From the NCBI RefSeq assembly GCF_015751905.1, contig NZ_JADOUF010000001.1, forward strand, positions 7,812,001 through 7,876,000: a DNA stretch of 64,000 nt, written 5' to 3'. The notes beneath the pieces are model-generated. The model did no database searches and had not been told where the DNA came from. It saw nothing but the letters and a program-made list of their open reading frames with translations. The stretch is from Longispora fulva (GTDB lineage Bacteria > Actinomycetota > Actinomycetes > Mycobacteriales > Micromonosporaceae). The position numbers and the translations under genes are program-made. How positions within the stretch are numbered: position 1 is the stretch's first letter; the number at the start of each line of letters is the position of its first letter. Below, piece by piece: positions 1 to 64,000 of the stretch.

Positions 1-272
1 ACCTGCACGGGCTGCTGGCGCTGGCCGCGCTCGTCGATGACTTCTGGAACGCCGACACCGCCCGGGAACGCGCCGCCCTCGCAGGCGAAATCCGGTTGCA
101 GCGGCAGTGTTTCGGCCTCTCGCCGATCGACCGGCGGCGGCTGCAATGGGAGATCGAGCGCACCGACGAGGCCGTCGACAAGGGCCGCCGCCGCCGTGCC
201 GCCGACCCCGTTCCGTCCCCGCCGCCTGGCCCGGACGACGACCCCCGGGCGTTGCTGCACGCCGTGACCTAG
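1..272 (+). CDS. Terminase small subunit, C-terminal part
   Basis: The open frame begins at base 3 with no start in the window and ends at TAG 270-272, giving the last 89 residues. It contains a stretch reading IRLQRQCFGLSPIDRRRLQW followed by a charged helix, which resembles the C-terminal segment of actinophage small terminase subunits. In this family the small subunit recognises phage DNA and feeds it to the large subunit. The neighbour 10 bases downstream is the large terminase, which supports the call. The N-terminal DNA-binding part is outside the window. Confidence 0.7.
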   Translation, partial: LHGLLALAALVDDFWNADTARERAALAGEIRLQRQCFGLSPIDRRRLQWEIERTDEAVDKGRRRRAADPVPSPPPGPDDDPRALLHAVT

Positions 273-282
273 CCGGCTGGGG

Positions 283-1956
283 GTGCGCACCGTGGCGACG
301 TTCATGGTTCCGCCCCCGGACCCGACGCCGTGGCCGACGCTCGGTCCGCAGATCTGCGACCTGATCGAGGCGCGAGCCGTGCATGGCCCCGGCGACCTGC
401 GCGGGCAACCGGCTCGGGTCGACGCCGAGACCCGCGCGCTGATCTACCGGATGTATGAGGTGCACCCGCGAGGGCACCCCCGCGCCGGCCGGCGGCGGTT
501 CAAGCGCGTCGGGCTGTCGATGCGAAAGGGCAGCGCGAAGACCGAAAAGGCTGCGTGGGTGCTATTCGCCGAGCTTCACCCTGAGGGGCCGGTGCGCTGC
601 GACGGGTGGCGCGAGGTCGATGGTGTCTGGCAACCGGTCGGCCGCCCGGTCGTCGACCCGTACATCCCGATGATCGCCTACACCGCCGACCAAGCCGAGG
701 AACTGGCGTATGGCGCGCTGCTGGTGATGTGCACCGAGGGGCCAGACGCCGATCTTTTCGACGCCGGACTCGCACGCATCACCCGCGCCTACGGCGATGG
801 CAAGGCCGAGGCCCTGGCGTCCTCGCCGAGCGCCGCCGACGGTGCGCGCACCACGGCTCAACATTTCGACGAGACGCACCGCCTGATCCTGCCCCGGATG
901 CGAGACGCCCACCAGACGATGCTGGCCAACATTCCGAAAAGGACGTTGGCTGACGCCTGGTCGTTGGAGACGACGACCACCTACGCCGAGGGCGAGGGCA
1001 GCGTTGCCGAGGGCACGCACCGCTACGCCGAGCAGGTCGCCGCCGGCAAGGTGCACGACAAGACCCTGTTTTTCTTCCATCGGGAGGCCGCCACGCGGGC
1101 CGGGGAAGACCTGGCCGACCCCGCCCAGATCGACGCCGCCATCCGCGAGGCGTCCGGCCCGGCCCTGGCGCTGTGGCCGGATTTCGACGGCCAGGTCGAG
1201 GCCATCGCCAGCCTGTACAACCAGCCCGACACCGACCGGGCGTACTGGGAACGCGTGTGGCTCAACCGGCGGGTCAGCTCGGCCCGGCAGGCGTTCGACG
1301 TGGCCCGCTGGCGAGACCTGGCCCGGCCCAACGTGCGAATCCGCGAAGGCGAGCCCATCGTGATCGGGTTCGACGGCGCGCGCTGGCGCGATGCCTGCGG
1401 GGCTGTCGCCACGCACATCGAGACCGGTTACCAATGGCCCCTCGCACTGTGGGAACGCCCGACCGGCCTGTTGGTGGGGCACGAGACCGACCCGGATGTC
1501 TGGGAGGTCACCGACGACCAGGTCGACGGCACGGTCGCCGACGCGATGGCCCGGTACCGGGTCCTCGCGCTGTACGCCGACCCGCCGAGGTTCGAGGCCA
1601 ACGTCGCGAAGTGGGCCGGCCGGTTCGGCGACCACCGGGTCCTGGAGTGGTACACCAACCGGCCCAAGCCGATCGGTGTGGCCATGCGGGCGTTCAACAC
1701 CGCGATCACCTCGGGCGAGTTGACCCACAGCGGGGATGCCGACTACGTCCGCCACATCGGCAACGCCCGGCGGGGCGACCTGCGGGTCCTCGACGACGAC
1801 GACACGCCCCTGTGGACCATCTACAAGCCCCGGCCCGACAGCGAGCAGTACATCGACCTCGCCATGTGCGGCGTCTTGAGCTGGCAAGCACGCCTCGACG
1901 TGCTGCGGCGCGGCAACTGGCAGCGACCCACCGGAAAAATGATCATCATGCGCTAG
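283..1956 (+). CDS. Phage terminase large subunit
   Basis: A 557-residue protein with GTG start. An ATPase domain occupies roughly the first 300 residues; the degenerate Walker A loop is MRKGSAKTE at residues 80-88, followed by the YTADQAEEL segment seen in actinophage terminases. The second half carries an RNase-H-like nuclease signature beginning VIGFDGARWRD near residue 365, with an acidic residue in the expected place. It would translocate DNA into the prohead and cut concatemers. It follows the small subunit and precedes the portal, as expected. Length is normal for the family and no frameshift is apparent. Confidence 0.92.
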   Translation: MRTVATFMVPPPDPTPWPTLGPQICDLIEARAVHGPGDLRGQPARVDAETRALIYRMYEVHPRGHPRAGRRRFKRVGLSMRKGSAKTEKAAWVLFAELHPEGPVRCDGWREVDGVWQPVGRPVVDPYIPMIAYTADQAEELAYGALLVMCTEGPDADLFDAGLARITRAYGDGKAEALASSPSAADGARTTAQHFDETHRLILPRMRDAHQTMLANIPKRTLADAWSLETTTTYAEGEGSVAEGTHRYAEQVAAGKVHDKTLFFFHREAATRAGEDLADPAQIDAAIREASGPALALWPDFDGQVEAIASLYNQPDTDRAYWERVWLNRRVSSARQAFDVARWRDLARPNVRIREGEPIVIGFDGARWRDACGAVATHIETGYQWPLALWERPTGLLVGHETDPDVWEVTDDQVDGTVADAMARYRVLALYADPPRFEANVAKWAGRFGDHRVLEWYTNRPKPIGVAMRAFNTAITSGELTHSGDADYVRHIGNARRGDLRVLDDDDTPLWTIYKPRPDSEQYIDLAMCGVLSWQARLDVLRRGNWQRPTGKMIIMR

Positions 1957-1966
1957 GGGGTGGCAC

Positions 1967-3397
1967 GTGCCGCTTGCCCCCGAACATCAGCTCGCCCGAC
2001 TGGTCGCCGAGCACCAGCGCGACCTGAGGCAGTTGCGGGAATTCGCCGACTACTACGACAACGACCCGCCGTACGCCTACATGGTCCCCGAGCTGATCGC
2101 CGAGCTTGGCGACCGCCTGCAACAGCTCTTGATCAACTGGCCGCGCCTGGTGGTTGACACCGCCGAGGAACGCGCCGACGTGTTGGGCTTCCGTGTCGCC
2201 GGGGTGCCGAAAGCAGACGGCGACCTGTGGGACATCTGGCAGGCGAACAACCTCGACGAGGCCAGCAGCCAGGCGCACACCGATGCGATGGTCATGGGCC
2301 GCGCTTTCATGATCATCAGCGCGAACCCGGAACCGGACCGGCCGCCGCTGATCACCGCCGAATCCCCCCTTGAGACGCACGCGATCCTGGACCCGGCCAC
2401 CCGTCGGGTCACCTCGGCGTACAAGGCATGGACCACCGACGGCGACGGCGACGGGCCGCCGGTGGAGCACGCGACCTTGTACCTGCCGAACGAAACCCGT
2501 TGGTACGTCAAGACATCGGGCGGCGAATGGGTCGATGACCCCGAGTTCGAGGCGGACGAACACCAGCTCGGCCGGGTGCCGGTCGTGCCGATCGTCAACC
2601 GGCCTCGGTTGCGCCGGCCGCTCGGCCAGTCCGAGTTGGTCGACGTGATCCCGCTGGTGAACGGGGCCAACAAGATCGGCACCGACATGATGACCTCGGC
2701 GGAGTTCCACAGCATGCCGCGCCGGTGGGCACTCGGGTTCGGCCCCGAGGATTTCCAAGACGCCCAGGGCCGGCCGGTGTCCACCTGGTCGAAGATCGCC
2801 GGCCGTATCTGGGCGTCGACCCGCACGAGGTCCGAGGGTGCCGAGGTTGGCCAGTTCCCCGAGGCCGATCTCGCGAACTTCCATTCGACGTTGCGGGCGT
2901 TGGCCACCCTGGTCGCCAGTCTCTACGGTCTGCCCCCGACCTACATGGGTTTGAGTTTCGACAATCCACCGAGCGCGGATGGCGTCCGCAGCCTGGAAGC
3001 CCGGTTGATCAAGCGCGTCGAGCGCAAGTCACGGCCGTGGTCGGGGTCGCATGAGGACACCATGCGGTTCGCCGACCGGTTCGTCACCGGCGTCTGGCGG
3101 CCCGAGCTGGTGCGCCTGGAAACGATTTGGCGCGACCCGGCGACGCCGACGCGTGCCCAGGCGTCCGATGCCGCCGTGAAGCTCTACACCTCCGGCATCT
3201 CCACCAAGAGGCAGGCCCGAGAGGATGTTGGCTACACCGTCGAGCAGATCGACCGGATGGAAGCCGACGACGCCGCCGCCCTGGCTTCCGACCCGATCGG
3301 GCAGATGACCCGGGCGCTTTCCGCAGGCCAGGAAGGGGCTTCGGCCCCCGGTTCCGCCGGTTCCGGTAGCACCGGAAGTGCAGGCGGCACCGAGTGA
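1967..3397 (+). CDS. Portal protein, SPP1 gp6-like
   Basis: A 476-residue protein with GTG start. The N-terminus has the WPRLVVDTAEERADVLGF segment, and the centre has DVIPLVNGANKIGTDMMTSA followed by a Trp-rich loop, both typical of actinophage SPP1-type portals. It would form the dodecameric DNA channel at one capsid vertex and dock the terminase. The C-terminus is Gly/Ser/Thr-rich and probably flexible. Its stop overlaps the start of the next gene in a GTGA, suggesting coupled translation. Confidence 0.9.
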   Translation: MPLAPEHQLARLVAEHQRDLRQLREFADYYDNDPPYAYMVPELIAELGDRLQQLLINWPRLVVDTAEERADVLGFRVAGVPKADGDLWDIWQANNLDEASSQAHTDAMVMGRAFMIISANPEPDRPPLITAESPLETHAILDPATRRVTSAYKAWTTDGDGDGPPVEHATLYLPNETRWYVKTSGGEWVDDPEFEADEHQLGRVPVVPIVNRPRLRRPLGQSELVDVIPLVNGANKIGTDMMTSAEFHSMPRRWALGFGPEDFQDAQGRPVSTWSKIAGRIWASTRTRSEGAEVGQFPEADLANFHSTLRALATLVASLYGLPPTYMGLSFDNPPSADGVRSLEARLIKRVERKSRPWSGSHEDTMRFADRFVTGVWRPELVRLETIWRDPATPTRAQASDAAVKLYTSGISTKRQAREDVGYTVEQIDRMEADDAAALASDPIGQMTRALSAGQEGASAPGSAGSGSTGSAGGTE

Positions 3398-4377
3398 GCG
3401 TCGTCGCCGTCGCCGAGTCCCACTACCGCCGCCAGGTCGCCCTAGCGCGCCGGGTGGCCGAGGAGTCGGCGGCGGCATGGCGGACCCTCGACCCGCTGCG
3501 CCTTGACGCCTCGTGGGCCGCCGAGTCCGACCGGCTGCTCGCCCTGGTCACCGGCGGCCAGGCCCTCGCCGCCGCCGACGCCGACGGCTACGTCACTGCC
3601 GCCCTGTCCGCCCAGCACCTCGACCCGGCCGCCGCCGGTGCCGTCAACGCCCGCAGCCTGGCCGGCGTGGCGTCCGACGGGCGCGGCCTGGCGACCCTGC
3701 TGTACGAGCCGGTGATCGCCGTCAAGACCGCGTTACGGCCGGCGGGCGGGCGGGGCGCGACCGTCGAGAAGGCCATGACCCTCGGCATGCTGCGCCTCGA
3801 CACCATCGTCCGCACCCAGCTCGCCGACGCCGCCCGGGTGGCCGTCGGCGTCGGCGTGGTCGCCCGCCGTTCCGCCGGGGGCTGGGTGCGGATGCTGTCT
3901 ACCCCGTCGTGCGCCCGGTGCATCGTGCTGGCCGGGAAGTTCTACCGGTGGAGTTCCGGTTTTCTGAGGCACCCCCGGTGTGACTGCCGGCATATTCCGG
4001 CGGCCGAGAACACGGCCGGGGACCTGCGCACCGACCCCGGGAAGTACTTCCGGTCGCTGCCGGAGCCCGAGCAGAACAAGCTGTTGGGCCGTTCCGGCGC
4101 GCAGGCGGTGCGCGACGGCGCGGACCTCGCCGCGGTCGTCAACGCCCGCCGGGGCATGACCACCACCGCCGCGTTCGGCCGGACGTTCGCCACCACCCGC
4201 GAGGGCACCACCCGGCGGGGACTGTTCGCCGGCTACACCACCGACGACCAGGGCCGGCTACAACGCCGGACCGGGCCGCCGCCGCGCTGGCGGCTGATGC
4301 CCGAGCAGATCTACACCGACGCCACCGACCGCGACGACGCGATCCGGCTGCTTCGCCATCACGGCTATCTGCGCTGA
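3394..4377 (+). CDS. MuF-like minor head protein or capsid maturation protein
   Basis: A 327-residue protein starting at a GTG that overlaps the portal stop. The N-terminal half is Ala-rich helix. Residues about 170-200 carry a Cys cluster (CARCIVLAGKFYRW, then HPRCDCRH) of the kind found in MuF/VG15-like minor capsid proteins that follow the portal gene in many actinophages. Such proteins enter the procapsid and are often annotated as capsid maturation proteases. No protease active site can be assigned here by eye, so the protease label is doubtful and I prefer minor head protein. A Zn-binding role for the Cys/His cluster is an inference. Confidence 0.75.
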   Translation: MSVVAVAESHYRRQVALARRVAEESAAAWRTLDPLRLDASWAAESDRLLALVTGGQALAAADADGYVTAALSAQHLDPAAAGAVNARSLAGVASDGRGLATLLYEPVIAVKTALRPAGGRGATVEKAMTLGMLRLDTIVRTQLADAARVAVGVGVVARRSAGGWVRMLSTPSCARCIVLAGKFYRWSSGFLRHPRCDCRHIPAAENTAGDLRTDPGKYFRSLPEPEQNKLLGRSGAQAVRDGADLAAVVNARRGMTTTAAFGRTFATTREGTTRRGLFAGYTTDDQGRLQRRTGPPPRWRLMPEQIYTDATDRDDAIRLLRHHGYLR

Positions 4378-4430
4378 AACCCCGGCACCGCAACGGATGC
4401 CGGCATCCTCGACCCGCAACGGGAGCACCC

Positions 4431-5045
4431 TTGAACACCTCGACTGTCGCCGACTGGTTCCGGCTCACCCGGCACGACGCCCCCGCCGACACCCCGCCGG
4501 CCCCCGACCCGCAGGTCGACGACGACCCGGCCGACGGCGACGACGCGGCGGTCGACTGGCAGGCCGAGGCCGGCAAGTGGAAGAAGCTCAGCCGCACCAA
4601 CGAGCAGCGTGCCAAGGACAACGCCGCCGCCGCGACCCGACTGGCAGAGCTTGAGGCCGCCCAGCAGACCGACGCCGAACGGCTCACCCAGCGCGCGGCC
4701 GACGCCGAGGCCCGAGCCCAGGCCGCCACCGCCCGCGCCGTGGTCGCCGAGGTGAAAGCCCTCGCCGGCATGTTCGCCGACCCCGACGACGCCGTTGCCC
4801 TGCTCGGCAGCCTCGACGGCTACGCCGATGCGGCTGGCGACATCGACACCGACGCCATCGGCGCCGACCTGGCCGACCTGCTCGTCCGCAAACCCCACCT
4901 CGCCAAGCCGGCCGGGCCGCGCACCCCGCGCCCGGACCCTGGCGTCGGCTCGCGCGGGGACGCCCCCGAGGTCGACTACCGCACCGCCGCCCCGGCCGTG
5001 TTCGCCGACGAGCTGGCCAAGTACGGGCTACGGCCCCGGTCGTGA
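4431..5045 (+). CDS. Head scaffolding protein
   Basis: A 204-residue protein from TTG with GGGAG 6 bases upstream. It has an acidic Pro/Asp-rich N-terminal third, then a long coiled coil at residues 38-108 rich in Ala, Glu and Arg, and a small C-terminal domain: the usual make-up of a phage scaffold. It would direct capsid assembly and be removed before packaging. Its first 16 residues match the start of the major capsid protein in the pattern MNTSxxxxWFRLxRHD, which suggests a shared cleavage or targeting tag. The next gene, a Prp-like protease, overlaps its stop (GTGA). Confidence 0.82.
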   Translation: MNTSTVADWFRLTRHDAPADTPPAPDPQVDDDPADGDDAAVDWQAEAGKWKKLSRTNEQRAKDNAAAATRLAELEAAQQTDAERLTQRAADAEARAQAATARAVVAEVKALAGMFADPDDAVALLGSLDGYADAAGDIDTDAIGADLADLLVRKPHLAKPAGPRTPRPDPGVGSRGDAPEVDYRTAAPAVFADELAKYGLRPRS

Positions 5046-5239
5046 TCCGGGTCCGGGCCGAACTCGGCGACGGCCGGACCGTGATCGAGGTCGACGGGCA
5101 CGAGCAGCACGCCGCCGACGGGGTGGTGTGCGCGGCGGTCTCTGCGATCACCCAAACGGCGTTGCTCGGCCTGCTGGCCGTCGCCGACACCCATCCCGAC
5201 CTCGTGACGGTCGACATCACCCACCTGGAGCAACCTTGA
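5042..5239 (+). CDS. Small Prp-like cysteine protease
   Basis: A 65-residue protein from GTG overlapping the scaffold stop. Residues 17-36 contain VDGHEQH and then GVVCAAVSAI, matching the core of the Prp (DUF464) family, whose catalytic His sits in GHA and whose Cys sits in the (D)IVCAxxSA segment. Here the pair is His20 and Cys30. Staphylococcal Prp removes the N-terminal extension of ribosomal protein L27 and also trims scaffold and capsid of phage 80alpha. Position between scaffold and capsid fits that role. It is much shorter than cellular Prp (about 105 residues), lacking most of the C-terminal half, so activity is unproven. Confidence 0.65.
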   Translation: MIRVRAELGDGRTVIEVDGHEQHAADGVVCAAVSAITQTALLGLLAVADTHPDLVTVDITHLEQP

Positions 5240-6528
5240 ACACCAGCCCCCGGCCGGCATGGTTCCGGCTCGGCCGCCACGACGTGCGCTCGACGCTGCC
5301 GGCGCCACTGCGCGCGATCATGCAAAACGGCGTCCTCGACCGCGTGTTCCTCGACGCGCTGCTGCCCGACTTCCTGTACCCGGCCATCGCCGACAGCGAG
5401 CCGTGGGCCGGCGGCTTGGGCGACACCAAGACGTTCACCCGCACCGGCCTCATCGCCCCGAACCCCGTGCCGATCACCGGTTCGGACCCGACCCCGCACA
5501 CCTACGGCGTTGAGCAGTGGTCGGTAACGATGGATCAGTACGGCGACACCATCGACACGAACCTCCTGCACTCCGCGATGACCCTGGCGTCGAAGTTCCT
5601 GCGGGACGTGCAGACGCTCGGGATCAACGCGGGGCAGACGCTCAACCAGATCGCCCGCGCCCGGCTCTACGCCGCGTACGGCGGCGGCCGGACCTGGGCG
5701 ACCACCGCGCAGGGCTCGGCCTCGACCACGTGCGTTGTCGCGGACGTGTCCGGGTTCCTGTCCGTGATGGTCAACGGGGTACCGGTCGCGGTGTCGCCGA
5801 CGAACCCGCTGTCGGTCACCGTGGCCGGGGTCGCCAACACCGTCACGGCCGTCAACGTCGGCGCCAAGACCCTGACCCTGGGCACCGCCGTCACGCAGGC
5901 GATCGGTGACGCCGTGGTCGCCGCGAACGCCCCGGTGTCGGTACGTCCCGGCAGCAAGGCCACAGCGTTCAACCTCACCGGTTCGGACGTGGCGACGTTC
6001 AAGCTGTTCCGGGCGGCGGTCACCCGGCTGCGCAAGCAGAACGTTCCGAGCAACGGCGGCTACTACACCGCGCACATCAGCCCGGACACCGAGGCGGCGC
6101 TGTTCGACGACGCCGATTTCAAGCAGGCCGCACAGGGCCGGGTCGACTCGCCGATCTACCGGGATCTGTCGATCGGTCGTTTCGGTGGTATCGACTGGGT
6201 GAGGAACCTGGAGTCGCCGACCGTGACGGTGGGGTCGGTGACCGTGCAGCGGCCGATCGTGACCGGCGCGGGAGTCCTGGTCTCGGCGCCGTTCGAGGGC
6301 ATGGGCTCGCTACTCGCCGGGACCGGCACCGAGGACGTGCCCGACATCCGGATGATCGGCCCGGCCACCGGCGCGCAGGTCGCGCTGATTGTGCGCCCGC
6401 CGCAGGACCGTCTCCAGCAGCAGGTGTCAACCACCTGGTCGTGGGTTGGTGACTTCGGCGTCCCTTCTGACTCGGTGACCGGCGACTCCGCGCAGTTCAA
6501 GCGGGCCGTCGTCGTCGAGCACGCCTGA
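5236..6528 (+). CDS. Major capsid protein
   Basis: A 430-residue protein. I choose the TTG at 5236, which overlaps the preceding stop as TTGA and has GGAG 5 bases upstream; the frame is open well before it but this start gives an N-terminus matching the scaffold. Sequence features are those of P22-like/HK97-fold capsids: an N-terminal arm, a central Val/Thr-rich beta insertion at about residues 155-215, and a conserved region with RPIVTGAGVLVSAPFEG. The first 16 residues share MNTSxxxxWFRLxRHD with the scaffold. It would build the icosahedral shell after scaffold release, probably with N-terminal trimming. Confidence 0.85.
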   Translation: MNTSPRPAWFRLGRHDVRSTLPAPLRAIMQNGVLDRVFLDALLPDFLYPAIADSEPWAGGLGDTKTFTRTGLIAPNPVPITGSDPTPHTYGVEQWSVTMDQYGDTIDTNLLHSAMTLASKFLRDVQTLGINAGQTLNQIARARLYAAYGGGRTWATTAQGSASTTCVVADVSGFLSVMVNGVPVAVSPTNPLSVTVAGVANTVTAVNVGAKTLTLGTAVTQAIGDAVVAANAPVSVRPGSKATAFNLTGSDVATFKLFRAAVTRLRKQNVPSNGGYYTAHISPDTEAALFDDADFKQAAQGRVDSPIYRDLSIGRFGGIDWVRNLESPTVTVGSVTVQRPIVTGAGVLVSAPFEGMGSLLAGTGTEDVPDIRMIGPATGAQVALIVRPPQDRLQQQVSTTWSWVGDFGVPSDSVTGDSAQFKRAVVVEHA

Positions 6529-6542
6529 CGGGGGTGGTGTCG

Positions 6543-6752
6543 ATGCGGGTCACCGCTCGTGAGGCGTTCTCGGCCTACTTCCAGTACCAGGTGCACCAGC
6601 TCGCCGCCGGGCAGCAGGTCGACGGGGACCTCGCCGACTACCTGCTCGCCTCGGGCGCGCCGGTGGACCCCGAGGGCGGCGACCAGCCTCGGCGGCGGGG
6701 CCGTCCAGCCAAGGACAAGGAGTCTGCCCGTGCTGCCCCTGGCGACGGCTGA
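6543..6752 (+). CDS. Small unknown head-region protein
   Basis: About 69 residues from ATG 6543, with a run of G ending 8 bases upstream; an in-frame GTG at 6534 is possible but has poor spacing. The first half is amphipathic helix (ARE AFSAYFQYQVHQL), the C-terminus is basic and ends near RRRGRPAK, an AT-hook-like patch. Many actinophages carry such a short gene between capsid and connector. It overlaps the next gene by 23 bases. Function unknown. Confidence 0.6.
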   Translation: MRVTAREAFSAYFQYQVHQLAAGQQVDGDLADYLLASGAPVDPEGGDQPRRRGRPAKDKESARAAPGDG

Positions 6753-7353
6753 ACAACTCGCCGCCCGGCTACAGCGGGACCTTGACCGGGCCACGGCCGA
6801 CCAGGCGCTCGCCGGGGCCTCGGCCCTGATCCGGGCGATTGCCCGCCAACGGCTCGACTACGCCGCCGACGACACCGTGATCCTCGTCGGCGGCGAGCGG
6901 GTGCTAACGCTGCCAGAGCGGCCGATCGACGAGACCGTGCCGTTGATGGTGGTGGAGCTGGCCGACTGGGACGGCGCGGCCGACCTGGTGCTCGTCGCCG
7001 GCCGCGACTACGTGCGCACCGGCGACCAGCTCACCCGAGGCTGGCCGGCCTGGTACGCAGGCGCCACCCGGTTGCAGGGCTGGCCGTACCACCGGCCGCG
7101 CGGCATCTGGGCACCCCGGGTCCGGGTCACCTACTCCCACGGACACCTGGTCATTCCCGACCACATCGTCGCCCTGGTCCTCGATGTCGCCCAGGGCTAC
7201 TACCTCAACCCGGACGGCCTGAGGTCGCGGTCGATCGACGACTACAGCGAGACCTACGCGACCGAGACCCTGGGCGCGCCCCGGGTCGAGGCCATCCGCA
7301 ACCAGCTCGCCGCCACCGGCACCCGCCGGGGCACGTTCTCGATTCGGGGGTGA
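6730..7353 (+). CDS. Head-tail connector or adaptor protein
   Basis: A 207-residue protein. The start is the GTG at 6730, preceded by AAGGAG at 6717-6722; the longer open frame upstream overlaps the previous gene and has no better start. The protein is helical at the N-terminus, then has beta-rich segments, and ends with the helix VIPDHIVALVLDVAQGYYLN and an EYxxxT-like region (DDYSETYATE), as in gp6/gp15-type connectors. It probably sits under the portal ring. Position after the capsid and before tail genes supports this. Confidence 0.72.
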   Translation: MLPLATAEQLAARLQRDLDRATADQALAGASALIRAIARQRLDYAADDTVILVGGERVLTLPERPIDETVPLMVVELADWDGAADLVLVAGRDYVRTGDQLTRGWPAWYAGATRLQGWPYHRPRGIWAPRVRVTYSHGHLVIPDHIVALVLDVAQGYYLNPDGLRSRSIDDYSETYATETLGAPRVEAIRNQLAATGTRRGTFSIRG

Positions 7354-7355
7354 CC

Positions 7356-7736
7356 ATGGCCGGCAACCTCACCGACGCCGCAGAAAACGCCGTGTTGAAC
7401 TGGCTGTCGGGCAACACCACCACCGCGCCGGTCGGCCCGCTGCGGGCCGCGCTGGTCACCGCCGCCGGCACCGACGGCGCGCCCGGCACCGAGCTGGCCG
7501 GCGGCGGCTACAACCGCCAGACCGTCACCCTGACGGCCGCGCCCGGCCCGATCTCAAACACGACGTTGCTGCGCTGGTCGAACCTGCCGGCGGCAACCGT
7601 TGTCGGCGTCGAGGTGTGGGACTCGGCCGGCACCCCGGTGCGTTGGTGGTACGGCCCGCTCGCCGTGTCGCGCACCGTGTCGGCCGGCGACGCCCTCGAA
7701 TTCGCGGTCGGCGCGCTGACCCTCGCCCTGGACTAG
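7356..7736 (+). CDS. Virion protein of the tail-fibre-like beta-sandwich family
   Basis: About 126 residues from ATG 7356 behind GGGGG; a GTG at 7350 in the same frame is an alternative. It matches a common actinophage type that starts MAGNLTDAAENAVLNWL, passes through GGGYNRQTVT and W...AGTPVRWWYGPL, and ends in a beta strand. Such proteins are usually annotated as phage tail fibre or minor structural proteins. Experimental roles are not known to me. The next gene starts 2 bases after the stop. Confidence 0.65.
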   Translation: MAGNLTDAAENAVLNWLSGNTTTAPVGPLRAALVTAAGTDGAPGTELAGGGYNRQTVTLTAAPGPISNTTLLRWSNLPAATVVGVEVWDSAGTPVRWWYGPLAVSRTVSAGDALEFAVGALTLALD

Positions 7737-7738
7737 CC

Positions 7739-8794
7739 GTGACCACCCTCGTGTGGAACGCCGAGGGCGCGCCGGCCAGCGGCACGGTCATCACGGTCGG
7801 CAACTCCGGCGGCGGCTCGGGCACGCCGTTCGACGCCGTGCAACAGGGCACCGCAGCCGTGTTGCAGTACGACGCCGCTACGGCCGCCAACGGCACCTAC
7901 TCGTTGCGGTGCGCGACCGGCGGCACGTCGGCCATGAGCTACGTGCGCTGGACAACCGCCGTCGGATCGATGGCGAGTGCGGCCGGCCGGTTCTACCTAC
8001 GCTTGTCGGCCCTGCCGTCGGCGACCCGATCGATTCTCGCCCTGCACGCCGCCGGCCTGGCCAGCGACCGGGCCACGTTCGCCCTACTGACGACCGGCGC
8101 GCTCAGATTGAGGAATGCCAGCGCCGCCACGGTGGCCACGTTCACGAACCCTTTGGCGCTGGGGACCTGGTACCGGGTCGAGTACCTGATCGGCGCGTCG
8201 GCGGCCGGCATGTGGGAAATGCACCTCTACGCCGGCAACAACACGGCCGCCATCGAGGACATCAACGGCGGCGCGGCCACCTCCAATTTCGGCGGCCCGG
8301 TCGGCGCGGCCTCGTTCGGCTACTACACATCGGCCCCGTCGCTGCCCGACATGTGGTTCGACGGCCTGGCGCTCGGCGACGGCGGCGCGCTGTTTGGCCC
8401 CGAGACCCCGGCGACCACCTGGCAGGGCGCGGCCACCCTCGCCGGTGCTGCCGACGGTACCGCCACCGGCAAGCTCGTCACCCCGGGCGCCGCCGCGCTG
8501 AACGGCTCGGCGTCGCTGTCCGCCGCCGAGCGGTCCGTCGCCGTCGCCGGTGCCGGACTGTCCGGGGCGGCGACGTTGCTGTCGACCGGCCGCACCGCCG
8601 TGACAGCGACCGCCGGGTTGTCGGGCGCGGTGCTGTTGACGGCCGCCGGCACCGTCGCCGTCCCGGCCGCCGTAGCCCTGAACGCGGCCGGCGTCGTGAC
8701 CGCCGACGGCACCGTCCCGCCCGGCCGCATCGTGCACCGCCCCGCCATCGGCACCGTCGCCCGCCCGTCGACCGGCATCGTGCCCCGCCCGTAG
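7739..8794 (+). CDS. Lectin-like (LamG-type) virion protein
   Basis: A 351-residue protein; the GTG at 7739 is chosen because it directly follows the previous stop. Residues 1-225 look like a concanavalin/LamG-type jelly roll, with alternating hydrophobic strands, FYLRLSALPS, WYRVEYLIGA and a terminal MWFDGLALGDGG. Residues 230-330 are a low-complexity chain of Ala/Gly/Thr/Val repeats built on GAAxLxG, and the tail repeats an (I/V)VxRP element (HRPAIGTVARP, TGIVPRP). It may be a head or tail decoration that binds sugars; that is inference from fold type. Confidence 0.55.
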   Translation: MTTLVWNAEGAPASGTVITVGNSGGGSGTPFDAVQQGTAAVLQYDAATAANGTYSLRCATGGTSAMSYVRWTTAVGSMASAAGRFYLRLSALPSATRSILALHAAGLASDRATFALLTTGALRLRNASAATVATFTNPLALGTWYRVEYLIGASAAGMWEMHLYAGNNTAAIEDINGGAATSNFGGPVGAASFGYYTSAPSLPDMWFDGLALGDGGALFGPETPATTWQGAATLAGAADGTATGKLVTPGAAALNGSASLSAAERSVAVAGAGLSGAATLLSTGRTAVTATAGLSGAVLLTAAGTVAVPAAVALNAAGVVTADGTVPPGRIVHRPAIGTVARPSTGIVPRP

Positions 8795-8805
8795 GGAGGT
8801 GCCTG

Positions 8806-9204
8806 ATGTTGCTCGACCAGCTACTCGCCCGGGGCCGCGCGCTCGCCGAGGCCCTGATGGTCGACGCCTGCCGCATCCGGCGCCGCACTGGCGCGACCAC
8901 CGACCCGGCAACCGGCACGGTCACCCCGACCTGGATCACGGTCTATGAAGGGCCGTGCCGGTTCCAGCAGGTCGGCCGGCTCGGGCAGCGCGCCGACGTG
9001 GCCGAGGCATCCGTCGTGCTGCTGCGCGCCGAGGTGCACCTACCGCTGGGGCCGACCGTCGGCCTGGCCGTCGATGACGAGATCGAACCGACCCGCGCCC
9101 AGTTCGACCCCGACCTGATCGGCCGCGTGATGCGCGTGCACGACCTGGAGCACAAGACGGCCGCGACCGCGCGCCGGGTGCAGACCGTCGAGACGACCGG
9201 ATGA
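8806..9204 (+). CDS. DUF6093-type phage protein
   Basis: A 132-residue protein from ATG 8806, with GGGAGG 7 bases upstream. The pattern CRIRRRTGATTDPATGTVTPTW followed by a VYxGPCRFQ strand and a closing HDLEHKTAATARRVQ is typical of a family present between the connector and tail-terminator genes of actinophages. By position it is a candidate head-tail joining protein. No catalytic motif is seen. Confidence 0.6.
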   Translation: MLLDQLLARGRALAEALMVDACRIRRRTGATTDPATGTVTPTWITVYEGPCRFQQVGRLGQRADVAEASVVLLRAEVHLPLGPTVGLAVDDEIEPTRAQFDPDLIGRVMRVHDLEHKTAATARRVQTVETTG

Positions 9205-9225
9205 CCCGGCCGGGACGGGGGCACA

Positions 9226-9624
9226 GTGGGTGATGAGTTCGAGGTGACGGTCACCGGGCTAGGCGAACTTGACGTCACCCTCAGTCGGGCGGCGTCGCGG
9301 GCGCTGCCCGAGACCGAGGCCGTGGTCACCCGGACCGCCGAGCTGGTCACGCAAGGGTGGCGCGCCCGGTGGGCCGGCATCGGTCACGCCCCGGCGCTCC
9401 CGGCCGCCGTCGGGTTCGACCTGTACCACCTGCCCGGCAGCGTCCGCGCCCGCATCGGCCCGGACAAGAACGCCCGACAGGGCGCGCTGGGCAACATCTT
9501 CGAATACGGCACGGTCAACAACCCGCCGATCCCCGGCGGCGCGCCCTCCCTCGACGAACAGGCCCCCGCGTTCGCCTCGGCGCTCGACGCCCTGGCGGCG
9601 CGGCTGGTGGAGGGGGACGCATGA
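9226..9624 (+). CDS. HK97 gp10-like head-tail joining protein
   Basis: A 132-residue protein from GTG 9226. It has an N-terminal beta hairpin, a central helix (RTAELVTQGWRARWAG) and the signature IFEYGTVNNPPIPG, which resembles the FGT...P motif of HK97 gp10-type neck proteins. Such proteins close the neck between portal and tail tube. The stop overlaps the next start (ATGA). Confidence 0.7.
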   Translation: MGDEFEVTVTGLGELDVTLSRAASRALPETEAVVTRTAELVTQGWRARWAGIGHAPALPAAVGFDLYHLPGSVRARIGPDKNARQGALGNIFEYGTVNNPPIPGGAPSLDEQAPAFASALDALAARLVEGDA

Positions 9625-10013
9625 TCGCCGAGCACGCCGCAGCGGTCCTCGCGCTGCTGCGGGCGGTGCCGGGCTTGGTCGTGCATGACGGGCAGGTCCC
9701 GCCGGGCGCGGTGCCGCCCTACGTCGTGGTGTACCTGGTCGGGGCGTCGACCGGGCCGACGACGCTGGCCGGCCGCGCCGAGCACGCCACGACCCGCGCC
9801 TACTGCCACGCCGTCGGCGCGAACGCCGCCGCCGCGCGCATCGTCGCCGACCGGGTGGCCGGTGCGCTGCTCAACGCCCGGCCCGTGATCCCCGGTTGCT
9901 CGGCCGGCCTCATCCGTCACGAGCAGTCGCTACCGCCGCAGCGCGACGAGTCGACCGGGGTGCTGTTGATGGATGCCGTGGCGGTGTACCGGTTCGATAG
10001 CCACCCGGCGTGA
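9621..10013 (+). CDS. Tail terminator / tail completion protein
   Basis: A 130-residue protein from ATG 9621, overlapping the previous stop by 4 bases; upstream codons in the same frame belong to the overlapping gene. It has the alpha/beta pattern of tail terminators (DUF3168-like): an N-terminal helix, the strand PYVVVYLVG, a helix with AARIVADRVAGALL, and a final strand VLLMDAVAVYRF. It would cap the tail tube to stop polymerisation and join the neck. Assignment rests on size and position more than on a motif. Confidence 0.6.
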   Translation: MIAEHAAAVLALLRAVPGLVVHDGQVPPGAVPPYVVVYLVGASTGPTTLAGRAEHATTRAYCHAVGANAAAARIVADRVAGALLNARPVIPGCSAGLIRHEQSLPPQRDESTGVLLMDAVAVYRFDSHPA

Positions 10014-10178
10014 TCAGCCGCTGATCGGCTTTTTCGGCAGGACGTTCCACACGAGCACGCCGACGCCGACGCCGACCAACGCCAACGTGATCGGCGACGT
10101 CGCGCCGAGTTTCACCGCGACGGACATGGCGACGAACACCGCCACGACGGCGGCTACAAGCCTTGGACCTCGATGCAT
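10014..10178 (-). CDS. Small two-helix membrane protein on the opposite strand
   Basis: A 54-residue protein read against the tail operon. After MHRGPR it has two hydrophobic segments, residues 7-25 and 31-46, and ends KKPISG. Its stop codon is directly abutting the tail-terminator stop. No clear ribosome site is seen; TACAGT on the minus strand about 10 bases before the ATG could be a -10 box giving a leaderless message. A separately expressed gene inside a late operon is typical of a lysogenic-conversion gene (moron); a role such as superinfection exclusion is only a guess. Confidence 0.5.
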   Translation of the reverse strand: MHRGPRLVAAVVAVFVAMSVAVKLGATSPITLALVGVGVGVLVWNVLPKKPISG

Positions 10179-10259
10179 GCCCGTCACTGTACCGGCACAT
10201 CGCCGCTGGTCACTGCCCACCTGACGGGCGAATTTCCCTAGAACCTTGGAGGCCGCGCG

Positions 10260-10595
10260 ATGGCGCTGCTTGTCGTTTCCGCCGTCCCGGCCGCCGGTCG
10301 GGCAATCAACTTCCTGCCGGTGTCCATCTCGGACACGGTGGCCGCCGTCGACATCGCCGACCGGGGCGTCGTGTTGCACGTGCGCAACGGCGCGGCGGCC
10401 CCGATCACGGTCACGGTGTCCGACCCCGGCCGCACCCCCGCCGGCAATGCCCCGACCGTGCCCACGGTGTCGGTCCCAGCGTCCGGCGAGCGGCAGGTCC
10501 TCGTGACTCGCGCCAACGTCGACCCCGCGACCGGGCTGGCCACGGTCACCTACTCGTCGGCGACCACCGTCACCGCCGACGCCTACCGGTACTAG
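10260..10595 (+). CDS. Small beta-rich virion protein
   Basis: A 111-residue protein from ATG 10260 with TTGGAGG 8 bases before. It is composed of short beta strands rich in Val, Thr and Ala (VVLHVRNGAAAPITVTVS, ATGLATVTYSS), which suggests an Ig-like or decoration-type sandwich. It lies between the tail terminator and the tail tube. I do not recognise a named family; it may be a small tail or head decoration protein. Confidence 0.55.
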   Translation: MALLVVSAVPAAGRAINFLPVSISDTVAAVDIADRGVVLHVRNGAAAPITVTVSDPGRTPAGNAPTVPTVSVPASGERQVLVTRANVDPATGLATVTYSSATTVTADAYRY

Positions 10596-10603
10596 GGGGC
10601 GTC

Positions 10604-10819
10604 GTGCGCTGGTGCGTCATCCGCCACCCCGAGCGCCCCGAGCTGGGCGCGGCCGTGATCGCCGAATGTTCTCTGTCGCTGTATGAGCCCCTGGGCTGGG
10701 CGCGGGTGTCGGACTGGTCGAGGGACCGCGATGCCCTGCGCCTGGCCGATCATCCCGCCCCGGCCCCGCCCGCCCCGCCGTCCCGCGCGGCCGGTCGCAC
10801 CCCGAAGGAAGTGAAATAG
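10604..10819 (+). CDS. Small unknown phage protein
   Basis: A 71-residue protein from GTG 10604, behind a run of G at 10595-10599. It begins MRWCVIRHPERPE, has a mixed central part and a Pro/Ala-rich C-terminus ending TPKEVK. The stop is directly followed by the start of the tail tube gene. Function unknown; actinophages often have such a gene directly before the tail tube. Confidence 0.5.
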   Translation: MRWCVIRHPERPELGAAVIAECSLSLYEPLGWARVSDWSRDRDALRLADHPAPAPPAPPSRAAGRTPKEVK

Positions 10820-11299
10820 ATGGCTGTTGTGATCATGGACGGCAAGACCCGTGTCTCGTGGCTGGTCGCCGTCGCCAACACCGCCGCGCCCACCGTCGCC
10901 GAGATGGCCGGCGGGGTGAGCCTGGAGACCGCGTTCACCCCCGACGGCCTCGACATCAAGGTCACCACCGGTCGCAAGGACACGTCGAACCTCGCGTCGC
11001 GCCGTAACTCCGAGCGGGTGACCCGGATCAGCTACGCGGTCGCGGGCACGTTCTACCGCGACGACACCAACGACATCGCGTGGAACCTGCTGCCCTACGG
11101 GGCCAAGGGGTTCCTCGTGGTGCGCGAGGGCATCGACCGTGAAACCCCGTGGGCGTCCGGTCAGCGGGTGCGGGTGTTCCCGTTGGAGGCCGGCGAGCCG
11201 AACCCGGTCAAGCAGACCCCGGAGGAGCGCTGGACGTTCGACACCGAGTTCGCGGTCTGGGCCGGTGAGCTGGTCAACCAGCGGGCGGTGATCGCGTGA
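10820..11299 (+). CDS. Major tail tube protein
   Basis: A 159-residue protein from ATG directly after the previous stop, with GAAGGAAG upstream. Beta-rich, with TGRKDTSNLASRRNSERVTR in the first half and VFPLEAGEPNPVKQTPEE in the second, a pattern common in actinophage tail tube proteins. It would polymerise into the tail tube around the tape measure. Position directly before the G/GT chaperone genes is decisive. The next gene overlaps its stop (GTGA). Confidence 0.82.
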   Translation: MAVVIMDGKTRVSWLVAVANTAAPTVAEMAGGVSLETAFTPDGLDIKVTTGRKDTSNLASRRNSERVTRISYAVAGTFYRDDTNDIAWNLLPYGAKGFLVVREGIDRETPWASGQRVRVFPLEAGEPNPVKQTPEERWTFDTEFAVWAGELVNQRAVIA

Positions 11300-11826
11300 C
11301 CGAGTTCGCCGACATCCTGGCCGTCGCCCAGCGCCCGGCCACCTCCGTGCCGCTGTGCCTGCGCGGCGACCTGGTGGCCGAGTTCCGCGCCCTCGAACGC
11401 GATCTCGAACAGGCCGACCGGCGCGCCCCGAGCCTGGCCGAGGCGTCCCCGGCCGCCGTGATCGCCGCGCGCATGAACGCGCTGCGGGAACAGATGCTCG
11501 CCGCCACTGTGGCGTTTCGCCTGGAGGCCATGCCGCCGGCCGCGTGGTCGGACTTCCTGGCCACACAGCCCGCCAAGTCCAAGGACATCGACGAGGACGC
11601 GTTCAAGGCGGCCTGGTACGCATGGGTCTGCCAGCTCGTCGCCCACACCTGCACCGACCCGGTGATGACCGCCGAACAGGTCGACCAGCTCGTACCGCGC
11701 CTGTCGGGCGAGCAGTGGGCGCGCCTGTCGGACACGGCCTGGTCGATCAACGCCAGCGAGGTCAACGTCCCTTTCAGCGTCGCCGCCTCCGTGCTGCTTC
11801 CGGAAGCCAACTCCGCGCAGAAGTAG
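11296..11826 (+). CDS. Tail assembly chaperone G
   Basis: A 176-residue helical protein from GTG overlapping the tube stop. It includes ALERDLEQADRRAPS and a late segment with LSGEQWARLSDTAWSIN, typical of G-type tail chaperones of actinophages. G and its frameshifted GT form coat the tape measure and bring tail tube subunits during tail growth. A slippery heptamer lies at 11769-11775, 17 codons before the stop, where a fraction of ribosomes should pass into the T frame. Confidence 0.8.
   Translation: MTEFADILAVAQRPATSVPLCLRGDLVAEFRALERDLEQADRRAPSLAEASPAAVIAARMNALREQMLAATVAFRLEAMPPAAWSDFLATQPAKSKDIDEDAFKAAWYAWVCQLVAHTCTDPVMTAEQVDQLVPRLSGEQWARLSDTAWSINASEVNVPFSVAASVLLPEANSAQK
11769..11775 (+). 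promoter_or_regulatory. -1 frameshift slippery heptamer
   Basis: The bases CCCTTTC lie in frame as C CCT TTC, a canonical X XXY YYZ site, inside gene G. A -1 slip here joins G to the T frame without meeting a stop. Site, direction and position match programmed frameshifting of tail chaperones in long-tailed phages. Confidence 0.78.
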
Positions 11827-12182
11827 AGGCGGCGCGCGCCGTCGGGACCTCCCGGTCGCGCCTGCTGGGCCGGCCGGCGCGGCAGGTCACCGAGCACGAC
11901 TTCGACGACGCCGGCCGGCTGGTGCGCTCGACCACCACCACCGACCCCGATTGGCTGCCCGAGGACCGGGGCCTACTGCTGGCGCTGCTGGCGGAAGAGG
12001 CCGACACGTGCGCCGGGTGCGGGCACCCGATCGACGAGTGCCGCGACCCGGCCAACGCCGGCCGGTACGAGGTCGTGCAACAGATCTGCCAGGCGTGCCG
12101 CGTGACGGCCGCCCAGCTCGACAACGACGCCGAGAACGGCAACCCGCCCCGTGGCCTCTACACCGGGTCCCGCCTGACCTGA
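11775..12182 (+). CDS. T domain of the frameshifted GT tail chaperone
   Basis: This frame has no convincing start of its own and is reached by a -1 shift from the G gene, giving join(11296..11775, 11775..12182), a product of about 295 residues. The T part begins with an Arg-rich linker, then VTEHDFDDAGRLVRS, and has four Cys in two pairs (CAGCGHPIDEC near the middle and CQAC 30 residues on), suggesting a zinc ribbon. Similar Cys-rich T domains occur in other actinophages. The tape measure gene follows after 19 bases. Confidence 0.75.
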   Translation, partial: QRRRLRAASGSQLRAEVEAARAVGTSRSRLLGRPARQVTEHDFDDAGRLVRSTTTTDPDWLPEDRGLLLALLAEEADTCAGCGHPIDECRDPANAGRYEVVQQICQACRVTAAQLDNDAENGNPPRGLYTGSRLT

Positions 12183-12201
12183 CCTACGGGGAGGTGCCGG
12201 C

Positions 12202-15051
12202 GTGGCTGAACGCACCGTCACCGTTTCCCTGATCGCCAAGTTGCAGGGGTTCACTCCGGCACTGGTCGCCGGGGGCCGCACCGTCCGGGAGTTCCGGGGC
12301 GAACTCGACCAGCTCGCCACGAAGCACCGTTCCGGGTTCAACGACCTGACCGTCGCCGCCGCCGGGATGGGTGCAGGGCTGGCCGGGGCGTTCATGTACG
12401 CGACTCGGGCCACCGCCCAGTTCGACAAGCAGATGTCGGAAGTCGGGTCCGTCGCCGACGCCACCGGCGGCCAGCTCGACCAACTGCGCCAGTCCGCTTT
12501 GCAAGCCGGCAAGGACACCGCCTACAGCGCGACCGAGGCCGCGAGCGCGGAAGCCGAGCTAGCCAAGGCCGGCATGAGCACGGCCGACATCCTCGGCGGC
12601 GGCCTCACGGGTGCACTCGACCTGGCGGCGGCCGGACAGATGGACCTGGCCGACGCCGCCACCATCTCCGCGCAGGTCATGAACGTCTGGCACCTGCGCG
12701 GAGACCAGGCCGCCCACATCGCCGACGTGTTAGCCGCCGCCGCCAACAAGAGCGCGGCCGACATGCACGGCCTCGGTATGAGCTTCGAACAGGTCGGCCT
12801 GGTCGCGGTTCAGGCCGGCTGGTCGTTCGAGCAGACCACGGCAACCCTCGCCGCGTTCGCCGACCGGGGGCTCAAGGGGTCCGACGGGGCGACCTCGCTC
12901 AAGACGGCGTTGACGGCGCTCATGGCCCCGACCGACAAGTCCCGGGCGCTCATGGCCGCCTACGGCATCGAGGTGTACGACGCCGCCGGCAAGATGCTCG
13001 ACAACGTGGGCATCGCCGGCCAACTCCGCCGCGCGCTGGCCGGGGTGTCCGACGCCGAACGCAACGCCGCCCTCAGCACAATTTTCGGGTCGGACGCGAT
13101 CAGGGCCGCCAACGTGTTGTTCGACCTAGGCGAGGACGGCGTACGCAAGTACAACGAGGCCGTCGACAACCAGGGCGCCGCCGCCAAGACGGCCGCCGAG
13201 AAGACGAACAACTTGTCGGGTGATGTCGAGCGGCTGACCGGTTCGTTGGAAACGCTGGCCATCACGTCGGGCAGTTCGGGGACGTCCGGGCTGCGGGTGC
13301 TGGTGCAGGCCGCCGACGCCCTGGTCACCTCATTCGCCACCGCCCCGCCCGCGATCACCGGCACGTTGACCGTGCTGGCCGGGGTGGCGGGTGCGGCGAT
13401 CCTGGCCGGCGCGGGTGTCGCCCGGATGCGCCAGTCGATCGCGGACGCCACCGACGCCCTGGACCGTATGGGGCCGGTCGGGCAGAAAGCCGGCGTGGCG
13501 CTGTCGTTCACCGCCAAGTGGGCTGGCCGCGCCACCGTCGCGTTCGTGGGCTTGCAGATCGTCAACGCGATCGGTACCGCGATGGCCTCGGCCGCCCCGG
13601 ATGTCGACCAGCTCACCCGCTCCATGCAGAAGTTCGCCGAGACCGGCGAGAAGTCCGGCGAAATGGCCCGGTTGGCGGGCAAGGATCTCGACCAGTTCGC
13701 CGACGACATCAAGTGGTTCCGCACCCAAGGCGGGCTGCACGGCGTCGAGCAGGCCGTCGCCATCGAACCGGGGTTCATGGCAGCGTTCGACGGCTCGGTC
13801 ACCAAGGTGTTGGAGCGGGTCAAGGCATGGGACGCCGCCCTCGCCCAGATGGCCAAGAGCGGCCACTCCGCCGAGGCCGCCCGCGTGTTCGACCAGCTCG
13901 CCGACGCCGCCGCCCGCTCGGGCGTCAAGGTCGACGACCTGCGCTCGTACATGCCGGCCTATACCGCCGCCGCCGAGGACGCCGCCAAGGCCACCGACGC
14001 GGCGGGACTGGCCGCCCAGCGCGCCGCCGCCGAGCAGAAAGAGGCCGCCGACAAGGCGAACCTCCTGGCCGGCGGGTGGGCTGCCGCGGTCGACAAGGGC
14101 AAGTCGTTGGCCGACGTGTTCGACTTGTTGAACGGGAAGGCGATCGGCTGGGCCGAGGCCGAGCTACGGGCGCAAGAGGCCGCCGACAAGCTCGGGCAGG
14201 CGCTCGACGGGTCGAACGGGTCGTTGGACATCCACACCAAGGCCGGCCAGGACGCCAAGGCCGCGCTGCTGGATCTGGTCAAGGCCGATCAGGCGGCGAT
14301 CCAAGCCAAGTACGACGAGACCCAATCGGTGACCGAGGCCAACGCGCTCTACGAGCAGTACCGGGCCGAGTTGTACCGGACCATGCGGCAGGCCGGCCTG
14401 ACCAAGGATGCCGCCGAGGCGTTGATCGCAACGTACTTCCGGATGCCGCCGGCCGTGGCCACCACCGTCACCGCGCCGGGCGCCACCACCGCCCACAACC
14501 AGGTGGCCGACCTCGACCGGCAGATCCGGGCACTGACCGACCGGCAGGTCCGCATCGACGAGTCCGGCGCGCCCGACGCCGAACAGCGCATCCGCCGCTT
14601 GCAGCAACAGATCGACGCGCTGCACGACAAGCAGGTCACGCTGACCACGATCATCTGGGAACAGCGGCGCTACAGCTCGTCTGACGAGTTCCAGAACGAA
14701 CACGGCTACCGGTGGGGCGGCGTGACCTACGCCGCGACCGGGGCGTTGCGCGACGCCAACGTGTACGCCGCCGGGGACAAGCCCACGTATGGGTTCGCGG
14801 AGAAGTCCACCGGGGGCGAGGCGTTCATCCCGCGCCTGGGCGACCTGCAACGGTCGCGGGGCATCGCCGAGCACGTCGTCCGCCGCTGGCTCGGCGGCAC
14901 CGTCGCCTGGAACGGCGGCGGCATGGGCGGCGGGGGCGGCAGCGTCGAGACCCTGGCGCCGCTGGTGCTCAAGGTCGACATCGAAACCATCTGGCAAGGG
15001 CTGCTGCGGTTCCGGCGAACGGCCGGCAAGTCGGCCCTCGGGCTCGGGTGA
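12202..15051 (+). CDS. Tail tape measure protein
   Basis: A 949-residue protein from GTG with GGGGAGGTG before it. Residues 70-330 match the TP901-type tape measure core (VGSVADATGGQLDQL, SATEAASAEAELAKAGMS, FGSDAIRAANVL). A hydrophobic segment at about 375-405 is probably membrane-active, followed by long Ala-rich coiled coils and a QRRY...YRWGG region and Gly-rich stretch near the C-terminus. It sets tail length and enters the cell during infection. For the family this is a short tape measure; by the usual rule of about 1.5 angstrom per residue the tail would be near 140 nm. Confidence 0.93.
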   Translation: MAERTVTVSLIAKLQGFTPALVAGGRTVREFRGELDQLATKHRSGFNDLTVAAAGMGAGLAGAFMYATRATAQFDKQMSEVGSVADATGGQLDQLRQSALQAGKDTAYSATEAASAEAELAKAGMSTADILGGGLTGALDLAAAGQMDLADAATISAQVMNVWHLRGDQAAHIADVLAAAANKSAADMHGLGMSFEQVGLVAVQAGWSFEQTTATLAAFADRGLKGSDGATSLKTALTALMAPTDKSRALMAAYGIEVYDAAGKMLDNVGIAGQLRRALAGVSDAERNAALSTIFGSDAIRAANVLFDLGEDGVRKYNEAVDNQGAAAKTAAEKTNNLSGDVERLTGSLETLAITSGSSGTSGLRVLVQAADALVTSFATAPPAITGTLTVLAGVAGAAILAGAGVARMRQSIADATDALDRMGPVGQKAGVALSFTAKWAGRATVAFVGLQIVNAIGTAMASAAPDVDQLTRSMQKFAETGEKSGEMARLAGKDLDQFADDIKWFRTQGGLHGVEQAVAIEPGFMAAFDGSVTKVLERVKAWDAALAQMAKSGHSAEAARVFDQLADAAARSGVKVDDLRSYMPAYTAAAEDAAKATDAAGLAAQRAAAEQKEAADKANLLAGGWAAAVDKGKSLADVFDLLNGKAIGWAEAELRAQEAADKLGQALDGSNGSLDIHTKAGQDAKAALLDLVKADQAAIQAKYDETQSVTEANALYEQYRAELYRTMRQAGLTKDAAEALIATYFRMPPAVATTVTAPGATTAHNQVADLDRQIRALTDRQVRIDESGAPDAEQRIRRLQQQIDALHDKQVTLTTIIWEQRRYSSSDEFQNEHGYRWGGVTYAATGALRDANVYAAGDKPTYGFAEKSTGGEAFIPRLGDLQRSRGIAEHVVRRWLGGTVAWNGGGMGGGGGSVETLAPLVLKVDIETIWQGLLRFRRTAGKSALGLG

Positions 15052-15064
15052 GGGGGCGGACACG

Positions 15065-15892
15065 ATGGCCCTACGTGTGGAGATCGCGTTCGCCTCCCCG
15101 CCCGACAGCACTTCGCCGACATGGGTGGACGTGTCCGAGTTTCTGCGGCCCGCCGACGCGCCCGTCACCATCCAGCACGGCCGCAGTACCGAACTCGACG
15201 AGATCGAGCCGTCGCGGGCGTCGTTCGCGCTCGACAACGGCGACTTGCGGTTCACGCCCGGCAACCCTATGAGTCCGTACTACCCGGGGGTGAAGGCCGC
15301 GCGTCAGGTGCGGATCTCGACCACGGCCGGCGGGCAGACGTTCGTGCTGTTCACCGGCTACCTACAGCCCATCGAGATTGGCGCCTGGACCGAGACCGAC
15401 CGCGCCGGGGTCGTGCAGTTCACCGCCGTCGACCGCCTTGCGCGACTCGACCGGGTGCGCCAGGCCGAATCGACACTCACCAGCCACGTCGCCGGGCGCG
15501 GCGGCAGCGCGCTGGTCGCGTACTACCCGCTCGGCGAGCCGTCCCAGCCGGTCGGTTTAAGCCACGTGCCGGGCGTCGCCGACCTGGTGTACGCCGACAA
15601 CCTCGACCCCGGCGACCAACTGGGCGCGCCGCTGCTCACACCGGCCGCCGGGACGCCCGCCCCGGGCGACGAACTGCGGCCGGCCCTGTTCACCTGGGCG
15701 ACGGCGCGCACGCCCGCCAACGTCGCCTATCCCGACCCGGGAACGGCCACCCTCACCCTGTCCATGGACGCCGCCCCGTTGATCCTGCGCCCCGGGTACA
15801 CGTTGAGCCTGGTCGCCTGGACCCGCCTCGGCGTCGACTTCTACGGCGACCGTTCGGAATACGGCGGCGTGACGCTCGATAGCGAGGTGTAG
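15065..15892 (+). CDS. Minor tail protein, N-terminal half
   Basis: A 275-residue protein from ATG 15065. The first 140 residues (SEFLRPADAPVTIQHGRSTE, FALDNGDLRFTPGNPMSPYY, FTGYLQPIE) are typical of actinophage distal-tail/minor tail proteins. From residue 155 a LamG-like domain begins (LVAYYPLGEP) and is cut off after GVTLDSEV. The following gene in the -1 frame starts 2 bases later and reads on as the rest of such a domain, so the two are probably halves of one ancestral protein. Either two coupled polypeptides are made or the gene is frameshifted. Confidence 0.72.
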   Translation: MALRVEIAFASPPDSTSPTWVDVSEFLRPADAPVTIQHGRSTELDEIEPSRASFALDNGDLRFTPGNPMSPYYPGVKAARQVRISTTAGGQTFVLFTGYLQPIEIGAWTETDRAGVVQFTAVDRLARLDRVRQAESTLTSHVAGRGGSALVAYYPLGEPSQPVGLSHVPGVADLVYADNLDPGDQLGAPLLTPAAGTPAPGDELRPALFTWATARTPANVAYPDPGTATLTLSMDAAPLILRPGYTLSLVAWTRLGVDFYGDRSEYGGVTLDSEV

Positions 15893-15894
15893 TC

Positions 15895-17028
15895 GTGAGC
15901 GTCTGGCTTGGTAACCGGCTGTTCTTCACCAAGCGGCCCGACGGCCGCTACCGGGGCGGCCTGATGACGGACGGCGGCGCCACCTTCGCCACGGGCCTTA
16001 GCTCCAACGCGGTCGGCGGCGACCCGGCCGCCGTGATGGTGCGCTACGTGTTTGGCGCGTCGACCGTCGACCTGTGGGTCAACAACGTCAAAACGACGTT
16101 CACGCTCAACGCCGCGCCGCCGACCTTTCAGTTGCCGTTCGATCGTCTGCAACTGGGCAATTTCGCGCTCGGGTCCATCTGGCATGTCCAGATCTACCAG
16201 GCGCCCACCGGGGCTGGGTTCGAAGAGTCCGACTACCTGGCACAGCTCGCCGTGGGCACGCGTCCGCTCGGCCCCCAGACGGTCCGCGACCGCATCGCTT
16301 CACTGGCCGACATCGCCGCCATCCCCGCCGCGAGCTTGGTTCTCGACCCGGCCGCGCGCACCCCGATGCCCACCGCCCAGGTCGCCGGCAACAAGGTGGC
16401 CGACCTGATGCGGCTGTCGGCGAACACCGACGGCGGCATCCTGTTCAGCGACGGCGCCGGCCGCCTGGTGCTGCACGCCCGCACCCGCCGGTACAACCAG
16501 CCGGTCGACGCGACCATCTCGTACCGGTGGTTGTCGCAGCCCTTGAGTTGGCGCGAGGACACGCCGACCAACGACGTGACGGTGCAGAGGCCCGCCGGCC
16601 CGCCGGGCAACGCCGTCAACGCCGCCAGTGTCGCAGAGTTCGGCACCTACCCGGCGACCGTGCTGGTGGACACCACCTGTGCTCCGGACCTGACCAACCG
16701 GGCCGCGTGGATGACCCGCACCTACGCCCAACCCCGGGTGCGCTGTCCCCAAATCACCCTCGACCTACTCGACCGCACCGAGGCCGAACGGGCGTTGATC
16801 CTGGCCCGCGCCATCGGCGACCGCATCGCCCTCACCGGCGTACCCGCCGCGTGGCCGGCCGGCGCGTCGAGCCTGATCATCGAGGGCATCCGGCACGTCA
16901 TCGACGGCGACAGCCACGTCGTCATCTGGAACACCTCGCCCCTGCTGGGCACGACACCGGCCACGCCGCCGGCCTGCCCCGCCGTCGGGTCCGCGACCGT
17001 CGGCCCGTCGACCACCATCCAGTTCTAG
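15895..17028 (+). CDS. Minor tail protein, C-terminal half
   Basis: A 377-residue protein from GTG 15895. It starts directly with SVWLGNRLFFTKRPDGRYRG, which resembles the second half of a LamG jelly roll, and closes that domain near residue 115 (WHVQIYQAPTG). The remainder is a second tail domain with DLMRLSANTDGGILFSDGAGRL and WREDTPTNDVTVQRP, often seen at the C-terminus of single, longer actinophage tail proteins. No ribosome site is obvious apart from coupling to the upstream stop. See the preceding gene for the split. Confidence 0.7.
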   Translation: MSVWLGNRLFFTKRPDGRYRGGLMTDGGATFATGLSSNAVGGDPAAVMVRYVFGASTVDLWVNNVKTTFTLNAAPPTFQLPFDRLQLGNFALGSIWHVQIYQAPTGAGFEESDYLAQLAVGTRPLGPQTVRDRIASLADIAAIPAASLVLDPAARTPMPTAQVAGNKVADLMRLSANTDGGILFSDGAGRLVLHARTRRYNQPVDATISYRWLSQPLSWREDTPTNDVTVQRPAGPPGNAVNAASVAEFGTYPATVLVDTTCAPDLTNRAAWMTRTYAQPRVRCPQITLDLLDRTEAERALILARAIGDRIALTGVPAAWPAGASSLIIEGIRHVIDGDSHVVIWNTSPLLGTTPATPPACPAVGSATVGPSTTIQF

Positions 17029-17044
17029 GCCCGGAGGTGCCCCG

Positions 17045-17554
17045 GTGGCCATCACCGTGCCCGTCGCCCGCACCTGGGCGGACACCGACCCCCTCAACAC
17101 CACCAACCTCAACGTCGGGGTGCGCGACCCCATCGCGTTCGCCCTCAAACCGCCCGGGTGCGCGCTGAACCGCACCGGCACCCTGTTCAACCTGCCGGCC
17201 AGCAGCTACGTCGCCGTGCCGCTCAACAACGCGGTGTTCAACAACGCCGGGATGTACAGCGCCGGCAACGACTACATCCGGATTCAAGCCACGGGCCTCT
17301 ACCAGATCACCGCCTATGCCGGGTTCGACTCCAACGCCACCGGCCAACGAAAGCTGGGCATCAACGGCGACGGGCAGTACCTAGCCGAGGACAACCGGCC
17401 GGCCATCTCCGGTGACGCCACGCATTGCACGATCAACGCCCTGGTGCCGTGCACCGTCGACATGTTCATCCGGCTACACGTCTTCCACACCGGCAGCGCC
17501 GCCCTGAACATCAACGCGCCGAAACTCGCCGTCGCTTGGCACTCGGCCCTGTAG
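17045..17554 (+). CDS. Minor tail protein with C1q-like jelly roll
   Basis: A 169-residue protein from GTG 17045 with CCGGAGG upstream. After a short tail-attachment stretch (VARTWADTDPLNTTNLN) it folds as a C1q/TNF-type trimer: strands with YIRIQATGLYQITAYAGFDSN and a final LKLAVAWHSAL-like strand. Proteins of this type form the tip or fibre of actinophage tails and may touch the host surface. Trimerisation and receptor binding are inferred from fold type only. Confidence 0.6.
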   Translation: MAITVPVARTWADTDPLNTTNLNVGVRDPIAFALKPPGCALNRTGTLFNLPASSYVAVPLNNAVFNNAGMYSAGNDYIRIQATGLYQITAYAGFDSNATGQRKLGINGDGQYLAEDNRPAISGDATHCTINALVPCTVDMFIRLHVFHTGSAALNINAPKLAVAWHSAL

Positions 17555-17634
17555 CCGTCCCATCAACCCCACCGCCGCGCGCCTGGCGCCTGGCGGCCTC
17601 TCGCCATGCCCACAACTGAATAGGGAGTACCGCT

Positions 17635-18393
17635 GTGGCCACGATCGCCACCACCACCATGCAGAAGTTCGCCCGTGACTGGGAGAACGCCATCGTGTCG
17701 GCCGAGTTTTCCGGCATCGTCGGCGACCGCGCCCACGCCCGTAGCGGCGGCTATCACATCAGCCGGGAGGATCAGCCCGGCTCGAACTACAGCGTTCAGC
17801 TTGCCGAGGACAAGCTCGGCGATTCCCGCTGGGCGAGCGCCGTAGACATGTCCATGAACGCCGCCGACATGGCGCTCGTGACGGGCCGGCTGCTCGCCAG
17901 CGCGAAGGACCCGGCCGACCCCCGGCTCGACTTCACGCGGGAGTTCTACGGCACGACCAACGGCCGCGACGTGACCGGGTGGGACACCTACTACAACCGG
18001 CCGTCGAGTTCGGACTCGTCGCACCTGTGGCACGTTCACGTGTCGTTCCTGCGCAAGCACGCCGACAACCCCGCCGCCATGTCCGCCGTGCTGTCGGTCA
18101 TCACCGGCCAGCCCGCCCCGGGCGGGGGCACCCCGACCCCCCAGCCGGGCTACCCGGCGTGGCCGGGCCGGGAGTTCGCCTACACCCCGGGTCGGCCGCA
18201 GATGAACGGCGGCGACGTGCGTACCTGGCAGCAGCGCATGAGCGCCCGGGGCTGGAGCATCGGGGTCGACGGCTGGTACGGGCCGCAGTCCGCCAGCGTC
18301 GCCCGCCAGTTCCAGGCCGAGAAGGGGCTCACGGTCGACGGCATCGTCGGCCCGCAGACCTGGGCGGCGGCGTGGACCGCCCCGATCACGTGA
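17635..18393 (+). CDS. Endolysin: M15-like peptidase with peptidoglycan-binding domain
   Basis: A 252-residue protein from GTG 17635 preceded by AGGGAG. Residues 1-145 have the metal-site layout of M15/LAS peptidases: His41, Asp71 in WASAVDMS, and the HLWHVHVS motif with His133 and His135. A Pro/Gly linker follows and residues 185-248 form a PG_binding_1 domain (VRTWQQRMSARGW, VDGWYGPQSASVARQFQ). It would cut peptide cross-links in the host wall at lysis. It has no signal peptide, so release depends on a holin; two small membrane proteins follow. The next gene overlaps its stop (GTGA). Confidence 0.82.
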   Translation: MATIATTTMQKFARDWENAIVSAEFSGIVGDRAHARSGGYHISREDQPGSNYSVQLAEDKLGDSRWASAVDMSMNAADMALVTGRLLASAKDPADPRLDFTREFYGTTNGRDVTGWDTYYNRPSSSDSSHLWHVHVSFLRKHADNPAAMSAVLSVITGQPAPGGGTPTPQPGYPAWPGREFAYTPGRPQMNGGDVRTWQQRMSARGWSIGVDGWYGPQSASVARQFQAEKGLTVDGIVGPQTWAAAWTAPIT

Positions 18394-19343
18394 CCGAACC
18401 CGGCACGCGTCGGTGGCGCCGGGCGCGCGGGCCGCTGGCCGCGACGCTCGCCGGGCTGCTCGGGGTGGTGGTGCTCGGCGCGGCGACGTTCGCCGCCCGG
18501 GTGCCGCCGCCCCCGCCGGCCGCCTCCCTGATCCTGTACCCGCCGACGGCGGCCCCCTCGACCATGCCGCAGCCCTGCACGATCGAGGGCGGTTGGCCGT
18601 GCGAGTGGGCGCCGCGGTTTCACGCCGCCGCCGAGCTGGTCGCCCGCAGCCCCGGAACCCTGGGCCTGGTGCTCGTCGACCGGCACACCGGGGCCCGGTT
18701 CACCGCCGGGGCGACCGGCGAGCGGATCTGGACCGGCTCGACCATCAAGCTCGCCCTGACCGTCTACGCGCTCGACGCCGCCCGCACCGGGCGCCAGCCC
18801 CTCACCCCGGACGCGCGCGGCGACCTGGCCGCCATGCTCCACACGAGCGACGACGCCGCAGCCTCGCGCACCTGGCAGCGCTACGGCGCGACCGCGATGC
18901 TCGCCACGTTCCGCGACACGTACGGCATGGCCGGGCTCACGATGTCCGGCAGTCACGGCGACTGGGGCGCGCTCACCGCCACCCCGGGCGACCTCGCCGC
19001 GCTCATGTCCTACGCCCTCGACCACACCCACCCCGACGACCGCGCCTGGATCGCCGCCGCCATGCGCGACGTCGGGGACGTCCAGCACTGGGGCATGTGG
19101 TCAGCCGGGCCGGGCTCGGGCGTCAAAAACGGATGGCTGGAGAACCCCTACGGCGGCGCGTCGCACTGGTGCGTGTCCACCGTCGGGTTCACCGGGGACG
19201 GCGAGCGGTACGTCGTCGCGGCCATGTTCCAGATGCCCGAGGGCCGCGACTCCCTCGACCTGGGCGCGCGCACCCTTAGCGACCTCGCCGCCGTGTTGTT
19301 CGCCCGCCCGACGCCCGCCCCGGTCGCCCCTCGACCCACCTAG
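18390..19343 (+). CDS. Membrane-anchored beta-lactamase-fold serine hydrolase in the lysis block
   Basis: A 317-residue protein from GTG overlapping the endolysin stop. After a basic N-terminus there is one transmembrane segment (residues 16-37) and a Pro-rich linker. Residues 75-310 form a class A beta-lactamase-like domain: Ser117-x-x-Lys120 in GSTIKLAL, SDD at 153-155 where SDN is usual, and KNG at 245-247 in place of KTG. It is exported by topology. Possible roles: cutting or trimming wall peptides during lysis, altering the wall of the lysogen, or true beta-lactam hydrolysis. I infer a wall role from its coupling to the endolysin. Confidence 0.72.
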   Translation: MTEPGTRRWRRARGPLAATLAGLLGVVVLGAATFAARVPPPPPAASLILYPPTAAPSTMPQPCTIEGGWPCEWAPRFHAAAELVARSPGTLGLVLVDRHTGARFTAGATGERIWTGSTIKLALTVYALDAARTGRQPLTPDARGDLAAMLHTSDDAAASRTWQRYGATAMLATFRDTYGMAGLTMSGSHGDWGALTATPGDLAALMSYALDHTHPDDRAWIAAAMRDVGDVQHWGMWSAGPGSGVKNGWLENPYGGASHWCVSTVGFTGDGERYVVAAMFQMPEGRDSLDLGARTLSDLAAVLFARPTPAPVAPRPT

Positions 19344-19357
19344 GAGGATTCCCGCCC

Positions 19358-19654
19358 GTGCGTGCCGCCGACCTCGTGCTCGCCCTACTCGGCACGGGTG
19401 TCGTGTCCAGCATCGTCGGCGCGCTACTCGGCCGCCGCGCCCGTGACGCCGAGGTCGCCAAGCTTTATGCGGAGCGCGATGTGCTGCGCGCTCAAGCGGC
19501 GCACGCCATCACCGAGGCCGCCGCCGCTGTCGCCGACGAGCTACGAACCGAGCTGGCCCGCCTGTCCGACGAGCTGGCCGACGCCCGTACCGAGATCGCG
19601 CGACTCCGCGCGGTTATCGACACCCTCACCAGCAAGGAGCACCCGAGACCGTGA
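19358..19654 (+). CDS. Small membrane protein with coiled coil (holin or spanin-like)
   Basis: A 98-residue protein from GTG 19358 with TAGGAGG upstream. Residues 5-24 are one transmembrane segment, followed by RRAR and a long coiled coil to the end (YAERDVLRAQ, DELADARTEIARLR). One-helix proteins with a cytoplasmic or external coiled coil occur in lysis cassettes as holins, pinholins or regulators. It overlaps the next gene by 4 bases. Which lysis function it has cannot be told. Confidence 0.65.
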   Translation: MRAADLVLALLGTGVVSSIVGALLGRRARDAEVAKLYAERDVLRAQAAHAITEAAAAVADELRTELARLSDELADARTEIARLRAVIDTLTSKEHPRP

Positions 19655-19893
19655 ATCCGGCCCTGACCCCGACCGCGCTCGGCGCGGCAATCTCCGTGGC
19701 CATCAAGGCCGTACTACTCGCCCTGGTGGCGCTGCGGGTGCTGCCCCTCGACGACGCGCAGGTCGCCGCGCTCGTCCTGGCCGTCGCCGCGCTCGCCGAT
19801 CTCGGCGTGTACCTCGGCGTGGTCCGGCCGCGCGTCACCCCGATCGCCAACCCCAAGGATGCCGACGGCACGCCGCTCGTCCGCGCCGAGTAG
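19651..19893 (+). CDS. Holin-like small membrane protein
   Basis: An 80-residue protein from GTG overlapping the previous stop. It has two hydrophobic segments (about residues 9-31 and 36-57, separated by LPLDDAQ) and a short charged tail. This is the size and topology of the two-helix holin-like proteins that end actinophage lysis cassettes. Together with the preceding coiled-coil membrane protein it probably opens the membrane for the endolysin. Confidence 0.68.
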   Translation: MNPALTPTALGAAISVAIKAVLLALVALRVLPLDDAQVAALVLAVAALADLGVYLGVVRPRVTPIANPKDADGTPLVRAE

Positions 19894-19905
19894 CCCACAC
19901 CGCAA

Positions 19906-19950
19906 CGCCCTCGCCTTCCGCCACGTGCGGGGGGCGGGGGCGCTTTTTTT
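19906..19950. terminator. Intrinsic terminator ending the late operon
   Basis: A GC-rich stem (arms at 19906-19915 and 19934-19943 with one G-U pair, plus an inner CCGC/GCGG stem) is followed by seven T at 19944-19950. It closes the lysis genes; on the other strand it lies just past the end of the small HTH gene. Confidence 0.85.
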
Positions 19951-19960
19951 GTGTTCCGGG

Positions 19961-20164
19961 CTAGTCCGCCTCAATCCCGTTCGCGCGGAGAATCCGGCGC
20001 ACCTGCTCGCGGGCGTAGCCGGAATCCGCTGCGATCTCGCCCACCTTGGCCCCGTCGAGTTTCGCCTCGACGATCGCCTTATGTAGCGCGGGTTTCGCGG
20101 CCCGCATCACCTCGGCCGCCTCGCGCACGGCGCGCCGCTTCGGGGTGTCTGTCTGCTCAGTCAT
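19961..20164 (-). CDS. Small HTH DNA-binding protein
   Basis: A 67-residue basic protein. The C-terminal half reads AKVGEIAADSGYAREQVRRI, a helix-turn-helix of the sigma-region-4/resolvase kind; the N-terminal half is a helix rich in Ala, Arg and Lys. The start is ATG 20164. It is divergent from the gene at 20291, and the shared 126-base spacer has three copies of one palindrome, so autoregulation and control of the neighbour are likely. Family not recognised beyond the HTH. Confidence 0.68.
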   Translation of the reverse strand: MTEQTDTPKRRAVREAAEVMRAAKPALHKAIVEAKLDGAKVGEIAADSGYAREQVRRILRANGIEAD

Positions 20165-20190
20165 CCACTCATCGTGTCACACATCGAGAG

Positions 20191-20264
20191 GCCACACCAT
20201 GTGGCCACACGGCTTGACGTTGCGCCACACAATGTGGCCTACTGGTGTTGCCACACAATGTGGC
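20191..20264. promoter_or_regulatory. Three copies of the palindromic operator GCCACAnnnTGTGGC
   Basis: Perfect 6-3-6 inverted repeats lie at 20191-20205 (spacer CCA), 20224-20238 and 20250-20264 (both spacer CAA). Start-to-start distances are 33 and 26 bases, about three and two and a half helical turns. A possible -35 box TTGACG at 20214-20219 lies between the first two. The array sits between the divergent HTH gene and the gene at 20291. Confidence 0.75.
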
Positions 20265-20290
20265 ATCAAGTCAGAGGATGGGGAGCGGCA

Positions 20291-21010
20291 ATGGAGATCG
20301 AAAACGCCACCGTCAAGGGCCACGACATGACGGCCGGCATGGTGTGCACCTACTTCGGGCGCGGCGAGCAGCCCACCGAGACCGGTGTCGTGGTCCGGGT
20401 CGTCAAGCCCGGCACGCGGTACCTGGTGATCGACGGCAATGACACCGTGCTCGACGAGTTCGGCGCGGCGGTCAAGTTCTGGGCCTACGGCGACGACTTC
20501 ATGCCGCGCGCCGCGTACCGCCGCGTGCAGGACGGCAAGCGTGTCGAGTTCGTCTCGCTCGCCGCCGAGCTGCCTACCTCCGCCGACGAGTCGGTCGAGT
20601 TCAGCCACTGCGCGCACTGCTCGGCGCTCATCTCCCGCCGCGCCGACCGCCCCGGCCGCCGCTGGGGACACGCCGCCTCTGACGGTTGGTGGCTCCCGTG
20701 CGGCGACGGCTCCAGCCGCAAAGCCACCCCCGACGACACCCGGCCCGCGCCCCTCCTCAACAACTCGCCGCACACCCAGACCGCCAGCGACGCTGACGAG
20801 CAGCCGCTCACCGTGACGGCCGCCAACCTCGCCGCCGGGGACTGGGCGAACCTCGGGCACGACGACGCGCCGCTCTGGGTGTTCATCACCGACCCGCCGA
20901 CGCTCGACCTTCACGACGTGCAGGTCATCGGCCTGGCGCGCGGACACCGGCCGATGTCGACGATCCTTGCCCCATCCTGCCCGGTCGAGATCCGCCGCCC
21001 AATCCGCTGA
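20291..21010 (+). CDS. Unknown protein under the triple operator
   Basis: A 239-residue protein from ATG 20291 behind GGGGAG. Residues 1-85 look like a small beta domain (KGHDMTAGMVCTYFGRGEQP, GTRYLVIDGNDTVLDEFG). A CAHCSALI pair at about residue 115 and CG at 137 may bind zinc. The rest is a polar linker and a last beta segment with an LDLHDVQVIGLARGHRP strand. It does not match a family I know. Position under the operator array suggests it is repressed in the lysogen or controls a switch. Confidence 0.6.
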   Translation: MEIENATVKGHDMTAGMVCTYFGRGEQPTETGVVVRVVKPGTRYLVIDGNDTVLDEFGAAVKFWAYGDDFMPRAAYRRVQDGKRVEFVSLAAELPTSADESVEFSHCAHCSALISRRADRPGRRWGHAASDGWWLPCGDGSSRKATPDDTRPAPLLNNSPHTQTASDADEQPLTVTAANLAAGDWANLGHDDAPLWVFITDPPTLDLHDVQVIGLARGHRPMSTILAPSCPVEIRRPIR

Positions 21011-21087
21011 CCCGCCGCCGGGGCGCGCGACCCGCCGCCCCGGCGCCTTCCCCTGTCTGGCTGATCGATCCAACTGGAGCCCCCGCG

Positions 21088-21666
21088 ATGACTGCCCCGA
21101 CCGCCGCCGCCTCGACTCGCTCGCTTTCTGTACTGCGCTGGGTCTCTCTGATCGCCGCCGCCGCGCTGGGCCTGTGGGGCGAATACACCCTCGCCGTCGC
21201 GGTCGGCTGGCACCCCGTCGCCGCCGTCGCCTACCCGGTCGCCCTCGACGCGTACCTATGGGCCGCGCTCGCCGCCGGCCGCCGCAGTGACCTCGGGTGG
21301 GCGCTCGGGCTGGCCATCGTGTCGCAGCAAGCCGCACACGTCGCCCCGATGCTTCCCCACGGCGCACAGATCGCCGTAGCCGCCCTGGTCGCCGCCGTCC
21401 CCCCGATCATCGTTTGGCGCGTGCATGTGATGTTCACTCCCGAGCCGCAGTCCGAACCCGAGCCCGAGCCCGTAGCGCCCCCGGCCGAACGCCTCGCCGC
21501 CCTGGCCGCAGAACTGCCGCCCAAAGGCCAGCGCCCCGCTGCCGCCACGGCCGCCGTTGCCGCCCGCATACGAACCGAGTTGCCGGGTCTCGACGAACTC
21601 ACCATCGCCGACGCCCTTGGGGTCAGCACCCGTTACCTCCGCAGCATCGCGCCGCGCGCCGCCTGA
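21088..21666 (+). CDS. DUF2637-like membrane protein with C-terminal HTH
   Basis: A 192-residue protein from ATG 21088 with TGGAG upstream. Four hydrophobic segments occupy residues 15-110 (LSLIAAAALGLWGEYTLAV, VAAVAYPVALDAYLWAALA and two more), the pattern of DUF2637/SpdB-like proteins of actinobacterial mobile elements. After an acidic Glu/Pro spacer, residues 145-190 resemble the replication/transfer HTH tail (LDELTIADALGVSTRYLR). Related proteins occur in conjugative elements and phages and are linked to transfer or regulation; the precise role is unknown. Confidence 0.65.
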   Translation: MTAPTAAASTRSLSVLRWVSLIAAAALGLWGEYTLAVAVGWHPVAAVAYPVALDAYLWAALAAGRRSDLGWALGLAIVSQQAAHVAPMLPHGAQIAVAALVAAVPPIIVWRVHVMFTPEPQSEPEPEPVAPPAERLAALAAELPPKGQRPAAATAAVAARIRTELPGLDELTIADALGVSTRYLRSIAPRAA

Positions 21667-21682
21667 CGCCAGACACGCGAAA

Positions 21683-21708
21683 GGGCGGCCCTCATGGTGG
21701 GGCCGCCC
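21683..21708. terminator. Hairpin between convergent genes
   Basis: A perfect 9-bp stem, GGGCGGCCC at 21683-21691 and GGGCCGCCC at 21700-21708, with an 8-base loop. No U-tract follows. It lies between the stops of two convergent genes, so it probably ends both. Confidence 0.6.
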
Positions 21709-21724
21709 CGCGTTGTGGGTAGGT

Positions 21725-21925
21725 CTACATGCCGCGTTGGTCCTTGAGGCTCTCGGTAAACGCCGCCCACTCTGCGGAGCTGAACACCAGCGCCGGACCA
21801 GTTGGGAGCGTCGAGTCGCGGACGCCGACGACTCCGGGGATGTTGTCGGCCACCTCAACACAGTTGTTGTCTTGACCAGTGCTCCGGGTCGACTTGCGCC
21901 ACCCCGAGAACTCGCTCGTGTTCAT
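21725..21925 (-). CDS. DUF397 protein
   Basis: A 66-residue protein with the DUF397 layout: W(R/K)KSTRS, then NNCVEVA, VVGVRDST and FSSAEWAAF. In actinomycetes it almost always follows an Scr1/WhiJ-like HTH gene and is thought to act as its small partner, antagonising or tuning DNA binding, as in the BldB/WhiJ-type systems. Its ATG overlaps the stop of that HTH gene (21922-21925), so the two are coupled. Confidence 0.9.
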   Translation of the reverse strand: MNTSEFSGWRKSTRSTGQDNNCVEVADNIPGVVGVRDSTLPTGPALVFSSAEWAAFTESLKDQRGM

Positions 21926-22818
21926 GTTCCGTGTGCCCTCTTCTCGTCTCGGGTCAGAACCTCGTCAGCCGCGTCGCGCAGTACCGCGATGCTGTCTGAT
22001 TCGGACAGAGCCGCGTCTCGCATCCGCCGGTAGATCTCGGCGTACGGCGCGACCTGGTCCCGCTCGGTGTAGATCAGATCGGCCGTTTCGGTGTCGACCG
22101 CTGCGACATCCGGGTCACCGTCGGGGTATGTGTAGAGCGAGAACGACGAGCTAGGCAACCAGTTATCGGCGATCTGCACTCGCACGGGAAGCACAAGCAC
22201 CCGGATACGCGGGTCGTGCTCGGCAGTGTCCGCCACATGGCGTAGCTGGGCGCTCATGACATCCGGCGAGGCCGCCAGCCGACGGACCGCAACCTCTTCG
22301 AGAACGACCTCGTATCTCGGTCCGTCCGGCCGATCTAGCATCCGCTGGCGGAACGCCCGCGCCTCGATCGCCTTCTCACTGCTGTAACGGGGTGGGTGGT
22401 TGCCTTGAATTCGAGCCCAGTTCGTTCGGGCTCTGGTGTAGTCCGGAGTCTGTAGCAACCCAGGCACGACAACGCCCTGGTACTCGCAGATGGTCAGGGC
22501 ACCTGACTCCAGGTTTGCGTACGTCTGTTGCCGCTCGCCCATGTGCGGACTGAAAGCTTCCCACCAGCCGCGCTCAGCGGCATCCGAAGCCATCTTGATC
22601 AATGCATGCCATCGGTCGCCGGTCACGCCCAAGGCGTCAAGCACCTCGCGCACGTCAGCGACGTTCGGCCGTTCCTTCGCGGTCTCCAGTCGGGACACCG
22701 TCATCCGTGACTTTGAGAGCTTCGAGCCCAGCTCGGTGGAGGACAGGCCGGCTGCTGTCCGCAGTTCCTTGAGTTCGGAGGCGAGGCGGCGACCGCGCAC
22801 AAGCGGACTCGTTGTCAT
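21922..22818 (-). CDS. Scr1-type helix-turn-helix regulator (DUF5753)
   Basis: A 298-residue protein. I choose ATG 22818, which has AGGAG 7 bases before it; the open frame runs on but upstream codons look non-coding. Residues 8-70 are an XRE HTH (LRTAAGLSSTELGSKLSKSRMTVSRLE cut here into its two helices). The remainder is the DUF5753 domain with ANLESGALTICEYQ, VVVPGLLQTPDYTRA and NWLPSSSFSLYTYPDGD. Members of this group control development, antibiotic genes or element-borne genes with a DUF397 partner. Here it faces the operon at 23187 across a repeat-rich spacer. Confidence 0.9.
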   Translation of the reverse strand: MTTSPLVRGRRLASELKELRTAAGLSSTELGSKLSKSRMTVSRLETAKERPNVADVREVLDALGVTGDRWHALIKMASDAAERGWWEAFSPHMGERQQTYANLESGALTICEYQGVVVPGLLQTPDYTRARTNWARIQGNHPPRYSSEKAIEARAFRQRMLDRPDGPRYEVVLEEVAVRRLAASPDVMSAQLRHVADTAEHDPRIRVLVLPVRVQIADNWLPSSSFSLYTYPDGDPDVAAVDTETADLIYTERDQVAPYAEIYRRMRDAALSESDSIAVLRDAADEVLTRDEKRAHGT

Positions 22819-22895
22819 GGGCTGACTCCTGTTGGTGATCGTGGTCTGTTCAGAGGTGCCGCCTTGATCAGAGGGTACCCGCTGCACAGAACTGC

Positions 22896-22910
22896 GATTC
22901 GATCCGAATC
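22896..22910. promoter_or_regulatory. Palindrome GATTCGatcCGAATC upstream of the Scr1-type gene
   Basis: A perfect 6-3-6 inverted repeat 78 bases before the regulator's start codon. The same 6-3-6 architecture is seen in the operators at 20191-20264, with a different sequence. It is a candidate autoregulatory site. A CTGTTCAG at 22846-22853 nearer the gene is the complement of the repeat described next. Confidence 0.5.
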
Positions 22911-23000
22911 CCGTTCGGCTGGGCCAAGGCATCGAAGGCGGACGTGTAGTGCGGAACGTGTCGCTGTGAGTCTTGCATCACATCCGTTCTGCTGGAACAC

Positions 23001-23049
23001 TCGGATCTGTCCGAAACCTTGAACAGAACAGAGATCTTGAACTGAACAG
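23001..23049. promoter_or_regulatory. Palindrome and two TTGAACnGAACAG direct repeats
   Basis: TCGGAtctgTCCGA lies at 23001-23014. Two 13-base copies of TTGAACnGAACAG follow at 23019-23031 and 23037-23049, 18 bases apart. A related sequence forms the arms of the inverted repeat at 27256-27298. These are likely binding sites for a regulator encoded nearby. Confidence 0.5.
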
Positions 23050-23119
23050 CTTACGGCGAGCGAGTGATCTAGCCCAGATGGGATGAATCGGAAGCCGCTG
23101 AGCGGCGCTGAAAGGCAGA

Positions 23120-23155
23120 GGGCGGGCCTGGTTTCTGAGGCCACGCGGCCCGCCC
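23120..23155 (+). terminator. Hairpin upstream of the 23187 operon
   Basis: A 9-bp perfect stem (GGGCGGGCC at 23120-23128, GGCCCGCCC at 23147-23155) with an 18-base loop, 31 bases before the GTG at 23187. It may be an attenuator of the downstream operon or a terminator; no U-tract follows. Confidence 0.35.
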
Positions 23156-23186
23156 TAGCCATCGAACGAGGGGAAGGCGTATTGCA

Positions 23187-23837
23187 GTGGACCTGCTACC
23201 AACCGACTCACGGACTGTCTACCACGAACCGATACCTGGGGCTACCGCTCTAGGGGCCAGCGAGGCGCGCGACCTGCTGGCCGAGCACGTGCTCGACCCT
23301 CGCTCGGGGATGTGTCGCGTGTGCCTAGTGCCGGGCCCATGCGAGTCGGCAGGCTTGGCCATCACCTCTCTCGCACGTCTTGGCGTTCCGCCGCCGGGCG
23401 TTGTCGCCCTGACGCCGGTTGACGGGCCGACGGTGGCGCTGCCGACGGTGCCGCCGCCCCGGCACCTGGTCGCGCCCGAGCGTCCCGAGGGGTTGCCCAG
23501 GCACCACGCCGCCCCTCCGCCGTCCCCGGCGCCGCCGGGTGTCGACCCGCTCGACTGGGCGCTCGCGTCTCGTCTCCTGTGGGACCACCGCGCCGACGAG
23601 TCGGGGGTGTGCCGTGCGTGCGGCACGTCGTACTGGTGCCGCGCTCGCCGGCTGGTCGATCGGGTCATCAACCCGCGCCGTCTGTCGCCGCAGCCCCGCC
23701 CCGAGCCGGCCGACCGGTTGCGACTGTCGGCACCGGGGTCGAGGTCGCGCCGCGTGCCGGGGGAAGCGGGCCGCGCCTACTTCGACCCGCCGCCGTACTG
23801 GGGTGCGCCCGGTTGGTTTGGGCAGGCTGCGGCATGA
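23187..23837 (+). CDS. Unknown protein with two Cys repeats
   Basis: A 216-residue protein from GTG 23187. Two units share one pattern: a helix with LLAEHVLDPRSG then CRVC and a Cys six residues on (about residues 30-53), and LLWDHRADESG then CRAC and a later Cys (about 129-151). Between them lies a Pro-rich linker, and the C-terminus is Pro/Arg-rich. Each unit could hold a metal with its His and Cys residues. Single-unit proteins of this kind are common, uncharacterised Micromonosporaceae ORFs. It leads a three-gene operon with ATGA overlaps. Confidence 0.6.
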   Translation: MDLLPTDSRTVYHEPIPGATALGASEARDLLAEHVLDPRSGMCRVCLVPGPCESAGLAITSLARLGVPPPGVVALTPVDGPTVALPTVPPPRHLVAPERPEGLPRHHAAPPPSPAPPGVDPLDWALASRLLWDHRADESGVCRACGTSYWCRARRLVDRVINPRRLSPQPRPEPADRLRLSAPGSRSRRVPGEAGRAYFDPPPYWGAPGWFGQAAA

Positions 23838-24199
23838 CGGTCAACGGGCGCACGCTGCCGCTGGCCGTGCCGCAGGGGACAGCGTTGGGGACGCTCACCA
23901 CCTGGTACGACGACAGCGCGAGAAAGAGCATGATCCCGGGCGGGTACCGGGTCGAGTGCGACGGGCACCACTGGCTGTGGCTGATGCCGGGCACGGGCTA
24001 CAAGATCAGCTACGACGGGCAAGCGTGGATGGTCGAGGGCGGCGAGTGGGGGCTCGTGCGCCTCACCTGTGACGGCGGACCCGTTACCGTGCTTCCCACC
24101 TCGTACCGCGAGCAGCCCCTCGATCCTCGCGAAACCTACGTCGTGGTGCCCGACTTCGAGATGTGGGCGACCTGGGAACTGTTCAGGTGGCGCGGATGA
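23834..24199 (+). CDS. Unknown 121-residue protein
   Basis: The start ATG overlaps the stop of the previous gene. The protein is rich in Trp, Tyr and Gly, with beta-strand character (YRVECDGHHWLWLMPGTGYK, WMVEGGEWGLVRLTCDG). No transmembrane segment, signal or known motif is seen. It is coupled by overlap on both sides, so it should act with its neighbours. Function unknown. Confidence 0.55.
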   Translation: MTVNGRTLPLAVPQGTALGTLTTWYDDSARKSMIPGGYRVECDGHHWLWLMPGTGYKISYDGQAWMVEGGEWGLVRLTCDGGPVTVLPTSYREQPLDPRETYVVVPDFEMWATWELFRWRG

Positions 24200-24549
24200 C
24201 CAGCGCCCGCGACCAGCCACCCCCGCCCGATCCGATCCGGCCGCCGCGCCCGTTCGCGCTGCGCCGCTGGTCTGACCCCACCGGAGTCAGCGGCACGGGC
24301 GTCGTCGCGCACGGTGTGGTGTGGTTCGACGGCCGGGTCGAGCTGCGCTGGATCGGCACCACAACCGGGGTCACGAGTAGCTGCTCGTACGACTCGATTG
24401 ACGACGTGCTGCGCGTGCACGGGCACGGCGGACGCACCGAGGTCGCATGGCTGCCCGAGCCGTCGCCGAAACGCTGGTGTGGCAACCCGTGCCCCACCCA
24501 CCCGAGCGACGACGCCAGCGTGAGCGCTGCACGTTTGACTCTGACCTGA
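24196..24549 (+). CDS. Unknown 117-residue protein
   Basis: Start ATG overlaps the preceding stop by 4 bases. Pro-rich N-terminus, then a compact beta region (GVVAHGVVWFDGRVELRWIG, then a Ser/Asp-rich turn and a VLRVHGHGG strand) and a C-terminal CGNPCPTHP. Last gene of the three-gene operon, followed by a strong hairpin. No family recognised. Confidence 0.55.
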   Translation: MTSARDQPPPPDPIRPPRPFALRRWSDPTGVSGTGVVAHGVVWFDGRVELRWIGTTTGVTSSCSYDSIDDVLRVHGHGGRTEVAWLPEPSPKRWCGNPCPTHPSDDASVSAARLTLT

Positions 24550-24643
24550 TCCACTCAACTCGCGGCGGCTCCTGGGATCGGGCCGCCGCCGCGCCCCGAC
24601 CGCTGGCGGTGCCACTCACACGCCGCCGGCCGTGCGGGGCAAC

Positions 24644-24684
24644 GCCGGGGCCCGCTCGTTTCCCAACAAGCGGCGGGCCCCGGC
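24644..24684 (+). terminator. Hairpin after the 23187-24549 operon
   Basis: Perfect 12-bp arms, GCCGGGGCCCGC at 24644-24655 and its complement at 24673-24684, with a 17-base loop. No U-tract follows. It is the only clear structure in the 329 bases without a recognised gene (24550-24878). Confidence 0.6.
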
Positions 24685-24715
24685 ACCTCGACCCGACACA
24701 ACCGGGAGGCACGAC

Positions 24716-24805
24716 GTGACGCTCGATGTGACACCACGCGGGAGGGGCCCGCCGACCTGCGCGCGGTTGAACCGGCACCAGCAGATCCATAGCGAGCGCA
24801 CCTAG
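24716..24805 (+). CDS. Possible 29-residue peptide
   Basis: A short frame from GTG with GGGAGG 5 bases upstream, giving a basic peptide with TPRGRGPPTC and ending HSERT. It lies between the upstream terminator and the RiPP precursor gene. Ribosome site and spacing are good, but length and composition alone do not show that it is coding. Confidence 0.25.
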   Translation: MTLDVTPRGRGPPTCARLNRHQQIHSERT

Positions 24806-24878
24806 TCGAAAGTCGTCGATTTACGACACAGTGAATACGCGCCGCACCTGTGGCGCACCTCGTGAAGGAGGCCCGTTC

Positions 24879-25142
24879 ATGTACCCCCCAATGTTCGGCC
24901 CGGCGCAGCCGGACCCCCTGATGCCGGCATCCCGCCTGTTCCCCCGGGCGCTGCCAATCGTGCCCGGCAACGACGAGCAGCCCACTGACGCCCGTCCCTT
25001 CGTGCTGCGGGGCACGGTGCCCGGCATCGTCACGGCAAAGCACCGCACACCGGCCACGCTGAAGAAGCACAGCAACCCGACCAGCCTCGACGGCCCCAAG
25101 GCTGGCACCAAGAACGACGAGTACACGACCCCCGACGACTGA
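24879..25142 (+). CDS. Graspetide precursor peptide
   Basis: An 87-residue peptide from ATG 24879 with GAAGGAGG 7 bases before; a longer frame from 24831 lacks a ribosome site. Residues 38-44 (ARPFVLR) match the recognition element of ATP-grasp-modified RiPP leaders. The C-terminal part, about residues 64-87, is rich in Thr, Ser, Asp, Glu and Lys, as needed for side-chain ester or amide cross-links, and contains one Asp-Gly (71-72) in TSLDGPKAG, the usual kind of site for aspartimide formation. No Cys. The ligase gene overlaps its stop (TGATG), so peptide and enzyme are co-expressed. Confidence 0.85.
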   Translation: MYPPMFGPAQPDPLMPASRLFPRALPIVPGNDEQPTDARPFVLRGTVPGIVTAKHRTPATLKKHSNPTSLDGPKAGTKNDEYTTPDD

Positions 25143-26095
25143 TGACCATCCTTATCATCAGCGCGCGCGGCGACTGGTCGGCTGAAGTTGTGGCCGATCA
25201 GCTCGCCGCGCGCGGCGTCGACTGCATCCGCATCGATCCGGGGGAGTTCCCCCGCGATGCGCGCCTCGCCGCCCGCCTGGGCGCGGGGTGGTCGGGGACG
25301 TTCACCGGGAACGGCGGCCCCCGGCTCGCGCTGGAGGACGTCACGGCCGTGTACTACCGCCGCCCGAGTGACTTCACCATGCCCGACGGCATGTCCGGCC
25401 CCGAGCTGGGATTCGCCCGCTCACAGGCCCGGGTCGGCGTCGGTGGTGTCCTGGCCTCGCTGCCGGTCAAGTGGATCAACCACCCCGGGGCACTGGCTGA
25501 TGTCGAGTACAAGCCGCGCCAACTCGCCGCCGCCGCCGACGTCGGGTTCATCGTCCCTCCGACGCTGATCACCAACGACGCCGCCGCTGTCCGCGAGTTC
25601 GCCGAGGCGACGGGCGATCTGGTGGTCAAGCCGCTCGCCGACCCCATCGTCGCCGAGGCCGGCGACTACACCCCCGTATGGACCCGGCGCGTCACCGCCG
25701 CCGACCTGGTCGACCTCGCCGGGGTGGAGACCACCGCCCACCTGTTCCAAGCATGGGTGCCCAAAGCCTTCGAGGTCCGCCTCACCGTCGTCGGCCGCCG
25801 GCTGTTCCCCGCCGCCATCCACGCCGGTTCCGACGCCGCTCGGGTGGACTGGCGGGCCGACTACGACTCGCTGACGTACGAGACGATCGCCTGCCCCGCG
25901 CCCGTCGTAGCCTCGGTGGCGAGGTTTCAACAGCGGTTCGGCCTGATCTACGGCGCGTATGACTTCGTCGTCACGCCTGATGGCCGCTGGGTGTTTCTGG
26001 AGTGCAACGGCGGCGGCCAGTTTGGCTGGCTCACCGAGGAACTTGACCTACCCATACCGGCGGCCATCGCCGACGAACTCACGGAGGCACCATGA
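25142..26095 (+). CDS. ATP-grasp ligase for RiPP cross-linking
   Basis: A 317-residue protein in the MvdC/MvdD-like, SAV_5884-type group of ATP-grasp peptide maturases. N-terminal pre-grasp domain with VYYRRPSDF (about residues 70-78), central NHPGALADVEYKPRQL, a lysine of the nucleotide site in DLVVKPLADP, then YDFVVTPDGRWVFLECNGGG near residue 280 with the metal-binding Glu and Asn. It should activate Asp/Glu side chains in the precursor and join them to Thr/Ser or Lys. It is coupled by overlap to the precursor and to the methyltransferase. No protease or transporter gene is adjacent. Confidence 0.88.
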   Translation: MTILIISARGDWSAEVVADQLAARGVDCIRIDPGEFPRDARLAARLGAGWSGTFTGNGGPRLALEDVTAVYYRRPSDFTMPDGMSGPELGFARSQARVGVGGVLASLPVKWINHPGALADVEYKPRQLAAAADVGFIVPPTLITNDAAAVREFAEATGDLVVKPLADPIVAEAGDYTPVWTRRVTAADLVDLAGVETTAHLFQAWVPKAFEVRLTVVGRRLFPAAIHAGSDAARVDWRADYDSLTYETIACPAPVVASVARFQQRFGLIYGAYDFVVTPDGRWVFLECNGGGQFGWLTEELDLPIPAAIADELTEAP

Positions 26096-27198
26096 CTGAC
26101 TGGCACGCCCAAGCCCGCGCCCTCGCCGCCCGGCTGACGGCTGACGGCGCGCTCACTGACCCGGCCTGGCGGGCAGCGATCGAGGCGACCCCACGCCACC
26201 GGTTCGTGCCCGAGGTCCCCGTCGAGGACGCATACACCGACGACGCCCTCGTCACCCAGACCCGGCCCGGCGACCTCGGCGGCGGCGCGTTCATCGAGAT
26301 CCCGACATCCTCGGCCAGCGCACCCGAGGCCGTCGCGGTGATGCTCGAAAACCTCAACATCACCGACGGGGCCCGGGTGCTGGAGATCGGGACCGGCACC
26401 GGATACAACGCCGCCCTACTGTGTCACCGCCTCGGCCCCGACCGGGTGTACTCCGTCGACCTGGACCCGGCGCTAGTGGACCGCGCGCGCGATGTGCTGG
26501 CCGACCTCGACTATCACCCGACGCTGAAGGCCGCCGACGGATACGCCGGGCTCCCCAGCGCGGCACCGTTCGACGCCATCCTCGCCACCTGCTCAGTAAC
26601 CCAGATCCCCCCGGCCTGGATCACTCAACTCGCCCCCGGCGGGCGCATCGTCGCGCCCCTACACGGCGGAACCGACGCCGCGCTCATGGTCCTCACCAAA
26701 ACCGCCCCCGACGAAGTAGTCGGGCACTTCGACCCACACCGCATGTCGTTCATGCCCCTACGCCCCCGCCTCGACGACCCGCTCGCCGGGCCTCGCGCCA
26801 GCACCCACGGCCGGATGCCCCACTACGGCACCACCACCCTCGACCCGGAACGCCTGACCAACCCCGACGACGAACTCGCCTTGTTCCTCCACCTGCACAT
26901 CCCGGGACTGTCCATCGGCACCACAGAGGGCGGACCCACCGGCAAGGCAGTCACCATCTCCGACGCCGCATCACTCGCCGAGGTCCCGCTCATCCCCGCC
27001 GGCCCCGGCCGCTGGACCGCGCTACAACGGGGCCCCGCCCGACTCTGGGACACCGTCGAGCACGCCGCCGCCCTCTGGGACACACTCGGCCGCCCCGGAC
27101 GCGACCGCCTCGGCATCACCGCCCTCGACGACCCCGACCGCCAATACATCTGGCTCGATGACCCCGACGGGCCCTACTCCTGGCCCATGCCGCTGTAG
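26092..27198 (+). CDS. PIMT-like methyltransferase of the graspetide cluster
   Basis: A 368-residue protein whose ATG overlaps the ligase stop. Residues 1-210 resemble protein-L-isoaspartate O-methyltransferase: RHRFVPE, the TSSASAPEAVAVMLE region, SAM motif VLEIGTGTGYNAALL (about residues 89-103) and VYSVDLDPALVDRAR. A C-terminal domain of about 150 residues is extra compared with cellular PIMT and is typical of methyltransferases that travel with ATP-grasp RiPP ligases. In characterised systems such as fuscimiditide the enzyme methylates an Asp, which then closes to aspartimide. The same reaction is expected here on Asp71. Confidence 0.88.
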   Translation: MTDWHAQARALAARLTADGALTDPAWRAAIEATPRHRFVPEVPVEDAYTDDALVTQTRPGDLGGGAFIEIPTSSASAPEAVAVMLENLNITDGARVLEIGTGTGYNAALLCHRLGPDRVYSVDLDPALVDRARDVLADLDYHPTLKAADGYAGLPSAAPFDAILATCSVTQIPPAWITQLAPGGRIVAPLHGGTDAALMVLTKTAPDEVVGHFDPHRMSFMPLRPRLDDPLAGPRASTHGRMPHYGTTTLDPERLTNPDDELALFLHLHIPGLSIGTTEGGPTGKAVTISDAASLAEVPLIPAGPGRWTALQRGPARLWDTVEHAAALWDTLGRPGRDRLGITALDDPDRQYIWLDDPDGPYSWPMPL

Positions 27199-27255
27199 CT
27201 GGATGTCGCGGCCCCTGAAGGCACAAGCCCGAGGGGGTCGCGCTGGTCATCCGTG

Positions 27256-27298
27256 CTGTTCACTTTGAATCTCCCATGCTACGGTTCAAACTGAACAG
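27256..27298. promoter_or_regulatory. Interrupted palindrome between the RiPP cluster and yraN
   Basis: Fourteen-base arms at 27256-27269 and 27285-27298 are complementary with one mismatch and are separated by 15 bases. Each arm contains CTGTTCA/TGAACAG, the motif also repeated at 23019-23049 next to the Scr1-type regulator. It could be an operator for yraN or for readthrough from the RiPP cluster, or an imperfect terminator. Confidence 0.5.
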
Positions 27299-27301
27299 AA
27301 G

Positions 27302-27387
27302 TTATCCACAGGCTGTTCACAGCGTCAGCCAATCCCGCGCTCTGGTCTCTGTTTCCCCAGCTCAACCGGAAGTGTTGGTTATCCACA
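27302..27387. promoter_or_regulatory. Two perfect DnaA boxes upstream of yraN
   Basis: TTATCCACA occurs at 27302-27310 and at 27379-27387, both on the plus strand, 77 bases apart. This is the exact consensus DnaA box. They lie upstream of yraN-comM-dprA. Confidence 0.6.
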
Positions 27388-27470
27388 GGCGTGCCGCGGC
27401 TCCTTCCGCGACCCGGCATCGTTTCGTCGGATCGGACGATCGGGTCGACGTGGCGGAGTTGGGAGAGCGC

Positions 27471-27827
27471 GTGGCGGCGAAGGACGCGGTGGGTAGGTAT
27501 GGCGAACGGGTCGCCGCGAGGTTCCTGGTCGATGCCGGCATGGCGGTGCTCGACCGGAACTGGCGGTGTGGCGAGGGCGAGATCGACATCATCGCCCGCG
27601 ACGGCGACGCGCTGGTGATCTGCGAGGTCAAGACCCGGCGCGGCGACTCGCACGGCTCGCCGGCCGAGGCGGTGACGGCGGCCAAGGTCGCACAGGTGCG
27701 CCGGTTGGCGAAATACTGGCTGGCCCACAGCGGGCTGTCCACGGTGGAGGTCCGGTTCGACGTGGTCTGCGTCCGCCCCCGACGCAGCGGCCCCGCCACG
27801 GTGGAGCACCTGCGTGGGGCGTTCTGA
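27471..27827 (+). CDS. yraN: YraN family endonuclease-like protein (UPF0102)
   Basis: A 118-residue protein. The open frame starts at 27276, but I choose GTG 27471, preceded by GGGAGAG and giving the normal family length; GTG 27450 is an alternative. It has the UPF0102 pattern GRYGERVAARFL, then GEGEIDIIARDGDALVICEVKTRR shown here as the restriction-like core (E..D...E.K). YraN-type proteins are predicted nucleases of unknown role and usually precede comM and dprA in actinobacteria. The stop overlaps the next start as TGATG. Confidence 0.88.
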   Translation: MAAKDAVGRYGERVAARFLVDAGMAVLDRNWRCGEGEIDIIARDGDALVICEVKTRRGDSHGSPAEAVTAAKVAQVRRLAKYWLAHSGLSTVEVRFDVVCVRPRRSGPATVEHLRGAF

Positions 27828-29293
27828 TGGGGTATGCGAGGGTGCACGCCGTCGGCCTGACCGGGGTGCGCGGCAGCCTGGTGGAGGTGGAGGCCGACGT
27901 GCGCACCGGCCTGCCCGGGCTGCTGCTGACCGGCCTGCCGGACACCGCTCTGCACCAGGCCCGCGACCGGGTGCGCGCCGCCATCGTCAACTGCGGCGAG
28001 GAGTGGCCGTCGAGGTATGCGGTGGTGAACCTCCTCCCGGCCTCCCAGCCGAAGGCCGGTTCGGGATTCGACCTGGCCATCGCGATGGCACTGCTCTGTG
28101 CCCACGGTGCGTTGCCGGCCGCCGTGCTGGCCGACACGGCGTTCATCGGCGAGCTGGGGCTGGACGGCCAGGTCCGGCCCGTGCGCGGCACCCTGCCCGC
28201 CGTGCTGGCCGCCGCCAGGGCCGGGGTCCGACGGGTCGTCGTGCCGCTGGCCAACGCCAGGGAGGCCGCCCTCGTGCCGGGCATCCTGGTGAAGGCCGTG
28301 GACAACCTCGGTCGCCTGATCGCCTTCGCCAGGGGCGCCGGTCGCCTGCTCGACCCGCCGCGGGAGCGGCCGGTGACGTTCCCTCCTGGCCCGGACCTGG
28401 CGGACATCGCCGGCCAGGAGGACGGCCGGCGGGGCCTGGAGGTGGCGGCCGCCGGCGGGCACCACCTCGCGTTGTTCGGCCCGCCGGGCGCCGGCAAGAC
28501 GATGCTCGCCGAGCGGCTGCCCGGTCTGCTGCCCCGGCTCGACGACCAGGCGGCGCTGGAGGTCACCGCCGTGCACTCCGTGGCCGGCGTGCTGCCCCCA
28601 GACGGCGCGCTGATCCGCCGGCCGCCGTTCCAGGCGCCGCACCACACCACGAGCCCAGCCGCCCTCGTCGGAGGCGGGAGCGGGCTCGCCCGGCCCGGGG
28701 TGCTGTCCCTGGCCCACCGGGGCATCCTGTTCCTCGACGAGGCCCCGCTGCTCAGCGGTACCGCGCTGGACACGCTGCGCCAGCCGCTGGAGTCGGGCTG
28801 GGTGCGGCTGGCCCGGACGCGGGGCACGGCGGAGTACCCGGCGCGGGTGCAGCTGGTCATCGCCGCCAACCCGTGCGCGTGCGCCAGCGGGGTGCTGGTC
28901 TGCGACTGCAGCCCACTGGCCCGCCGGCGGTACCTGGCCCGGATCTCCGGGCCGCTGCTGGACCGGATCGACGTCCAGCTGACGCTGCGCCCCGTCACCC
29001 CGGCCCAGCTGATGGTGGATCCGACGGCGGCGGCGACCGAGCGCTGGTCGGGCACGGGCTGGACAGCGAACAGCCAGGTGCCGGGCGTGGACCTGCGCGG
29101 GGGTCCGTGGCGGCTGCCCACCACAGTCAGCCAGGACCTCACCCGGTACCTGGAGCTGGGGTTGCTGTCGGCGCGCGGTTTCGACCGGGTGCTCCGGGTG
29201 GCCTGGACACTCGCCGACCTGGGCGGTCGGACCAGGCCCGACAAGGGCGACATACGCGAGGCCATCCATCTACGACTGAGGAGTTCCACATGA
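27827..29293 (+). CDS. comM: YifB/ComM family AAA ATPase
   Basis: A 488-residue protein from ATG overlapping the yraN stop. The N-terminal Lon-like domain (ARVHAVGLTGVRG, PASQPKAGSGFDLAIA) is followed by an Mg-chelatase-type AAA domain with Walker A GPPGAGKT at residues 218-225, Walker B ILFLDEAPL and the ANPCACASG...CDC zinc segment. ComM is a hexameric helicase that promotes branch migration during natural transformation. Pairing with dprA directly downstream, overlapping by 4 bases, points to a DNA uptake or recombination role. The C-terminal domain is present. Confidence 0.92.
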   Translation: MGYARVHAVGLTGVRGSLVEVEADVRTGLPGLLLTGLPDTALHQARDRVRAAIVNCGEEWPSRYAVVNLLPASQPKAGSGFDLAIAMALLCAHGALPAAVLADTAFIGELGLDGQVRPVRGTLPAVLAAARAGVRRVVVPLANAREAALVPGILVKAVDNLGRLIAFARGAGRLLDPPRERPVTFPPGPDLADIAGQEDGRRGLEVAAAGGHHLALFGPPGAGKTMLAERLPGLLPRLDDQAALEVTAVHSVAGVLPPDGALIRRPPFQAPHHTTSPAALVGGGSGLARPGVLSLAHRGILFLDEAPLLSGTALDTLRQPLESGWVRLARTRGTAEYPARVQLVIAANPCACASGVLVCDCSPLARRRYLARISGPLLDRIDVQLTLRPVTPAQLMVDPTAAATERWSGTGWTANSQVPGVDLRGGPWRLPTTVSQDLTRYLELGLLSARGFDRVLRVAWTLADLGGRTRPDKGDIREAIHLRLRSST

Positions 29294-30480
29294 CCGTCAC
29301 CATGGCCCGGATCGTCCTGGCCAGCCTGGTCGAACCGGGCAACGCCGTCCTGGCCCGCCTCGTGCGGACCTCCGGGCCCGCCGAGGCCCTGCGCCGCCTC
29401 CTGGGCGAGCCCGAGGCACCGCACGACCTCGTCACCCTGTCCGCCGCCGCGAAGGCCAGACTCGGCGACCGGGACCCGTGGCGCCTCGCGGAGGACGCCA
29501 GGAGCGCCGCGGACCGGCTCGGCGCGCGGCTGGTCACGCCCGAGGACCCCGACTGGCCGACCCGCGCCGACGAGCTGGCCCGGATGAGCCGCGGCGGCGC
29601 GACCGGCATCGACGTCGACAGCCAGCCACCGGTGTGTCTGTGGGTGCGCGGCGCGCTGCCGGTCGCCGACACCGTGGACCGGTCCGTGTCGGTGGTCGGC
29701 GCGCGGACGGCCACGCCGTACGGCCTGTACATGGCCACGGAGATCAGCTTCGGCCTGGCGGAGTCGGGATGGACGGTCGTTTCCGGTGGCGCGTACGGGA
29801 TCGACGCCGCGGCGCACCGGGCGGCGATGAGTGCCGGGGGACGCACCGTGGCCGTCCTGGCGTGCGGCATCGACACGGTGTATCCACTGGCCCACGCCGG
29901 GCTCTTCGAACAGATCGCGGACACCGGGCTGCTGCTCACCGAGTGGCCGCCCGGGGCGACCCCGCACCGTACCCGGTTCCTGGTGCGTAACCGGCTCATC
30001 GCCGCCCTGTCGCGGGGCACGGTCGTGGTCGAGGCGGCGGCGCGCAGTGGGGCCCGCAGTACCGCGCGGCGGGCGTTCCAGCTCAACCGGGCGCTGATGG
30101 CGTGCCCCGGGCCGGCGACGTCGCCGACGAGCGAAGGCTGCCACGCGGAGATCCGCGAGCACCACGCCCGCCTCGTGACGACACCCGAGCAGGTGCTGGA
30201 GGAGGTGGGACGGATCGGGGAGTACCTGGCGCCGCCGGTCCGGGGCCGGGCCACCGAGCGGGACGGGCTGGACGACCTGGCGGCGCGGGTGCTCGACGCC
30301 GTGCCCCGGGGGCACGCGATCTCCGCGGCGGAGATCGCAGTGGTGGCGGGGGTGTCGCCGACGGACGCTCGGCGCAATCTGCCGGCGCTCGTCGCGCGGG
30401 AGCTGGTGGTCGAGGACGATCACGGCCTGTTCCAGACCCGCCGCAGGCCGTCGACCCGTCCGGCGGGTCGCAGGGGCTAG
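29290..30480 (+). CDS. dprA: DNA processing protein DprA
   Basis: A 396-residue protein from ATG 29290, overlapping comM. Residues 60-310 carry the Rossmann-like DprA fold with SVVGARTATPYG, VVSGGAYGIDAAAHRAA, a FLVRNRLIAAL segment and VVVEAAARSGA. A winged-helix tail follows (residues 335-385, ISAAEIAVVAGVSPTDARRNL). DprA binds single-stranded DNA and loads RecA. The loop after the conserved core reads MACPGPATSPTSEGCH where PG..SP..S.G is usual, so it is conserved. Confidence 0.93.
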   Translation: MTVTMARIVLASLVEPGNAVLARLVRTSGPAEALRRLLGEPEAPHDLVTLSAAAKARLGDRDPWRLAEDARSAADRLGARLVTPEDPDWPTRADELARMSRGGATGIDVDSQPPVCLWVRGALPVADTVDRSVSVVGARTATPYGLYMATEISFGLAESGWTVVSGGAYGIDAAAHRAAMSAGGRTVAVLACGIDTVYPLAHAGLFEQIADTGLLLTEWPPGATPHRTRFLVRNRLIAALSRGTVVVEAAARSGARSTARRAFQLNRALMACPGPATSPTSEGCHAEIREHHARLVTTPEQVLEEVGRIGEYLAPPVRGRATERDGLDDLAARVLDAVPRGHAISAAEIAVVAGVSPTDARRNLPALVARELVVEDDHGLFQTRRRPSTRPAGRRG

Positions 30481-30541
30481 CAGCCGCCATCCGGGCAGCC
30501 CACTCCCTTCTGGCGCGCGGGCTGGCAGCCGCCATCCGGGC
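30474..30541. repeat. Two direct repeats of 23 bases, 45 apart
   Basis: Copies at 30474-30496 and 30519-30541 differ at one base (A/G at the eighth position). The first begins in the last codons of dprA. Both lie in the 172-base spacer before xerC. No function is clear. Confidence 0.7.
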
Positions 30542-30652
30542 CGACGTTCGCGGCTGGCCGCCCGCAGCGCCAGGGGCCGGAGCGGGTGACAGCCGTGCGC
30601 CGGATCGTCGCGGGTGCCGGTCCGGGTCGGCCGGTGGGGCTAGGGTCGTGGT

Positions 30653-31576
30653 GTGAGTTCGGCCCATGAGAGTTACTCCGCGCTGCCCGAGGCGATGCGC
30701 GACGCCGTGGACGACTTCGCCCGGCACCTGGCCAGCGAGCGCGGCCGGTCGGTGCACACGGTGCGCGCGTACACCGCGGACACGGTCTCCCTGTTGTCCC
30801 ACGCCGCGGCCGACGGCCACCCGACGGTCGCGGGCCTGGACATCCGGGTCCTGCGCGGCTGGCTGGCCGGGGTCCGCGCGGGCGGGGCCGCGCGAGCCAG
30901 CCTCGCCCGCCGCGCCGCCGTGGCCCGGGTGTTCTGCGCCTGGGCGCACCGCACCGGCCTGCTCGCCGTCGACCCGGGTCAGCTCCTGGCCAGCCCCAAG
31001 GCCCGACGGGACCTGCCGCACGTCCTCCGCGCCGAGCAGGCGGCCGACATGGTGGAGAAGGCCGACGAGACCACCCCGGCGGGGTTGCGCGACCGCCTGG
31101 TCCTCGAACTCCTCTACGCCACCGGCATCCGGGTCAGCGAGTTGTGCGGCCTCGACATCGACGACGTCGACCGCGAGCGCCGCGTCCTGCGGGTGCTCGG
31201 CAAGGGAGCGAAGGAACGCGCGGTGCCCTACGGGGTACCCGCCGAACTGGCTCTCAACGTCTATCTCAGCCGCGGCCGACCCGCCCTGTTCCGGTCCGAG
31301 AAGAACGCGCTGCTGCTCGGCGACCGGGGCGGGCGGCTCGGGGTGTCCAGCGCCCGGAAGATCGTCGAACGCGCGGCCGACCACGCGGACCTGCCGCACC
31401 TGTCGCCCCACGGTCTCCGGCACGCCGCGGCCACCCACCTCCTCGACGGCGGGGCCGATCTGCGCTCGGTGCAGGAGCTCCTCGGGCACGCCTCGCTGGC
31501 CACCACCCAGATCTACACCCACGTCTCGGTGGACCGGCTCCGCCAGGCCTACAACCAGGCGCATCCCCGCGCCTGA
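30653..31576 (+). CDS. xerC: Tyrosine recombinase XerC
   Basis: A 307-residue protein from GTG 30653. The N-terminal SAM-like core-binding domain covers residues 12-105. The catalytic domain has Arg160 (GIRVSEL), Lys184 (GKGAKER), His253 and Arg256 (HGLRHAAATH), His279 (LGHASL) and nucleophile Tyr288 (IYTH). XerC with XerD resolves chromosome dimers at dif. Length and position after dprA match the actinobacterial xerC locus, so it is not the prophage integrase. Confidence 0.93.
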   Translation: MSSAHESYSALPEAMRDAVDDFARHLASERGRSVHTVRAYTADTVSLLSHAAADGHPTVAGLDIRVLRGWLAGVRAGGAARASLARRAAVARVFCAWAHRTGLLAVDPGQLLASPKARRDLPHVLRAEQAADMVEKADETTPAGLRDRLVLELLYATGIRVSELCGLDIDDVDRERRVLRVLGKGAKERAVPYGVPAELALNVYLSRGRPALFRSEKNALLLGDRGGRLGVSSARKIVERAADHADLPHLSPHGLRHAAATHLLDGGADLRSVQELLGHASLATTQIYTHVSVDRLRQAYNQAHPRA

Positions 31577-31636
31577 CCTGAGATATTCGTCGGTACCCCT
31601 GTGCCGGAGCCGCCGGAGGCCCTAGCGTCAGGGTCC

Positions 31637-32791
31637 ATGGCGAACCCTCCCACCCCGCTGCCCGGTGCCCGAGACCTGTTCACCCTCGACCAGACTGTTC
31701 TGCAGCTCAACCACGGCTCCTTCGGAGCCGTTCCGCTGCGCGTCCAACAGGCCCAGCAGGCGCTGCGCGACGAGATCGAGTCCAACCCGATGCGGTTCTT
31801 CACCCGGGGCGCCATCGAGCGGGTCGAGGCCGCGCGGCGGGCGATCGCGGAGTTCCTGGGTGCGGATCCGGAGGGTACGGCGCTGGTCGCCAACGCAACG
31901 ACCGCCGCCCAGATCGTCTCCGACTCGGTGGCTCTCGCGCCGGGCGACGAGGTGCTCGTGACCGACCACGGGTACGGCGCGGTCACCATGGGGCTGCGGC
32001 GCGCGTGCGACAGGGCCGGGGCGGCCGTGGTGACCGTGGCCGTCGAGCCGAACGCGACCGACGACGAGATCGTGGCGGCGCTCGTCGCGGCGGTCGGCCC
32101 CAGGACCCGGTTGGCGTACGTCGACCAGATCACCTCCCCGACCGCGCTCCTGTTCCCCGTCGCCCGGATCGTCACGGCGCTCCGTGCGCTCGGCGTCGCC
32201 ACGCTGGTCGACGCCGCGCACGTCCCCGGCGCCCTCGATGTGGACGTCACGGCGATCGGGGCGGACTTCTGGCTGGGCAACATGCACAAGTGGGCGTACG
32301 CGCCGCGCGGCACGGCCGTCCTCACCGTCGCCGAGGAGTGGCGGCCCCGGATGGAGCCCACGATCGTGTCGTGGGAGGCGCACCGCGGCTTCCCCGGGGC
32401 CATCGAGTGGCAGGGCACCCTGGACTACTCGGGCTGGCTGGCCGCCCCGGTCGGGATCGACGTACTCCACGACCTCGGTTGGGCTGAGGTCCGCGCGCAC
32501 AACACGGCCCTGGTGGAGTACGGCCAGCGGATCGTCGCCGCGGCCCTCGACGCCCCGGCCCCCGGCTCACCGGGGCTCCCGATGCGCCCCATCCCGCTGC
32601 GTCCCGGACTGGTGGACAGCCAGGACGCCGCCGTCGCGCTCCGGGCCCGCATCGTCGCGGAGATCGGCGCGGAGGTCGCGATCAGCTACTGGGGCGGCGG
32701 CGGGATCCTCCGGCTGTCGGCGCAGGTGTACAACACGGCCGCGGAGTACGAGCGGCTCGCCGAGGCGTTGCCGGTGCTGGTCAAGGGCTGA
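31637..32791 (+). CDS. PLP-dependent class V aminotransferase
   Basis: A 384-residue protein; ATG 31637 is chosen with CTAGCGT 14 bases before it, likely a -10 of a leaderless or near-leaderless message. Fold type I features: LNHGSFGAVPLRVQ, NATTAAQIVSDS, DQITSPTALLFP, DAAHVPGALDVD and the PLP lysine in WLGNMHKWAYAPRG. It most resembles isopenicillin-N-epimerase-like or cysteine desulfurase-like members that act on small amino acids. Substrate cannot be predicted. It stands alone between xerC and the M23 peptidase gene. Confidence 0.87.
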   Translation: MANPPTPLPGARDLFTLDQTVLQLNHGSFGAVPLRVQQAQQALRDEIESNPMRFFTRGAIERVEAARRAIAEFLGADPEGTALVANATTAAQIVSDSVALAPGDEVLVTDHGYGAVTMGLRRACDRAGAAVVTVAVEPNATDDEIVAALVAAVGPRTRLAYVDQITSPTALLFPVARIVTALRALGVATLVDAAHVPGALDVDVTAIGADFWLGNMHKWAYAPRGTAVLTVAEEWRPRMEPTIVSWEAHRGFPGAIEWQGTLDYSGWLAAPVGIDVLHDLGWAEVRAHNTALVEYGQRIVAAALDAPAPGSPGLPMRPIPLRPGLVDSQDAAVALRARIVAEIGAEVAISYWGGGGILRLSAQVYNTAAEYERLAEALPVLVKG

Positions 32792-32847
32792 GGCCCCGCG
32801 CCGGTCCGTGCCGGGCCGGCGCGGTTGCGGCTGTGACCAGGGCCCTG

Positions 32848-32875
32848 TTGTCCACAGGCAGGGTGGTTATCCACA
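32848..32875. promoter_or_regulatory. Two DnaA boxes upstream of the M23 peptidase gene
   Basis: TTGTCCACA at 32848-32856 (the form preferred at actinobacterial oriC) and TTATCCACA at 32867-32875, same orientation, 19 bases apart, in the 125-base spacer before the M23 gene. Confidence 0.55.
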
Positions 32876-32916
32876 GGGGAGCGACCGGCGGTCACGCCGA
32901 CAGTGACCCTGGGGGC

Positions 32917-33798
32917 ATGTCCGTGCTCAGCGCCCTGCTCACACTTCTTCTCCTCGGGGCGCCACCTGCTTCCTGGGTCCCACCCGACCGACCCGGGATC
33001 GCGTCCCGAGACGCGCTCCGGGACAGGCACTACCGACCGGGCGCCGAGGGGGTCTCCCGCCCGGTGGCGCTCCCAGCCGTGGACCCGCCGGGACCATCCA
33101 TCCGGTACCAGTGGCCACTCGCCCCCACCCCGACGGTCACCCGCCGCTTCCAGCCCCCTCCGGCCCCGTGGCTCCCCGGCCACCGCGGCGTGGACCTCGC
33201 CGGCGCCCCCGCCCAGCCGGTCCTGTCCGCCGGGGCAGGGGTCGTCCACTTCTCCGGGGTCGTCGCCGGCGTGGGCGTCGTCAGCGTCCAGCACCCTGAC
33301 GGCCTGCTCACCACATACCAACCGGTCACACCGGCTGTCGCGACGGGTGCCGTCGTCCGCCCCGGCGACCAGTTGGGCGACCTCGAACCGGGCCATCCCG
33401 GCTGCCCGACCACGGCGTGCCTGCACTGGGGCCTGCGACGCGGTCGCACCTACCTCGACCCGCTCACCCTTCTCGGACACGGCCGCGTCCGCCTCCTCCC
33501 GACGACCACCGCGAGGCCCGCCCGCCTGGTACCGGCCACCACCCGAGGTGAGCCGCCACACCCGCCCACCGGCACCCGCGCCGGCCTTTCCGCTGCCCAC
33601 AGCACCCGTCGGAACCACGGACCACCCCTCGGACACGTTCGGCTCCAGCTGCTCCCCGACGCGGGGAGGCTAGGCTTCCAGGCGTTGACGTCGACGAAGG
33701 AGATTGAGCCGTGGAGCGAACCCATGCGGCGCCGCGCACAGCGGTCGTCTGGGCCGTGTTGCGCGCCGAGTTGGAGCGGCGGGCCGGCGAGAACCTGA
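32917..33798 (+). CDS. M23 family (LytM) peptidase
   Basis: ATG 32917 gives a short signal-like hydrophobic start (SVLSALLTLLLLGAPP). The M23 domain covers about residues 65-195 with His89 and Asp93 in HRGVDLAG and LHWGLRRG at 169-176. The second metal motif is CLH rather than HLH, so one usual His is a Cys; this occurs in other actinobacterial relatives. It should act on peptidoglycan outside the membrane. The last 100 residues are low-complexity and the frame runs 88 bases into the next gene, so the true end or an old frameshift near 33500-33700 is uncertain. Confidence 0.75.
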   Translation: MSVLSALLTLLLLGAPPASWVPPDRPGIASRDALRDRHYRPGAEGVSRPVALPAVDPPGPSIRYQWPLAPTPTVTRRFQPPPAPWLPGHRGVDLAGAPAQPVLSAGAGVVHFSGVVAGVGVVSVQHPDGLLTTYQPVTPAVATGAVVRPGDQLGDLEPGHPGCPTTACLHWGLRRGRTYLDPLTLLGHGRVRLLPTTTARPARLVPATTRGEPPHPPTGTRAGLSAAHSTRRNHGPPLGHVRLQLLPDAGRLGFQALTSTKEIEPWSEPMRRRAQRSSGPCCAPSWSGGPART

Positions 33799-34445
33799 CC
33801 ATCGTCGACGTCGGCGGTGGCACGGGCGGGTTCGCGGTGCCCCTCGCGCAGGCCGGGCACACGGTGACCGTGGTGGACGCCAACCCCGACGCGCTGGCCG
33901 CCCTGGCGAGGCGCGCGGCCGAGGCCGGGGTCGGCGAGCGGGTCACCGCGGTGCAGGGCGACGCGGACCGCCTCGGCGAGCTGGTGCCCACCGCTGGCGC
34001 CGACCTGGTGCTGTGCCACAGCGTGCTGGAGGTCGTGGACGACCCGGCCGTCGTCGCCGGCGACCTCGCCGGGGCGCTGCGCTCCGGCGGCGCGGCCAGC
34101 ATCGTGGTGGCCAACCGGGTCGCGGCCGCCCTGGCGCGGGCGATCGCCGGCCAGTTGCCGGCCGCTCTGGCGACCTTCCAGGACCCGGCCGGGCGCGGCG
34201 GCCCCCGTGACACGCTGCTGCGCCGGTACGACGCGGAGTCCGCCTCCGCCCTCCTCGCCAGCGCCGGCCTCGCCGTGGAGCAGGTGCACGGGGTGCGGGT
34301 GGCCGCGGACCTCGTTCCGGGGGCGCTCCTGGACACCGAGCCGGGGGCGTACGAGGCGCTGCTCCGGTTCGAGCTGGCCGCCGCCGCGGTGCCACCGTAC
34401 CGGGACATCGCCACCCAGATTCACCTGTTGGCCCGCAAGTCATGA
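33711..34445 (+). CDS. SAM-dependent methyltransferase
   Basis: A 244-residue class I methyltransferase from GTG 33711, with AGGAGATTG before it. Motif I is VDVGGGTGGFAVPLA (about residues 30-44), followed by VTVVDANPDAL and DLVLCHSVLEVVDDP. The C-terminal half is helical with a PYRDIATQIHLLARK end. Substrate unknown; position before a phosphatase-fold gene, overlapping it by 4 bases (ATGA), is seen in related actinobacteria. Confidence 0.85.
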   Translation: MERTHAAPRTAVVWAVLRAELERRAGENLTIVDVGGGTGGFAVPLAQAGHTVTVVDANPDALAALARRAAEAGVGERVTAVQGDADRLGELVPTAGADLVLCHSVLEVVDDPAVVAGDLAGALRSGGAASIVVANRVAAALARAIAGQLPAALATFQDPAGRGGPRDTLLRRYDAESASALLASAGLAVEQVHGVRVAADLVPGALLDTEPGAYEALLRFELAAAAVPPYRDIATQIHLLARKS

Positions 34446-35578
34446 CCAGCCGGATCTTCCCGGATCCGGCCAGCCATGCACCCCTGACCGGCACGATCTC
34501 CGACATCCTGCCCAGCGTCCTGACCGCCATCACCGGCGCGGGCGCCGACCGGCTCGGCCTGACGGCCCGGCTCGCCGGTGCCCGCCGCGTCGTCGTCCTG
34601 CTGATCGACGGCCTGGGCTCCCGGGTGCTGCCCCGGGCGGCCGACGTGGCCCCGGTCCTCGGCGACATCCGGGCCGGCCGGCTGGGCGGCATGACGGAGA
34701 TCGCCTGCCACTTCCCGTCGACCACCCCGGCGAGCCTGGTCAGCCTCGGCACGGGTGCCCTGCCCGGCGCGCACGGCGTCCTCGGCTTCCGGGTCAACCT
34801 GCCCGGTACCGACCAGGTGCTCGACCACACCCGATGGCAGGACGACCCGGACCCGGCGGTGTGGCAGCCGGTGCGTACCCGGTTCGAGTCCGCCGGCGTC
34901 TCCACCGCCGTGCTCGGCCCGGCGGCCTACGAGGGCAGCGGCCTGACCGTCGCGGCGTACCGGGGGGCGCCGTACACCGGCGCGAACCTCGGCACGCTGG
35001 TCGACCGGGTGCTGGCCAGCGACGCGCGCCTGATCTACGGCTACCACCCCCGGGTCGACACCGCCGGACACCTCTTCGGCCTCGGCTCGCCGGAGTGGCT
35101 GGCGGAGGTCGCCGCTGTCGACGCCATGCTCGGCCAGCTCGTCGAGCGGCTCCCGGAGGACACCGCGCTGGTGGTGACCGCCGACCACGGCATGATCAAT
35201 GTGCCGGACGAGGACCGGATCGACTTCGACGCGGTCCCCGAGCTGCGGTCCGGGGTCCGGGTGCTGGCCGGCGAGCCGCGGGTGCGGTACGTGCACACTC
35301 TGCCCGGCGCCCAGGCCGACGTGCTCGCGGCGTGGCGCGCGGTCCTCGGCGACTCGGCCTCCGTGGTGAGCAGGTCGGAGGCGATCGACTCCGGCTGGTA
35401 CGGCCCGGTGCCCGACGCGCACCGCGACCGGATCGGGGACATCGTGGTGACCTGCCTCGGTCGGCGGGTCGTCGTGGCCTCCGAACTCGAGCCGGGCGCG
35501 TCCGTCCTGGTCGGCTACCACGGCTCGGTCACGCCGGATGAGGTCGGCATTCCCCTGATTGTCGTACCGCCCCGGTAG
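34442..35578 (+). CDS. Alkaline-phosphatase-superfamily hydrolase
   Basis: A 378-residue protein similar to nucleotide pyrophosphatase/phosphodiesterases. Metal-site elements: VVVLLIDGLGSRVL (about residues 49-62), nucleophile Thr in CHFPSTTPASLVSLGTG (about 90-106), YHPRVDTAGHLFG, and TADHGMINVP. No signal peptide is seen, so it may act inside. It is coupled to the methyltransferase. Reaction likely hydrolysis of a phosphodiester or phosphonate; substrate unknown. Confidence 0.88.
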   Translation: MTSRIFPDPASHAPLTGTISDILPSVLTAITGAGADRLGLTARLAGARRVVVLLIDGLGSRVLPRAADVAPVLGDIRAGRLGGMTEIACHFPSTTPASLVSLGTGALPGAHGVLGFRVNLPGTDQVLDHTRWQDDPDPAVWQPVRTRFESAGVSTAVLGPAAYEGSGLTVAAYRGAPYTGANLGTLVDRVLASDARLIYGYHPRVDTAGHLFGLGSPEWLAEVAAVDAMLGQLVERLPEDTALVVTADHGMINVPDEDRIDFDAVPELRSGVRVLAGEPRVRYVHTLPGAQADVLAAWRAVLGDSASVVSRSEAIDSGWYGPVPDAHRDRIGDIVVTCLGRRVVVASELEPGASVLVGYHGSVTPDEVGIPLIVVPPR

Positions 35579-35588
35579 GTTCACGGCT

Positions 35589-36914
35589 GTGGGCCGTCAT
35601 CAGCCACTTCCCGAGGAGCGCGACGTCCGGTTCGGTCCGGGCGCCGACGATGACGGCTGCCCGATCCTGCACGTCGACATGGACGCCTTCTACGCCTCCG
35701 TGGAGCTTCGCCGCCGCCCCGAGCTGCGCGGCCGCCCCGTCATCGTCGGCGGCCTCGGCCCCCGGGGCGTGGTGAGCGCCGCCAGTTACGAGGCGCGAAA
35801 GTTCGGCGTCCGCAGCGCGATGCCGATGGCCCGCGCCCGGCGCGCCTGCCCGCACGCGGTCTACCTGCCGCCGGACTTCGAGGCGTACAGTGCCGCGTCG
35901 CGCACCGTGATGGCCATGTTCCGCGACGTGACCCCCCTCGTGGAGCCGCTGTCGGTGGACGAGGCGTTCCTGGACGTGTCCGGTGCCGTCCGCCTGTTCG
36001 GCCCGCCGACCGGCATCGCCCAGCGGCTGCGGAGCAGGGTCCAGGCCGAGATGGGCCTGACGTGCTCGGTCGGGGTCGCGCCGAACAAGTTCCTGGCGAA
36101 GCTGGCCTCGACCAGGGCCAAGCCGGACGGCATGCTCGTGGTGCCGCGGGCGATGGTCTTCGACTTCCTGCACCCACTGCCGGTCGGCGCGCTGTGGGGC
36201 GTGGGGGAGCGGACGGCTGAGGCGCTCCGCCGTCTGGGGCTCACGCTGGTCGGCGACGTCGCCCAGGCCCCGGCCGCCACCCTCCGCCGCGCCCTGGGCG
36301 AGGCCGTCGGCCGCCATGTGTACGAGTTGTCGTGGGGTCGCGACCCGCGCCGCGTCGTCACCGACTCCGTGGAGAAGTCGATCGGCGCGGAGACCACGTT
36401 CGACCTGGACGTCACGGAGCCGGACCTTCTCCGTCGCGCCCTCCTCGCGCTGTCGGACAAGGCGAGCCGTCGGCTGCGTGCGGCGGCGATGGTGGGCCGC
36501 ACGGTGGCGCTGAAGGTCCGCTTCGACGACTTCAGTACGGTCTCGCGGTCCCGGACCCTGCCGGTGCCCACCGACGTGACCCGCGAGGTCTTCGAGACGG
36601 CCTGGTCGCTCTACACGATTTTGCGAGATTCAGTGGGTTCTCGACCAGTTCGCCTGATCGGGGTGCGCGTGGAGGGCCTGCTCGGCGCCGACGGCCAGCC
36701 CCGCCAGTTGACCCTGGGCGAGCCCGACAAGGGCTGGCGGGAGGCTGACCAGGCGACGGATGCCGTGGCAGCCCGGTTCGGGGTCGCGGCCCTGCGCCCG
36801 GCCAGCCTGTTGCGGCCACGGGACGCCGGAATGACGGGCCGGAAACCGGGTGGTGAACGTGACCTGAGATCGACTGCCCAGGAAGGCCCTGAAGGTGGCA
36901 GGATAGAGGAGTGA
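35589..36914 (+). CDS. dinB: DNA polymerase IV
   Basis: About 441 residues from GTG 35589; TAGGTT at 35576-35581 sits 7 bases before it and would give a leaderless message. A TTG at 35559 in the same frame is inside the previous gene. Y-family motifs: HVDMDAFYASVE, YEARKFGVRSAMP, SVDEAFLDVSG, SCSVGVAPNKFLAKLAS as separate elements, and a little-finger domain to about residue 390. It performs translesion synthesis. The C-terminal 40 residues are polar and probably disordered; no clear beta-clamp motif was picked out. Confidence 0.93.
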   Translation: MGRHQPLPEERDVRFGPGADDDGCPILHVDMDAFYASVELRRRPELRGRPVIVGGLGPRGVVSAASYEARKFGVRSAMPMARARRACPHAVYLPPDFEAYSAASRTVMAMFRDVTPLVEPLSVDEAFLDVSGAVRLFGPPTGIAQRLRSRVQAEMGLTCSVGVAPNKFLAKLASTRAKPDGMLVVPRAMVFDFLHPLPVGALWGVGERTAEALRRLGLTLVGDVAQAPAATLRRALGEAVGRHVYELSWGRDPRRVVTDSVEKSIGAETTFDLDVTEPDLLRRALLALSDKASRRLRAAAMVGRTVALKVRFDDFSTVSRSRTLPVPTDVTREVFETAWSLYTILRDSVGSRPVRLIGVRVEGLLGADGQPRQLTLGEPDKGWREADQATDAVAARFGVAALRPASLLRPRDAGMTGRKPGGERDLRSTAQEGPEGGRIEE

Positions 36915-37095
36915 CAGCGGGTGGAGGTCCACTACACCCCGAGTTGGGAAGTCCGGAATCCGGTCAGGTTTGATAACTGGCCAACATCCGGCTTTCCGAG
37001 TCGGTGGCCCCCTCGTAGACTGGCCTATAGGCAGCCGAACGGCTGCGCGGTCCGCCGACCCGCCCGGGTCGGCTCGATGACCGGGGAGGAGTGCC

Positions 37096-37476
37096 GTGCC
37101 GCTCTCCGAGCACGAGCAGCGACTGTTCGAGGAGATCGAGCGGTCGCTCGCCGATGACCCCAAATTCGCCTCGGCGGTGCGGGCCAGCGATCCGGGCTAC
37201 CGCAGCCGGCGTCGCCTGGTGGCGGCCGGTGGGCTGTTGGTCATCGGCCTCGCACTGTTGATCTACGGTGCTGTGAGCAAGATTCCGCTGCTGGGTGTCG
37301 CCGGTTTCGTGGTGATGCTCGGCTCCGCGGCCTACGGACTGCAGTCGCAACGCCGGGCGCACCGTCCTGAGCTGCGCGCCGTCGGGGGTCAGGCGAGCCG
37401 CCGGACCCGGACCCGCAAGTCCTCCTTCGTCGACCGTCTCGAGGAACGCTGGCGTCGTCGCATGGACGACCGCTGA
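37096..37476 (+). CDS. DUF3040 membrane protein
   Basis: A 126-residue protein from GTG 37096 with GGGGAGGAG upstream. It starts with the DUF3040 signature PLSEHEQRLFEEIERSLADD, has two membrane helices (residues 40-60 and 64-84) and an Arg-rich tail. The family is universal in actinobacteria near division genes and has no known function. A promoter with TAGACT at 37016-37021 lies upstream. Two long hairpins follow the stop. Confidence 0.92.
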   Translation: MPLSEHEQRLFEEIERSLADDPKFASAVRASDPGYRSRRRLVAAGGLLVIGLALLIYGAVSKIPLLGVAGFVVMLGSAAYGLQSQRRAHRPELRAVGGQASRRTRTRKSSFVDRLEERWRRRMDDR

Positions 37477-37488
37477 CCCATCGTGTGC

Positions 37489-37520
37489 GGGGCCCGGCCG
37501 GGTGATCCCGGCCGGGCCCC
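37489..37520. terminator. Perfect 14-bp hairpin after the DUF3040 gene
   Basis: Arms 37489-37502 and 37507-37520 are perfectly complementary around the loop TGAT. No U-tract follows. It lies 13 bases after the stop codon. Confidence 0.75.
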
Positions 37521-37649
37521 GACGCGTACCCGCACCGGCGGTCACCCGCCGCTCCCGGCGGCGCGTCAGAGGTCGCGAACGTCGACTCGTCCTTTCTCCA
37601 CAGCGTCCATGCGCGCGATCGTGGTGGCCCGCGCCACCCGCCTGACACG

Positions 37650-37685
37650 GAGCGGCCCCCACACCTGGTGGTGTGGGGGCCGCTC
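37650..37685. terminator. Perfect 16-bp hairpin ending the minus-strand operon
   Basis: Arms 37650-37665 and 37670-37685 are perfectly complementary around TGGT. It is 12 bases past the stop of the transglutaminase gene on the minus strand and faces the DUF3040 gene, so it serves the convergent ends. Confidence 0.75.
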
Positions 37686-37696
37686 TTCCCGATTCC

Positions 37697-40108
37697 TCAG
37701 CGCGTCCGGAACAACTTCCGCGGCGTCAGATGATGGTGCAACCGCGCCAGCCACTCCACCGTCACGAACCCGGCGTTCCCGGTGGCCCGTCGCCACCGCT
37801 CCACGGTCGACGGTGGCATCAGCACGGCGGAGATCCGTACCCACCGGCCGGAGTCGTCGCGCAGCCCGGCCCGCACGGCGCCGAGCGCGGCCCGGATGCC
37901 TTCGCCGGCGAGTGGCTCCCGGGCGTACCGGGCGCGTTCCTCGGCCGTGGCCAGCAGCCTGGCCCCCTCGGCGGCGCCTCCGGTGAGCAGCCCGGCGAAG
38001 GCCCGCTCGCCGACCACCCGGCCGGTGAGCCGGGTCATCAGGCCGCGGGGCGTCTCGATGGCGTCGCTGTCGAGCCCGTAGTCGGTGAGCAGGTCACCGA
38101 ACTCCGTCCACGCCTGGTGGGTGTTCCGCCGGACCACGTCGGGGTCGGCGGAGCTGGTCCACGCGAGCCGTCGGCGCCGGGTGAGGATCCGGGCGGTCGC
38201 GGGGGTGAGGAGTAACGCGAGGAGCACGAGGGCTCCGACCAGGAAGTACGGCCACTGGGCCGGCTTGACGGGCGTCGCACCGGCCGCCGCGCCGCTGTCC
38301 TTGTCCTTGATCCCGGTGTCGCCCTTCGGGGCGGTCGGGTCGCCGTCGTCGACCGGGCCGGAGGACGGGCCGGCGTTGGTCGGGGTCGGGTTCGGCCGGC
38401 TCGGGTCGGGGGCCCAGGGCAGGGCCACGGAGCCGGCGACCAGGGCCGACGGGGTCGGGTCGAAGGGCACCCAGCCGAAGCCGGTGAAGTACACCTCGAC
38501 CCAGGCGTGCAGGTTGTAGTTGGTGACGACCCAGGTCTTCGGCGAGCCGGGAACCTGGGTGCCCTGGGTGAAGCCGGTGACGACCCGGGACGGGATGCCG
38601 GCCTGGCGGACCATCCAGGCCATCGCGGAGGCGTACTGCTCGCAGTACCCCTTCTTGTTCTTCAGGAAGTCCTCGATCAGGCTTCCGCTGGTGCCCGGCT
38701 TGGTGCTCAGGGTGTAGCTGAACCCGTTGGTGTCGGAGAACGTGTTGAGGATCCCGAGCACCTTGTCGTACTGGTTCGACGCGCCCTGCGTCGCCCGGAT
38801 CACCTCGGAGGCCACGTACGCGTTTTGCGGCACCTTGGTGAACATCTGCGCTGCCGGGTCGTCGGGGCTGACGTTGGGGGCCCTGCGCAGCACCTCGGCC
38901 GTGAACCCGTAGTCGATGTAGCTCTGGGTGTACTTGGCCCCGCGCGCGTTGCTGCCCTTGCCGGAGAACGCCACCCCGGTGATCGGGTCGTACTGCCAGG
39001 TGCCCTTGACCTTGCGCGTGTCGACGGTGCTGGCCCTCGGGTACAGCAGGAGGTAGGGGGTGTCGAGGTTGTGCACCTCGATGGAGGCCGTGTGCTGCTG
39101 GCGCTTCACGTCCGCGGACATGCCCTGGCTGGGGTCGGGGAGCGAGCCGAGCGCCTTGGGGGTATGTGGGTTCGAGGGGCGGAAGCCGGACTCGGTGACG
39201 TCGTCGGCGACCGCGAGCTTCAGGTACCCGGGACTGGGGTTGTCCGTGGTCATCCTGGCCATCTCGATGGTCCCGTTGCGCATCAGGAAGCCCTGCAGCT
39301 GCGTGATCGGGTTGACCATCGAGCCGCTGCCGTTGCCGGACCCGTTGCCGGGCCCGGTGCCGTCGCCGGTGACGCCGAAGGTGTTCATGATGCCGCTGCC
39401 GAGGCTCGGGACGAGCAGGGGCAGCGCGACCGCGATGGCGAGGCTGGCGATGCCGAGCCGGCGGCCGGCGGCCCCCATCGGGGACGGCTCCCACGCGTCG
39501 ATGTCCTTGCCGTCGCCGCTGAACCGCCGGCCCCAGCGCCGGACCCGGTCGGTGTTGTCGGCGACGAGCAGCCACAGGTAGCCGGTGGCGCCGAGCACGA
39601 ACGGCCACACCGGCACGCCGGTGTCGATGACGGCGACGGGCACCGAGTAGATCGCGAGCATCGGCAGGCCGGCGAGTGCCGGCCGGCGGAGCGTGACGGC
39701 GAGCATGTCGATGAGCAGGGTGACCATGCCGACGCCGAGCAGGGTGAGGAACTGCAACGCGACCCGGCTCGGGGCCGGCACCGCGACCTGCTGGATGTCG
39801 TCGCCCGCGGTGTTCAGCAGGTCGTTGAAGTGCACGAAGACCGCCGGCGTCGGCAGGACGCCCAGCAGGGCGCCCTCGCCGAACCGCGAGGTCAGGAACA
39901 GCAGGAGCACGCCCATCGTGATCAGCGGCTGCGCCCAGGACGGGGCGCGCAGGGCCCGGGCCGTGACCGCGGCGCCCACGATGAGCACCACGAGCATCGT
40001 CGCCAGGGTCAGCAACCAGCCCCAGGACTCGAAGATCGAGGTCAGGGGCGCGATGGCCAGCAGGGACGCGATCCCGGCGATGATCGCCACATGCCTGCGC
40101 TGGGTCAC
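37697..40108 (-). CDS. Membrane protein with transglutaminase core (DUF3488/DUF4129)
   Basis: An 803-residue protein from GTG 40108. About six membrane helices occupy residues 8-245, then an exported region with the transglutaminase-like core: the Cys in KKGYCEQYASAMAWMVRQAG, His in NYNLHAWVEVYF and Asp in PFDPTPS, a complete triad. One further helix and a cytoplasmic DUF4129-like tail end the protein. Such proteins always travel with a MoxR ATPase and a DUF58 protein, as here. The group is thought to assemble or protect envelope complexes; substrate unknown. Confidence 0.9.
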   Translation of the reverse strand: MTQRRHVAIIAGIASLLAIAPLTSIFESWGWLLTLATMLVVLIVGAAVTARALRAPSWAQPLITMGVLLLFLTSRFGEGALLGVLPTPAVFVHFNDLLNTAGDDIQQVAVPAPSRVALQFLTLLGVGMVTLLIDMLAVTLRRPALAGLPMLAIYSVPVAVIDTGVPVWPFVLGATGYLWLLVADNTDRVRRWGRRFSGDGKDIDAWEPSPMGAAGRRLGIASLAIAVALPLLVPSLGSGIMNTFGVTGDGTGPGNGSGNGSGSMVNPITQLQGFLMRNGTIEMARMTTDNPSPGYLKLAVADDVTESGFRPSNPHTPKALGSLPDPSQGMSADVKRQQHTASIEVHNLDTPYLLLYPRASTVDTRKVKGTWQYDPITGVAFSGKGSNARGAKYTQSYIDYGFTAEVLRRAPNVSPDDPAAQMFTKVPQNAYVASEVIRATQGASNQYDKVLGILNTFSDTNGFSYTLSTKPGTSGSLIEDFLKNKKGYCEQYASAMAWMVRQAGIPSRVVTGFTQGTQVPGSPKTWVVTNYNLHAWVEVYFTGFGWVPFDPTPSALVAGSVALPWAPDPSRPNPTPTNAGPSSGPVDDGDPTAPKGDTGIKDKDSGAAAGATPVKPAQWPYFLVGALVLLALLLTPATARILTRRRRLAWTSSADPDVVRRNTHQAWTEFGDLLTDYGLDSDAIETPRGLMTRLTGRVVGERAFAGLLTGGAAEGARLLATAEERARYAREPLAGEGIRAALGAVRAGLRDDSGRWVRISAVLMPPSTVERWRRATGNAGFVTVEWLARLHHHLTPRKLFRTR

Positions 40109-40139
40109 CCCGTCACCTCCCTCGGTCGGGTCGAAGCTG

Positions 40140-41441
40140 TCATGGGTTAACCCCCGTCGATACGGTTTCGGCCATGGCGGCGCGGAAGGCGAAGCCCTGG
40201 TTGCCCCGGGCCGCCTGCGGCCACAGCGCCGCGAGCCGGGAGCCGTGCGAGACGCCGACGACCCGCCAGCCGGCCCGGAGCAGGGCCAGCGCGCCGGCCT
40301 CGTGCGCCTGTTCGGCGGCGGCCCGCTGGGTGGGCGGCAGTTGCAGCCAGGTCGTGCTGTCGAGCAGGAAAGCGATACATATCGATCCGGTACGCCGCAG
40401 GCCGCCCAGCAGTTCGGCCTCCTCCGGCGTGATCAGCCCGAGCACGGCGATGACGAGCCCGCCGTCGGAGCGGCGTCGGATCCGCTCCATCAGCCGGGTC
40501 AGGTCGCCCCGGGGGCCGAGCTTGACGTCGGCGAGGTAGTCGAGCATCGCGCCCTCGCCGTCACCTTCGTTGGCGTCGATGTCGGCGCCGGTGTCGGTGA
40601 CCATCCGCAGCTTGTAGCCCTCGTGCCGCAGGTGCAGGGCGACGCTGGCGGCGGCCGAGACGGACCACTCGAAGCTGGAGGTGGGGCCCTCGCCCCGGTG
40701 CGCGGTGCCCCGGGTGTCGACCACGATGGTGGCCTTGGACTCCCACGGCTGTTCCTCGCGGCGCACCATGAGCTCGCCGACCCGGGCCGTGGACCGCCAG
40801 TGCACCCGGCGCAGGTCGTCCCCGTGCCGGTACTCGCGGGTCGCGGCGTCGTCCTCGCCGTGCACGGCCACCGACCGGGCGCGGCTCTCGCCGGACCCCG
40901 CGTACTCCCCGGCCAGCCGGATCTCCGGCAACGCCGTGACCTGCGGGATCACGGTCAGTCGGTCGGTGGACGGGAAGGAGCGGGTCAGCTCGCACAGCCC
41001 GAACGGGTCGGTGAGCCGCACGACGAGCGGCCCGACCTCGTACCGGCCGCGCACGTCGGCGCGCACCGTGTAGGCCACAGTGGACGTCTGGTACGAACCC
41101 AGGCGTTCCAGGACCAGGCGGGGCCGGGAGCCCAGCGCGTAGGGCAGCCGGTCCTCCAGCAGCATCGTGCCGGTCGGGATCCGGGACAGGTTCTGCAACC
41201 GGAGCACGACCCGGGCGCTGGCCCCGACCGACGCGCGCCGGGGGTCGAGCACCCGGCTGCACGTCAGGCGGTACCGGGTCCGGGAGATGGCCGCCGCCGC
41301 GAGCAGCGGAAGCGTCGCCAGGAGCAGGGCGACCGGGAGCAGGTCCTTCTCGCCGAGGACGATCGCCGACACCAGGGCCGCCGCGGCCGCCGCGAGGAAC
41401 GACCGGCCCCGTGTGGTGAGCCCGGCCAGTGCCTCCCGCAT
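40140..41441 (-). CDS. DUF58 protein
   Basis: A 433-residue protein; ATG 41441, 2 bases after the MoxR stop, is chosen although the frame is open further. Two N-terminal membrane helices (residues 14-47) are followed by a beta domain and the DUF58 signature GDDLRRVHWRSTAR near residue 215, then a vWA-like fold with TIVVDTRGTA. DUF58 proteins are partners of MoxR ATPases. Coupled to MoxR upstream; the transglutaminase gene follows after 31 bases. Confidence 0.9.
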   Translation of the reverse strand: MREALAGLTTRGRSFLAAAAAALVSAIVLGEKDLLPVALLLATLPLLAAAAISRTRYRLTCSRVLDPRRASVGASARVVLRLQNLSRIPTGTMLLEDRLPYALGSRPRLVLERLGSYQTSTVAYTVRADVRGRYEVGPLVVRLTDPFGLCELTRSFPSTDRLTVIPQVTALPEIRLAGEYAGSGESRARSVAVHGEDDAATREYRHGDDLRRVHWRSTARVGELMVRREEQPWESKATIVVDTRGTAHRGEGPTSSFEWSVSAAASVALHLRHEGYKLRMVTDTGADIDANEGDGEGAMLDYLADVKLGPRGDLTRLMERIRRRSDGGLVIAVLGLITPEEAELLGGLRRTGSICIAFLLDSTTWLQLPPTQRAAAEQAHEAGALALLRAGWRVVGVSHGSRLAALWPQAARGNQGFAFRAAMAETVSTGVNP

Positions 41442-41443
41442 CG

Positions 41444-42451
<1,008 letters not shown>

Positions 42452-42564
42452 CAGGGCCTCCTCATTCAGTTCAGGAACGGACTGAATTTTTTCAGCTTCG
42501 ATGGAATGTTTGTGCCGCCAAGATGGCATCAGTTCGGTTACCGTCCGGGCACGGGGAACGGAGC

Positions 42565-42993
42565 CTACTCGATCATCCTGACCAATGCGACGAGGTCGTG
42601 CATCAGACGTTCGGTCCGTTCCGGACCAAGCGCCCGTTCCATCGCTCTGTGCTGGGACACCGCACGCCTTTTGGCCCGATCGAGCAGAGCTGTGCCCTGA
42701 TCGGACAGATACACCACGACCCGACGTCTGTCCGCCGGATCCTGGTGCCGGTAGACGAGCGCGGAGTCCACGAGCCGATCGACGGCCTTCGTCAGCGTCG
42801 GGTGCGGCATCAGCACGGTCTCCGCCAGCTCGCCCATGGGCTGACCGGGGTTTTCGGCCAGGGCACTGAGAATGCGCCACTGTTCCACCGTAATCCCGGC
42901 CTCGGCCAGCGCCACGGAGAGATCGCGATTGGCGGCCCGTTCCGCTGCGCTCAGGGCGTAGGCCAGGTGGGTGCGCAAGTCACTCGCTGGCAT
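42565..42993 (-). CDS. MarR family transcriptional regulator
   Basis: A 142-residue winged-helix protein from ATG 42993 (AGGGGCG before it). Pattern: ITVEQWRILSALAE, the recognition helix PHPTLTKAVDRLVDSALV, wing DPADRRRVVVYLSDQG, and a dimer helix at the end. It is divergent from the AmiC-like gene at 43039 with only 45 bases between starts, so it likely controls the amide uptake/hydrolysis unit and itself. Confidence 0.88.
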   Translation of the reverse strand: MPASDLRTHLAYALSAAERAANRDLSVALAEAGITVEQWRILSALAENPGQPMGELAETVLMPHPTLTKAVDRLVDSALVYRHQDPADRRRVVVYLSDQGTALLDRAKRRAVSQHRAMERALGPERTERLMHDLVALVRMIE

Positions 42994-43038
42994 GGGTCGC
43001 CCCTTTCCCTCACGGTCGGTGCAGACGATACTCGGGTC

Positions 43039-44148
43039 GTGCGTGCGGATGTGACCATCGTCAGTGACCTGTTGGAAGCCCGACTGTTGGCTCCCGAACC
43101 ACACGAGGCGGTCCGGGTCGCGTTGGTAGTCCCGCTGTCGGGAACATTGGGCATGGTCGGGCCCGGCGCGGTCAACTGCGCGAAGCTCGCGGTCGCCGAA
43201 CTCAACGCCGGGGCCGGCATTCTGGGCCGTCCGGTGGAACTCGTCCTCGTCGACGGCGGCCGGTCGCCGGCGGAGGTGACCGCCGACGTGATGGGGCTGG
43301 TGGAGGCTGGCGCGGTGCGCGCGCTGGTCGGCTCGCACGCCAGCGATGTGCGGATCGCGCTGAGCAGGGCGATCGGCGGCCGGCTGCCATTCGTGTACAC
43401 GCCGCCATACGAGGGCGGCGAGCACACCCCCGGGGTGTACCTGTCGGGTGAGACCCCCGAACGCCAGCTGCTCCCAGTGCTCCGCTGGTTCGTGGAGGTC
43501 CGGGGCCGGCGGCGCTGGGCGCTGGTCGGCAACGACTACGTCTGGCCGCGCCGGCTGCACGGTGCGGCTGCCGTGTACCTGAAGAGCTGTGCCGCCCAGG
43601 TGGTCACCGAGCGTTACGCGCCGCGTGGCCTGACGGATCCCGGTCCGCTGTTGCACGCGATCGCGGCGTCCCGGGCCGACGCCGTGCTGCTGACCCTGGT
43701 GGGCGCGGACCTGACGTTGTTCAACCGGGCGTTCGCCGCGAGCCCGCTCGCCGGCCGGGTGGTCAGGCTCGGCGCGGCCCTGGAGGAGAACGGGCTGCTG
43801 GGGGCCGGTGGCGACGACACGGGCGAGCTGTACGCGTCGATGGGTTTCTTCGCGTCGATGGCCACGGACGCGTGCGCGGATTTCACGGAGCGCTACACCC
43901 GGCGTTTCGGGAGTCCGGCGCCGATGCTCAACGGGCACGCGGAGGCGGTGTACGGCGGAGTCCGGTTGTTGTCGGCGCTCGCCGAGCGGGCGCGTTCGTT
44001 GGATTCGGCTGAGATTGACGTCACATCGGATGGTGTGTCCATTATGGCGGGCCGGGGAATGCTGACCGTCACGCATCGTCATGTGGCCCAGTCCGTGCAC
44101 CTCGCGCGGGCGGACGGACTCGAGTTCGACGTCGTCAAAACTTTCTAG
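43039..44148 (+). CDS. AmiC/FmdD-like amide-binding protein, apparently cytosolic
   Basis: A 369-residue type I periplasmic-binding-fold protein, from GTG 43039. The domain starts VRVALVVPLSGTLGMVGPGA and continues with VRALVGSHASDVRIAL, PFVYTPPYEGGE, WALVGNDYVWPRRL and MLNGHAEAVYGG, closest to amide/urea-binding members. No signal peptide or lipobox is present, so it should stay in the cytosol, as Pseudomonas AmiC does when sensing amides for regulation. It is next to a permease and an amidase. Its ligand is inferred, not shown. Confidence 0.75.
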   Translation: MRADVTIVSDLLEARLLAPEPHEAVRVALVVPLSGTLGMVGPGAVNCAKLAVAELNAGAGILGRPVELVLVDGGRSPAEVTADVMGLVEAGAVRALVGSHASDVRIALSRAIGGRLPFVYTPPYEGGEHTPGVYLSGETPERQLLPVLRWFVEVRGRRRWALVGNDYVWPRRLHGAAAVYLKSCAAQVVTERYAPRGLTDPGPLLHAIAASRADAVLLTLVGADLTLFNRAFAASPLAGRVVRLGAALEENGLLGAGGDDTGELYASMGFFASMATDACADFTERYTRRFGSPAPMLNGHAEAVYGGVRLLSALAERARSLDSAEIDVTSDGVSIMAGRGMLTVTHRHVAQSVHLARADGLEFDVVKTF

Positions 44149-44192
44149 AGAAACCTTTTCTCTTTTAAGTAACCGGACTACTCTGCCGCGTT

Positions 44193-45590
44193 ATGACTAG
44201 CCAGCAACAGGGGCATTCCCTCGAAGAGTTCGGATACCCTCAGGAGCTCAGACGGTCGTTGAGCTTCACCGATCTCTTGTTCTACGGGCTCATCTTCATG
44301 GTCCCGATCGCGCCGTTCGCCATTTTCGGCCAGGTTTATCAGGCCTCCGGTGGAATGGTCGCCCTCGCCTACGTCATCGGCGCCGTCGCGATGATGTTCA
44401 CGGCGCTGTCCTACGCGCAGATGTCCAAGGCGTTCCCCATGGCGGGCTCCGTCTACACCTACGCGGGTCGCGGGATCGGCGCTCCGGTCGGCTTCCTCGC
44501 CGGCTGGGCGATCCTGCTGGACTACATCCTGGTGCCCGGCCTGCTGTACCTGGTGGCCTCGATCGCCATGCACGCGACGATCAGCGCCATCCCGGTCTGG
44601 GCCTGGCTGATCGTGTTCGTCGCGGTGAACACCGCGGTCAACTACCTGGGCATCAAGCTCACGGCCACGGTCACCAAGGTGCTGCTCATCGGTGAGCTCA
44701 TCGTCCTGGCGATCTTCCTGGTGGTCGGGTTCGTCGCGCTGGCGCAGGGCAAGGGCAACGGGAAGGCGTTCGGCGCCCTGTTCGAGAGCGGCACCTTCTC
44801 CTGGCCGCTGATCTTCGGCGCCGTGTCGGTCGCCGCGCTGTCCTTCCTGGGCTTCGACGGCATCGCGATGTTGTCCGAGGAGAACAAGGGCAACGAGCGC
44901 CAGATCGGCCGCTCGATGATCGCGGCGCTGGCGATGGCCGGTCTGCTGTTCTTCGTCCAGACCTGGGTCGCGTCCCTGTTCGTCACCGACCCGGCGGCCC
45001 TGATCGCGAAGGGCGACGCCGACGGGGTCGCCTTCTACAGCGCGGCGGAGGCCGCCGGCGGCCACTGGCTCGCCGTGCTGACCGCCGTCACCACCGCCAT
45101 CGCGTGGGGCTTCGCCGACTCCCTCGTCGCCCAGGTCGCCACGTCCCGGCTGATCTTCGCGATGGCCCGCGACCGGCAGTTGCCCTCGTTCCTGGCCAGG
45201 ATCAACGTCCGGCGCGGCGTGCCCGGCAACGCGATCCTGCTGGTCAGCGCCATCTCGCTGGCGCTGGGCCTGTTCATGAGCACCCGGCCGGAGGGCATCG
45301 GCGACCTGAGCTCGATGATCAACTTCGGCGCGATGTTCGCGTTCCTGGTCCTGCACGTGTCGGTGATCTGGCACTTCCTGGTCAAGAAGAAGAGCAAGGA
45401 CTACCTGCGCCATCTGGTACTGCCGCTGATCGGCTTCGGCATCCTGGCCTACGTCATCGTCAACGCCAAGGTCGCGGCGACCCGACTGGGGGGTGCCTGG
45501 ATCCTGCTCGGAGTGGTTATCCTCATCGGCCTGTACGTCTTCGGTCGCCGGCCGAAGCTCTCCGGTCTCAGTGGTGAGGAATCGGCTTGA
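44193..45590 (+). CDS. APC family amino acid/amide permease
   Basis: A 465-residue protein from ATG 44193 with about 12 membrane helices. It has the APC start RRSLSFTDLLFYGLIFMVPI, PMAGSVYTYAGRGIG and FLGFDGIAMLSEENKG. With the amidase overlapping its end by 4 bases, its substrate is likely an amide or a related nitrogen source such as formamide, acetamide or an amino acid. The binding-protein gene ends 44 bases before. Confidence 0.85.
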   Translation: MTSQQQGHSLEEFGYPQELRRSLSFTDLLFYGLIFMVPIAPFAIFGQVYQASGGMVALAYVIGAVAMMFTALSYAQMSKAFPMAGSVYTYAGRGIGAPVGFLAGWAILLDYILVPGLLYLVASIAMHATISAIPVWAWLIVFVAVNTAVNYLGIKLTATVTKVLLIGELIVLAIFLVVGFVALAQGKGNGKAFGALFESGTFSWPLIFGAVSVAALSFLGFDGIAMLSEENKGNERQIGRSMIAALAMAGLLFFVQTWVASLFVTDPAALIAKGDADGVAFYSAAEAAGGHWLAVLTAVTTAIAWGFADSLVAQVATSRLIFAMARDRQLPSFLARINVRRGVPGNAILLVSAISLALGLFMSTRPEGIGDLSSMINFGAMFAFLVLHVSVIWHFLVKKKSKDYLRHLVLPLIGFGILAYVIVNAKVAATRLGGAWILLGVVILIGLYVFGRRPKLSGLSGEESA

Positions 45591-46585
45591 ACCTCGTGAC
45601 CTACCGGCCCACGCCGGAGGACTACGCGTACACGTTCGGCGGCCGGGCCCCCGTGGCCCGGCTCCGGGCCGGTGACGCCCTGTCCGTCTACACCGAGGAC
45701 TGCTTCGGCGGCAAGGTGCTGGGCTATGACGACTTCCCCTCCCAGGTGTGCGAGTTCCCGTACCTGAACCCGGTCACCGGGCCGTTCCACGTGGAGGGCG
45801 CGGAGCCCGGCGACACCCTCGCCGTGCACTTCGTGTCGATCACCCCGGCCCGGGACCGGGCGGTGTCGACCACGTTCCCGCACTTCGGGGCCCTGACGTC
45901 GACGTCGCACACGGCGTCGTTGCAGCCCCCGCTCGAAGAGCGGATCTGGGTGTACGAGCTGGACGTGGCCAAGGGGATCGCCCGCTACTCGGCGCGCAAC
46001 AGCGACTACACGGTCGACCTGCCGCTGGACCCGATGCACGGCACGGTCGGGGTGGCCCCGGCGGCGTTCGAGTCCCGGATGACGATCACCCCGGACGCGC
46101 ACGGCGGGAACATGGACAGCCCGGAGCTGCGCGCGGGCGTGACGGCGTACTTCGGGGTCAACGTCCCCGGCGCGCTGTTCGCCCTCGGCGACGGGCACGC
46201 CCGGCAGGGCCACGGCGAGGTGTGCGGCACGGCCGTGGAGTCGGCGATGAACACGGTCGTGGTCGTGGACGTGATCAAGGGCCAGGCCACGCCGTGGCCG
46301 CGCCTGGAGTCCGACAACGCGATCATGTCCACCGGGTCGGCGCGGCCGCTGGAGGACGCGTACCGGATCAGCCAGCACGACCTGGTCACCTGGGTGAGCG
46401 GGCTGACCGGGCTGGACACCCTCGACGCGTACCAGCTCGTCAGCCAGGCCGGCGAGGCGCCGGTCGGCAACGTGTGCGACCCGAACTACACAATGCTGGC
46501 CAAGATCGAAAAGTCCGTCTTGCGGGGGGCGCTCCCGTACCACGGGGTGCACGACAGACTCCGGGCTGTTGCTGCGAGGATCTGA
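45587..46585 (+). CDS. Acetamidase/formamidase
   Basis: A 332-residue protein from TTG overlapping the permease stop (TTGA). FmdA/AmdA family features: AEPGDTLAVHFVSITP, HGTVGVAPA, HGGNMDSPELRAG and LGDGHARQGHGEVCGTA. These enzymes hydrolyse short amides to ammonia and acid. The family's usual length is about 310-410. It would supply nitrogen from the amide carried by the upstream permease. Confidence 0.9.
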   Translation: MNLVTYRPTPEDYAYTFGGRAPVARLRAGDALSVYTEDCFGGKVLGYDDFPSQVCEFPYLNPVTGPFHVEGAEPGDTLAVHFVSITPARDRAVSTTFPHFGALTSTSHTASLQPPLEERIWVYELDVAKGIARYSARNSDYTVDLPLDPMHGTVGVAPAAFESRMTITPDAHGGNMDSPELRAGVTAYFGVNVPGALFALGDGHARQGHGEVCGTAVESAMNTVVVVDVIKGQATPWPRLESDNAIMSTGSARPLEDAYRISQHDLVTWVSGLTGLDTLDAYQLVSQAGEAPVGNVCDPNYTMLAKIEKSVLRGALPYHGVHDRLRAVAARI

Positions 46586-46587
46586 AC

Positions 46588-47205
46588 GTGCCCCTAGGCG
46601 ATGACCTGTACCTGCTGGCCCACTCCAGCGAAGGCAAACCGTACGTCCATCTGCCCTCGCTGAGTGTCGGTCTGGCTACTGCCGTCCTGATCGAACTCAT
46701 GCTCGCGGGAAGGATCGGTGTCAGCGAGGGCCGGGTGATCGGCTACGAGCGGCGTCCGATCAACCTGTCCGTCGCGGACAGCGCCCTCGGCGCGATCTTC
46801 GCCGGCGCGAACCAGACGCCGAACTACTGGCTACGGGCCGTCGCCTCCGACAGCTACGACCGGATCTCCGGTGCGCTCACGGCCTCGGGTCTGCTCCGCA
46901 AGGTGCAGACCCGCAGGCTGGGCCTGGTCCCGGTCACCCGGATCCAGCCGGTCGACCCGGAGATGGCCGTCCGGATCCGCGCCCGGCTGCGCTACGCCCT
47001 GCGCGGCCCGGACGAGGTCCCGGTCGCCGACGCGGCCCTGTGCGCCATCGTCGGCATCGTCGGGCTGGAGAGCCGGGTGTTCCTCGACGGCCTGCCCAAC
47101 GGCCACCTCGCCGCCGTGTCGGCCGGGCTGCACCCGATGCTCCGGGCGATCCTCGGTGCCGCCGAGCACGAGATCGCGCAGGCGGCGATGTCGGCGTACC
47201 GCTAG
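46588..47205 (+). CDS. GPP34 family phosphoprotein
   Basis: A 205-residue protein from GTG 46588, 2 bases after the formamidase stop. It fits the GPP34 (Golgi phosphoprotein 3-like) pattern common in actinobacteria: LGDDLYLLAHSSEG, ATAVLIELMLAGRI, a hairpin and a helical C-terminus with DEVPVADAALCAIVGIVGL. Bacterial members are of unknown function. Tight spacing may reflect cotranscription rather than a shared role. Confidence 0.88.
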   Translation: MPLGDDLYLLAHSSEGKPYVHLPSLSVGLATAVLIELMLAGRIGVSEGRVIGYERRPINLSVADSALGAIFAGANQTPNYWLRAVASDSYDRISGALTASGLLRKVQTRRLGLVPVTRIQPVDPEMAVRIRARLRYALRGPDEVPVADAALCAIVGIVGLESRVFLDGLPNGHLAAVSAGLHPMLRAILGAAEHEIAQAAMSAYR

Positions 47206-47214
47206 GTTGGTCAC

Positions 47215-47652
47215 GTGAGCGCGTACGAGATCGACGACGACCCGGCCCGGATCGACCGCGACGCGGCCTGGGCGTTCCTCTCCCAGCACGCGTACTGGGG
47301 CCGGTGGCGCACCCGCGAGGTCTTCGACCGCCAGCTCGACCGCGCCTGGCGGCTCGTCGGCGTCTACGAACGGGAGTCGGGTCGGATGGTCGGCTTCGCC
47401 AGGGCGACCTCCGACGGCGAAGCCCTCGCCTACCTCGGCGACGTGTACGTCGAGCCCGAGCACCGGGGTGCGGGGCTGGGCCGGGCGCTGGTCACCAAGA
47501 TGCTCGAAGAGGGGCCGGGGGCGGACTTCCGCTGGATGTTGCACACGTCCGACATGCACCCGCTGTACGCGAAGCTGGGCTTCCGCGCCCCGGACCACAC
47601 GTACATGGAACGCCCGGCGTCCCCGAACCTCGGCCCCCGCCTGGTGCCCTAG
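47215..47652 (+). CDS. GNAT family acetyltransferase
   Basis: A 145-residue protein from GTG 47215; TAGGTT at 47203-47208 would produce a leaderless message. Acetyl-CoA site in YVEPEHRGAGLGRALVTKML (about residues 80-99), preceded by ALAYLGDV, and ending KLGFRAPDHTYMERP. Substrate unknown. It converges on and overlaps the Uma2 gene end by 4 bases. Confidence 0.88.
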   Translation: MSAYEIDDDPARIDRDAAWAFLSQHAYWGRWRTREVFDRQLDRAWRLVGVYERESGRMVGFARATSDGEALAYLGDVYVEPEHRGAGLGRALVTKMLEEGPGADFRWMLHTSDMHPLYAKLGFRAPDHTYMERPASPNLGPRLVP

Positions 47653-48263
47653 AGGTCCACTGCGCGGACGAGCGGGGCCAGGTCGAGGTCGATGGGCCAC
47701 GGAGCGTCCAGCGTGAGGTGATCGGTGAACTTTCCGATCTCGACGTAGATGCCCGTGGCGGGGTCGATCTCGTGGGCGGTGATGAGGAGCCCGTCCTCGG
47801 TCTCGATCCGCCAGAACCACGGGATGCCGTATTCCGCGTAGTGCCGGGGCTTCAGGATGCGATCCATGCTCCGACTGCCCGGTGAGACGATCTCGACAGC
47901 GAGCAGCACCTCGTGCACCTCGAACTGGGCTCTGGTGCGACCGGCGACCGCTTCGGCCTTCACCGCGAGGATGTCCGGGATGTAGCGCAGCCGTGGCGCG
48001 AGCTTGATCTCGACACCTTGGGTCACGTGGAATTCGGCCGGCGCGGTTTGGAAGAGGGCCGCTCCCAGCAGCATCGCAAGGGATTGGTGTGCGTGGGTCG
48101 GGCTCGGGGTCACGTGCAGAACTCCATCGATCAGCTCGCGGCGGACGCCGTCCAGCGGGAGCGAGTCGTACTCCTCCGGAGTCATGCCGTCGCTCAGGTA
48201 GTGCTCGAGCGCCAGGGCCATGTCGAAGTCCTCGTCTCGGGGGGCGTGCAGTTCTTCGGACAC
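47649..48263 (-). CDS. Uma2 family restriction endonuclease-like protein
   Basis: A 204-residue protein from ATG 48263. The Uma2/DUF820 core shows REL IDGVLHVTPSPTHAHQ, YIPDILAVK and LAVEIVSPGSRSMDRILK, the PD-(D/E)xK-type residues. The family is spread in cyanobacteria and actinobacteria with no proven role. It is alone on the minus strand between the GNAT gene and the leuS leader. Confidence 0.88.
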   Translation of the reverse strand: MSEELHAPRDEDFDMALALEHYLSDGMTPEEYDSLPLDGVRRELIDGVLHVTPSPTHAHQSLAMLLGAALFQTAPAEFHVTQGVEIKLAPRLRYIPDILAVKAEAVAGRTRAQFEVHEVLLAVEIVSPGSRSMDRILKPRHYAEYGIPWFWRIETEDGLLITAHEIDPATGIYVEIGKFTDHLTLDAPWPIDLDLAPLVRAVDL

Positions 48264-48341
48264 CTGTTCGTCCTCCCCGTCACGTTAGTCGGGTTTCGTC
48301 CATGATCGCCACTGGGTCGCCGTCGGTTTGACCCTCCACGC

Positions 48342-48347
48342 TATGAT
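48342..48347 (+). promoter_or_regulatory. -10 box of the leuS transcript
   Basis: TATGAT at 48342-48347 lies 6 bases before the ATG of the leader peptide, so transcription would start at or one base before that ATG (a leaderless leader ORF). No good -35 is seen at the expected distance. Confidence 0.5.
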
Positions 48348-48353
48348 GCCATC

Positions 48354-48392
48354 ATGACCGGGTTCTTCCTGCTCCTTAGCGAGCCGTGCTGA
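48354..48392 (+). CDS. leuS leader peptide
   Basis: A 12-codon ORF encoding MTGFFLLLSEPC. Codons 6-8 are CTG CTC CTT, three consecutive leucines of three different codons. The stop lies in the 5' arm region of a hairpin (48383-48391/48403-48411) that precedes an intrinsic terminator. Such peptides sense charged tRNA-Leu through ribosome stalling. Confidence 0.7.
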   Translation: MTGFFLLLSEPC

Positions 48393-48438
48393 CGGGTCCA
48401 ACCAGCACGGCGCCCCCTCCTGTGTGAGGGGTTTTTTT
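48383..48438 (+). terminator. Attenuator of leuS: hairpin plus intrinsic terminator
   Basis: A perfect 9-bp stem pairs 48383-48391 with 48403-48411. It is followed by a 6-bp stem (CCCCTC at 48414-48419, GAGGGG at 48426-48431) and seven T at 48432-48438, a proper intrinsic terminator 63 bases before the leuS start. The first stem overlaps the last three codons of the leader peptide. I do not find an obvious classical antiterminator pairing, so the exact switch is open. Confidence 0.72.
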
Positions 48439-48500
48439 ATGCCCGAAGCCCGGGGACCGGGCGCGACGACACGTCCGACCGCAATCCACAGGTGGAGACA

Positions 48501-51320
48501 ATGAGCGAGACAGACACCCCGGCCTTCCGGTACACCGCGGCCATGGCCCAGGACATCGAGCTGCGCTGGCAGGAGATCTGGGCCGCCAACGGCACCTTCC
48601 ACGCGCCCAACCCGACCGGCGAGCTGGCGGACCCGGCCCACCCGCGCGCGCACGCCCCGAAGCTGTTCGTCCTGGACATGTTCCCGTTCCCGTCGGGGGC
48701 CGGCCTGCACGTCGGGCACCCGCTGGGCTACATCGCCACGGACGTCTACTCCCGGTTCCAGCGGATGGCGGGCTTCAACGTGCTGCACCCGATGGGCTTC
48801 GACTCGTTCGGGCTGCCGACGGAGCAGTACGCGGTGCAGACCGGCACGCACCCGCAGATCACCACGGACCGCAACATCATCCGGTACAAGCAGCAGCTGC
48901 GCCGGCTGGGCCTGGGCTACGACGAGCGGCGCTCGTTCGCGACCACGGACCCGGAGTACTACCGCTGGACCCAGTGGATCTTCCTGAAGTGCTTCACCTC
49001 GTGGTACGACCCGGAGCAGGACAAGGCGCGCCCGATCGACACCCTGGTCGAGAAGCTGTCGGCCGAGCCGGGCTGGGCGGAGAAGTCCGCGGGGGAGCGC
49101 CGGCAGGCGATCGACGAGCACCGCCTGGCGTATGTCTCGCACGCGCCGGTCAACTGGTGCCCGGGCCTGGGCACGGTGCTGGCCAACGAGGAGATCACCT
49201 CCGAGGGTCGTTCCGAGCGGGGCAACTTCCCGGTCTTCAAGCGCAACCTGAAGCAGTGGATGATGCGGATCACCGCGTACGGTGACCGGCTGCTGACCGA
49301 CCTGGAGGCGCTGGACTGGCCCGAGTCGGTCAAGACGATGCAGCGCACCTGGATCGGCAAGTCCACGGGCGCGCACGTCGACTTCGCCTCCCCGGCCGGG
49401 GACATCCGGGTGTTCACCACCCGGCCGGACACCCTGTTCGGCGCGACGTACATGGTGCTGGCCCCCGAGCACGAGCTGGTCGACGCGCTGGTGCCGGACG
49501 CGTGGCCGACGGGCGTCGGTGAGCGGTGGACCGGGGGGCACGCGACCCCGGCGGAGGCCGTGGCGGCGTACCGGAAGTTCGCGGCGACGAAGAGCGACCT
49601 GGAGCGCCAGACCGAGGGCAAGGACAAGACCGGCGTCTTCACCGGCGCGTACGGCACCAACCCGGTCAACGGCGCCGAGGTGCCGATCTTCATCGCGGAC
49701 TACGTGCTGGCCGGCTACGGCACCGGCGCGATCATGGCCGTGCCGGCGCAGGACACCCGGGACTGGGAGTTCGCCGAGGCGTTCGGCCTGCCGATCGTCC
49801 GCACGGTTCAGCCGCCCGCCGACTGGGAGAACGGTCCGTTCACCGGCGACGGCGTCGCGATCAACAGCGCCACACCCGAGGGCTTCACCGGTGGCCCCGC
49901 CGTCAGCCTGGACGGGCTGGCCGTCGCCGAAGCCAAGGCGAGGATCATCACCTGGCTGGAGGAGACCGGGCGCGGGGTCGGCGCGACCACGTTCCGGCTG
50001 CGCGACTGGCTGTTCAGCCGCCAGCGGTACTGGGGCGAGCCGTTCCCGATCGTCTACGACGCCGAGGGCTTCGCGCACGCGGTCCCCGAGTCGATGCTGC
50101 CGGTCGTGCTGCCCGAGATCGACGACTTCTCGCCGAAGACGTTCGAGGCCGACGACGCGAACAGCTCGCCGGAGCCGCCGCTGGGTCGGGCCACCGACTG
50201 GATCACGGTCGAGATGGACCTGGGCGACGGCGTGCAGACGTACACCCGTGAGACGAACACGATGCCCAACTGGGCGGGTTCCTGCTGGTACGAGATGCGG
50301 TACCTGGACCCGGCCAACGCCGAGGCGTTCGTGGGCGCGGAGAACGAAGAGTTCTGGATGGGTCCGAGGTCCGAGGGCGACCCGGGCGGCGCGGACCTGT
50401 ACGTCGGCGGCGTCGAGCACGCAGTCCTGCACCTGCTGTACGCGCGATTCTGGCAGAAGGTCGTCCACGACCTGGGCTACGTCTCCGCCAAGGAGCCTTT
50501 CCGCCGGCTGTTCAACCAGGGCTACGTCGACGCCTACGTGTTCCGTGACAGCCGCGAGTTCCCGGTCGAGGCCTCCGAGGTCGTCGAGCGCGACGGGAAG
50601 TACTTCTTCGGGGACGAGGAGGTCAGGCGCAGCTACGGCAAGATGGGCAAGTCCCTGAAGAACGTGGTGACCCCCGACAGCATGTGCGAGGAGTACGGCG
50701 CGGACACCTTCCGGGTGTACGAGATGTCGATGGGCCCGCTGGACGTCAACCGCCCGTGGGAGACCCGGGCGGTGGTCGGCGCGCAGCGGTTCCTGCAGCG
50801 GGTGTGGCGGCTGGTGATCGACGAGGAGTCCGGCGAGATCCGGGTGGGCGACGCCCCGGCCGACGACGAGACCCGCAGGCTGCTGCACAAGACGATCGAC
50901 GGCGTGCGCGGCGACACCACGGAGCTGCGCTTCAACACCGCGATCGCCAAGCTGATCGGGCTGACCAACCACGTCACCGGGCTGGCCGTGCCGCCCCGCG
51001 AGGTCGTGGAGCCGCTGGTGCTGATGGTGTCGCCGTTCGCGCCGCACCTGGCCGAGGAGCTGTGGACCCGGCTGGGCCACGACGGCGGGCTGTCCTACGT
51101 GGACTTCCCCGTGGCGGACCCGGCCCAGCTGGTCGCCGACACGGTGACCTACCCGGTGCAGGTCAACGGCAAGGTCCGTGGCCGGATCGAGGTGGCGGCC
51201 GACCTGCCGGAGGCCGAGGTGCAGGCCGCCGCGCTGGCGGAGATCGCGTCCAGCCTGGACGGTCGTACCCCGAAGAAGGTCATCGTGGTCAAGGGTCGGA
51301 TGGTCTCGGTCGTCGTCTAG
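48501..51320 (+). CDS. leuS: Leucyl-tRNA synthetase
   Basis: A 939-residue class I synthetase from ATG 48501 (GGTGGAG 3 bases before; a GTG 9 bases upstream is possible). HIGH motif HVGHPLGY follows PFPSGAGL (about residues 56-71). The editing (CP1) domain covers about residues 245-440 with [19 protein letters not shown] and [20 protein letters not shown] appears as KMGKS, about residue 714. Anticodon-binding domain at the end. It charges tRNA-Leu; regulated by the upstream leader attenuator. Confidence 0.96.
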
Positions 51321-51326
51321 CGGGTT

Positions 51327-51357
51327 CCCCGGGGAGGCCTTCGTGGCCTCTCCGGGG
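51327..51357. terminator. Hairpin after leuS
   Basis: A 13-bp stem with one G-U pair (51327-51339 and 51345-51357) and loop TTCGT, 6 bases after the leuS stop. It also lies just past the end of the minus-strand gene at 51364. Confidence 0.75.
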
Positions 51358-51363
51358 CGGGGT

Positions 51364-51729
51364 CTAGCCGCAGGCGATGTGGTAGACGCCGCCGACCCAC
51401 CAGCCGGACGGGGTCCGCTGCCAGATCCGGTACGCGTTGTCGGCCGAGCCGACGCACGTGTAGCTGGCGTGGTAGCCGGGCGTGCCGACCGTGATCCAGG
51501 TGCTGTCGTAGTTCAGCCGCTCGAACCGGTAGTACGCCGAGCCGTCCGCGCCGTTGGAGCAGGTGTAGTAGCCGGACGCGCTCAGCACGGGCGGATCGAC
51601 GACGACGTCGCCCTCGATCACGCCGCACCACGCGGCCTGGGCGGGGGTCGCGCCGGTCAGGGTGGCCACACCGGTGGCGGCCACGAGCGTGAGGCCGGCG
51701 AGCAGTCGGGTGAGGATCGTTCGGGTCAT
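51364..51729 (-). CDS. Small secreted Cys-containing protein
   Basis: A 121-residue protein from ATG 51729, with GAGGAGAG before it; a start further upstream would give a longer, polar N-terminus. Residues 1-32 are a signal peptide ending TPAQA, cleaved before AWCG. The mature part is rich in Tyr, Gly and Trp and has four Cys (in AWCG, YTCSN, YTCVG and the terminal IACG), which could form two disulfides. No known family. Similar small exported proteins are common in actinomycetes. Confidence 0.7.
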   Translation of the reverse strand: MTRTILTRLLAGLTLVAATGVATLTGATPAQAAWCGVIEGDVVVDPPVLSASGYYTCSNGADGSAYYRFERLNYDSTWITVGTPGYHASYTCVGSADNAYRIWQRTPSGWWVGGVYHIACG

Positions 51730-51805
51730 CGGGCTCTCCTCGGTCAGTCTGTCCACTATAGACAGCCGAGGGGAGCATATCGCCGGTGTTCGATGAAGTG
51801 AAGGA

Positions 51806-52639
51806 TCAGAACAGCGGGGACCTGTCCAGGGACGCCAGCCGCACCGCGCTCTCCTCGTCGACCGGGGTGTACACCACCATCCGGGTGTCCGGCGGGCTGG
51901 TGAGGGCCATGCCGGTCGAGTGCAGCCGGATCTCGCCGTCGGTCCTCGGGTGCCGGAACAGCTTGACCCGGGGCTCGTTGTCCGCGACGTCGTGCGCCGC
52001 CCACAGCCGGACGAACTCGGAGCTGCGGTCGCTCAGCCGGCGGATGAAGTCGGTCCACGCCGGCTCGCCGCCGTGCCGGCCGTACCCGGCGCGCAGGGTG
52101 GCCACCATCTTCGGCAGCTCGGCGTCGCGGTTCACGAACGGGCTGTTCGAGGGTCGGCACACCAGGGACTGCCAGAGCGCGTTGCGCTCCTCCACCGGGG
52201 CCCGCACGAGATTGGGGAACAGGCACTCGAAGGGGTCGTTCCAGGCCAGCAGGTCGTATCTGCTGTTGTTCACGCTCGCGGCGAGCGGGGCCAGCCCGTC
52301 GAGGATCAGCTGGACGGGCGGGGGCACGGCGACGTCGTCGGCCGGCAGCGGCGGCACCGAGGGGACGTCGGCGAGCCGGTAGAGGTGCAGCTTCTCGGCC
52401 TGGTCGAGGCACAGGGTGCGGGCGATCGCGTCGAGGACCTGGGCGCTGACGTTGATCGGCCGGCCCTGCTCCAGCCAGGTGTACCAGGTCACGCCCACCC
52501 CGGCGAGCTGGGCCACCTCCTCGCGGCGCAGCCCCGGCGTCCGGCGGCGGAAGCCCGGTGGCAGGCCGACGGTCTCGGGGCTGATCCGGTCGCGGCGCGT
52601 CTTCAGGAACGCTGCGAGGTCGGTGCGGCGGGTCGTCAT
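51806..52639 (-). CDS. XRE-family regulator with MmyB-like ligand domain
   Basis: A 277-residue protein from ATG 52639. Residues 8-75 are an HTH with RRTPGLRREEVAQLAGVGVTWYTWLE. The remainder is the MmyB-like domain (YDLLAWNDPFECLFPNL, RLWAAHDVADNEPRVKLFRHP, GMALTSPPDTRMVVYTP) that binds fatty-acid-like ligands in related proteins. It is divergent from the efflux gene at 52742 and its promoter spacer has two direct repeats, so it probably regulates that gene. Confidence 0.9.
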   Translation of the reverse strand: MTTRRTDLAAFLKTRRDRISPETVGLPPGFRRRTPGLRREEVAQLAGVGVTWYTWLEQGRPINVSAQVLDAIARTLCLDQAEKLHLYRLADVPSVPPLPADDVAVPPPVQLILDGLAPLAASVNNSRYDLLAWNDPFECLFPNLVRAPVEERNALWQSLVCRPSNSPFVNRDAELPKMVATLRAGYGRHGGEPAWTDFIRRLSDRSSEFVRLWAAHDVADNEPRVKLFRHPRTDGEIRLHSTGMALTSPPDTRMVVYTPVDEESAVRLASLDRSPLF

Positions 52640-52683
52640 GCCACCATGATGCGTGGTGGTGGGGAGCCGTGCCAGGTGGTGTT

Positions 52684-52722
52684 GGTACCAGGATAACCAG
52701 GCTCTCGTTACCGGTACCAGGA
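52684..52722. promoter_or_regulatory. GGTACCAGGA direct repeats between regulator and efflux gene
   Basis: Identical 10-base copies at 52684-52693 and 52713-52722, 29 bases apart, each with a palindromic GGTACC core. They lie in the 102-base spacer between the divergent XRE regulator and MFS genes and are likely operator sites. Confidence 0.55.
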
Positions 52723-52741
52723 ATGGCGGAGCCTGGATCCC

Positions 52742-54142
52742 ATGACAGCGACCCTCACCGCCCCGGCCGCGCGGCCGGGTACCACGGCCCGGACCGGCTG
52801 GCTGCTCGCCACCGTCCTCGCCGGACTCTTCATGGCCATCCTCGACGTGTCCATCGTCAACGTCGCCGTGCCGGCGATCCGCACCGACCTGGGCGCGTCC
52901 GGCTCCGGCCTGCAGCTCATCATCGCCGGCTACACCATCGCGTACGCGATGCTCCTGATCACAGGGGCCCGGCTCGGCGACATCCTCGGCTCCCGCCGCG
53001 CGTTCACCGGCGGCCTGGCCCTGTTCACCCTCGCCTCCCTGGCCTGTGGGCTTGCCGGCGGCGAGGCCTCGCTGATCGCCTTCCGGATCGTCCAGGGCGC
53101 CGGGGCCGCGCTGATGGTGCCGCAGGTGCTGGGCGTCATCCAGCGGTCGTTCGAGGGCGCGGCGCGGGCGAAGGCGCTCAGCCTGTACTCGGCGGTGATC
53201 GCCGGCGGGGCCGTCGTGGGCCAGGTGGTCGGCGGCGTCCTGGTCAGCGCAGACCTCTTCGGTACCGGCTGGCGGCCGGTCTTCCTCGTCAACGTCCCGC
53301 TCGGCGTCGCCCTGCTGGTCGCCGCGCTGAAGCTGATGCCGGCCGGGGCCGGCAACCGGGACCGCAGGCTCGACCTGGCGGGCGTGCTCACCCTGTCCCC
53401 GGCCGTGCTGCTGCTCGTGGTGCCGCTGGTCCTCGGGCACGAGAACGGCTGGCCGGTGTGGGGCTGGGTCTCGATGGCCGCGGCCGTGCCGGTGTTAGGG
53501 CTGTTCGCGCTGCTCCAGCGCCGCTCGGCGGCCCCGCTGGTCCCGGGCCGGCTGCTGCGGGTGCCCGGATTCGTGCCTGCCGCGGCGAGCATCTTCGCCC
53601 AGACGGGCACGTACGCGGCGTTCCTGCTGGCCCAGACCCTGCACCTGCAGGGCGGCCGGGGCTTCACCGCCATGATGGCCGGGGTCGCGTTCATCCCGGG
53701 CGCCGCGGCGTTCGCCGCCGTCAGCCTCAACTGGCGGCGGGTACCCGCCCGGTGGCACGCCGCCATGACGCTCGGCGGCCTCGTGGTCGCCGCCGGCTCG
53801 CTCGCGGCCCTCGGCCCGGTGACCGGCCACGCCACGGCCTGGTACGACCTGGCCCTCACCGGGCTGGGGATCGGCGCGGGGCTGGGGGCGGCGTTCGGGC
53901 CGATGATGGCGGCGGCGTTGCGGAACATGCCGGTGACCGACGCCGGGGAGGCCGCCGGGCTGCTGGCGATGGTCACCCAGCTCGGGCAGGTGGTCGGGGT
54001 GGCCACGATCGGCACCCTGTACCTGACCCTGGTCCGCACGCACGTCAGCTCCGAGGCGCTGACGACGACGGGGCTCGCGATGGGCGGGGCGGCGCTGCTC
54101 GCGGCCGTCTTCGCCCTCCGCGCCCGGGGAAGGACCCGCTGA
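52742..54142 (+). CDS. DHA2-type MFS multidrug transporter
   Basis: A 466-residue protein from ATG 52742 with about 14 membrane helices. It has the EmrB/QacA features FMAILDVSIVNVAVPAI (motif D1), GARLGDILGSRR (motif A) and GGAVVGQVVGGVL (motif C). It would export drugs or toxic metabolites by proton exchange. Control is probably by the divergent XRE protein. A long hairpin follows its stop. Confidence 0.92.
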   Translation: MTATLTAPAARPGTTARTGWLLATVLAGLFMAILDVSIVNVAVPAIRTDLGASGSGLQLIIAGYTIAYAMLLITGARLGDILGSRRAFTGGLALFTLASLACGLAGGEASLIAFRIVQGAGAALMVPQVLGVIQRSFEGAARAKALSLYSAVIAGGAVVGQVVGGVLVSADLFGTGWRPVFLVNVPLGVALLVAALKLMPAGAGNRDRRLDLAGVLTLSPAVLLLVVPLVLGHENGWPVWGWVSMAAAVPVLGLFALLQRRSAAPLVPGRLLRVPGFVPAAASIFAQTGTYAAFLLAQTLHLQGGRGFTAMMAGVAFIPGAAAFAAVSLNWRRVPARWHAAMTLGGLVVAAGSLAALGPVTGHATAWYDLALTGLGIGAGLGAAFGPMMAAALRNMPVTDAGEAAGLLAMVTQLGQVVGVATIGTLYLTLVRTHVSSEALTTTGLAMGGAALLAAVFALRARGRTR

Positions 54143-54159
54143 GGACGACGCTGGACGGC

Positions 54160-54206
54160 GCGGCTCGGGAAGGCGCGGGGCGGGCCCCAGCGCCTTCCCG
54201 AGCCGC
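54160..54206. terminator. Perfect 17-bp hairpin between convergent genes
   Basis: Arms 54160-54176 and 54190-54206 are perfectly complementary with a 13-base loop. No U-tract. It lies between the stops of the MFS gene and the minus-strand gatD, serving both. Confidence 0.8.
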
Positions 54207-54252
54207 TTGCCAGCCCCGCCCTCAGCGGGCCACCAAGGTCAGATCAAGAGCG

Positions 54253-54957
54253 TTAGGACAGCGCCGCCAGGCGTTCGCCGCGCAGCTTCGTCGGCCACTC
54301 GTCGTCGAGCGGCGGAAGCTGCCGGCCGACCACCCAGGACAGCAGCAGGTCGGCGAGCGCCGGGTTGCGGGCCAGCGCCGGACCGTGCAGATACGTGCCG
54401 ATCATCCGGCCCGACCACACGCCCTCGGTGGTCCCGTCGTTGCCGACGCCGTGCTTCACCGACGCCAGCGGCCGGACGTTCGGCCCCAGGTGGGTGCGCC
54501 CGCCGTGGTTCTCGAAGCCGGTCAGCGGCGGCAGCCCCAGCTCGGGGGTGACGTCGCCGGCGAGCTCGCCGACGGCGCGGGTCTCGCCCCGGTCCGAGGA
54601 AAGATCGATCAGACCCAGTCCCTGGTACCGCTCCCCGTTGCCGTAGAAGCTCGTCCCCAGCAGTTGGTAGCCGGCGCACACCGAGAAGATCGCGGCCCCT
54701 CGGGACACGGCGCGGTGCAGCCCCCCGTCGGCGCGCAGCTTCTCCGCCGCGAGCACCTGGGGCCGGTCCTCGCCGCCGCCGAGCAGGTAGATGTCGGCGC
54801 TGTCGGGCAGCGGCTGGTCGTAGTTGACCCCGACCGCCTCGACGGGCAGGCCGCGACGACGGGCCCGCTGGTCGAGGATGAGCAGGTTGCCCCGGTCGCC
54901 GTACGTGGAGAGCAGGTCCGGGTAGACCCAGACGATGCGGATGGCCTCAGTTGACAC
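54253..54957 (-). CDS. gatD: Lipid II isoglutaminyl synthase, glutamine amidotransferase subunit
   Basis: About 234 residues from GTG 54957 (TTG 54963 is an alternative), overlapping the end of murT. CobQ-like class I amidotransferase with IYLLGGGEDRPQVLA, the nucleophile Cys in FSVCAGYQLLG (about residue 94) and a catalytic His in GTYLHGP. With MurT it amidates the alpha-carboxyl of D-Glu in lipid II. The pair is overlapping, as in other actinobacteria and Firmicutes. Confidence 0.93.
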   Translation of the reverse strand: MSTEAIRIVWVYPDLLSTYGDRGNLLILDQRARRRGLPVEAVGVNYDQPLPDSADIYLLGGGEDRPQVLAAEKLRADGGLHRAVSRGAAIFSVCAGYQLLGTSFYGNGERYQGLGLIDLSSDRGETRAVGELAGDVTPELGLPPLTGFENHGGRTHLGPNVRPLASVKHGVGNDGTTEGVWSGRMIGTYLHGPALARNPALADLLLSWVVGRQLPPLDDEWPTKLRGERLAALS

Positions 54958-56191
54958 GGTCAAGCTCCGCCCGGATGTCCTGGAACGCTGTGTAGTTGGC
55001 GATCACTTCGAGCCGGCCGTTGCCGGTCCTGTCGAGGGCCGTCCCGAAGTTCGGCACGTGCTCGAACGGCACCTCGTTGATGTCGAGCCGCACGCACAGG
55101 TCGTACGCCCGGTCCCCGGCGACCAGCACCCGCCGGCCCCGCAACGGTGAGAAGTCGACGTCGTACAGCCACGAGGTGTCCAGCCCGTCGGGGTCCCGCG
55201 CGTTGATCGCGAGCAGCACCGGGCAGCCCGGCTCGACCATGTCGAGGGCCTCCAGCCAGCCGGCCGGGTTCTTCGCGAGCAGCAACCGGATGACGTGCTC
55301 GCCCTTGACCACCGTCGCGTACCGCCCGGCGATCGAGGCGACCTGCGCGATCCGGGGCAGGGCCTGGGCCGGGGACACCCCGAACCGGGCGGCGACCGCC
55401 AGCGCCGTGGCCGCGTTGGCCTTGTTGACCCGGCCGGGGAGCTGGAGCGTCACCTCGTACCGGTTGCCGTCCGGGGCGAGCACCGCGTCCGTGTCGTCCA
55501 GCGACCAGGTCGGGGTCGGCCGGCGCAGCTGGCAGCCGGGGCACGCCCAGTGCACGCCGTCGCGGTCGAGGTGCCGGCCGCAGTTCGGGCAGACGAAGGA
55601 GTCCTCCTGCCAGCGCTGCCCGGCCGCCACCCAGGTCACCTCGCGGCTCGTGGACGCCGCCCACACGATCATCGGGTCGTCGCAGTTGGCCACGATGTGG
55701 GTCGAGACGCCGTCGAGCGCCTTGCGCCACGCCTCGGCCATCATGCCGACCTCCATCGCGCGGTCGAGCTGGTCGCGGGACAGGTTGAGCAGGGCCACCA
55801 CCCGGGGCGTGGTCTGCGGGAGCACGCCCCGCAGGTAGTGCTCGTCGACCTCCAGCACCGCGTACGGCGCGCCGGTCGACTGGGCCAGCGCCGTGGTGTG
55901 CCCGGTGGGCATGTTCGCCCCGAAGCTGTTGGTGGCCACCTCGCCCAGCGCGCCGAGCGCCGCGGCGATGAACCGGGTGGTCGTCGTCTTGCCGTTCGTG
56001 CCGCTGACGAGGGCGACCTCTTTGCCCCGGGCGAGCATGGCCAGCAGCTGGGGCTCGACCTTCAGGCCGACCCGGCCGCCGATCACGGACCCGTCGCCCC
56101 GGCCCGTGGCCCGGGACAGGGCCGCCGCGCTCTTCAACAGCGTCGTGGCCAGCTTGGCTCGCAGCGGAAGGGGAACCGGTTCGGTGTTCAC
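54947..56191 (-). CDS. murT: Lipid II isoglutaminyl synthase subunit MurT
   Basis: A 414-residue Mur-ligase-like protein from GTG 56191. ATP loop SGTNGKTTTTRFIA (about residues 63-76), LNLSRDQLDRAMEVG, the MurT-specific zinc ribbon CPNCGRHLDRDG...CPGC near residues 205-225, and the DUF1727 C-terminal domain. Partner of GatD in amidating peptidoglycan precursors. It lies close to, but on the opposite strand from, the mraZ-led cell-wall cluster. Confidence 0.94.
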   Translation of the reverse strand: MNTEPVPLPLRAKLATTLLKSAAALSRATGRGDGSVIGGRVGLKVEPQLLAMLARGKEVALVSGTNGKTTTTRFIAAALGALGEVATNSFGANMPTGHTTALAQSTGAPYAVLEVDEHYLRGVLPQTTPRVVALLNLSRDQLDRAMEVGMMAEAWRKALDGVSTHIVANCDDPMIVWAASTSREVTWVAAGQRWQEDSFVCPNCGRHLDRDGVHWACPGCQLRRPTPTWSLDDTDAVLAPDGNRYEVTLQLPGRVNKANAATALAVAARFGVSPAQALPRIAQVASIAGRYATVVKGEHVIRLLLAKNPAGWLEALDMVEPGCPVLLAINARDPDGLDTSWLYDVDFSPLRGRRVLVAGDRAYDLCVRLDINEVPFEHVPNFGTALDRTGNGRLEVIANYTAFQDIRAELDRVN

Positions 56192-56245
56192 CCGCCCAGA
56201 GTAATCGGGTTGCGCGCGGCCCGATCAACCCGGAGGGTGACCACC

Positions 56246-57487
56246 GTGCGTGATCTTCTGGCGAACCGACGCTTCATGATCTTCTGGCTGGGCCAGGCGG
56301 TCAGCGTGCTCGGCGACGGGATGACGCCGATCGCGATGTCCGCCCTGGTCCTGCACCACTACGGCCCGTCAGGCTTCGGCATCGCGCTGGCCTGCTACTC
56401 CCTGGGCTACGGCGTCCCGATGCTCCTCGGCGGCGTGATCGCCGACCGGTACTCCCGGACCACGGTGATGGCCGTCGCCGACGCGCTCCGCCTCGGCGTG
56501 GTCGTCGGCTACCTGCTGCTCGCCGGCCGGATCCCGATCGCCGGCCTGGGCGCGCTGTCCGTGGTGGGCGGGATCGGCGCGGCCCTGTACACCCCGGCGT
56601 TCCGGGCCTCGCTCGCCCAGCTGCTGGAGCCCGAGCAGCTCCGGCAGGCCAACGCCTTGCAGGGCGTCGCCAACAAGGGCGCGTTCGCCGTGGGCGGCGC
56701 GCTCGCCGGCGTGCTGGTCGCCACGGCCGGCGCCCGGTGGGCCTTCGCCGTCGACGGGGCCACCTTCGCCGTGTCGATCGTCACGTTGCTGGCGATCCGG
56801 CTGCCCCGGGTGTCGCGGTCCGAGGAGGCCCAGGGCGTGGTCCGCGACGCGGTGGAGGGGATCCGCGCGGTGTGGCGCCGGCCCTGGGTCGCGGTGATCA
56901 TGGCGCAGGGCACGGTGCAGGTCGTGGCCGGTTTCGCCCCGTTCATGGTGCTGCTGCCGATCGTGGCGCTGGACCGCTACGGGGCCGGAGGCTACGGCAC
57001 GCTGGCCTTCTGCCAGGGCGTCGGCAGCATTCTCGGCGGTCTGCTCATCCTCAGGTGGAAGCCGCGCCGTCCCGGGGTCGCCGCGATGCACGCCGTCGCG
57101 CTGTTCGCGCCGATGTGCCTGTTCCTGGCCCTGCCGGTGCCCCTCTGGGCCTATGCCGTCGCCCAGCTGCTCGGCGCCGCCGGCATCTCGGTGTTCTTCG
57201 CGCTGTGGACCGTGGCGTTGCAGCGGGAGTTCCCGGCCGAGATGCAGGGCAGGGTGTTCTCGCTGGACTCGCTGCTGACGTTCGTCCTCAATCCGGTCGG
57301 GCTCGCGCTGACCCCGGTCCTGATGACCCTCGTCGGGGTGCCGGCGCTCGCCGTCGGGTCGGCGGTCGCGATCGTGTTCTTCTCCTACGTCGTCCTCCTC
57401 GTGCCGGGCGTCGCGGCGTTCCGGACCCCTCCACATCCCTCCACCGACGGATTGACAGCCCCCCTCGTGGAGTCTCGAACCGGCTGA
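56246..57487 (+). CDS. MFS transporter
   Basis: A 413-residue protein. GTG 56246 is chosen because CGGAGG lies 9 bases before; a GTG at 56237 in frame is less well spaced. About 12 membrane helices of the MFS DHA3-like group (RRFMIFWLGQAVSVLGDGM, GGVIADRYSRTTVM, ALQREFPAEMQGRVFS), resembling macrolide or enterobactin exporters. Substrate unknown. Its last codons contain two CTCCAC units spaced 10 bases apart that resemble the MraZ boxes further downstream. Confidence 0.88.
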   Translation: MRDLLANRRFMIFWLGQAVSVLGDGMTPIAMSALVLHHYGPSGFGIALACYSLGYGVPMLLGGVIADRYSRTTVMAVADALRLGVVVGYLLLAGRIPIAGLGALSVVGGIGAALYTPAFRASLAQLLEPEQLRQANALQGVANKGAFAVGGALAGVLVATAGARWAFAVDGATFAVSIVTLLAIRLPRVSRSEEAQGVVRDAVEGIRAVWRRPWVAVIMAQGTVQVVAGFAPFMVLLPIVALDRYGAGGYGTLAFCQGVGSILGGLLILRWKPRRPGVAAMHAVALFAPMCLFLALPVPLWAYAVAQLLGAAGISVFFALWTVALQREFPAEMQGRVFSLDSLLTFVLNPVGLALTPVLMTLVGVPALAVGSAVAIVFFSYVVLLVPGVAAFRTPPHPSTDGLTAPLVESRTG

Positions 57488-57683
57488 AATCCAGGGTTTT
57501 CTGGGGGTTTGTGAAGGCGCGACACGCTGTCGACTAGCCGACCGCAACCGGCGGAACCGTTCTGCCCTCCACCTCACTCCACCCCCTCTGACCTGGGTGT
57601 TTACCCCCTCTTCAGGATCGATGTACGCCGTTTCGCCGTTGCAGGTGGAGGGAAGTGGAGTATGGTGGAGCGCATTGGTGGGG
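57429..57683. promoter_or_regulatory. Array of MraZ-type boxes (GTGGAG/CTCCAC) before mraZ
   Basis: GTGGAG occurs at 57645, 57655 and 57665 (exactly 10 apart), with GTGGGG at 57678. CTCCAC, the complement, occurs in 10-base-spaced pairs at 57567/57577 and at 57429/57439, and a single GTGGAG is at 57467. Ten-base direct repeats are how MraZ rings read DNA. The first three plus-strand copies lie 55-80 bases before mraZ. Confidence 0.72.
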
Positions 57684-57724
57684 TCGGGAGGCCCTGCTGA
57701 CCGCTCCGTCCGGGGGGAGGGCCG

Positions 57725-58156
57725 ATGTTTCTCGGCACACACACCCCGAGGCTGGACGAGAAGGGTCGGTTGATCCTCCCGGCGAAGTTTCGCGATGAGC
57801 TCGCAGGAGGTCTTGTGATCACGAAAGGGCAGGAACGCTGCCTCTACGTGTTTCCCATGGCCGAGTTCCGGCGGATCGCGGAGCAGTTGCACGAGACGCC
57901 CATGACGCACAAGGCGGCTCGGGCGTACAGCCGGGTGTTCTTCGCCAGCGCCCACGACGAGGTGCCCGACAAGCAAGGCCGGGTCACGGTCCCGATCCAC
58001 CTGCGCGGTTACGCGGGGCTGGACCGGGAGCTCGTCGTGATCGGGGCGAGCAGTCGGGTGGAGATCTGGGACGCCGCGGCATGGGCGTCCTACCTCGAGG
58101 ACAGCGAGGACGACTTCGCTGACATCGAGGAGGGGGTGTTGCCCGGGGGGCTGTAG
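57725..58156 (+). CDS. mraZ: Transcriptional regulator MraZ
   Basis: A 143-residue protein from ATG 57725 with GGGGGGAGG before it. Two AbrB-like swapped-hairpin repeats: [22 protein letters not shown] and its partner [22 protein letters not shown], each with the DxKGR-type turn. MraZ forms rings that bind direct repeats upstream of its own gene and controls the division cluster. It is the first gene here of mraZ-rsmH-ftsL-ftsI-murE-murF. A large hairpin separates it from rsmH. Confidence 0.96.
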
Positions 58157-58182
58157 CCACACGGGCCGGTGAGCCGCGGTGA

Positions 58183-58240
58183 CCGTGCCGCGAGATTGCC
58201 TGGCGCCACTTCCCCGGCGCCAGGAAATCTCGCGGCACGG
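58183..58240 (+). promoter_or_regulatory. Very long hairpin between mraZ and rsmH
   Basis: Arms of 25 bases at 58183-58207 and 58216-58240 pair with one mismatch around an 8-base loop. No U-tract follows, and the rsmH start is only 18 bases downstream. It could end part of the mraZ transcripts, or be a processing or stability element in the operon mRNA. Confidence 0.7.
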
Positions 58241-58257
58241 AGCCGATAAGAGCAGGA

Positions 58258-59364
58258 ATGGGGGGCGAGATGAAGGACAAGGCAGCGCGACGTCGGCCCG
58301 GGGGGGTCCCGGCGGAGCACACACCGGGCACACACGTGCCCGTCCTCCTCGACCGCATTCTGCACCTCCTCACGCCGGCTCTCGAGGACCGCGACGCGGT
58401 CTGCGTGGACGCCACCCTGGGCCTCGGTGGGCACACCGAAGCCCTGCTCACGACTTTTCCGCGGCTGACCGTCGTGGGGCTCGACCGGGACCCGGAGGCG
58501 CTGCGGCGTTCCGGTGAGCGCCTGGCGGGCTTCGGCGACCGGTTCCGCCCGGTGCACGCGGTGTACGACGAGTTCACCGACGTCCTGGCCCGACTCGGCT
58601 ACGACGCGGTGCACGGCGTGCTCTTCGATCTCGGCGTGTCCTCCCTGCAGCTGGACGAGGCCTCACGGGGCTTCGCCTACGCGCAGGACGCGCCGTTGGA
58701 CATGCGGATGGACCCGACCCGGGGCCGTACCGCAGAGGACATCGTCAACGACTACTCAGCCAAGGAGCTGAGTCGCATCCTCCGCGTCTACGGCGAGGAG
58801 AAGTTCGCATCCAGGGTTGCCGCCGCGATCGTTCGCGAGCGGGACCGTGAGCGACTGACCTCGTCGTCCCGCCTGGCCGAACTGGTGCGCGAGTCGATTC
58901 CGGCCGCGGCACGTCGGACAGGTGGGCACCCTGCGAAACGGACCTTCCAGGCCCTTCGCATCGAGGTCAACGAGGAGTTGTCCGCACTGGAGACGGCGAT
59001 GCCGGCGGCGCTGGAAGCGCTGGCCGTCGGTGGTCGGATAGCCGTGCTGGCGTACCACTCACTGGAGGACCGCATCGTCAAGCGCGAGCTGACGCAGCGG
59101 TCCCGCTCGACGAGTCCGCTCGACCTGCCGGTCGAGCTGCCCGAGGGCGCAGCGGAGCTCCGGCTCCTGACCCGGGGCGCGGAGCCGCCCACCGAGGCCG
59201 AGATCGCGAGTAATCCGCGGTCGGCCTCGGCGAAGCTCCGTGCCGCGGAACGCATACGTGAATCGGCGGCACGACGCACCGCGGCGACCAGAGCCGACGG
59301 ACGTCGTACCCACATGCCAACGCGGAGCCCCGGGGGGCGGTTCCGCGAAGGGGAGGAACAATGA
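58258..59364 (+). CDS. rsmH: 16S rRNA m4C1402 methyltransferase RsmH
   Basis: A 368-residue protein from ATG 58258; ATG 58270 behind GGGGGGCGAG is equally possible. It has [10 protein letters not shown], the SAM loop [23 protein letters not shown], the [16 protein letters not shown] and [15 protein letters not shown] signatures. It methylates N4 of C1402 in 16S rRNA. The C-terminus is extended, basic and low-complexity. Its stop overlaps a 10-codon ORF that leads into ftsL. Confidence 0.95.
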
Positions 59365-59393
59365 CCAACGCCGAGCGACGCGAGGTGGCCTGA
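59361..59393 (+). CDS. Ten-residue ORF bridging rsmH and ftsL
   Basis: [10 protein letters not shown], from an ATG overlapping the rsmH stop (ATGA) to a TGA overlapping the ftsL start (TGATG); GGGGAGGA lies just before its ATG. It may only serve to couple translation of ftsL to rsmH. Confidence 0.45.
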
Positions 59394-60052
59394 TGACCGC
59401 CGCCGCGCGCAACATCCCATCCGACGACGACTTCACCGGCACCTCGACCCGACGCCCGACCCGGGCGGGGGTCTCCGCCCCGGGCGGGTCGGCGCCGGCC
59501 CGCCGTGGGGACCGCAAGCTGACCCTGGTCACCGACGCCGACTTCGACTTCGAGCCGGTCGCTCCGAAGCGTGCCAGGAGCGGGCCCGCGGCTCCGAAGA
59601 GCCCGAAGAAGGTCGAGGTGATCGGTCGGGTCGACGTCGACCCGGTCACCGTCGGCACCGCGGCGCTCAAGCCCGAACGGGCGCCGGAGGAGACCCAGAC
59701 CCGGGCCGACGCGCTGCGCCTGGCGCCGCCGGCCCCGGTCATGGTCGCCAGGATGCCGTTCGTGGTGCTCACCCTCGGTCTCATCGTGGGTGGCATCGTC
59801 GGCCTGCTCCTGCTGAACATGCAGATCAACGAGGACGCCTTCAAGCTCACCGAGCTGCGGGAGCGTCAGGCGGAGCTGCAGACGGCCGAGCAGCAGCTCA
59901 ACAAGGAGCTGGCGGACAAGGGGGCTCCGGGGGCGCTGGCCGCCGAGGCCGCCCGCCAGGGCATGGTGCCGGCCGGCACACCCGCGTACATCACCCTGCC
60001 CGACGGCCGGATCCTCGGCGTTCCGCAGCCGGCAGGGCAGCCGAGGAGGTAG
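59393..60052 (+). CDS. FtsL-like septum-formation protein
   Basis: A 219-residue protein from ATG 59393. Residues 1-115 are a polar, disordered cytoplasmic part, then one membrane helix (about residues 122-143, VVLTLGLIVGGIVGLLLLN) and an external coiled coil (TELRERQAELQTAEQQLNKE) with a conserved short end. Topology and position between rsmH and ftsI identify the FtsL/DivIC-like protein, which with FtsB and FtsQ activates septal synthesis. Sequence in this family is poorly conserved, so I do not assign the symbol with certainty. Confidence 0.82.
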   Translation: MTAAARNIPSDDDFTGTSTRRPTRAGVSAPGGSAPARRGDRKLTLVTDADFDFEPVAPKRARSGPAAPKSPKKVEVIGRVDVDPVTVGTAALKPERAPEETQTRADALRLAPPAPVMVARMPFVVLTLGLIVGGIVGLLLLNMQINEDAFKLTELRERQAELQTAEQQLNKELADKGAPGALAAEAARQGMVPAGTPAYITLPDGRILGVPQPAGQPRR

Positions 60053-60056
60053 CACG

Positions 60057-62342
60057 GTGGCAACGGATCGTGGCCGGCCCAGAGAGCAGCCGCGGGACGA
60101 CAACGTGGTGCCGCTCCGCCGGGACCGGAGTTCGATCTCCGATGCCCGGCGGTACACCCCTCGGGGGCGGACGCTGAAGGAGACCGGGGACGCGGAGAAC
60201 GCCGAGCGTCCCCGGCTCCGCGTCGTGGCCGACGGGGACACCGACGCGTCGGCCGCGCCCCGGCCGCGCCGCAGGGCGGAAGCGGGACGGGAGGCCGACG
60301 AGGCCACGGACGCGCGCCGGAACTCCGGCGCGCGTCGTCGTGCCGAGGATGAGAACCGGTCCGCTGAGCCGGTGGCCCACACCCGCGACCGCGCGGCCGG
60401 ACCCCGCCGGGCGGCCGACAGGGCCGCCGACCGGGCAGCCAGGCCGGGCACGCCCGCTGACCGGGGGACCGGGGCGGACCGCTCCGGGACCGGTGACGCC
60501 CTGAGGGCCCGGGGGACCCGCAAGGCCGTCGAGCCCCGCCGGGACCCCAGACCGCGCACCCCGGCCCCGCCGCGCCGGCTCGGCAAGCTGGTCGCGTTCT
60601 TCACCACGGACTCCACCCGCCCTTCCCGGCGCAAGCGGACGGCCGACCCGCGCCGCCGGCTGCGGTTCAGCGTCGCGTTCCTGCTGCTGTTGTTCACCGT
60701 GCTGGGGGGCCGGCTGATCCAGCTCCAGATCACCGAGGCCGCGGCGTTCGCCGCCCAGGGGCTCAGCGACCGGCTGACCCAGTTGCCGATCCCGGCCCCG
60801 CGCGGGGCCATCCTCGACCGCGACGGCAACGTGCTCGCGCACAGCGTCGAGGCCCGCTTCGTGTACGCGGACCCGACGCTGATCACCGACCCCAGCGCGG
60901 TGGCCGACAAGCTGTACCCGCTGCTCGGGGTGTCGCGGAAGGACCTGTGGACGAAGCTGCAGCCCACGAAGCACGAGGACGGTACGACGAACCAGTACGT
61001 GATCCTCCAGCGGGGCATCGACGTGCCCACCGCCGAGCGGATCATGGGCCTGAACCTCAAGGGCATCGTCGTCCCGCGTGACACCCGCCGCGAGCTGCCG
61101 GGCAGCGACCTGGCCGCGAACATGGTGGGCTTCACCGGGCAGGACGGCCGGGGCCAGTTCGGCCTGGAGCTCGCCTACGACAAGGTGCTCTACGGCCAGG
61201 ACGGTCGGCGGGAGTTCGAGACGAGCCGGTCGGGACAGGTGATCCCTAGCGGGTTCAGCCGGACCACCCCGGCCCGGCCCGGCGCGGACGTGCGGTTGAC
61301 CCTCGACCAGGACCTGCAGTTCCAGGCCCAGCACCTGCTGACGCAGGGCGCGGCGAAGGTCGGGGCGGCGTTCGCGTGCGCGGTGGTGATCGACGTGAAG
61401 ACGGGGGAGGTGCTGGCGATGGCGAGCACCCCGACGTACAACGCGGCGAACCCGCAGGGCGTGCCGCCGCCGGACTCGTGCACCCAGCAGGTCGTGGACC
61501 CGGGCTCGGTGCACAAGGCGATCACGATCGGCGCTGCGCTGCAGGAGGGCGTCGTGAAGCCCACCGACACGATCGGGGTCACGCCGTCGATTCACAAGGG
61601 CACGCTCGAGGTCAAGGACACGCACACCTACACCGGGCAGCTCACGATTCCGGGGATCCTGGCGTGGTCGAGCAATGTGGGGTCCATCCACATCGCCGAG
61701 AAGCTGGGACCGCAGAAGTTGTACGAGTACCAGAAGAAGTTCGGCCTGGGCGCGCCCACCGGCGTGGGCCTGCCGAACGAGGCCCCCGGCATCGTGGCGG
61801 ACCCGGCCGACTGGACCTCGGAGAGCGAGGGCTCGATCCCGATCGGCATGGGGGTGTCGACGACGCCGCTGCAGATGGCCGGGGCGTACGCGACGATCGC
61901 CAACGACGGGCTGTACGTGCAGCCGCACCTGCTCAAGGCCACGGTCGGCCCGGACGGCAAGGTGAAGCAGGCCCCGAAGCCCGCCCAGCACCGGGTGATG
62001 GACGCGAACCACGCGCAGGAGCTGCGGACGGCGTTGGAGGCCGTGACCACGGTGGACAGCGGCACCGGGCGCTCGGCGGCGATCTCCGGCTTCCGGGTCG
62101 CAGGCAAGACGGGCACCGGCGCGTTCAACGGCAACTACCGGCAGTACGAGGTGCAGTCGTTCATCGGCATGGCCCCGGCGGAGAACCCGCGGTTCGTCGC
62201 GGCGGTGTTCACCTACACGCCCGGCAAGGAGGGCAGTTCGATCTGCGGGTCGGTGTTCAAGGATGTGATGAGCTTTACGCTCCGTAAGTACGGAGTGCCC
62301 CCGAGTGGAGTAAATCCACCAGAGTTCGTGTTACACGGATAA
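60057..62342 (+). CDS. ftsI: Division-specific penicillin-binding protein 3 (FtsI)
   Basis: A 761-residue class B PBP from GTG 60057. Residues 1-200 are an unusually long, Arg/Asp/Ala-rich cytoplasmic tail; a membrane helix follows at about 203-222. The dimer domain has APRGAILDRDGNVLA. Transpeptidase motifs: SVHK (SxxK, in DPGSVHKAITIG), SSN (in AWSSNVGSIH) and KTG (in VAGKTGTG). It cross-links septal peptidoglycan and is the target of beta-lactams. Four bases separate it from the FtsL-like gene. A Cys pair in the catalytic domain (DSCTQ, SSICGS) may form a disulfide. Confidence 0.94.
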   Translation: MATDRGRPREQPRDDNVVPLRRDRSSISDARRYTPRGRTLKETGDAENAERPRLRVVADGDTDASAAPRPRRRAEAGREADEATDARRNSGARRRAEDENRSAEPVAHTRDRAAGPRRAADRAADRAARPGTPADRGTGADRSGTGDALRARGTRKAVEPRRDPRPRTPAPPRRLGKLVAFFTTDSTRPSRRKRTADPRRRLRFSVAFLLLLFTVLGGRLIQLQITEAAAFAAQGLSDRLTQLPIPAPRGAILDRDGNVLAHSVEARFVYADPTLITDPSAVADKLYPLLGVSRKDLWTKLQPTKHEDGTTNQYVILQRGIDVPTAERIMGLNLKGIVVPRDTRRELPGSDLAANMVGFTGQDGRGQFGLELAYDKVLYGQDGRREFETSRSGQVIPSGFSRTTPARPGADVRLTLDQDLQFQAQHLLTQGAAKVGAAFACAVVIDVKTGEVLAMASTPTYNAANPQGVPPPDSCTQQVVDPGSVHKAITIGAALQEGVVKPTDTIGVTPSIHKGTLEVKDTHTYTGQLTIPGILAWSSNVGSIHIAEKLGPQKLYEYQKKFGLGAPTGVGLPNEAPGIVADPADWTSESEGSIPIGMGVSTTPLQMAGAYATIANDGLYVQPHLLKATVGPDGKVKQAPKPAQHRVMDANHAQELRTALEAVTTVDSGTGRSAAISGFRVAGKTGTGAFNGNYRQYEVQSFIGMAPAENPRFVAAVFTYTPGKEGSSICGSVFKDVMSFTLRKYGVPPSGVNPPEFVLHG

Positions 62343-62418
62343 AACGCCGTGCGGAGGAGATCACGCCGGGCGTGGTGGTGCGTCGGGCCACGGACCGGTG
62401 CGGGTAGGGTACGGGGCC

Positions 62419-63912
62419 GTGCCAGGCTACCCACGACCTGAGAACGTCCGACCTCTTCCGCTGGCGGATCTCGCCGCGCTGGTCGGCGCGAAGGTCCCCG
62501 AAAACCCCCAGGTCACGGGCGTGACCCTCGCCAGCTCGGAGGTGCGCCCCGGTGATCTGTACGCGGCGCTGCCGGGTGCCAGACGCCACGGCGCGGAGTT
62601 CCTCGCCGAGGCGCGCGCTGCCGGTGCCGTGGCGGTGCTGACCGACGCCGCCGGCGCGGACCGGGCCGCCGAGCAGGGCCTGCCGGCCCTCGTGGTGCCC
62701 GACCCGCGCGCGGTGCTCGGCACGGTGTCGGCCCGGGTGTACGGCGACCCGAGCTCCCGGCTCCTGATGCTCGGCGTGACGGGTACGGCCGGCAAGACGT
62801 CGACCTCCTACCTCCTCGAGTCGGGCCTGCGCGCCGCCGGCCACGTGACCGGCATGATCGGCACCGTGGAGACCCGGCTCGGCGACGAGGTGATCGCCAG
62901 CGCCCGCACCACCCCGGAGGCCCCGGACCTCCAGGCCCTGCTGGCCCGCGCCGTGCAGCGCGGCGTGACGGCGGTGGCGATGGAGGTGTCCAGCCACGCG
63001 CTGAAGCTCGGCAGGGTCGAGGGCGTGCGGTACGCGGTCGGCGGCTACATCAACTTCGGCATGGACCACCTGGACCTGCACCTGACCGTCGAGGACTACT
63101 TCGCGTCGAAGGCGAAGCTGTTCGACGGCCGCTCGGCCCGCGCGGTGCTCAACCACGACGACCCGGCCCTGAAGTCGCTGGTCGACGAGGACACGGTCAC
63201 GTTCTCCGCGACCGGGAACACGGACGCGACGTGGTACGCCACCGACGTCGCCGGCGAGGGCTACGAGCAGACCTTCACGGCCGTGGGCCCGGCCGGACCG
63301 GTGCCGGCCGGGGTGCGCCTGCCGGGGCGTCACAACGTGGCCAACGCGCTGCTGGCGATCGCGATGCTGGTGGAGGCCGGGGTGGACCCCACGGTGGCCG
63401 CGGACGGCGTCGCCGCGTGTACCGGGGTGGCCGGCCGCCTGGAGCTGGTCGTGGCCGCGCCGGTCCTCGGCGTCGTGGACTACGCGCACAAGCCGGACGC
63501 GATCACCGCGGCCCTGGCGGCGCTGCGCGAGGTGACCGCCGGCCGGGTGATCTGCGTGATCGGGGCCGGCGGCGACCGGGACCGGGCCAAGCGGCCGGTG
63601 ATGGGCCACGCCGCAGCCGTCGGGGCCGACGTGGTGATCGTGACTGACGACAACCCGCGTACCGAGGACCCGGCGGTGATCCGGGCCGAGGTGATCGCCG
63701 GAATATCCGGTTCGTGCGTGGAGGTCGCCGGCCGGCGGGCCGCGATCGAGGAGGCGGTCCGGATCGCCGAGCCCGGCGACACGATCGCGCTGCTCGGCAA
63801 GGGACACGAGAAGGGCCAGGAGGTCGCTGGCGAGATCCTGCCGTTCGACGACCGGGTCGAGTTGGCGGCGGCGCTGGCCGAACGGTTCGGACACCCTGGG
63901 GGTACCCGATGA
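62419..63912 (+). CDS. murE: UDP-MurNAc-tripeptide synthetase MurE
   Basis: About 497 residues from GTG 62419; TAGGGT at 62405-62410, 8 bases before, suggests a leaderless message and thus a promoter inside the cluster. An in-frame GTG at 62398 is the alternative. Motifs: GVTGTAGKTSTSYLLE (ATP loop), TTPEAPDLQ, EVSSHALKLGRVEG, and TDDNPRTEDP, where DNPR is the meso-diaminopimelate-specific form. It adds meso-DAP to UDP-MurNAc-L-Ala-D-Glu. The stop overlaps murF by 4 bases. Confidence 0.95.
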   Translation: MPGYPRPENVRPLPLADLAALVGAKVPENPQVTGVTLASSEVRPGDLYAALPGARRHGAEFLAEARAAGAVAVLTDAAGADRAAEQGLPALVVPDPRAVLGTVSARVYGDPSSRLLMLGVTGTAGKTSTSYLLESGLRAAGHVTGMIGTVETRLGDEVIASARTTPEAPDLQALLARAVQRGVTAVAMEVSSHALKLGRVEGVRYAVGGYINFGMDHLDLHLTVEDYFASKAKLFDGRSARAVLNHDDPALKSLVDEDTVTFSATGNTDATWYATDVAGEGYEQTFTAVGPAGPVPAGVRLPGRHNVANALLAIAMLVEAGVDPTVAADGVAACTGVAGRLELVVAAPVLGVVDYAHKPDAITAALAALREVTAGRVICVIGAGGDRDRAKRPVMGHAAAVGADVVIVTDDNPRTEDPAVIRAEVIAGISGSCVEVAGRRAAIEEAVRIAEPGDTIALLGKGHEKGQEVAGEILPFDDRVELAAALAERFGHPGGTR

Positions 63913-64000
63913 TCGCACTGACCCTGGCCGAGATCGCCCGGGCGGTGGAGGGCACGCTCGTCGGCGGCGACCCTGACGCCCTGGTCACCGGCCCGGTGGA
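63909..64000 (+). CDS. murF: MurF, N-terminal fragment
   Basis: The ATG at 63909 overlaps the murE stop. The 30 codons in the window read IALTLAEIARAVEGTL and continue GGDPDALVTGPV, the start of UDP-MurNAc-tripeptide:D-Ala-D-Ala ligase. The gene is cut by the window end. Order murE-murF is that of the conserved cluster. Confidence 0.88.
   Translation, partial: MIALTLAEIARAVEGTLVGGDPDALVTGPV

Follow-up and report, generated by a model that had tools for sequence, protein, structure and literature searches.

A phage head module at the start of a 64-kb stretch of the Longispora fulva genome (hereafter the window, positions 7,812,001-7,876,000 of 8.68 Mb) encodes, between scaffold and major capsid protein, a 65-residue protein that we regard with good confidence as a phage-encoded, reduced cysteine protease of the Prp family, which would trim 15 residues off the tagged scaffold and capsid and also have a licensing role. 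This reading is carried by homology to Prp, the Gly-His and Cys residues of the catalytic dyad, the gene order, the tags on both head proteins, the joint presence of tag and Prp across relatives, and a host genome that contains no other Prp match.

Head module and the common tag of scaffold and capsid

According to Pfam and PHROG matches, the module runs in the order large terminase, portal, VG15-type minor head protein, scaffold, short Prp and capsid (Table 1). The overlaps of stop and start codons read GTGA between the scaffold and Prp genes and TTGA between the Prp and capsid genes and, thus, translation of all three is probably coupled. The TTG starts of scaffold and capsid are each preceded by GGAG five bases upstream. 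Apart from its PHROG assignment, the capsid scores 38.2 bits (E 1e-9) against the N4-gp56 family TIGR04387, under the cut-off of 60, and has no Pfam match up to E 1. Its AlphaFold2 model is poor (mean pLDDT 61.4, with residues 1-16, 32-120 and others below 50), and a Foldseek search with this model placed phage capsids at ranks 1-6, none of them at E 0.001 or better. Elsewhere in the window, positions 24831-27198 hold a graspetide-type peptide cluster with an ATP-grasp ribosomal peptide maturase (TIGR04187, over the cut-off) and a PCMT-like methyltransferase (TIGR04188, under the cut-off); a 103-aa ORF upstream, which has no NCBIfam match, could be the precursor.

Table 1. Positions of the head-module genes, tags and putative catalytic codons in the window.
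Feature	Position	Strand	Remarks
VG15-kind minor head protein	3394..4377	+	PF25310 28.3 bits, cut-off 26; phrog_1522; outside the tag system
Head scaffolding protein	4431..5045	+	204 aa; TTG start; phrog_4708 'head scaffolding protein', E 8.9e-19
Scaffold tag WFRLTRHD	4455..4478	+	scaffold residues 9-16; predicted cut after His15
Short Prp-like cysteine protease (putative)	5042..5239	+	65 aa; GTG start overlapping scaffold stop; PF04327 31.1 bits
His20 codon, putative catalytic	5099..5101	+	invariant in 38-row alignment
Cys30 codon, putative catalytic nucleophile	5129..5131	+	invariant in 38-row alignment
Major capsid protein	5236..6528	+	430 aa; TTG start overlapping Prp stop; phrog_1357 'major head protein', E 7.2e-17
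Capsid tag WFRLGRHD	5260..5283	+	capsid residues 9-16; predicted cut after His15

The scaffold begins with MNTSTVADWFRLTRHD and the capsid with MNTSPRPAWFRLGRHD, so that 11 of the first 16 residues are identical. An earlier note on this DNA had described a common N-terminal tag on two otherwise unrelated proteins, and both parts of this description hold: the best ungapped match between the 30-residue N-termini scores 60, a value reached by none of 3000 shuffles, and past the first 30 residues there is no similarity (score 32, equalled by 18 of 40 shuffles). Among the ORFs of at least 20 aa on both strands of the 64-kb window, only these two tags fit the pattern W-(x)-F/Y-x-L/I/V-x-R-H/F.

A short Prp-like protein with a conserved dyad

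The 65-aa ORF matches PF04327 (Peptidase_Prp) with 31.1 bits against a cut-off of 27 (E 2.9e-7) and phrog_4478, a 'peptidase', with E 7.2e-6; against the NCBIfam equivalogs for ribosomal-processing Prp its best score is 19.1 bits versus a cut-off of 136. The His and Cys core proposed in the earlier note is present as His20 and Cys30, and the Gly-His and Cys of the dyad recur in 38 of 38 aligned rows and in all 88 distinct intact-frame sequences of the actinophage type (86 scored by script and two read from its output). Among the 86 scored sequences, the spacing between His and Cys is 10 in 83 and 11 in three, and the residue after the His is Glu in 79 and Asp in seven. Two further positions of the S. 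aureus enzyme (SaPrp) were compared, with three of the 89 distinct sequences left unscored by the script: the place of Ser38, four residues after the Cys, holds Ser in 71 sequences and Thr, a relaxed match, in 15, and that of Asp31, three residues before the Cys, holds Gly in 83 and Ser in three, so that the Asp is lacking. The D31A variant of SaPrp is described as inactive (PMC9405229).

The short form is shared by a whole lineage: all 89 distinct sequences of the actinophage type are 62-65 aa long (L039 with a broken frame), and a reading as truncated pseudogene was rejected on these grounds. The proposal that the phage carries its own short Prp was thus borne out, the short form being a conserved one and no local truncation. 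The AlphaFold2 model of the 65-aa protein (pLDDT 92.9) consists of two strands, one long helix and a C-terminal stretch (beta-beta-alpha). With this model Foldseek found no significant match in the PDB; the highest TM-score (query) among the 50 matches listed, 0.50, belongs to the S. mutans Prp 2g0j, at E 4.3. The first part of the actinophage profile matches the N-terminal part of solved and phage full-length Prps, and its last third matches, weakly (1.5 to 8.2 bits), the C-terminal helix-strand of 2g0i, 4peo, 2idl, the Prps of phages PLgT-1 and BL3 and an Enterococcus host Prp; phi9805 scores below 0 with this last third, and Fontainebleau has no second match. The alignment leaves out the middle of the full-length Prps. 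From these alignments, the short Prp seems best read as an internal deletion of the central beta-hairpin, and less probably as a C-terminal truncation with a new end.

The lack of an Asp31 equivalent in so short a Prp also bears on a different reading, in which the protein would bind the N-termini of scaffold and capsid as a chaperone, with the tag as a docking signal, and would not cut them or need to. This agrees with phage 80alpha, in which, according to PMC5744158, precleaved scaffold gives no phage and uncleavable scaffold as well as uncleavable or precleaved capsid are viable, while the N-terminal sequence of the scaffold is essential. However, a pure binder would not be expected to preserve the putative catalytic Gly-His and Cys, which all 88 distinct intact sequences contain, and we consider docking alone unlikely.

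Joint occurrence of tag and Prp

The relatives of the module were collected from IMG/VR scans (the best 80 matches each), genome contigs, the Streptomyces phage Kromp and locus L098. They comprise 150 scaffold-Prp-capsid loci, 95 of them distinct, with the window copy and Kromp included; this count was made after removal of six loci whose scaffold is cut and two that lack a capsid match, and three without a Prp match stand outside it (L062 and L097, both cut by the contig end, and L084, which is phiKX1 itself). The genome matches L250 and L252 repeat the Prp sequences of L030 and L078 and are not independent. The tag pattern was fixed after the first 92 loci had been seen, a first version (F first, L third, Arg not required) having missed some capsids with Tyr or Ile.

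Among the matches listed, all 95 distinct loci have the tag (W)F-x-L-x-R-H on the capsid, and 91 of them have it on the scaffold as well; in three of the others the scaffold N-terminus is off the contig, and the last one (L047) has the scaffold tag in another frame. The alignment of N-termini across relatives proposed in the earlier note therefore finds the tag kept in both proteins. The Arg at +4 is required by the pattern and lacking in no capsid, and five different codons encode it in each of the two genes, which points to selection on the protein. At +5, the 91 pairs have His in 90 capsids and 84 scaffolds and Phe in one and seven, respectively, followed by Asp, Ala, Asn or Met in capsids and by Asp, Glu, Asn or Ala in scaffolds. 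The stretch that precedes the tag varies in length, as far as these crude lengths tell.

Several loci deserve mention in their own right. The capsids of L118 (5216-5297) and L119 (5216-5282) carry tandem tags, WFRLDRHD and WFDLGRHD, before the conserved capsid start. In L039 the Prp frame is interrupted, and in L047 the tag and body of the scaffold lie in different frames; these breaks are either assembly errors or decay. A co-variation of tag type between the two proteins (W-F versus not W-F; raw counts 73/12/5/1, Fisher 2.4e-10) was set aside because only two independent pairs remain on the 88-row capsid tree (sign test median p 0.5).

Scaffold and capsid genes flank the Prp gene in the 95 distinct loci that were counted. 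This constant position, together with the conserved core residues, weighs against the view that the VG15-type protein matures the head and that the Prp gene is a passenger. The names given to the VG15-type gene favour that view, since its PHROG match (phrog_1522, E 1.4e-75) is called head maturation protease and the gene at the same place in Kromp is annotated 'capsid maturation protease'. However, the Pfam families matched are VG15 and, under the cut-off, P_C, neither of which is named a protease, and NCBIfam gives no match up to E 1; we consider this view very improbable.

The nearest relatives found without Prp are phiKX1-type capsids (Komagataeibacter), which align with the window capsid at 37% identity; the Prp matches obtained in the phage collection do not include the named phages phiKX1/2. 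A Prp profile search of 80 such Prp-less loci gave no match up to E 10, with at least 3 kb of sequence upstream of the capsid available in only 55 of them. None of the 80 shows the tag pattern in the capsid frame between 40 residues ahead of the capsid start and 22 residues past it. The tag is likewise absent from 62 scaffold candidates of these loci, which were picked mechanically and some of which are clearly other ORFs. The Prp-less capsids start with M/V-x-I-x-x-F/L-P in 78 of 80 cases (near variants in L165 and L243), that is, about where the tag would end: from Asp16 to QNG in the window capsid there are 17 residues, as there are from Met1 to QQG in phiKX1. Since the Prp-less capsids lack the tag and this spacing is equal, the tag looks to have extended the N-terminus of a type of capsid that is able to do without it. 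The comparison supports the notion that tag and Prp go together across relatives, and it is one evolutionary contrast, between Prp-bearing capsids and one Prp-less lineage, not many.

It also bears on whether the shared N-terminus could be a scaffold-capsid contact, a packaging element or a recent duplication of the 5' end, unrelated to Prp. The scaffold and capsid genes of the window do share their first nine bases and the same GGAG spacing, in line with such an origin; yet the absence of the tag from all 80 Prp-less relatives, its retention with varied codons in 95 distinct loci, and the Prp-type sites in the same places of Prp-bearing Firmicutes-type phages (see below) argue against it, and we regard this as the least probable reading of all.

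The host genome contains no PF04327 match besides the 65-aa ORF, and its L27 starts with MAHKKG, without an N-terminal extension. PF04327 matches were found in two of 394 genomes of the class, namely that of Longispora fulva and L098, which has the same scaffold-Prp-capsid arrangement with the tags WFSITRHD and WSFDLARHD; the actinophage Prp profile matches in three of 397 genomes of the order, Longispora fulva included. All 13 genome contigs with a related capsid carry actinobacterial names. A scaffold search of the phage collection returned Kromp alone, whose gp5-gp7 (MH744420) are the same three genes in the same order, with both head proteins tagged. The Kromp gp6, annotated 'protease', is 80% identical to the window Prp over 60 residues, and the capsids are 55% identical; the annotation shown mentions neither tag nor Prp.

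Predicted cut site, proposed mechanism and comparison with known Prp systems

Full-length Prps occur in Firmicutes phages, and 13 phage records around Prp matches were examined, two of which, OR846610 (L248) and MT836103 (L257), are filed as phages, are in fact host rplU-prp-rpmA (L21-Prp-L27) fragments and were not counted. OR844993 (Staphylococcus phage SA 1306 Kay), with a 100% match to a 42-residue S. aureus Prp fragment, may be another such fragment. The remaining 11 records do not count as independent, since phi9805, phiS11 and phiS13 nearly duplicate one another and PLgT-1 and TP712 do so too; for TP712 and the MT records, the scaffold or capsid gene was identified by position or PHROG instead of annotation. 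Within these limits, all 11 capsids bear a Prp-type site, as do 10 of the 11 scaffolds, the exception being MT836218 (L258:2544-3339), with MNLQMF↓A on the capsid (arrows mark the putative cut) and a scaffold without site. Thus, a protease without a shared tag, the case named beforehand as speaking against the proposal, was not found among the actinophage-type loci and was found once among the 11 records with full-length Prp. To our knowledge, cleavage has been demonstrated for none of these Firmicutes phage sites. The cuts known from PMC9405229 and PMC5744158 are those of 80alpha and L27 only.

Two side observations come from these records. In MT836159 (L259:4447-5400), which is metagenomic, a full-length Prp is fused in frame to a phrog_13908 part (function unknown; taken as scaffold from its position). 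A DLQLF↓A site lies close to where the two parts join, and the next gene, the capsid, carries FNIQLF↓A; from its sequence, this looks like a self-releasing protease-scaffold. In Brochothrix phage BL3 (L246:9160), the major tail protein starts with a Prp-type site, KMDLQKF↓A, and Prp may there trim tail as well as head proteins.

As in the actinophage module, the phages Oenococcus phi9805, Lactococcus PLgT-1, Brochothrix BL3 and Acutalibacter Fontainebleau encode Prp in the head module and have sites on scaffold and capsid; two of their Prps were scanned, and both match phrog_4478 'peptidase'. Unlike the actinophage type, their Prp gene precedes the scaffold gene, their enzymes are 95-101 aa long, include the middle part and read D-I-V-C or N-I-V-C up to the Cys, and their sites are classical, L-Q-x-F↓A or ↓D. 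The full-length Fontainebleau Prp has Asn at the place of Asp31. Some sites bridge the classical motif and the actinophage tag: the PLgT-1 capsid (F-N-L-Q-R-F↓A) has the P2 Arg and the Fontainebleau site (F-N-L-Q-L-F↓D) the P1' Asp of the tag, and the L071 scaffold tag reads F-D-L-A-R-F↓D. The claim that the phage enzyme cuts a different tag needs amending: the tag shared by scaffold and capsid is more readily understood as a divergent version of the known Prp site than as a motif unrelated to it.

The register of the cut was examined with 24 sites: two from 80alpha, 11 from five phages and 11 L27 sites that the author chose among the 22 long L27 entries (none for FlhB) listed in Table 2 of PMC9405229. 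In the column comparison, P1 falls on tag position +5 (sum 2.7, against -5.7 for the next best register), a modest result, as 467 of 5000 column permutations were as good. The 13 phage sites alone, a subset chosen after this first test, gave a sum of 4.7 (next -5.9), with 216 of 5000 permutations as good. The register with P1 on His is, thus, the best match and the sole one with a positive score. The alignment of F-x-L-x-R-H↓D with F-N-L-Q-R-F↓A suggests a cut after His15 in both scaffold and capsid of the window.

Taken together, the short Prp probably trims both head proteins during head assembly. Coupled translation would lead to scaffold, Prp and capsid being made together, and Prp would bind the F-x-L-x-R-H segment at both N-termini and cut after the His (or Phe), at H15↓D16, leaving Asp16 as the new N-terminus of both proteins. 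Before assembly, the tag probably holds scaffold and capsid to a common factor, which would give Prp a licensing or chaperone function in addition to trimming; by analogy with 80alpha, the tag may matter before cleavage as a hold-and-release signal. Catalysis, the exact bond and the licensing role are the parts of this best explanation that we infer. Several features count against this explanation: a P1 His and P1' Asp that differ from the usual Phe↓Ala, the lack of an Asp31 equivalent, a seemingly missing central hairpin, no significant Foldseek match in the PDB, the modest permutation result, the single Prp-less contrast and one scaffold without a site in 11 records.

The system resembles that of S. 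aureus Prp and 80alpha, as portrayed in PMC5744158 and PMC9405229, in the Pfam family and in the same two head proteins being tagged at the N-terminus, as well as in the hydrophobic spacing F/L-x-L-x-x-F/H and in the length removed, predicted as 15 residues here versus 13-14 there. In contrast, the protease is phage-encoded here and host-supplied there, it has 65 aa versus 106, and the site has P2 Arg, P1 His and P1' Asp or Ala versus F-F↓A or H-F↓A; moreover, unlike S. aureus, the Longispora fulva host has neither another Prp match nor an L27 extension. More tentatively, and as something possible rather than probable, the actinophage head module may be self-contained, with a Prp of 62-65 residues without hairpin and Asp31, whose own F-x-L-x-R-H↓D specificity would be set by the acidic residue after His20 (Glu/Asp, versus Ala in the Firmicutes enzymes) pairing with the invariant P2 Arg, and which would cut only tagged scaffold and capsid and have no ribosomal role.

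The gene itself is already annotated, as 'peptidase' in PHROGs (phrog_4478) and as 'protease' in Kromp (gp6). New here are the tag and its connection with the enzyme, along with the reduced form and the host context; in the literature searched, a scope that most subscription papers fall outside, no description was found of a Prp encoded by a phage whose scaffold and capsid are both tagged. The role of Prp trimming in 80alpha is called unclear in PMC5744158. The S. aureus Prp is essential to the host, since it matures L27 as well, so that simple deletion is impossible. Here, the Prp gene belongs to the phage, the host L27 is short and the host has no other Prp match and, thus, deletion and active-site mutants would be possible without touching the ribosome. 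The reduced enzyme would reveal how little of the Prp fold suffices, and the tag and the 65-aa enzyme would form a small, apparently orthogonal tag-removal pair.
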